Positions 1 through 27,690 of a stretch of DNA of 27,690 nucleotides are shown here, in pieces. The notes beneath the pieces were generated by a model. The model was given only the letters and a program-made list of their open reading frames with translations. It was not told the origin of the DNA and did not search any database. The stretch's first letter is position 1, and every line of letters starts with the position of its first letter. Location: positions 1-27,690 of the forward strand of contig NPFB01000087.1 of NCBI GenBank assembly GCA_014084085.1, read 5' to 3'. The stretch is from Hondaea fermentalgiana. Taxonomy: Eukaryota; Sar; Bigyra; Thraustochytrida; Thraustochytriidae. Made by a program: the position numbers and the translations under genes.

Positions 1-1
1 G

Positions 2-1825
2 GAGGGCGCGGAGGCGAAGGACGGCGCCCGCACCGCGACCGAGACCGAGGCCGCGGCCGGGACCGTCGAGGCCGCGGCAGCCCCGGCGGAAACGAAGGAC
101 CGCTTCGCGGAAGACGAGCAGGAGCTGCGCGCCTACGAGGAGAGCGCCAAGGCCGTGGCGGCCAAGGTGCAGCGGCAGCAGGAGGGCAAGGAAAGCGCCA
201 TGCTGGATGAGCAGCACAAGGATGAGGCGTACCTGACGGTGGACGAGATCCAGGCCCTGCTCGAGGAGCAACGGGCCGACATCCGGCGTGCCCAGGAGGG
301 CCAGGGCGCCGGCCGCGGGCTCATGTCGACCCTCGGCCTGGTCTCCGCTCCAGGCGAGGCGCTCAGCGAGGAGGCTAAAGACCAGATCGGTGCGTGGTAC
401 CTGGAGCGATCGAGGTACATTCCTCTGCGGCTCGAGTACAAGGAGCGGGCGCGGCTCCGGTTGATCCACGCGATCATGCGCTCAAGCGATTACGCCAACG
501 TCGTAGACGGCCGCGAGTTCAAGACGGAGGCCAAACGTCTGCACGCGCTCATCAAGTGCGTAATGGCTACACTCACGGGTGTCGCGACCGCCTACAAGTA
601 CGATTTTGCGCAGCGGCTCGTGGAAGATCGTAACTTTGCCAAATATTCAACCACCTTTCGAAGGGTCTTTGAGGTCGGTCGCAGGTACAAGGTCATGAAC
701 CCGGAAAAGATGAGGGGCACCTACGGAAAGATGATTTACCTCTTGCAGGACTCGATGATCCCCGAAGTCCGCGAGACGCTCGAGTTCTCCCTCGTCTCTC
801 CCATGCAAACCGTGTACTCGTTGCTCAAGTCCAAGGGTGCGTTGGACGTGCTCCGCGATGAGAACATCTCGACGGCGACGATGGAGATCTTGCCAGACGG
901 CAAGACGCGGCCTCAGATTCAGCGTGAGATCAAGCTCAAGGAGCGAGCGATCGAACTCATTTCGCGCAAATACAGCAGTCGCAGCTATGAATCCAAGACG
1001 GACATTACAGCAGACGAGATCAAGCGCTGTCTGTACAGCATCGGAGACAACTCCTCGTACCTGAACAGCAACTGCAAGCCGATTGACTACATCATTACCT
1101 TGCTCAAGGAAAACTTTGGTGGCGAGAACGTGGGCTCCTCCAAGTGGTCATTGGCCATTTACGGCGGCGACTCGGGGTCTCGACTCACGCACACGCACGA
1201 GCGCCAGTACCATTATGTGCTGCAGTCGCTCACGCTCTGGCGTGAGATTGTTCACGACATGTTCCGTCTCTGGAGTGTGGCCGAGAGCGATCTTCTCGAC
1301 GCGGAGAGCCCTTACAAGTTACGCAACACGGGCCAGGGCGTGCATCGTCTGCAGCCTGCGCCGCTCACATCGAAAGCTATGCATGGCATCCTCTATGCTG
1401 TGCAGCAGCGTCTCGGGCACACTGTCGAGGGTTGGGTAGGCTCGAGTGTAATTCACCTGGGCGACAGCAACGTGCCGAACGCTTTGCTTTTTATCGACAA
1501 GTACAATCAGGTCCCACGCATTCTCAATGCGCTGGTCAGCTGTCTCAAATTTATCATCAACAAGCTCCCGGAAGACCCCGCTCTCGTGGACCTTGTCGAG
1601 GCGCGCTTCGGCTCCGTGGAAGACGCCGTCCGTACCATTTTGCAGGATTTCTTCAAGCGTGCTTTCGACGGTTCGGGCGCGGACAACTTTTTCGAGGCTG
1701 GATCCTGCATTGATGGCCGCCTTACGTCGGCCTGGAACTGGTGCCACCAGCTTCCTGACGCCGAGTACTACTTTCTCTTCAAGCTTGCCGGCTTTCGCTC
1801 CTTCGACGGCGATTTCCAAAGCTAA
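2..1825 (+). CDS. DUF2009 / UPF0652 family protein, 5' partial
   Basis: The frame is open from the left edge of the window to TAA at 1823-1825, so the true start lies upstream. The first in-window ATG is near 200, and the upstream in-frame residues are an Ala/Glu-rich low-complexity leader. From about 360 onward the protein matches, from memory, the DUF2009 (UPF0652) family of plants, fungi and protists. Recognisable blocks are RRYKVMNPEKMRGTYGKMIY, HERQYHYVLQSLTLWREI, the WVGSSVIHLGD/NVPNALLFIDKY region and the C-terminal block from FFKRAFDGSGADNFF to SCIDGRLTSAWNW. The domain runs intact to the stop codon. No enzymatic or cellular role is established for this family to my knowledge, and I assign none. 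The family call is secure; the gene start cannot be determined here. Confidence 0.9.
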   Translation, partial: EGAEAKDGARTATETEAAAGTVEAAAAPAETKDRFAEDEQELRAYEESAKAVAAKVQRQQEGKESAMLDEQHKDEAYLTVDEIQALLEEQRADIRRAQEGQGAGRGLMSTLGLVSAPGEALSEEAKDQIGAWYLERSRYIPLRLEYKERARLRLIHAIMRSSDYANVVDGREFKTEAKRLHALIKCVMATLTGVATAYKYDFAQRLVEDRNFAKYSTTFRRVFEVGRRYKVMNPEKMRGTYGKMIYLLQDSMIPEVRETLEFSLVSPMQTVYSLLKSKGALDVLRDENISTATMEILPDGKTRPQIQREIKLKERAIELISRKYSSRSYESKTDITADEIKRCLYSIGDNSSYLNSNCKPIDYIITLLKENFGGENVGSSKWSLAIYGGDSGSRLTHTHERQYHYVLQSLTLWREIVHDMFRLWSVAESDLLDAESPYKLRNTGQGVHRLQPAPLTSKAMHGILYAVQQRLGHTVEGWVGSSVIHLGDSNVPNALLFIDKYNQVPRILNALVSCLKFIINKLPEDPALVDLVEARFGSVEDAVRTILQDFFKRAFDGSGADNFFEAGSCIDGRLTSAWNWCHQLPDAEYYFLFKLAGFRSFDGDFQS

Positions 1826-2170
1826 AACCCCTCGCTCACAACCTCTTTTCTTCCCTACCCTTACCCCCTCTTTAGTAGTATACGTATGCGTCGAAAATAT
1901 AGCTTGCCTGTCGCTTGCCAGCCATCATTCCCGAGATTACCGCTGCCGGCACCCGCAAAAGATCTTCGCCTCCAAGGTCGACATCCCCGGCTTCTCACGC
2001 AGCAGCCGCAGCCGCAGCTTGGCCCCGGCTCGCAGTCGACGCGCCGGTCCCTTGCGCGTCGCTGTCGCTGCGTCACGGCCCCGGCGCTCGCTGCTGCCGC
2101 GGAGGTCCGCTGTCCTCCCCGCCTCGCTCTTGCGTCCGTCGCGTCTCGCCCGCCTCGCCCGCCGCGCCCG

Positions 2171-2223
2171 CCGCGCCGCGCCGAGCCACGCCAAGCCACG
2201 CCGCGCCGCGCCAAGCCGCGCCA
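2171..2223. repeat. degenerate 5-bp tandem repeat (CCGCG/CCAAG/CCACG)
   Basis: About ten consecutive 5-bp units of the form CC-N-N-G (CCGCG, CCGAG, CCACG, CCAAG) lie about 480-530 bases upstream of the MORN-adenylate kinase ATG. The 5-bp period is visible by eye. Confidence 0.75.
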
Positions 2224-2241
2224 GCTAGCAAGCTCGTGCCG

Positions 2242-2256
2242 CACGTGCCGCACGTG
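2242..2256. promoter_or_regulatory. two CACGTG palindromes 9 bp apart (possible E-box/G-box pair)
   Basis: The 9-bp sequence CACGTGCCG occurs twice in direct succession, placing the palindrome CACGTG at 2242-2247 and 2251-2256. CACGTG is the core site of bHLH and bZIP factors in many eukaryotes. The location upstream of the 2701 gene suits a regulatory role, but in such GC-rich DNA this could be chance. Confidence 0.3.
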
Positions 2257-2700
2257 CCGCCGTCGTTGCGCTGTATGCGCTGTATTGTGTGCAAGCGGGC
2301 CAGCGGCCACTAGCAGGGGCTAGCGCCGCTCTAGGCGGCCCCCCTTTCACGCCGCGCCGCCGCGCTTTTCACGCGCTCTTCACGCGCGTCGGCGCCGCTG
2401 CGCTGCGCTCGCTGCGCCCGCCCCGCCGCCGCGCGTCGCGTCGACGTACGCGCGAGGAGCCGCGCGGAAAGCGCTCCGGGAGAAACGCGGGGCAAGCGGA
2501 GCGGGAGAGAGCGGCGCGGAGCGGCATCGGGGAGCGGGACGTACAGGAGAGAGCGAGCGAACACCGGCAAAGGCGCAAGCAAGACGAGCACGCGCTGCAC
2601 GCGCGGCGGGCTTGGCGAGGAAGGGAAGGCGAGGCAGACCGAGAACAGCGCGAGGGAGGCGAGCGAGACGAGCGAGGAGCAGCGAGGGGAGCGCGGGAAG

Positions 2701-3930
2701 ATGGCCAAGGTGCAGAGCGTGCAGTACCTGGATGGCGAGGAGGAGGTGGAGACGGCGGTGACGCGCGGCGGCCGCGCCAAGGTGGTCTTCACGAACGGCG
2801 ACGAGTTCGAGGGCGACTTTGGGGAGGACCTGCTCAAGGCCGAGGGCGTGTACAGGTTCGCCAGCGGCGCCAGGTACGAGGGGGCGTACGCCAAGGGCGT
2901 CAAGGAGGGACAAGGGCTGTACACGTACCCGAACGGCGATACCTTTGAGGGGACTTGGGTCGGCGGCAAGAAGAACGGCCCGGGTGTCGAGGTCTTTGGC
3001 AATGGCGACAAATTCGAAGGCGCCTGGGCCGATGACATGCGCGACGGCGACGGCGTGTACACGTACGCGAGCGGCGCCAAGCTCAGCGGTACCTGGCGTC
3101 ACGGCGAGATTGTCGACGCTGCCTGGGAACATGGCTCAAAACGCATGTCCGCACGATCTGTGCTCCGTAAACTGAACAAGCACGTCTCGAAGCGCTTCTC
3201 GCGACGCGGCGCCGCCGCCGAGGCGCAGGACCAAGAGCAGGACCAGGACCAGGACCAAGACGACAATGTCGGCCCGCTCGGCGTGATCATCTCTGGCGCC
3301 CCGGCTTCGGGCAAGGGCACGCAGTGCGAGTACATTCGCGAGGCCTTTGGGCTCGTGCACCTTTCGACAGGCGACATGCTGCGCGCAGCGGTCGCAGCCG
3401 GAACGGAGCTGGGTAAAAAGGCCAAGGCCCTCATGGAAAGCGGCCAGCTCGTGCCCGATGACGTTGTCATTGGTGCCGTTAAGGAACGTCTCGCTCAGGA
3501 TGATGTGCAGCAAAATGGCTTTCTTCTCGACGGCTTCCCGCGTACGGCCGCACAAGCCGCTGCACTGGATGAACTCGGCGTCAACGTTCACATCTTCATC
3601 ATCCTCAACGTTCCGGATGAGGCCCTCGTCGCCCGTGTCGTGGGCCGCCGCATCGACCCGGAAACAGGTAACTCTTACCACGTTGAGTTCAACCCGCCTC
3701 CGCCCGAGATTGAGGAACGGGTCGTTCAGCGCGCTGATGACACCGAGGAAAAGGTCAAGGTGCGCGTCAAGGCATTTCACAAGAACATCGACTCCATCAG
3801 AGCCTTTTACGAAGCGGTCACTGTCGAAGTTGACGGCATGCAGACCAAAGACGAAGTGTGGGCCGATGTCGAGATGGCCCTCGCTGCCGCGCGGGACGAT
3901 CTTGCTGTGGCGCTGCAAGACGCGGAATGA
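2701..3930 (+). CDS. MORN-repeat adenylate kinase fusion protein
   Basis: A 409-residue protein joins MORN repeats to an adenylate kinase, which interconverts AMP plus ATP with 2 ADP. About four MORN units cover residues 34-131 (for example YEGAYAKGVKEGQGLYTYPNG). A basic linker and an acidic Gln/Asp run (about 175-188) follow. The kinase starts near residue 193, with P-loop GAPASGKGTQ (199-208), the AMP-site block STGDMLR (222-228), DGFPRT (277-282) and a LID-type segment RRIDPETGNSYHVEFNPP (316-333). The LID insert looks shorter than in classical long-type kinases and lacks zinc-ligand cysteines. Key catalytic motifs are intact, so activity is likely. MORN repeats commonly bind membranes, phospholipids or cytoskeleton, so a tethered kinase, perhaps flagellar or membrane-associated, is inferred. 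The ATG at 2701 follows a purine-rich leader and is the first in frame. Confidence 0.92.
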   Translation: MAKVQSVQYLDGEEEVETAVTRGGRAKVVFTNGDEFEGDFGEDLLKAEGVYRFASGARYEGAYAKGVKEGQGLYTYPNGDTFEGTWVGGKKNGPGVEVFGNGDKFEGAWADDMRDGDGVYTYASGAKLSGTWRHGEIVDAAWEHGSKRMSARSVLRKLNKHVSKRFSRRGAAAEAQDQEQDQDQDQDDNVGPLGVIISGAPASGKGTQCEYIREAFGLVHLSTGDMLRAAVAAGTELGKKAKALMESGQLVPDDVVIGAVKERLAQDDVQQNGFLLDGFPRTAAQAAALDELGVNVHIFIILNVPDEALVARVVGRRIDPETGNSYHVEFNPPPPEIEERVVQRADDTEEKVKVRVKAFHKNIDSIRAFYEAVTVEVDGMQTKDEVWADVEMALAAARDDLAVALQDAE

Positions 3931-4479
3931 GCATAATTGAATTTGCTCCTCGCGCGCGCATCACGGAGCAGGTCCTGAACACTACGCGCCATGCAACAGC
4001 TGTACTACCTTTGCTTTTCCGGTCAGGTTTTCGGTCTATTGTACGAGTTTGACCTTAACACAAGAGTCAGATACGACGAGGATCTATCAAATCGAAACTG
4101 GAAAAGAAGGGATTGGAGAATGCCACTCGTTCAATTCTAATCAAAGGCGAACGGACTTTTGACCACATCAAATATAAAGTACATTGTTTTTTTTGGCTGA
4201 TTACTCTTATGCAGTTGCTCCGCAAACATTAAACTCCTAATCATCGTTTTCTGTTGCAGAGAGAGTGCTGACGAAATGTTCAGCATTCGACCATGCGCCG
4301 AGAATTGATTAAACAATGGCCCCATAAGATTGTTCTGAGATTCTTGCGATGGTGCATTCTCACCATGTAAAGTTAGCAGTGTGAATGCCTTTGTAGAAAA
4401 AGAAAAAGAGGATCCGTTTGATTGATTGATTAAACTTAGATGATGTAGAATGCGTGATTCCGTCTGACATGTCTCAAAT
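3931..4479. other. convergent 3' intergenic region
   Basis: This AT-richer 549-base stretch lies between the 3' ends of the MORN-adenylate kinase gene (+) and the HAD phosphatase gene (-). It should hold both 3' UTRs. It contains short T and A runs and GATT repeats near 4419-4432. I see no canonical AATAAA for either gene and no credible ORF. Confidence 0.6.
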
Positions 4480-5577
4480 TTATGCTTTATCGGAGGAGGT
4501 GGAATTCAGATCGGGTTCTTGGTCACCTTCAGACTTTGCAGGCGGGGACGAGGACCTCCGTCTTGGCGTCGCCATGACCGTAGCGTTCTGAAGTTTCTCC
4601 TCGCTTATGATGGAAGCAATGTCTCCGACACCAGAGAGAATGACAGAGGGCCGATAAGAATAGTGAAGCACCTCCTCGGGGGTCGTGACGCCACTCAATA
4701 CAAGCACAGTGTCGACGCCAGCCTCGACACCTGCACGCACATCGGTGTTCATGCGGTCGCCAACAACGACTGCAAGCTCGCGGGGAATGTCAAGACGATC
4801 GAGTGCACTGCGCACCATGAGCGGATTGGGCTTGCCCACGAAATAAGGTTGCACGCCGCTTGCAGCAGCAATGGGAAGAATGAGCGCGCCCGTGCCAGGG
4901 AGCATCTCGCTACCGATTCTGTCAGCCACGTCCTCATTGGTGCCAATCAGACGCGCGCCGCGACGTACGAGCTTGACGGCAAGCTCGATGAGGTCAAAAT
5001 TGTAGAGTTCACTCGACGCGCTCTCGCCAATCACGAGAAAGTCGGGCGTGCTCATCTCGGCAGACACCCTATCGACCACAATGATGCCTTCCTTTTGGAG
5101 TTCGTTGCGAAGACATTCCTCGCCGAGCACAAAGGCTCTGCCGCCCTGCTTTTGTCGTCGCAAAAAAGTTGCCGTCGACATGGCGCTCGTGTAAAAATTC
5201 TCCTCGCGTGTCTCGAGGCCAAGGGCGGCGAACTTTTCAACGAGCCGCTTGGCGCTCTTGTCACTTGCATTCGTTAAGAACAAGTGCCGCTTGCCACTCG
5301 TTTGCAAAAAGCTAACGAACTCGCGCGCTCCGGGCAGAAGATGCGATCCGTGGTACAAGACGCCGTCGCAGTCGATAATGTACCCGAGTTTCTCTGACAA
5401 GAGGCTTCGCGTGAAGTCCATGTCTGCAAAGCTTAGATTGCACGTCGTGCGTTCCTGACACAGCCGTGCGCGTTGCTGAGGATGCGGTCGCGGCAAGAGC
5501 TTCTCAGGTTGAAGAGCGGCGGCTTCTCGCAGCCCCAGACTGCGCCGAAGCGCCGCTCCCGGCAAGCTTGCGCGCAT
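4480..5577 (-). CDS. HAD-superfamily phosphatase, NagD/PGP (subclass IIA) type
   Basis: A 365-residue protein with all four HAD motifs. Motif I is DCDGVLY at about 69-75 (nucleophile D69, acid/base D71). Motif II is LTN at 101-103. Motif III is the lysine in GKPNPLM, K249. Motif IV is GDRMNTD at 273-279. The cap segment and the PGTGAL and VQPYFVGKPNP blocks match the subclass IIA family (NagD, 4-nitrophenylphosphatase, phosphoglycolate phosphatase, pyridoxal phosphatase). Substrate cannot be read from sequence. The residues before M53 (codon near 5421) are Arg-rich, with few acids, and could be a mitochondrial or other targeting presequence. Alternatively translation starts at M53, which has G at -3 and +4. 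The tail after about 335 is Ser/Pro-rich and low complexity. Confidence 0.88.
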   Translation of the reverse strand: MRASLPGAALRRSLGLREAAALQPEKLLPRPHPQQRARLCQERTTCNLSFADMDFTRSLLSEKLGYIIDCDGVLYHGSHLLPGAREFVSFLQTSGKRHLFLTNASDKSAKRLVEKFAALGLETREENFYTSAMSTATFLRRQKQGGRAFVLGEECLRNELQKEGIIVVDRVSAEMSTPDFLVIGESASSELYNFDLIELAVKLVRRGARLIGTNEDVADRIGSEMLPGTGALILPIAAASGVQPYFVGKPNPLMVRSALDRLDIPRELAVVVGDRMNTDVRAGVEAGVDTVLVLSGVTTPEEVLHYSYRPSVILSGVGDIASIISEEKLQNATVMATPRRRSSSPPAKSEGDQEPDLNSTSSDKA

Positions 5578-6106
5578 CCTGCGTGCTTGCTTGCTTGCTT
5601 GCTTGCTTGCTCGCTGCTGCTACCTTGAACCCTAGCGTTGCCTCTGCTCTACCACGGGCGGGAGCTGCGCTGCCTCGAACCACCCTCCGCCAGCGCTACG
5701 AGCTCGCTGCAGGATGAAAACCGGGTCTGTTCAATCGAGGTTGTCGCTTCATCTCATCGGCTGCCGAGTCGTCGCGACCCACTGCTCAAGTCGGCTCGCT
5801 CAAGGCTTTCTTTACTACTGTATGGGAAAAGTGCATCTTCTGCTCCGTGCCTACTACCACAAAGCAGGGAAAAATGAAAAAAGGAAAGGTGGCGAGGGTC
5901 AAGGTGGCGAAGACAGCCTGAGACGTTCATCGTGATGATGCCACCAAAAGAGACAACATGCAAACACCCGCGGCGCACCTTCGAAAGAACGGTATACTCA
6001 TTGCAAATAAAATGTCAACAAAGGAAAGAAGAAGTAGACCTAGGAGAGAATGTTACGAGTGACCAGTGGTCGGTGAAAGAGAATAGACACCATTTTACAG
6101 AGTTGA
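5578..6106. other. intergenic region between two minus-strand genes
   Basis: This 529-base stretch covers the upstream region of the HAD phosphatase gene, including the TTGC repeat, and the 3' flank of the cysteine-rich membrane protein gene. AT content rises towards 6100. No convincing ORF or RNA gene was seen. Confidence 0.55.
5584..5612. repeat. (TTGC)n tetranucleotide microsatellite
   Basis: About seven TTGC units lie immediately upstream (on the minus strand) of the longest possible start of the HAD phosphatase gene. This would place the repeat in its promoter or 5' UTR. Confidence 0.85.
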
Positions 6107-7057
6107 TTATACTGGAGTTGGCGGGCGACAGAATCTCTCGCCTGTGCGCACGCCATTGACGGTGAGAGGGCAACCTGCTGGGACAGATGCGCTTGATCCG
6201 TCGGCAAGCTGGACCTCTTCATAGGCGTCAAGACAGTAATGCCAGCCGGCGTGCCGAGGGCCAGAACGAGAGCATGCAGGTACGATGGTCTCATCGCCCA
6301 AAATAAACGAGTCGTCCTCCTCGGATGCGTCCGCATCATCGGGCACAAAAGCGTTCTGGGGACAACAACCAAAACGCGTAGCTAATGGAAAGTCGGGATC
6401 TGCGCAGGACAGAGCCCCGGCGGATTCGCTGAGCCATGAAGCATTCCGTGCAATTGCACAATCATCTTGATTGAAGTCGTCAACGCTTTCAAAGCGCTGC
6501 GTTCCTAAACGAAGATTCAAACAGCATCGCGCACATGGAACTGTAGCGTTGTCTGCATCAAGACACCATTCCGTACGATCTTTTCGTGCAGGTGCGAGGG
6601 AATCAATATATCGGCAAAGACCCGGATTTGCCGCAGAACAAACGCGGCAATCGTTGCGCCACAAGAGACTGTCAAACTTTGTCCATGGTACCGGCACATC
6701 GCAGGGTGTGCACGGCTGGTCTGCAGTGCACCGCGACGTCTGGCCTTGTTCGCAATCGCGAAAAGAAGTTGCGCGTTTGCCGCCTTTAAGACTTTGTGTG
6801 CAAGCTGTAAGAATCGGGCGCTGTTGCTTGGGCAACTTGACTGCCGCGAGGCCGACAAAGTAGAATTCGACAGCCACAACTGCAACGAGCAGCAGCTTGC
6901 AGAACGAATGTCGCCAAGCCGAAGTCCCCTTGTGTTGCCTTGCGCTCGAAAGTGCGCCACTTGCGAAAGCCACCACGACACCAATCGTCAAGGCGCTCGC
7001 CACGTCATTGGTTGTCCAAGCGCTTGTGCCAAGGATCGCCGTCTCGTTTCCCGCCAT
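6107..7057 (-). CDS. two-helix, cysteine-rich membrane protein of unknown function
   Basis: Chosen start is the ATG at 7055-7057 (MAGNETAILG), giving 316 residues. The frame extends to an ATG at 7288, but those 77 residues are Arg/Gly-rich and look like translated 5' UTR. Two hydrophobic segments lie at about 18-40 (centred on ALTIGVVVAFASGAL) and about 53-73 (LLLVAVVAVEFYFVGLAAV), joined by a short basic loop. The remaining about 240 residues hold 20 cysteines, with CxxC and CC pairs, and N-glycosylation sequons (DNATVPC, RNASWL), as expected for an extracytoplasmic, disulfide-bonded domain. I recognise no family. A cell-surface or endomembrane role is inferred from topology only. It is divergent from the isopropylmalate dehydrogenase gene. 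Confidence 0.7.
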   Translation of the reverse strand: MAGNETAILGTSAWTTNDVASALTIGVVVAFASGALSSARQHKGTSAWRHSFCKLLLVAVVAVEFYFVGLAAVKLPKQQRPILTACTQSLKGGKRATSFRDCEQGQTSRCTADQPCTPCDVPVPWTKFDSLLWRNDCRVCSAANPGLCRYIDSLAPARKDRTEWCLDADNATVPCARCCLNLRLGTQRFESVDDFNQDDCAIARNASWLSESAGALSCADPDFPLATRFGCCPQNAFVPDDADASEEDDSFILGDETIVPACSRSGPRHAGWHYCLDAYEEVQLADGSSASVPAGCPLTVNGVRTGERFCRPPTPV

Positions 7058-7485
7058 CGTCAAAGTCTTACTTGCTAGGCCACGAGGCAATCGACCGAGA
7101 CCCCTTGCTTGCCTGCCGCACAACCGTCTCCTGCAAAACAGGCAGAAATGTTCTTTGCTTCGTTCGCTTCGCGCGCTCAGACCAGACGTGACGAGACCTG
7201 ATCCAGGTCGCCGCGGGCCGCGCCAGGGCCCTTTTCTCTCCACGCGCGCTCGCTTCGCTTCGATTCTGGCCCCGCGCGAGCCCACCACTGCGCTACACTG
7301 GACTGCCCTGTCTTACCATTCATTCATTTGCCAGTCAAGCAAGCAAAACATGCAAGCCCGCAACATCAACGCAGAAAAAGCCGTTATGGTTCGCGCAACC
7401 CAAATATCGTTCTGTTCTTCCATCATCCGTTCCGCTCGAGGTTCCGTATTGGTTCCGACTTGGTTCTCCTTCAACCCTCGCCTCA

Positions 7486-7530
7486 GCCTTGCCTTGCCCA
7501 GCCTTGCCTTGCCTTGCCTTGCCTTGCCTC
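7486..7530. repeat. (CCTTG)n pentanucleotide repeat
   Basis: About eight units of CCTTG, some altered (CCCAG, CCTCG), lie about 365-410 bases upstream of the isopropylmalate dehydrogenase ATG. Confidence 0.85.
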
Positions 7531-7782
7531 GCGACGCCTCGCCTCGCCCCGTTGCCGCGACGGTGCGCGCGCCCGCCCGTAGGCCGCGCGCGCGAGGCGG
7601 CTGCGCGCCGTCCAGGTTCCGCGCGCGGCGCCTGCCAGAGCCAACCTGGGCGCAACCTAGGGAAGCGCCCTCGAGACCGCACGATTGTTGTTACTGTGCC
7701 AGTGCGCTGCTGCACAAGCCAAGCTAGAGTGGAGTTGGTGGTGCAGTGCGAGCGCAAGGGCGTCGCGCAGACAGACCTGCAA

Positions 7783-7822
7783 AGCCAAGCCGAGCCGATC
7801 CGAGCCGAGCCGAGCCGAGCCG
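7783..7822. repeat. (CGAGC)n pentanucleotide repeat in leuB 5' UTR/promoter
   Basis: About seven 5-bp units (CAAGC, CGAGC, CGATC) lie about 70-110 bases before the ATG at 7894, most likely within the 5' UTR. Confidence 0.8.
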
Positions 7823-7893
7823 CCAAAGGGAGCCCGAGCGGAGCAGAGCGAGGAGAGAGGAGAGCAGCGCGGCGTAGCAGAGAGCGAGATAAG

Positions 7894-9328
7894 ATGAAGC
7901 GCGTTATCGCCACGCTCCCCGGTGACGGCATTGGCCCGGAGGTCATGCGCGAGGCCGTCAAGGTGCTGGTAAGTGACGTCTTGCGCACGCGCGCGCGCGA
8001 GAGAGAGCTAAGCTGAGCTGAGCTGAGCTGAGCGAAGCAGAGGGGGCCGTGGAGAAGAGAAGGCTTGTTGGGGGAAAGGGATGTATTGCGTTTTGTGTAC
8101 ACGTGCCGCTGATCAGATCAGTCAGTCGACACCTGCACGCTGTACGCAAGCAAAAGCAATACGCAAGTGCTTATTTTTTTTTGTATCTTTCTTTCTTTTT
8201 TGTTTGCAATCTCCCTACTCGTGCTCTTACTCTGCTCTGCTTTGCTCAAACAAGAATAATCGAGCAAGAATGACCTGACTGACGAGTTATGAACTTTTGT
8301 GTGTGATGCAGCAACGCACTGCTGGATGCTTTGGCCATGAGTTCGACTTCAAGCACGGACTCATCGGGGGCGCAGCGTGGGACACGCACGAGAACCACTT
8401 CCCGCAAGAGACCATCGACCTGTGCAAGTCGTCGGATGCGGTCCTCTTTGGCTCCGTGGGTGGTCCCGTGGCGCACGCCAGCGAGCCGCGCTGGAAGGAC
8501 GCCGAGAAAAACGCTATTCTGGGCCTGCGCAAGCACTTTGGCTTCGGCGTGAACATCCGGCCGGCCAAGATCTACGGCAACCTGGCTGCGCTGTGCCCCC
8601 TCAAGCCCGAGATCCTGGCCCGCGGCAAGGTTGACATGGTCGTTATCCGCGAGCTCCTGGGTGACGTCTACTTTGGTGAGCACCGCACCGAGGGCGACGA
8701 GGCCTTTGACGTGATGCACTACACCGTGGACCAGATCAAGCCGCCCTTGAAGTTTGCCTTTGAGACCGCCATGCAGCGCAACAAAAAGGTCACGGTCGTG
8801 GACAAGGCCAACGTGCTGGACTGCAGTCGCCTGTGGCGTCGTGTGGCCAACGAGATGAAGGACGAGTACCCCGAGGTTGCCATGGAGTTCATGTACGTCG
8901 ATAACGCCGCCATGAAGCTCATCGTGAACCCTTCGGACTTTGATGTCGTCGTTACGGCCAACCTCTTTGGTGACATTCTCAGCGATGCGGCCAGCGTGCT
9001 CCCTGGCACGCTGGGTCTCATGCCCTCGGCGAGTCTCAGCGACGGCACGCTGCACATGTACGAGCCTGCTGGTGGCAGCGCCCCGGATCTTGAGGGTCTC
9101 GACGTCGCCAACCCGATCGCACAGATCCTTTCGGGCTCTATGATGCTCCGCTACTCGTTCAAGATGACCGAAGAAGCCGCGCTCATTGACGCCGCCGTCG
9201 ACGAGGTGCTCAACAAGGGCTTCCGCACGCGTGACCTGCTCCTCCCTGGTGAGACTGAGGCTGACGCTATTGGCACCGCGGAGATGGGTGACCGCATCGC
9301 GGATGCCGTCGCTGCTCTGCACAAGTAA
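7894..9328 (+). CDS. leuB: 3-isopropylmalate dehydrogenase (two exons)
   Basis: Exon 1 is 7894-7968 (25 codons, with the [11 protein letters not shown] nucleotide-binding start). Exon 2 is 8312-9328. They join in phase 0 to give 363 residues, normal for the family. The enzyme oxidatively decarboxylates 3-isopropylmalate to 2-ketoisocaproate with NAD+ in leucine biosynthesis. Visible motifs are [17 protein letters not shown] (substrate arginine loop), [11 protein letters not shown] (catalytic Tyr), VVDKANVLD (catalytic Lys), [12 protein letters not shown] (metal-binding Asp) and [13 protein letters not shown] (NAD site). The usual RELTGGIYFG block reads [10 protein letters not shown], a modest deviation. 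EPAGGSAPD in place of EPVHGSAPD is, as far as I recall, common in one LeuB subgroup. The family also includes isocitrate and tartrate dehydrogenases, but overall similarity favours LeuB. No obvious plastid or mitochondrial leader is present. Confidence 0.93.
7969..8311 (+). other. spliceosomal intron in the isopropylmalate dehydrogenase gene
   Basis: The donor GTAAGT follows codon 25 and the acceptor ends TGATGCAG. Removing 343 bases restores an uninterrupted LeuB protein in phase 0, whereas reading through meets a stop at about 8014-8016. Two overlapping CTGAC branch-point-like pentamers lie at 8275-8283, about 30 bases before the acceptor. The intron begins with a (CG)n/(GA)n run and a (TGAGC)n repeat (about 8007-8035), followed by T-rich DNA. 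Confidence 0.9.
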
Positions 9329-10031
9329 GAGCCGAGACGAGGTTCGGCCTGCGACTTTTTTATATAATGATACAAAAAAAAAGAAGAGAGACTTGAATCA
9401 TGAAGATTTTCACGCTCCAGTGCTTTATCATATCGCCCGTGCAGCTGCTGAGGTCTCTCGACGGTTGCAAGCCCTTTTCTCTCGTACATCATCTGTGTTG
9501 GTTGAAAGACCCGGCCCCTCTCTTGATTAGGTACTCTAGCTCGCAACATGGACGACCCAGCACGGCGTCAAACGCGCCTCAGTCTCAACGACAAGAAATG
9601 GGTACCAAGGTTTTTTCTCGATTGCCTCCCGATGAATGCCCCAGACGCATTGATGAGAATACGTGCGGGGAAGAAAGGGATTTTTTTGCATGTTTCGGGC
9701 TGTCTCATTGACCAGAATAGGTGCTAAGAAAGAGATTTTTCTTGATCGCTTGTGTCGCGCTGCGCTGTTCGCATTCCATTCCACAAATGAAGCAATCTCG
9801 GAGTCAAATTGCTTGATCGTGAAGCATATGTTACTGAAGAAGATGAATGGCGTTTAGATACAACAAATAAAAGTTCAAAGACCGCTGGTAGAGAGCTGTG
9901 CCTCGCAAGCAAGAACAAGCGCACTGTTGTGAAGTGAAACCTTGAGTCTGAATGTACACGGCCGTCGCCGCGAGACGCTCCTTACGATTCTCTCTCTCTG
10001 TTTCTCTCTGTATTTCACGATCGCTAAAAGT
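9329..10031. other. convergent 3' intergenic region
   Basis: About 700 bases lie between the 3' ends of the isopropylmalate dehydrogenase gene (+) and the small minus-strand gene at 10032. The sequence is AT-richer, with a poly-A run near 9373 and an AATAAA at 9866-9871. No ORF in it looks like protein. Confidence 0.55.
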
Positions 10032-10427
10032 TCAGTCATGGTCCGCGATGGCGATGCAGGGGTTTTCGAGATGATCTTCGTCGTCGTCTGCGGGCGTCAG
10101 CTCCTGCACGGAGGGCAGACTCGACGCCGAGGGTGATGAGCGCGCGCGGGTGGTGAGCGCAGCAAGCTGGCTCCGCAGTTTGCCGAGGTCCATGGGTACG
10201 GGCGTGCCGCGGCGCTTGCGGAACCGGATCTGGCCCTGGCTGGAGCTGCGCACGGGCGGCACCACCATGACCTTTTCGCCGCCGAGGAGCAGCTCGTCCT
10301 GCTCCTGCGGCGTGAACCCTCTAATCTCCGACGCGGACGCGTGTCTTCGCACGGCCTCGGGCCGCTTGCCGCCGGCGCCGGCCTTGCTGCTGCTGCTGCT
10401 GCTGCAGGTCGGGCTCATGATCGTCAT
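10032..10427 (-). CDS. small hypothetical protein, Ser-rich and probably disordered
   Basis: A 131-residue ORF from ATG at 10427 to the stop at 10032, on the minus strand. The composition is protein-like rather than random: a Ser run (about 9-14), a basic RRHASASE segment resembling a basophilic-kinase site (RRxS), a central stretch with GFTPQEQDELLLGGEKVMVV, then IRFRKRRGTPVPMDLGKLRS and an acidic tail (DDDEDHLENP). No known domain is recognised. The predicted disorder and possible phosphosites suggest a regulatory or adaptor protein, but this is speculation. It could be a terminal exon of a longer gene whose upstream part extends towards the N gap, since the frame stays open for some codons upstream of the ATG. 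Confidence 0.5.
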   Translation of the reverse strand: MTIMSPTCSSSSSSKAGAGGKRPEAVRRHASASEIRGFTPQEQDELLLGGEKVMVVPPVRSSSQGQIRFRKRRGTPVPMDLGKLRSQLAALTTRARSSPSASSLPSVQELTPADDDEDHLENPCIAIADHD

Positions 10428-10852
10428 GTGCGCGCCGCGCCTGCGCCTCTTCGCCGCTCGCGCCGCGGGCTCCGTCTCGCGCGCGATCGCCTCTCCGCTC
10501 CTCCCTCGCGCCGCCGCTCCGTCCCGCGTTCGAGGTCTGCCTCTGCGTCGCGTCTCGTCCTCTGCGCGATTGGGCTTCTGCTCTCCTCCGCTTCCTTTCT
10601 CCTTCCTCTGTCCCTATCTTCCTTTCTCCCTGGGAAAGGTGTGCGCCCTCCTCGAATCCTCAGCGCGAGCAGCCGGGCCCCGCTAGCCGGCGCCTAGGAG
10701 GGCGTACGGGCTCCGGCCAGCCAGGTCTGAAAGTACTCTCTCTGCACTGCTTCCGTGCACGCGCTGCGACGCTTTGCACTTCGCTCGCACTGGCTGTAGC
10801 GTGCGCGCCGCGACCCCTCGCGCCGCCCGCCCTCGCGCCCGCCCTCGCGCCC

Positions 10853-10952
10853 NNNNNNNNNNNNNNNNNNNNNNNNNNNNNNNNNNNNNNNNNNNNNNNN
10901 NNNNNNNNNNNNNNNNNNNNNNNNNNNNNNNNNNNNNNNNNNNNNNNNNNNN
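10853..10952. other. assembly gap (100 N)
   Basis: Exactly 100 consecutive N. This is a conventional placeholder for a gap of unknown size, so distances across it are unreliable. The left flank is a GC-rich 12-bp direct repeat, a probable cause of the break. Confidence 0.99.
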
Positions 10953-11215
10953 GCTCTTCCAGGTGACGAGCGAGAGGCCGAAGGGCATCGAAGTCCTGCG
11001 AGGAGGCTGGCGGCCGAGGGCGAGGACCTGAGGGAAGGGCCGACTTGAGAGAAGGGAGAACGAGCGTGAATGAATGAACGAACGGCGTGCACGTGCCGCG
11101 CACACCGCGCCCACCGCTCGTGCCCGCCGGCTAGCGAGCGAGCCGCGCGGCGCCTTCGAGCCCGCGGCCCCGTGCGAGCGTCGGCGCGTGTGCGCAGCGC
11201 CGCGCTGGGTTGCGT

Positions 11216-11260
11216 GCAGCGCAGTGCAGTGCAGTGCAGTGCAGTGCAATGCAGGGCAGC
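11216..11260. repeat. (GCAGT)n pentanucleotide repeat
   Basis: Six or more perfect GCAGT units, flanked by altered units (GCAAT, GCAGG, GCAGC). It lies between the N gap and the CaaX coiled-coil gene. Confidence 0.85.
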
Positions 11261-11714
11261 GCAGCCGAGCAGCGGTGTGGCGCGGCGCGCCTGGGACGCC
11301 ATGGCACGAGCGCTGCTACTGGCCCGCGGCGCACTTCGACGCACCGCGGACGCCGCCCGCCACCGGTGCCACCCATGGCACGGGCTCCCAGCCGCGGCGC
11401 CGCGGGCCAGGGCCGTCAAGCGCCGCGAGCGAGCAAGCAACGCCCTGGCTGACTGACTGACCTGCGGAAAGAAGAGGCCGTGAAGCGGACGGAGGTGCTG
11501 ACCAAACGTGACGGTAGATGCGTTGCAGCGCAGCTCGTCGCGCAATCGCTAACGAGCACGGCCCGCTGGTGTGGTCTGCTTTGGTTTGCTCTGGCCTGAA
11601 CAAGAGGGGAAACGCGAAGGTTTCGCGAGCCCGGTCGACCTCTCGTACTCGTGATCGTGGACCTGCTCGCAGTCGCATCGCTTGCAGAGAGTTGACCAGC
11701 ACACATCGTTGGAT

Positions 11715-11833
11715 GGCTTGTGGCTGGTGGATTTGGCTTGTGGCTGGTGGTTTTGGCTTGTGGCTGGTGGCAGTGGTGGCGTGTGGCTGGTGGTAGTGGT
11801 GGCTTGTGGCTGATGGTGGTGGTGGTGGTGAGG
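11715..11833. repeat. G-rich minisatellite, 20-23 bp unit
   Basis: Five tandem copies of GGCTTGTGGCTGGTGG followed by a variable 4-7-base tail start at 11715, 11735, 11755, 11778 and 11801. A (GGT)n run follows. It lies downstream of the CaaX coiled-coil gene stop (minus strand). Confidence 0.85.
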
Positions 11834-11953
11834 GTGGCTGGCCTCAAGCCATGTCAGTCACGCACATGATCATCATCATGGCAGTCCAAGTCGTCGTCGT
11901 CGTCATCATCATCACAAATCGGTTGTTTTATAGTATGTTACGCTTCGTTCGAC

Positions 11954-13894
11954 TCACATGAGGAGGCAGCCACCGCCGCCGTCGGCATCCTCAGCCTCGT
12001 CCTCGTCCTCGTCGTCCTCAGCGAAGCCGGCAGCCACGGTGACCCTGTCGAGAAAAGATCGCGAGGGGAAGACCTGCGACTGCGGTCGGGCAGCCTGGAC
12101 CAAGGCCAGGTCTTCGAGCTGGGGGTACCGAGGTGCGTCCCCGCTGAGCAGAGGCTGCGCAGGGACCATAGCCACTCCTTTAGAGCGCGGGGTGTCTTTG
12201 GGCATCGAGGAAATAGAGGAGAATCCGCGAGTATCCTGGGACGTCTCCTCCTTCTCCTCGACGATCTCGAACGAGGAGGGTGCAGGGGCTGCGACAACAG
12301 AAGGAGTACGCGGCGCGCGGCGCGGGCAGAAATCGTACGAGCGTTCGAGAATCTCGCGCACCACCGTTTTGATGCTTTCTACGCCCTCAAAGCTGGCGAG
12401 CGCAGTGCCGAGCTCCACGAGACAGCGTTGCAGGCGAATAATCACCGAGGCTGGAAGCACAGCCCGGAGAGGGGCGTCCGACGATGACGTCGAGACAAAG
12501 AACTGCTGCTGCTGCTGCTGCATTTTCGCCTCGCCATCGTCCTGGCCCTTGGCGTTCTCCGCGTCGGCAAGCCCGACCCTCTTGAGCCCCTCCATCCAAA
12601 GCTCGCGCTGTGCCTGCGCGACATTACGCAGGTTTTCCTCCGATCGCGCTTGAATGCCTTCGAACTCGGCGAGACGGCGCTTGATCTCTTTCAGCTCACT
12701 CGGGGCCTCATCTCCATACAGACGCAAATGCTCGTCCAGCTCCTCCCGCTTGGTCACGATGCGCCGCGCCGCCGTTTCGTTGCGTTCCTTTTGGAATGTG
12801 ATAAAGTCTGCAAGACTCTTGGCCAACTGAGGAATCTGCTTGATCACCGTTTGTGCTGCGCTACGCGCCACGGTGCTCCTGTGATTCGACCCGCTCTCCA
12901 AAGAGAGGCGCATGCCGCCTTCCAGCGCCGTCAGAGCACTCTTGACCACAATGAGCAGATGCTCATGCACGCGAGCGCTCTTGCGCGTATTTCCAAGAAA
13001 GGCGCTCGCGCGATCGTGCGCCTGCCGAAGACGTCGACGCTCGGAGAGAAGTGGAGCCACTTCGGGAGTCGGGTCCATGACCACGTCCAAGCACAGCGAA
13101 ATGGCGTTCGTGTTGTTCACGCTCTTGTCCCGAGTCGCCTTTTGAAGCGCGCCGGCCACCTTGGCATCTTGCTGCGCAAGGGCATCGGCGGCCTCCTTCA
13201 ACGCGTTTTCTCGAGCGGTCAGATCCGCGCGCCGCACCACAATGAGCTTGCCGACCTCGTTTTTAACTTCGGTCATGCGCTCCTCGCAGGTCCTCGCAAG
13301 CATCTGGGCTTCCTCGCTGGCGCGGTTCGCAGCGGCGAGTGCGCGAATACTTTCGCGGCAAATTTTCGAGTGAATGTTGATAAGCTGCATCGGCGAAAGT
13401 TTTGAGTTTTGCAGCTCGGCTTCCATCTCGAGTGTGTTGGCGCCCTCGGGGATCATTTCCCGCGCCCGCAGCTTTTCTGCTGCCTCGGTCATGGTCCAAA
13501 TCGCATTGGTGGCAAACTTGGCCACTGCTTGTTTCTCCGCATACGGCATTTCACTCTCGCCAAGTTTGGCGCGAAGAGAATCCAGCGGCTTGCTCAGCTG
13601 GTCCTGAACAGGACCTGGTTGCACACGAAGCATGGAAAAGAACTCTTTCGAGTTCCACGGCGCCTCGGGCGCACTGCCGCGACCCCATGCATTCGACGTC
13701 ACCCCAGCCAAGAGTGCCTCCGTTGCTTGAGTCTGGCCATCATACGAGATGACGCGCCGCCTTTTTTCCGAGATTTTTGCGTCGTCGGTCTTGGTCTGCG
13801 AAGATGGAATCGCGCTCGGACGCGATGGACTTGCGGACGGAGAGTTCGAGGTCCGGAACGCCATCAGAATATCGTTCGTAAGGCTACGCTTCAT
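11954..13894 (-). CDS. coiled-coil protein with C-terminal CaaX prenylation motif, function unknown
   Basis: A 646-residue uninterrupted frame. The N-terminus (1-50) is Ser/Pro-rich with a basic EKRRRV cluster. Residues about 110-440 are charged, Ala/Glu/Lys/Arg-rich and predicted helical, with coiled-coil character near 190-255 and 365-435. A six-Gln run follows (459-464). Then come another helical block (about 475-522), a Ser/Pro-rich disordered stretch and an acidic Asp/Glu run (625-637). The last residues are GGGGCLLM, with C643-L-L-M fitting CaaX. X = Met is typically read by farnesyltransferase. The expected outcome is lipidation of C643, removal of LLM and membrane association. No domain family is recognised. 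CaaX ends on long coiled-coil proteins recall lamins, but no lamin rod or Ig-like tail is evident. The stop codon TGA follows the CaaX box directly. Confidence 0.82.
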   Translation of the reverse strand: MKRSLTNDILMAFRTSNSPSASPSRPSAIPSSQTKTDDAKISEKRRRVISYDGQTQATEALLAGVTSNAWGRGSAPEAPWNSKEFFSMLRVQPGPVQDQLSKPLDSLRAKLGESEMPYAEKQAVAKFATNAIWTMTEAAEKLRAREMIPEGANTLEMEAELQNSKLSPMQLINIHSKICRESIRALAAANRASEEAQMLARTCEERMTEVKNEVGKLIVVRRADLTARENALKEAADALAQQDAKVAGALQKATRDKSVNNTNAISLCLDVVMDPTPEVAPLLSERRRLRQAHDRASAFLGNTRKSARVHEHLLIVVKSALTALEGGMRLSLESGSNHRSTVARSAAQTVIKQIPQLAKSLADFITFQKERNETAARRIVTKREELDEHLRLYGDEAPSELKEIKRRLAEFEGIQARSEENLRNVAQAQRELWMEGLKRVGLADAENAKGQDDGEAKMQQQQQQFFVSTSSSDAPLRAVLPASVIIRLQRCLVELGTALASFEGVESIKTVVREILERSYDFCPRRAPRTPSVVAAPAPSSFEIVEEKEETSQDTRGFSSISSMPKDTPRSKGVAMVPAQPLLSGDAPRYPQLEDLALVQAARPQSQVFPSRSFLDRVTVAAGFAEDDEDEDEAEDADGGGGCLLM

Positions 13895-15319
13895 CTTGCG
13901 CGTCTCTTATCCCTTGCCTGTGTCAACGCGCTGTTCGACGCAGCGGCAACCCCGCTCGCGTACCGCCTCACCGCGAGCACAACCCCCACCGCCGCCACCA
14001 CCGGCTGCTGCTAATCCTTTTCGCGACGCCTGTCTTGAGCGTGCGCGTCGGGCCGTACGTGAGCAAGCAAGGAAAACTACTTGCCACCGTCGCCGGGAGA
14101 CAAAGCAGCGAGACGAGACGAGACGAGACGAGACGAGGTCGCGCACCTTGCGCTCACCGCTCCGATGCCGATGCCGCACTTGCTGTCGCGAGCCTGCGCC
14201 GCCGCGCGAGAACCTCGTCTGTGCAAGCGTGAGCTCCGGTTGGTCGCTGGGCCTTTCCGGATTTGCTGTTGACGCAGAGGCCGTTTCGACTTTGCCCGGG
14301 TCCGGTGTGGGATTTCAAGGGGCTTCTGATAGAGGCCGGTTCTACAAGACTACGCGCATCTTTCGAATCAAAGAGAATTCGCCGTGCCATCGTCATGGGT
14401 GACGAGGAGCTGGAGGATCATCGTCCATCGGTGCTGATTACAGAACTTTCCCTCTCTTCTGGGGCTACGACGAAACGAATGTGCAGGCTGTCTGCAGCGG
14501 GCTGCAGAAGAGGCCCAGAGCTCAAGAGCACTAGCGGCAGTATTTCTCTTGGCGCTTGTCATTGGTCGCAGTCGCATGCACTGTCCGCCCGTGCTCCCGA
14601 CTTGCTTCGGTTCTTGGTGGGGAGGGGAATTGCGTGCTCGGCGGGCATGTCGGCGCATTGCGTGTCGATACATGCTGTATGGTAAATAGAGCAGAGGGGC
14701 GGGCAAAGCGAAAAACATGACCCCTGCTGAGCCACCGCTGACCGTGAAAACAACAATTGATGAGCGAAATGTATGGCTTGCGTTTTAGAATATACATGAA
14801 AAGGAAAGGACAGAGATTTCTATTCATTGTGTGACGGCTGCCCCTGCACGCCCTTTTCGACTGCTTGACAAGTTTTAAGTCTATACCTTTTGGAAACCAA
14901 ACAAGTAAGTCGTCCATTATGATGCGTGAGCAAGACTGGGCGAGCCGGCAGTCAACTCACGATCTCCCCCCAAAATAATAAACTTGAAAATAAAAACACA
15001 TTTTGTGTGCAGGCGCGCATGTCTTTTGCACGATTTGGCCTGCATGAGTGGTTTGTCTTATTGCTTGTTTGCCTATAGTCGCTTGTTCGTCTGTTCGCTT
15101 TTCTTTCTTGCCAACCTTGCTACTAGTGGTACTAGTTAGAGGAGCGAAACGGTCAACTTCTGCTAGATTGGCTCTATACATGTAGTAAGTAGTATCAAAA
15201 GCAGAATCAGAGTATGCTACACTACGAACCCAACCCAAAAGCACAGGGACCTCCATACCGGGGAGCAGGCGGGGCAAGCGCATGCTGTCTGACGAAGCGT
15301 CGTCGATCTAAAACAAACA
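13895..15319. other. divergent intergenic region, no supported gene
   Basis: About 1.4 kb lies between the divergent CaaX coiled-coil gene (-) and the coiled-coil/proline-rich gene (+). The left part is GC-rich with a GAGAC repeat at 14109-14137. From about 14700 rightward it is AT-rich, with features of non-coding DNA. A short plus-strand frame ending near 14402 contains plausible-looking residues, but I see no start, splice support or homology. Confidence 0.5.
14109..14137. repeat. (CGAGA)n pentanucleotide repeat
   Basis: About six perfect 5-bp units lie about 215-245 bases upstream of the CaaX coiled-coil gene start (minus strand). Confidence 0.85.
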
Positions 15320-16552
15320 ATGACAGCAACAATGGAGGAGGAGGCGCTCGCAGCGGCGGAGGAGCTCCTTGAACAGCTCGAAGCGAGCGAGGCGCGTCGA
15401 CGTGACCTTGAACAAGAGCTTTTGACAACACGAAAACGGAACATTGACCTCGAACAAGATGTGCAAGACTTGACCGAATCGCTTCACCTCGCTGCAGAGC
15501 GGATTGCAAAAGAGGAAAATATGCGTACACGTGAAGTACTTTGCCGAGAAAAAGCAGAGCAAATTGCAAAAGAAGAGGCGAAACGAGCCGCCAAACTGCG
15601 CGAAAAACTCGAGCGCACGAAGCGCAAGCTGTACGAGGCAATCAGCGGCCGCAAAGAGGCTCTGCGGGAGATCGAAACTTTGCAAACAGCTCTCGAGCAA
15701 GGAGACGAGATCGCAGACGAAAAAGCTCGCGAATCGCTCGCGCGCATTCTCCATGTCCACGAAGAGGTAGCTCTTGACAGTCTACCGACCTGTTCACCTC
15801 GCTCGTCGCAGGAACTCTTTTCAGAAGCCTCAAGCTCGCCTCCACACCCAGTGTCACCGCCACCCCTGCCACGAAAGCCAGTCGAGCTGCTTCACCGACC
15901 CTTGCCTCAGAGGATGCCGCAGAGTGCTTCAGAAGAGGACGCAAGAAAAGCAAATGAGCCTTTGCAGAGAGATCCTCGCCAAGAAGAAGACAAGCCGCAA
16001 AACTTTCTCAGTAGAGATGAAAAAGAAACGCCCAAAAGGAAAGATGATCGACAAAGGAGACGTCTTAAAGCACGATTTAGAAAGCTCTCGGTCGTGGATG
16101 AGAACGAGGATGAGAACAACGCAACCGATGTCGAGAGCGAGAATGAGCAACGCGAGAGGTGCGCTTTGCTATCTGATCCATTGGCCGCCTCTGCGCAAAA
16201 TGATGAAGACAACGACGTAACAGTCGATGCGGTTGAAGTGCTGTGTGGGGATCTCTGGGGAGAGCGCGTTCGTGTTGATCAAAAACCTGAAGTTGACGAC
16301 TTCATTTGTCGCCAAGTGTATGTCTGCGGTGATGCAAAGTCATCAACTGCGAGTCGTCGTCATCGTCTTGAGAGCCTTGACACCACGGAAAAGGCGCTGT
16401 CAACTCAAGGTCTGCACCACTCGAAAATTCCGCCACAGGCCCCTCCTGGAACGGCCGTGCCTTGGACCCCGCCGGCATCCATGTCGAAAAATCTTGCTGG
16501 TGGACGGCCTGCGGGATGGCTGTCGCAGCTGGATTGGGACACCGAGTCCTAA
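15320..16552 (+). CDS. coiled-coil and proline-rich hypothetical protein
   Basis: A 410-residue frame starting at an ATG preceded by an A-rich leader. Residues about 4-150 are Glu/Lys/Arg/Leu-rich with heptad character, a long coiled coil. Residues 157-200 are Ser/Pro-rich and contain SPPPLPRKP (179-187), which fits the class II SH3 ligand pattern PxxPx(K/R). Residues 238-255 are strongly basic (PKRK and RQRRRLKARFRK), compatible with a bipartite nuclear signal or membrane/nucleic-acid contact. An acidic Asn/Asp/Glu stretch follows (about 259-278). The C-terminus has a hydrophobic patch (VEVLCGDLW, about 305-313) and ends GWLSQLDWDTES. No known family is recognised. A scaffold role is the simplest inference. 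The codon pattern and absence of internal stops support a real gene. Confidence 0.72.
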   Translation: MTATMEEEALAAAEELLEQLEASEARRRDLEQELLTTRKRNIDLEQDVQDLTESLHLAAERIAKEENMRTREVLCREKAEQIAKEEAKRAAKLREKLERTKRKLYEAISGRKEALREIETLQTALEQGDEIADEKARESLARILHVHEEVALDSLPTCSPRSSQELFSEASSSPPHPVSPPPLPRKPVELLHRPLPQRMPQSASEEDARKANEPLQRDPRQEEDKPQNFLSRDEKETPKRKDDRQRRRLKARFRKLSVVDENEDENNATDVESENEQRERCALLSDPLAASAQNDEDNDVTVDAVEVLCGDLWGERVRVDQKPEVDDFICRQVYVCGDAKSSTASRRHRLESLDTTEKALSTQGLHHSKIPPQAPPGTAVPWTPPASMSKNLAGGRPAGWLSQLDWDTES

Positions 16553-16560
16553 TTTCGTGT

Positions 16561-16583
16561 CTTCTTCTTCTTCTTCTTCTTCT
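16561..16583 (+). repeat. (CTT)n trinucleotide run in 3' UTR
   Basis: About seven CTT units start 9 bases after the stop codon of the coiled-coil/proline-rich gene. Confidence 0.8.
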
Positions 16584-16913
16584 TTCTTTTGTTCTGCTTT
16601 TTTTTGTTTCAACACCTTCGTGCTTTGACATAGATAGGCCTAGGTACGATGCTATCCCACCATGAGTATAACCGATTGTATCGCTAGCGAATGCGATTCT
16701 AAAGTACCCAGTTAGCAGGCACAGCATGCATTGGGTATTCTTGGAACCTAGTTGCTTCACATACCGCGCGTCTATTGTTCCCTTGGCCTACAACATGTCT
16801 TTACAGTGTACTTTGACCGGCTTCTTAGACGTCGTCTATTATTTTGTGTTGCCGCGAATGCGGAAATCCTAATGTAAACTATTCGCATTCTGACAGAAGA
16901 CATCATACATCGG

Positions 16914-16945
16914 AACCTAACCTAACCTACAAAACCTAACCTAGG
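16914..16945. repeat. (CCTAA)n units, telomere-like short repeat
   Basis: Two blocks, AACCTAACCTAACCTA and AACCTAACCTA, are separated by a few bases. The unit is 5 bp (TTAGG on the other strand), about 270 bases upstream of the PheRS beta ATG. Confidence 0.7.
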
Positions 16946-17012
16946 ACACCCAATTTGTAAAGGACACTAAATTCGCGACAACCAAACACGCTGCGGCGAC
17001 ACATCATCAATC

Positions 17013-17062
17013 TTGCTTTGCATTGCATTGCTTTGCTTCGCGTCGCGTTGCGTTGCTTTGCG
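17013..17062. repeat. degenerate TTGCN pentamer-period tract
   Basis: About ten consecutive 5-bp units (TTGCT, TTGCA, TTGCA, TTGCT, TTGCT, TCGCG, TCGCG, TTGCG, TTGCT, TTGCG) end about 150 bases before the PheRS beta ATG. Confidence 0.8.
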
Positions 17063-17105
17063 CGGTGCGAGCTCGCGAAACGCTCGGGGCGCGGCAAGCA
17101 CCTCG

Positions 17106-17142
17106 TTCTCTCTCTCTTTCTTTCTCTCTCTCTCTCCCTTTC
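17106..17142 (+). repeat. polypyrimidine (CT)n tract in the PheRS beta 5' UTR
   Basis: An almost pure C/T stretch of 37 bases lies about 70 bases before the ATG at 17210. It could be part of the 5' UTR or core promoter. Pyrimidine tracts at mRNA starts can affect translation, but no transcript start is known here. Confidence 0.65.
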
Positions 17143-17209
17143 GTGTGCGCGACGCGAGTGCAGGACAGGGTCGCCGCCGCACCTTCTCGCAACACACCCA
17201 AAGGTCAAG

Positions 17210-19081
17210 ATGCCCGTGGTGAGCGTGAAGCGCGACTCCCTCTTCCGGGAGCTGGGCAAGGAGTACACGGAAGAGGAGTTTGACCAACTCTGCTTCGACT
17301 ACGGCATCGAGCTCGATGACGTCGAGGAGGAGGAGGGCGAGGTGATCTACAAGATCGATATTCCCGCCAACAGATACGACCTCCTGTGCCTGGAAGGTCT
17401 CGCGCGCGCGCTCAACGTGTTCAACGGGAATGAAAAGCTGCCCGTCTTCAAGACGGTGGCCCCTGCTGACCCCGGCCCCACGCGGATCACTGTGCACAAG
17501 GAAACCCAGCAGATTCGTCCCTTTGTGGTCTCGGCCGTGCTTCGCGGGCTCAATCTCACCGAGGAATCGTACCGGAGCTGCCTCGATCTCCAGGACCAGC
17601 TGCATCGGAACCTGTGCCGTCGGCGCACCCTGGTCGCCATTGGCACGCACGATCTCGACAACATCGAGGGCCCTTTCACGTACGAGGCTCTCGCCCCGGA
17701 GGACATTCGCTTTGTGCACCTCTTTGAGACCAAGGAGATGAACGCGCGCGAGATTCTCGACGACTTTCGCGTCAACCCGGAGCGCAGGGCGCTCAAGCCG
17801 TACACGGATATTATTTACGACTCGCCCGTGTACCCGGTCATCTATGACAAAAACCGCCAAGTGGTCTCGCTTCCCCCGATCATCAACGGTTCGGTCTCCA
17901 AGATGTCCAAGGACACCAAGAACATGTTTATTGAGTGCACTGCCACCGACATGACCAAGGCCAAAATTGTGCTCAACACGATTGTTGCCATGTTCGCGCG
18001 TTACTGCGATACGCCCGAGTGCGTCGAGACTGTCGATGTGGTCTACAATGAGCCCGTGCTTCCGGGCGGCAGCACCGAGCCGATCTCGAACATGACGTGC
18101 CCAGACCTCTCGACGCGTGCTGCCGATGCGGATGTTGCCCGCGTGCAGAGCACGATTGGCGCCGAAGTGCCCGCGCAGGACATGCGCCAGCTCGTTGAGC
18201 GAATGCAGCTTGGGCCGGCTACCCTCAATGACGACGAAACTGTACTGACTGTCACCGTACCCGTGACGCGTAGCGATATCTTGCACGAGGTCGACATCGC
18301 CGAGGATATCGCCATCGCCTACGGCTACAATAACATTGTCAAAACGGTACCCGTTTCGCACCGTCCGGGCAAGGAACTCCCCGTGAACCTTTTGAGCGAC
18401 CTCTTGCGTTACGAGATTAGCCGTCAAGGCTACATGGAGTGCATGACGCTTGGCCTGTGCTCTTTGGACGAGAACTTCAAGTATCTCAATCGCGAGGACC
18501 CGGGCAATCTTGCCGTGACCCTGGCAAACCCCAAAACCATTGAGTTCCAGTGTGTGCGCACCTCCTTGTTGCCCGGTGTGGTAAAGACGCTGGGCGAGAA
18601 CATGTCGCTCAAGATTTCCGAGGGTATCCGACTCTTTGAGGTCTCTGATGTTGTCTTGCGTGACCCACGCACTCCTGGCGAGAAGGATATCGGCTGCCGG
18701 AATGAGCGCCACCTCGCCGCGCTGCACGCTGGCCTCGCTTCGAGCTTTGAGACCATTCACGGTCTTGTTGACCGTATCATGCAGGTTCTCTCCGTGGTCC
18801 CGGCCAAGGAGTACTGCCCTGAGGCCCACGACAGCTCGCTGGTGCAGACTCTCATTTCCGACGGTGCCTCCATTGGCGAGTACAAGCTCGTGAGCCGTGA
18901 CGAGGACCGCATGTTCTTTCCTGGCCGTGGTGCAACGATCATGTGGAAGCCCCACGACGCAACCGAGTACACCGAGCTTGGTTCCTTTGGCGTTCTTCAC
19001 GTCGAGGTTCTGCAGAACTTTTCCATTCCGTTTCCCTGCACGGTTTTGGAGATGACCATCGAGCCTTTTGTTCGAGAATAA
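17210..19081 (+). CDS. FARSB: phenylalanyl-tRNA synthetase beta subunit, cytosolic (archaeal/eukaryotic) type
   Basis: A 623-residue protein from ATG at 17210 (context GTCAAGATGCCC) to TAA at 19079-19081. The beta subunit pairs with the catalytic alpha subunit in an alpha2-beta2 enzyme that charges tRNA-Phe; this subunit carries tRNA-binding and editing domains. Recognisable blocks are the N-terminal VKRDSLFRELGKEYTEEEFD, the DIPANRYDLLCLEGLARAL motif (about 45-64), the B3/4 editing region, the B5 region with PVTRSDILHEVDIAEDIAIA, and the core block CVRTSLLPGVVKTL with the RLFEVSDVVL strand. Length is close to animal and plant cytosolic homologues (about 590 residues). The frame extends 64 codons upstream, but that part encodes translated repeats, so it is taken as 5' UTR. 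The gene is intact and very likely essential. The partner alpha gene is not in the window. Confidence 0.96.
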   Translation: MPVVSVKRDSLFRELGKEYTEEEFDQLCFDYGIELDDVEEEEGEVIYKIDIPANRYDLLCLEGLARALNVFNGNEKLPVFKTVAPADPGPTRITVHKETQQIRPFVVSAVLRGLNLTEESYRSCLDLQDQLHRNLCRRRTLVAIGTHDLDNIEGPFTYEALAPEDIRFVHLFETKEMNAREILDDFRVNPERRALKPYTDIIYDSPVYPVIYDKNRQVVSLPPIINGSVSKMSKDTKNMFIECTATDMTKAKIVLNTIVAMFARYCDTPECVETVDVVYNEPVLPGGSTEPISNMTCPDLSTRAADADVARVQSTIGAEVPAQDMRQLVERMQLGPATLNDDETVLTVTVPVTRSDILHEVDIAEDIAIAYGYNNIVKTVPVSHRPGKELPVNLLSDLLRYEISRQGYMECMTLGLCSLDENFKYLNREDPGNLAVTLANPKTIEFQCVRTSLLPGVVKTLGENMSLKISEGIRLFEVSDVVLRDPRTPGEKDIGCRNERHLAALHAGLASSFETIHGLVDRIMQVLSVVPAKEYCPEAHDSSLVQTLISDGASIGEYKLVSRDEDRMFFPGRGATIMWKPHDATEYTELGSFGVLHVEVLQNFSIPFPCTVLEMTIEPFVRE

Positions 19082-19100
19082 GCGACGCGAAACGAAGAAA

Positions 19101-19106
19101 AATAAA
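19101..19106 (+). promoter_or_regulatory. putative polyadenylation signal AATAAA (PheRS beta)
   Basis: AATAAA lies 20 bases after the stop codon in an A-rich stretch. The distance is short but feasible for a compact genome. Confidence 0.45.
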
Positions 19107-19675
19107 AGAAGAAGAAAAAATTACACAGAATTCAAAGAACTCTTGCACATACGTTGCGGTGACGCAATGCCGTCCTTTGATGGTGCAGAAAGTCGACACA
19201 CTGACCTTTGGTCCAAAAAGCGATACTTTCCTGTCTCGGTCGAATGTAAGAAGTTGTAGTGCTTTACGTGGGGCGCGGTTCCCGATCATATCATAACTTG
19301 GCCTGCCTACTGGTTCACGAACTTTCGACAATCATTAAACCAGGGTCGCCTCGAGGCTTTTTTGTTTTCTTTTCTGTAAACATGATAGCTAGGCTTGCCG
19401 TCTTCCCACCACTGTGTGGATAGTAGTTGTCGTTCGAATGGCAGAATAGCAAACGAGCAAGCTTCGGGTCTCTCGCGGACGCGACGGGAAAAAGAAAATG
19501 AGAAAAGAACTCGCCACGGCTTTTTTGTCGCCAAATCGGCAGTAAAACGGGCTGTTTGGGAGGCGGCCTTTCCGCAGAGGCGATACTTGACTTGCTGCAC
19601 TTTCCGCAAAGTGGACTATGCGTCTATGAAAGGCGGAAACGGCGGGGGCAAATCGACTTTCCATCGATTTCGAAT

Positions 19676-19702
19676 CCAACAAACAAACAAACGAACGAAC
19701 AA
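19676..19702. repeat. (AAAC)n/(GAAC)n tetranucleotide repeat
   Basis: About six 4-bp units lie about 535-560 bases upstream of the Rab2 ATG. Confidence 0.75.
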
Positions 19703-19934
19703 TCCGCCCGCCGCTCACCCACTCTCCCTGCCCGCCGCCGCGCGCGTCGTCGCCGCCGCGCCAGGCGCTTCGTAGGTAAAGGCTCGCGCCAGTCCGCCTC
19801 GCCGCCGCGCCCGCCAGCCCCAGCCCGTCTCCGCGCGTGCACACGGGCGTCTGCTGATCTTGTCGTAGGCGTCGTCATCCTCGTCGTCTTCGGCGTCGCC
19901 TTTGTGGCAGCAAATAGATTGGTTTCCGGCGCAG

Positions 19935-20168
19935 GTAAGAGATCGCGGGGATATCATAGTCCAATTTACCCGTCGCAGGCTTCGCTCGATCCCGTACCAC
20001 GAACGCCGTTTGGGTTCGTATTTCTGCTTGACAAAGAATACAGTGTGGAGGTCGATCACGTCCCGCCTGCCCTCGGCCCTTTGCCTTTTGGCAAGGAACA
20101 GCTAGAGGTTCGGGTCGACGAATCACACCATCACAACAAAAGCTTAGAGACCTCTCTTGGCATTTCAG
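19935..20168 (+). other. possible 5' UTR intron of Rab2
   Basis: A donor-like GCAG|GTAAGA at 19935 and an acceptor-like CTCTTGGCATTTCAG ending at 20168 would define a 234-base intron, 69 bases before the Rab2 ATG. An alternative donor TAG|GTAAAG lies near 19773. Splice-site quality resembles the confirmed intron of the isopropylmalate dehydrogenase gene, but no coding constraint tests it. Confidence 0.35.
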
Positions 20169-20189
20169 CGTAGAGCGAGCTCGTTGTAG

Positions 20190-20882
<693 letters not shown>

Positions 20883-21443
20883 CAAGGGATTGCTGGCCTG
20901 CCATTTGCGAGTAAAGTGTGTCCTCGCCTGGCTTTCGGTCGTGCACGAATCGGCCTGCTGGTCGTCGCGGAAAACGTCATGATGCTATCGAGAAATAAGA
21001 CGAAAATAAGAAACAAGATGATGGAAAATAAAGTTATCATCTACTGTTCGGGTGCATTTTCTTCCCCTTTCCATCTTGACAAGAACGAACCAGTGCATAT
21101 CGTCGATCTCAATTTCGCCGTTCACCGCAAATGTACCAATCTCGGCTGAGACGTCAAAAGAAGATATTCTAATTCTGCGAGAAAGCGGAGCTTACGCACT
21201 GTCGAAACTGTAATTGAAATGTTTATCTTTCATGGTAAGCTGTCGTATGCGGAAGCATCGTTTACAGCGCTAGAAGCCTCGTAAGCGACGAAAGAATCTT
21301 CCTTTTATCAGACACAACGACAGTTGTGGTAAACTGGAAGAAAAGAATGGAAAAGACTATTTGAGAGTCTGCAAAAACCCGAAGAATTACGTTGGTTACA
21401 GTGATTTCCCTTTGTCCCCAGACACCGCTCGTTAAAAGGGGTA
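20883..21443. other. convergent 3' intergenic region
   Basis: This 561-base AT-richer stretch lies between the 3' ends of Rab2 (+) and the receptor gene (-). It includes the AATAAA noted for Rab2. No ORF or RNA gene was recognised. Confidence 0.6.
21027..21032 (+). promoter_or_regulatory. putative polyadenylation signal AATAAA (Rab2)
   Basis: AATAAA lies 145 bases after the Rab2 stop, followed by a T-rich stretch near 21057-21069. Confidence 0.4.
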
Positions 21444-24257
21444 TTACTTGGCTTTTGGGGCTTTCGGACTGAGAGCATCTGGGGCTTTAGGACTGAGCGC
21501 ATCCGGAACCGAGGTAACCGAGGCAACCGAGGAATTCCGCATGCCACCCACAACGGAGGATCCGCGCGGCTTAACGGAGGAGAGGAACTTTCCACGAAAC
21601 GCAAATGCGGCCAGGGAAGACTTGTTGCGGACATCGATCTCGCGTCGCAACACAAAGACCTTGTCACGGAGTTTATTGAGCTTTTTGGACTCGGTATCGA
21701 GCTCCTTCTTGAGCTGGTCGACTCGATTGCCTTGTTTCTGCGCCGAGTCCACGAGGCGGTCGAGTAAGGCATCGATGTTGAGCGGTTGCTCTTCTTTGAC
21801 AACGTTGTACTTGCCGCTGCTCGAATTTTCCTCGTCTCCGTCGATGACGCTTGGAGCGATCGACGCCACGGTCCGCGTATCCCCTACGCCAGGCGAAGAC
21901 GTCGAGAGACTTAGCACAGATCGCAGTACAGAGCGCACAGAGTGACGACGAAAGATTCCACGAATCGATTGGTAGCACGGTATCATGACCATGTGAGGAA
22001 TCAAAACCATCTCGGAGAGGATGAGAAGAAGAGCGCCAATCATATTTTTGGTCGTGGCCGTCACCTTTTCGTCAATTGCGCCCCAAATGAGAAAGGCCAC
22101 ACCCGTATAGATGACCCCGAGCGTGACAATGATCCATTGCAATCGCGAATTATTGAAGCGTGAAGGCAGCGACTCGGTTTGCAAAGCTACCCAGCCTGCG
22201 TACATTAGAGGAGGGACCTTGATGGAAGTCAATGCGAGCATAAAGGGTCGTGCGCTGACGTCCGTCGTCGTGAGGCAGAAACGTTGCGTATGGTTCTTGA
22301 TGTGCGGCTTGGTGACGACGAGCATCGCCACGGCAACGATGAGGTCCGGCAGTGAAACAAGCACAAGCTGTTTGATCAAGCGCCTTGAGGTGAACTTGAC
22401 GCGCTTCATTGCCATATACTTGTACAGGCGCACGAGAAAGGCGGACTTGATGAAAAAGGTTGACAAAACCAGGTGCATCCCCACCAGGGGGAAAAGGACC
22501 TCAAGATGGCACGTCACGGTCTCCTCCGTTGCCGAGAGGTGGTGCGAGTTTTCAGGGATCTCATCGAGCGGTGTCGAAAACGTTGCCAAGAAAATACCGG
22601 CCAGACCAACCAGAAGACAACCCAGACACTGGAAGACGAGAACGTCGAGCCGGTTGGAGCGCACGACTGGTGATTTGCGCATGACGAAAAAGATGATCAA
22701 GGCCAAGCCCGAGATCAAGACTGTGACGGACCCGGCCACAAAGGAGAGCGCGCGAAGAAAGAAGCCCATGTCGCCTGTGTCGAGCTTTTCCTCGACGTTC
22801 AGAATCACGGGCGAGACGTCTAGGTCTGTTGTGACATCGAAAAGTTCCAATAGCAGCGTCACAATCTCTTGCCCCGGGATTTCGAGAAGCCAGTACTTGC
22901 TATCGTCGCTAAGAACGCTTGCGTTGCCGTGCAGATTGACGCCGTTTCCGAAGAGAGACCACGCCGGCGAAAATGCGGTGACGCGGTCTTCGAGTACGTG
23001 GTCAACAAGGAGAAAGGAGAGCGTTTCGTCTGTCTCCGTCCATGAACCACAATTGCGGACGCGATCGCACGGCTCGCCCAGGTCGAGCAAAAATTCTTCA
23101 GTCGAATAGTCGGCAGCTCTGGCAATTTGGCGCAGGTTTGCAGAGTCAAGAGCGTACATTTCGACTGGCAGCGACTCGCGACACGGGGAGCAGATGCACT
23201 CGTAGTCGTCCGGACAGGCGAAACGGCTGTCCTCGGCCTCGAGAGCGGCGCAGTGCGCCGCAATCTCTGCCTTGGGGTACTTTGCGTAGCCTGATGGGCA
23301 AATGAGCGTTTCAATCTCGCTGGAAGAAAAGCGGCATGTTTCCCAACCCGTGTGCACGTCCGTGTGCAAGATTCCCAGGTCTCTTTGCACAATTGCCTCG
23401 TGGTGATACGAGGCGGGTGGGCCAAACTTGAAGTAGCCTCCGTCCGCCAGCTCGGCACTTTCATTGAGATTCAGACGAAGAACCGCCTCGAGGACCGCTT
23501 CTTGAACGTCTTCCGCGACGTGTGGAAATGCCATGAAGGCCCATTCGCTGTACAAATCAGTGCTGTGCTCATACACAAAGTCGTCGTCGACTTCCCCAAC
23601 GATCTTGAACTGACTTGCGTCGGCGAGCTGACCTTCGCGCACCAATGTCTCAAGGGTGTCCATTCTCACGAAGCCGACATCGGCAGCGCCGCTTTGAAGA
23701 TCGGCGACCACATTGAATTGACTGCCCGTGAATCTGAGCTGCTTTGCCGTCGTGAAAGGGTGAACCTCGTGATGTATCATCTGTTCGATTTGGGCCTGGG
23801 CGCCTCCGAAGCTCTTGAGCGAGACCGCAGAGATGACCTTGCCGTCAATGTCTTCAAGGGTGTTGATCTCGTCATTATCGGCACGCACAATAATTTTTCC
23901 AGCGTACTGATGAAGCGTGACACCACCATGGATCTTTTGCAGCGTAGCGATGGGAGCTGCGTGAGCGACGGCGCTGGCACAGGTCTGGACAAAAGGGTTG
24001 GCAATTAGAAAGTCCACCTTTTCGTCTTGAATGCAATCGAGAACTTGCGAGTACTCGAGCGCCTCAAATGCGATGGAAACGTCGTCGAGAAAGGCGTGAA
24101 GAGACGCGGTGAGATTCTCGACGAGTGTCCGATTCCAAAGTTGTGTGGTTTTTTCAACGCCCTTGCTCGCAAGCACGCCGACGCGAAGTGTCGAGGCTGC
24201 TTTGCACGGGACGTTCGCGTATGCAGCAAGCGCCGCGAGCAACAGAAAGAGACGCAT
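21444..24257 (-). CDS. chimeric receptor: PhnD/TtrS-like binding domain + class C GPCR seven-helix domain
   Basis: A 937-residue uninterrupted frame. Residues 1-21 form a signal peptide. Residues about 23-300 resemble a type II periplasmic-binding domain of the PhnD/TtrS-like class: LRVGVLASKGVEK (24-36), VDFLIANPF (81-89), SLKSFGGAQ (146-154), RFTGSQFNVVADLQSGAADVG (175-195). A segment with nine cysteines follows (308-403), then an unassigned stretch to about 497. Seven hydrophobic helices lie at about 503-526, 538-560, 586-610, 630-649, 670-692, 707-727 and 738-760. The loop RKSPVVRSNR after helix 1, C583 at helix 3, C661 in extracellular loop 2 and KVPPLMYAGWVALQT in helix 5 match class C (GABA-B-like) receptors. 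The cytoplasmic tail has a coiled coil (about 825-877) and ends with a duplicated PDALSPKA. Surface sensing of a small anion or other ligand with G-protein coupling is inferred. Ligand and partner are unknown. Confidence 0.88.
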   Translation of the reverse strand: MRLFLLLAALAAYANVPCKAASTLRVGVLASKGVEKTTQLWNRTLVENLTASLHAFLDDVSIAFEALEYSQVLDCIQDEKVDFLIANPFVQTCASAVAHAAPIATLQKIHGGVTLHQYAGKIIVRADNDEINTLEDIDGKVISAVSLKSFGGAQAQIEQMIHHEVHPFTTAKQLRFTGSQFNVVADLQSGAADVGFVRMDTLETLVREGQLADASQFKIVGEVDDDFVYEHSTDLYSEWAFMAFPHVAEDVQEAVLEAVLRLNLNESAELADGGYFKFGPPASYHHEAIVQRDLGILHTDVHTGWETCRFSSSEIETLICPSGYAKYPKAEIAAHCAALEAEDSRFACPDDYECICSPCRESLPVEMYALDSANLRQIARAADYSTEEFLLDLGEPCDRVRNCGSWTETDETLSFLLVDHVLEDRVTAFSPAWSLFGNGVNLHGNASVLSDDSKYWLLEIPGQEIVTLLLELFDVTTDLDVSPVILNVEEKLDTGDMGFFLRALSFVAGSVTVLISGLALIIFFVMRKSPVVRSNRLDVLVFQCLGCLLVGLAGIFLATFSTPLDEIPENSHHLSATEETVTCHLEVLFPLVGMHLVLSTFFIKSAFLVRLYKYMAMKRVKFTSRRLIKQLVLVSLPDLIVAVAMLVVTKPHIKNHTQRFCLTTTDVSARPFMLALTSIKVPPLMYAGWVALQTESLPSRFNNSRLQWIIVTLGVIYTGVAFLIWGAIDEKVTATTKNMIGALLLILSEMVLIPHMVMIPCYQSIRGIFRRHSVRSVLRSVLSLSTSSPGVGDTRTVASIAPSVIDGDEENSSSGKYNVVKEEQPLNIDALLDRLVDSAQKQGNRVDQLKKELDTESKKLNKLRDKVFVLRREIDVRNKSSLAAFAFRGKFLSSVKPRGSSVVGGMRNSSVASVTSVPDALSPKAPDALSPKAPKAK

Positions 24258-24780
24258 TTTGCGCGCGAGCCTGGATCACCAGCTCCGTCGCTCTGCCGCG
24301 CTGCGCCGCGCCACCAACAGGGCGCCGCTCGAGTCGCGATGGCGGCGCAAAGTCGCGAAAGCCTGGACCCAAAAAGGATGCAAGCCTGGAGTGGAGGCGA
24401 ACGATTCGCGTCTGACTGCCTGCTTGCTTGGCTGATGTCTATCTGGGCATACGGCGGCTCAAGTTCCTACAATATGTGCGCGTGCCAATTGTTCGGTGCG
24501 CGGAGGTGAATGCGCCGGCCGGATCCCGAGGTTCGCTTTTCCCGGGCAGCCCCGCGAGCGTCTCGGCTGCGCAAGGCTCGGAACTCGAGGCTCGAGACGG
24601 ACTGCCGCGGTTCGCGCCGCGCGAAGGACAACTGCTTTTTCGTTGCGGGAGACGGCCAGGCAGGCTTGCCAAGTCTTGAGGGGCGCAGATCGTTTTTTTT
24701 GTTGTTGTTGCCACCAACGAAGTCTCGATTTCACAGTCAGCTCGATCACTTAGCTCAGGCAGTCAGACATGTGCCGTTAC

Positions 24781-24796
24781 GATCGATCGATCGATC
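24781..24796. repeat. (GATC)n tetranucleotide repeat
   Basis: Four perfect GATC units lie about 525 bases upstream of the receptor gene start (minus strand). Confidence 0.7.
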
Positions 24797-25528
24797 AATG
24801 GACTCAAGCAATCGATCGCCCTCGTTGGTCTGCCTACTGCAGTGCAGGCTCGATCAAGCGAAACAGCTTGGCGCTTTGCTTCGCCGGAGTAGGAGCAGCC
24901 TGTCCTACCTACGGCGAAGCCCTCTCGGGTCGACCTTATCGCGATGCTCGAAAACCGTCCGAGGCTTTCAGCGCGTCGCGCACGGTCCATCTCGGCAACC
25001 CGCCCGTTCATCCGTCCAACTTCCTTCCACCACCTCTTCTTTTCCCATCATCATACTCGCACTCGTGAATGTGTCCGTTGAGTCGGGCAAACGGAGTTGA
25101 CATGAATGCTGTTGGCCTAGCTAACGAGCGCTGGCGACAGCGAGTTGCAAAGCTTGCGCAATTTGCTGCTGGTGGGCGAGCATAGGGTGGGGGGGCGATC
25201 GGCACGGGCATGCACACGCATGGAGGCCTGAGGGTTGCAACTTCACGACTACGTCCAGGCTGCGCGGGGACCCGCGCCGGATGGCCGTCTCCTCTTGCAA
25301 ATTTTTGCATGGCAGGCGTGGCCATGCATGCATGCGTGCTCAGAGACGTGCGTGCATCACAGAGTTTGTGCTCGAGTTTGCCGCCGGCGCTGGACTGGGA
25401 AGTTTTAAGGTCGAAGTGGAAGTTGGCAGAGTCCCAGCGCGGCGAGTCGGTTGTCCCGCGGCGGCGAGGCAGAGCTCGAGATGACAAGAAGCAACAAAGC
25501 TGCGAACGGAAGCGGGGCGCCGTACCGC

Positions 25529-25570
25529 GTGCATGCGTCAGCATGCGTGCGTGCGTGCGTACGTGCGTGT
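25529..25570. repeat. alternating purine-pyrimidine (GCGT/GCAT)n tract
   Basis: GCATGC and GCGT units form a near-continuous alternating purine/pyrimidine run. A related CATGCATGC stretch lies at about 25322-25338. Such tracts can adopt Z-DNA; no function is implied. Confidence 0.6.
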
Positions 25571-26050
25571 CCATGGGAATGGGCGTAGTCGTGGCGGTTG
25601 ATTCATGGAAGAAGATGCGAAGGCCTCTGTCACATTGCAACGGTTCAATCGTTGCGAGTCATGGTCATTTGTTCACAGAGTCGTCCGTTGGAACCTAAAT
25701 TCCCCGTGGCGAAACGAGCAGGCCAGGCTAGAAGGCAAAGAAGGCAAAAGGCAGGCGTGACTCGTGTCCTGACTAGTCGTTTCTCGAGAACTCGCGACGC
25801 ACCGCGATGGGACGCGAACGGAAGGAAAGAAGGCGAGAGTGACAAAGTGAAGAAACGAAGAAAAATCTCGCAAGGCCTTGCTTTGAGTTGAGAAGCTGGA
25901 GCCTTGCAGTTGCAAGCTGTGCAGAGAAGCCATTGTATGCTGTGCTTGCAGGGGAAGCAAAGAATGACGCCGACAAGCAGCACATCATGGCGGCAGGTAA
26001 CGGCGCGCTTTCAAGCATGCATTCATAACTGTTCAGTACAACCGGCGTGC

Positions 26051-26090
26051 GGGGGGGGAGGGGGGAAGGGGAAAAGGCAAGGGAGAGGCC
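26051..26090 (+). repeat. G-run cluster with quadruplex potential
   Basis: Runs of eight, six and four G separated by one to two A, followed by shorter G-runs, give four or more G-tracts within 40 bases. Confidence 0.6.
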
Positions 26091-27140
26091 ATAACCAGCA
26101 TTTCATTGCTGCGAAAGTTATTGGTCCTTGCTGTTGCGGGTGCACAATGGTCAGAAGGGAAGCACGGTTGTCCATCTATCGCTGAAGCAAGTCGCACAAC
26201 GTGAGGGGGGGACCCGCTCGTTTTTCTGTCTTTTGCATCGTCTGGCCGCGAGACGTTGGACAGACTGGCCTAGAGGCGAAGTCGACTCTGACGCCATGAT
26301 AGCGTTGATCATCATGTCATAGCCTTTCTCTTTCTCGAAAAGACCAACTCTCGCTCGCTCGGTCGGTCGCTCGGCAGCGGCCGTGGCTCGCAGTCGATCG
26401 ATTGAAGTATGCCACCGGACATGTTCAGCTTGGCGAGGTGCAATCAAGTGTCGAGATAAAGCCATCAAGCGTCGAGATGAAGCTCATGTGGTCAGTCACT
26501 GTCAGCTGCAGCAGCTGCAGCTGGCAGGCGCCGAGTTTATTATAAGATCAATGGGTGTCTCTGAGCTTTCCAAGTCGAAGCTCCGTCGTCGTGACATCCT
26601 TGTTTTCCTTCCCGTTCCTACTCTTTTCTTGAAGCTCCGTGGAGCCTGGCAGTACTGGATGCTACGTAACGTACAATCGCAATCCCTTCTTGTTACGTGG
26701 CACGGAAAAATAGACTATACACGCAATTGGGCACATGCAGCAAGCCAGCCAGCTAGCCCGGCAGCCCGCCCGGTGTCACTACTAACAGGCGATTCATCAA
26801 CACCCTCGTATGCATCCAGCTCCAAAGCGGCGCCTCAGATCCCTCGTTGCCTGCACAGCTGCTGCCACGGCACAGGTCGACATCCTGTCACCATCCCGGC
26901 CCGGACCCAGACCCGGATCCGGACCCCGTGCACCCATCCTCGTGCAGTTTCCAAGCGGCAGCGGGTGCCGTCGCCACCTTCCGTTGCCCTAATGTCACTT
27001 TTACTGTCACTCTGGCAACGAGCTTGCGCGCGTGCGTCGTGATCAAAGCCCCAGCAGGTAGCCGCAGCTGCAGGCAGCTGCAGCTTCATCCTCATGCACC
27101 TGGAGATTGGTGGACGATGGTGTGGATCTCTCGCTTGCGC

Positions 27141-27158
27141 ATCCATCCATCCATCCAT

Positions 27159-27189
<31 letters not shown>

Positions 27190-27208
27190 CGCGTCCGTCC
27201 ATCCATCC
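27141..27208. repeat. (ATCC)n microsatellite
   Basis: Eleven perfect ATCC units (27141-27184) are followed by imperfect GTCC/ATCC units to about 27208. Confidence 0.95.
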
Positions 27209-27398
27209 TTACGCGGGTCCATCCAACCTCGCTCCCGACCCCGCTGCACCCGGCGCAGCAACCTGAAGAAGCTAGCCCGCTCGGCGTGTGGGAAATGCGC
27301 GTGCTGTCGCTGCGCAACTTGAAGAAGTCGTGTCGCGGAAGGGGCGGTCCCCGCGAGTCACCAACCAGGTTGCACTTGCTATTTATTTGTCGGCAACG

Positions 27399-27421
27399 CG
27401 TTCGTTCGTTCGTTCGTTCAT
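27399..27421. repeat. (GTTC)n microsatellite
   Basis: Five GTTC-type units, ending in ATTC. Confidence 0.85.
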
Positions 27422-27505
27422 TCCGTCAGGGAAGTCCTTCATGAAGTCCATTCCCAGGCCTCGGCCTCGGTATATGCTTTCCAATCCTCCATTCTTCATT
27501 CCTCC

Positions 27506-27545
27506 ATTCATTCATTCTTTCTTTCTTTCTTTCATTCCGTTTCTT
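27506..27545. repeat. (CATT)n/(CTTT)n mixed tetranucleotide tract
   Basis: CATT units grade into CTTT units and back to CATT. This resembles the pyrimidine-rich tract in front of PheRS beta, and may mark the promoter of a gene beyond the right edge. Confidence 0.7.
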
Positions 27546-27690
27546 TCATTCGTGAATGGACGAATGTGCGACCGCGTGCACGCGCCGTCCACCCGACACG
27601 TGCGAGGCGGGGCCACAAACAAGGCGCCTCTCGCGCCAGGCCTCGCCCTCCCTCGCGCCGTGCCGCCGGCCGCCCTCCTTGGGGCGCGAG

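Follow-up and report, generated by a model that had tools for sequence, protein, structure and literature searches.

The receptor gene and its homologue

The window, a stretch of 27,690 nucleotides from Hondaea fermentalgiana, carries on its reverse strand a single open reading frame (ORF) that runs from ATG to TAA over 937 uninterrupted codons, makes an intron unnecessary and is directly preceded upstream by an in-frame stop. Its product joins a PhnD/TtrS-type solute-binding domain to a class C seven-transmembrane (7TM) core with a predicted cytoplasmic coiled coil (Table 1). All motifs quoted in an earlier sequence-only reading of this DNA, which had proposed such a fusion, are present in the translation. 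The contig that holds the ORF measures 152 kb, in an assembly of 238 contigs and 36 Mb, and the neighbouring ORFs, read by eye, are taken to encode a Rab GTPase and the beta chain of phenylalanyl-tRNA synthetase; on this context the locus is taken to be eukaryotic nuclear. Hydropathy peaks over residues 3–21 and the predicted model has a helix at residues 2–14, making a signal peptide at the N-terminus likely. Codon usage of the binding domain is no different from that of the remaining gene (chi-square 39.7, 41 df, p = 0.53), so that the fusion does not look recent.

Table 1. Features of the receptor gene, in window positions
Feature	Residues	Positions	Strand	Basis
PhnD/TtrS-type class C receptor, whole gene	937 aa	21444..24257	(-)	single ORF, two Pfam domains, full-length homologue P0002
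N-terminal hydrophobic segment, likely signal peptide	1–20	24198..24257	(-)	hydropathy peak and model helix
Type II solute-binding (Phosphonate-bd) domain	22–300	23358..24194	(-)	PF12974, pLDDT, Foldseek/VIA
Position of the oxyanion-pocket Tyr of PtxB/ArrX	Y69	24051..24053	(-)	alignment
Second pocket Tyr position	Y118	23904..23906	(-)	alignment
Pocket Ser position at helix start	S149	23811..23813	(-)	alignment
Arg invariant in bacterial rows (74/74), without counterpart in three PtxB	R198	23664..23666	(-)	alignment
Linker, nine cysteines	301–410	23028..23357	(-)	low-confidence model; cysteines kept in P0002
Beta-rich juxtamembrane stretch	411–494	22776..23027	(-)	model strands, moderate to low confidence
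Class C seven-helix domain	495–760	21978..22775	(-)	PF00003, seven predicted helices, structure matches
Class C ionic-lock acid position 6.35	N703	22149..22151	(-)	N in this receptor (P0001) and P0002, E or D in 21/21 aligned paralogues
Cytoplasmic coiled coil	828–889	21591..21776	(-)	long predicted helix, heptad score

The whole protein was searched against about 5.8 billion proteins, with scoring of the 7997 candidates that had most words in common with it; this gave a single homologue over the full length, P0002, and a single bacterial protein of the sensor type, P0003. P0002 has 1030 residues, is 56% identical over 98% of the 937-residue query and carries the PF12974-type and 7tm_3 domains (PF00003, 54.6 bits) in the same order with a conserved junction. 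With the 7TM part as query, 6045 candidates yielded no match at E ≤ 0.001 other than the window protein itself and P0002. With the binding domain as query, 3170 candidates yielded both receptors and five proteins that carry bacterial signalling domains. As the search requires shared 5-residue words, more distant receptors may exist. The occurrence of the same domains in P0002 shows that the gene is no assembly chimera. The idea that an assembly or gene-model error fused two unrelated genes is therefore very improbable, facing in addition an uninterrupted ORF, homogeneous codon usage and four further paralogues in the genome in which a type II domain of another family, scoring over cut-off, is joined to a 7tm_3 core.

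A type II binding domain as the ectodomain

The Phosphonate-bd assignment of the sequence-only reading is borne out by a PF12974 match over residues 45–267, with 93 bits against a Pfam cut-off of 27 (E = 2.5e-26). The expected type II binding-protein fold is likewise the one predicted: the model of the domain, with ten-residue pLDDT blocks mostly above 90, matches PtxB, ArrX, PhnD and AioX (Foldseek, VIA). These proteins (PhnD being that of E. coli) differ from the receptor in being soluble, and share 12–18% identity with it in structural alignments; phmmer with the single receptor protein against PDB sequences gave a best E of 0.1. The best NCBIfam models for the front half all score below their cut-offs: TtrS reaches 70.2 bits (equivalog cut-off 750), a phosphate/phosphite/phosphonate binding subfamily reaches 43 bits and PhnD 35.6 bits (equivalog cut-off 261.1), which makes the front half a relative of these families and a member of none.

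According to the excerpted text of PMC5908839, the pockets of AioX and PhnD have two tyrosines, two serines and one histidine in common. These positions were mapped by sequence alignment with three PtxB, ArrX and 74 bacterial rows, as opposed to superposed coordinates, and in such an alignment the receptor keeps three of the five (Y69, Y118 and S149), with Gly151 in place of the second serine and Gln180 in place of the histidine; P0002 is identical at all five. Position 69 is Phe in 56 of the 74 bacterial rows and Tyr in nine, and position 118, Tyr in the three PtxB and in ArrX, is Phe in every bacterial row. Serine occupies position 149 in the three PtxB, ArrX and 65 of 74 bacterial rows, and position 180 is His in 56 and Gln in 17 of them. 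Q91 was considered as a pocket tyrosine position and dropped, the PtxB/ArrX alignment putting the tyrosine at Y118. By alignment, the two receptors combine the pocket tyrosines of oxyanion-binding proteins with a sensor-type scaffold that keeps R198. The pocket tyrosines favour an anionic ligand, and, with the pocket histidine and second serine replaced, the ligand may not be an oxyanion.

Bacterial relatives of the ectodomain

Prokaryotic relatives were collected by a pattern search of one genome per species (84,980 species), using two patterns that cover the SFGG.. and ..ST.LY.EW stretches, so that conservation in both stretches is partly by construction. Of 321 matching stretches, 269 encode a relative, and the best 80 loci were kept, mostly from metagenome-assembled genomes, many of them proteobacterial, with some cyanobacteria, spirochaetes and others. 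Among these 80, 61 encode longer proteins (339–1158 residues), 59 of which have a hydrophobic helix starting at residue 270–400, and 19 encode lone binding proteins of 281–302 residues. A Pfam scan of 55 proteins (49 of the 80 bacterial loci, P0003–P0006 and the two receptors) found HisKA in 22, GGDEF in 17, EAL in 10, MCPsignal in seven and HD_5 in six. The receptor itself has no HisKA match in Pfam.

The binding-domain alignment and tree (76 rows) used 74 of the 80 bacterial loci, leaving out L092, L110, L113, L116, L123 and L127. The receptor pair falls within a set of 20 rows together with 18 sensors (SH-aLRT 99), and the closest row by path is a Gallionellales sensor, with a long receptor stem and an unplaced root; the 16 lone binding proteins cluster together elsewhere in the tree. 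On plasmids, 34 records match; among the 15 listed, eight are annotated as sensor histidine kinases, all from Azospirillum, five are named ‘PhnD/SsuA/transferrin family substrate-binding protein’ and two ‘ATP-binding protein’. A scan of viral contigs found no relative.

The origin from a bacterial sensor module put forward in the sequence-only reading agrees with these data, as the nearest bacterial domains recovered occur mostly in membrane sensors (kinases, cyclases) and not in lone binding proteins. Within the two-pattern sample, a sensor origin of the front half is better supported than a transporter origin, to judge from the proteins compared. TtrS and other bacterial Phosphonate-bd sensors share with the receptor a homologous domain, which in these sensors stands directly before a membrane helix; they differ in output, which is a histidine kinase, cyclase, phosphodiesterase or MCP.

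Linker and coiled coil

All nine linker cysteines (308, 320, 336, 348, 354, 356, 359, 397 and 403) are present in P0002, and 51 of 84 residues of the juxtamembrane stretch are identical. The count is not unique, since paralogue L052 also has nine cysteines within the 205 residues that precede its 7TM. Homology of the linker to NCD3G was rejected, nine being a count only: neither PF07562 (NCD3G) nor PF01094 (ANF_receptor) matches the receptor at E up to 10. The receptor lacks the type I Venus flytrap and NCD3G pair that marks the mGlu/CaSR/T1R subfamily. The coiled-coil helix is modelled with pLDDT blocks of 78–87 over about residues 830–879, and a simple home-made heptad score gives 0.67 for the receptor, 0.63 for P0002 and at most 0.46 for the other scored paralogues (L051 tail masked), among which no strong coiled coil was found that could make a partner in a GABA-B-like obligate heterodimer. 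Linker and coiled coil are both absent from the sequence-only reading.

A class C core with altered switches

The class C core that the sequence-only reading recognized is a PF00003 match over residues 507–750, with 52.9 bits against a cut-off of 33.5 (E = 5.3e-14), and the predicted structure, with seven TM helices, matches the 7TM domains of GPR156, GABA-B and mGlu receptors. C583 and C661, which had been singled out as class C hallmarks, form the TM3–ECL2 cysteine pair; they are kept in P0002 and are the same in all 23 class C sequences of the alignment. The 7TM fold is shared with GABA-B, GPR156, GPR158 and mGlu receptors, of which, to our knowledge, none has a Phosphonate-bd ectodomain, their ectodomains being a type I flytrap, Cache or none. 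A cytoplasmic coiled coil, as predicted here, is also reported for GPR158.

The numbering 3.50, 3.53 and 6.35 is assigned by alignment and from mGlu motifs. Lysine 3.50 (K604) is kept in P0002; over the 23 aligned class C sequences it is Lys in 22 and Arg in one. Three other switch features, which are usual in class C receptors and do not define them, are altered, as counted over 21 of the 23 paralogues (L048 and L051 left out). Position 6.35, Glu in 20/21 paralogues and Asp in 1/21, is Asn in both receptors; position 3.53, Arg in 18/21, is Phe in both (F607); and the TM7 Pro-Lys site, Pro-Lys in 15/21 by eye, is P754-H755 in the receptor and Pro-Asn in P0002. The excerpted literature reports the ionic-lock acid for mGlu5, GABA-B (GB2) and GPR158; it is absent in the receptor. 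The pair K3.50–E6.35 is described as the ionic lock of class C receptors, and its removal is reported to raise basal activity in mGlu5 and to lower activity in GABA-B (PMC7069277, PMC9360005). Given these opposite effects, loss of the lock has no fixed meaning; with three class C switch features altered, ordinary G-protein coupling cannot be assumed.

Conservation of the inner face

The receptor and P0002 were compared over 20 regions drawn by hand, and the figures rest on one pair, these being the only PF12974 class C receptors found. The two best-conserved regions both face the cytoplasm: the end of TM3 with ICL2 (21/23 identical) and the ICL3 region (19/21). TM5 (16/20), ECL3 (8/10) and the coiled coil (residues 826–889, 51/64) follow, and identity is lower in the binding domain (138/279), TM1 (11/31) and TM7 (6/23). 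This conserved inner face argues for an intracellular partner that has probably been kept.

Two readings of the core can be weighed against this pattern. The protein may be an ordinary ligand-gated class C receptor that couples to the usual heterotrimeric G proteins and tolerates the switch changes. Such a receptor would explain the class C fold, the retained K3.50 and disulfide cysteines and the conservation of ICL2 and ICL3, and the genome holds 11 G-alpha matches over cut-off; it must also accommodate replacements at N703, F607 and the TM7 Pro-His site, the first of which departs from every aligned paralogue. We regard it as unlikely on balance, though worth serious weight. The second reading, in which the 7TM has ceased to signal and the protein is a decaying or decoy receptor, takes in the loss of three switch features and the low identity of TM7, and has against it that both receptors share the 3.53 and 6.35 changes, that ICL2 and ICL3 are kept and that the gene has no frameshift or stop; it seems improbable.

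Other class C receptors of the genome

With this receptor, the PF00003 matches of the genome come to 24, and in five of the 24 class C genes a type II binding domain scores over cut-off. The receptor is the only one with a Phosphonate-bd ectodomain. PBP_like_2 is found in three (L032, L035, L038) and OpuAC in one over cut-off (L051) and one below (L052). Eight have ANF_receptor and/or Peripla_BP_6, seven over cut-off and one below (L047). An sCache_2 domain just over cut-off occurs in L030, with none in its 7TM relatives L031 and L036. Three ORFs have PT repeats or no known domain (L034, L044, L045) and four a short N-terminus without a domain (L046, L048, L049, L050).

In a 7TM tree of 23 sequences, the PhnD pair, on a long stem, is separate from the PBP_like_2 receptors, and a common 7TM clade of the two is rejected at the borderline (p-AU 0.042). 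Because this group was named after the tree had been seen, these 7TM sequences suggest, and no more firmly than that, that the PhnD and PBP_like_2 ectodomains were acquired separately. One MAFFT alignment, in which 7TM pieces were laid over the ectodomain, was discarded.

Precedents and the transport alternative

Type II domains on a class C 7TM have precedents, which takes from the sequence-only reading its implied uniqueness and leaves it the PhnD/TtrS-type domain as the novelty (PMC3251606, PMC5168858 and PMC4815078, in the sections cited). Fungal class C receptors are described with LysR_substrate, PBP_like_2, OpuAC and SBP_bac_1 domains (Krishnan et al. 2012, PMC3251606), and around half of those of gut fungi have SBP type II domains (PMC5168858). 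They resemble the receptor in having a type II ectodomain on a class C 7TM and differ in the binding-domain families, which are sugar-type in gut fungi; PF12974 is not named in the cited sections. According to further excerpts, non-animal Glutamate receptors have diverse ectodomains (PMC12716839), and GPCR domains, including IPR017978, are enriched in thraustochytrids (PMC6050695). Among the literature matches listed, which are open-licence papers, none was found to describe a class C receptor with PF12974. What is new is the PhnD/TtrS-type domain on a class C 7TM, along with a cytoplasmic coiled coil that is conserved and class C switches that are altered.

A protist parallel, seven Plasmodiophora brassicae proteins that likewise join 7tm3 to prokaryotic substrate-binding (SBP or PBP) domains, differs in family (SBP_bac_1, PBP_like_2) and in interpretation, the cited section naming these fusions novel transporters (PMC4815078). 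By analogy, the binding domain of the receptor could capture a nutrient and the 7TM could aid its uptake, and the domain family does include ABC-transporter binding proteins. We consider this a slim prospect, since sensors predominate among the closest relatives found, the 7TM has the fold of a GPCR, and the intracellular loops and the coiled coil are conserved.

Proposed mode of action and significance

From domains, predicted folds, an architecture repeated in a second sequence and residue changes, all established by computation, we favour, at a probability of roughly 60%, a cell-surface chemoreceptor for small anions, built from a bacterial sensor-type Phosphonate-bd domain and a class C 7TM, with a non-standard output and perhaps acting as a subunit of a dimer. 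In such a receptor, the binding domain, presumably exported, would close on a small, probably anionic ligand, and the beta-rich stalk with its nine cysteines would relay this closure to a 7TM pair, if the protein dimerizes. The signal would leave by way of intracellular loops 2 and 3, which are highly conserved. With the ionic-lock acid, Arg 3.53 and the TM7 Pro-Lys replaced, and K3.50 and the TM3–ECL2 cysteines kept, the output is probably non-standard: the receptor may have altered basal coupling, or may be a ligand-binding subunit held to a partner by its coiled coil.

A bolder version, which we put forward tentatively and hold to be doubtful as a whole, would make it the first GPCR known to respond to a small oxyanion of the inorganic or organo-phosphorus/sulfur type. 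It would sense through a captured bacterial sensor input module with two pocket tyrosines, signal by an ionic-lock-free output and serve as the sensing half of a receptor complex, tethered by its coiled coil; it would also be one member of a protist toolkit that sets several bacterial binding-domain families on one 7TM chassis.

Within this one genome, the class C input is exchangeable among type I, PBP_like_2, OpuAC, Phosphonate-bd and possibly Cache domains. The receptor dissociates the fold of class C receptors from their switches and is a natural test of whether the ionic lock is necessary. Its ligand class is directly testable with the soluble domain, and, should the ligand prove to be an oxyanion, the protist would be able to sense phosphorus or sulfur compounds by way of a GPCR.

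G-alpha matches and class C receptors of the assembly

Eleven G-alpha matches lie above the cut-off in the assembly (G000), with three each on contigs C26 and C91; an in-frame TGA was seen inside one match (L029). L030, L031 and L036, all class C genes on contig C23, resemble one another closely in their 7TM domains, and one of the three has an sCache_2 match scoring just above the cut-off. In a published survey (PMC12716839), the combination of Cache and Glutamate GPCR is restricted to animals among the opisthokonts screened there. Another receptor, L051, carries a glycine-betaine binding type domain ahead of its 7TM match, in a stretch that reads partly as masked.

Features of the assembly (G000) and the window
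Feature	Position	Strand	Description
L032	C232		class C receptor, PBP_like_2 ectodomain
L035	C172		class C receptor, PBP_like_2 ectodomain
L038	C188		class C receptor, PBP_like_2 ectodomain
PBP_like_2 match no. 4	C205:102775-103713	-	E 1.2e-23, within 851-aa open frame
L051	C77:20892-21347		OpuAC domain, then partial 7tm_3 match; open frame 3431 aa
Simple tandem repeat	window, ~27100-27250		recurring Ile-His-Pro-Ser / Trp-Met-Asp-Gly codons (translations)

PBP_like_2 ectodomains

Three class C receptors of the assembly have a PBP_like_2 ectodomain. The open frame holding the fourth match to this family is absent from the 7tm_3 list. Because the PBP_like_2 family takes in the phosphate-binding protein PstS, the three receptors are candidate phosphate-sensing GPCRs.
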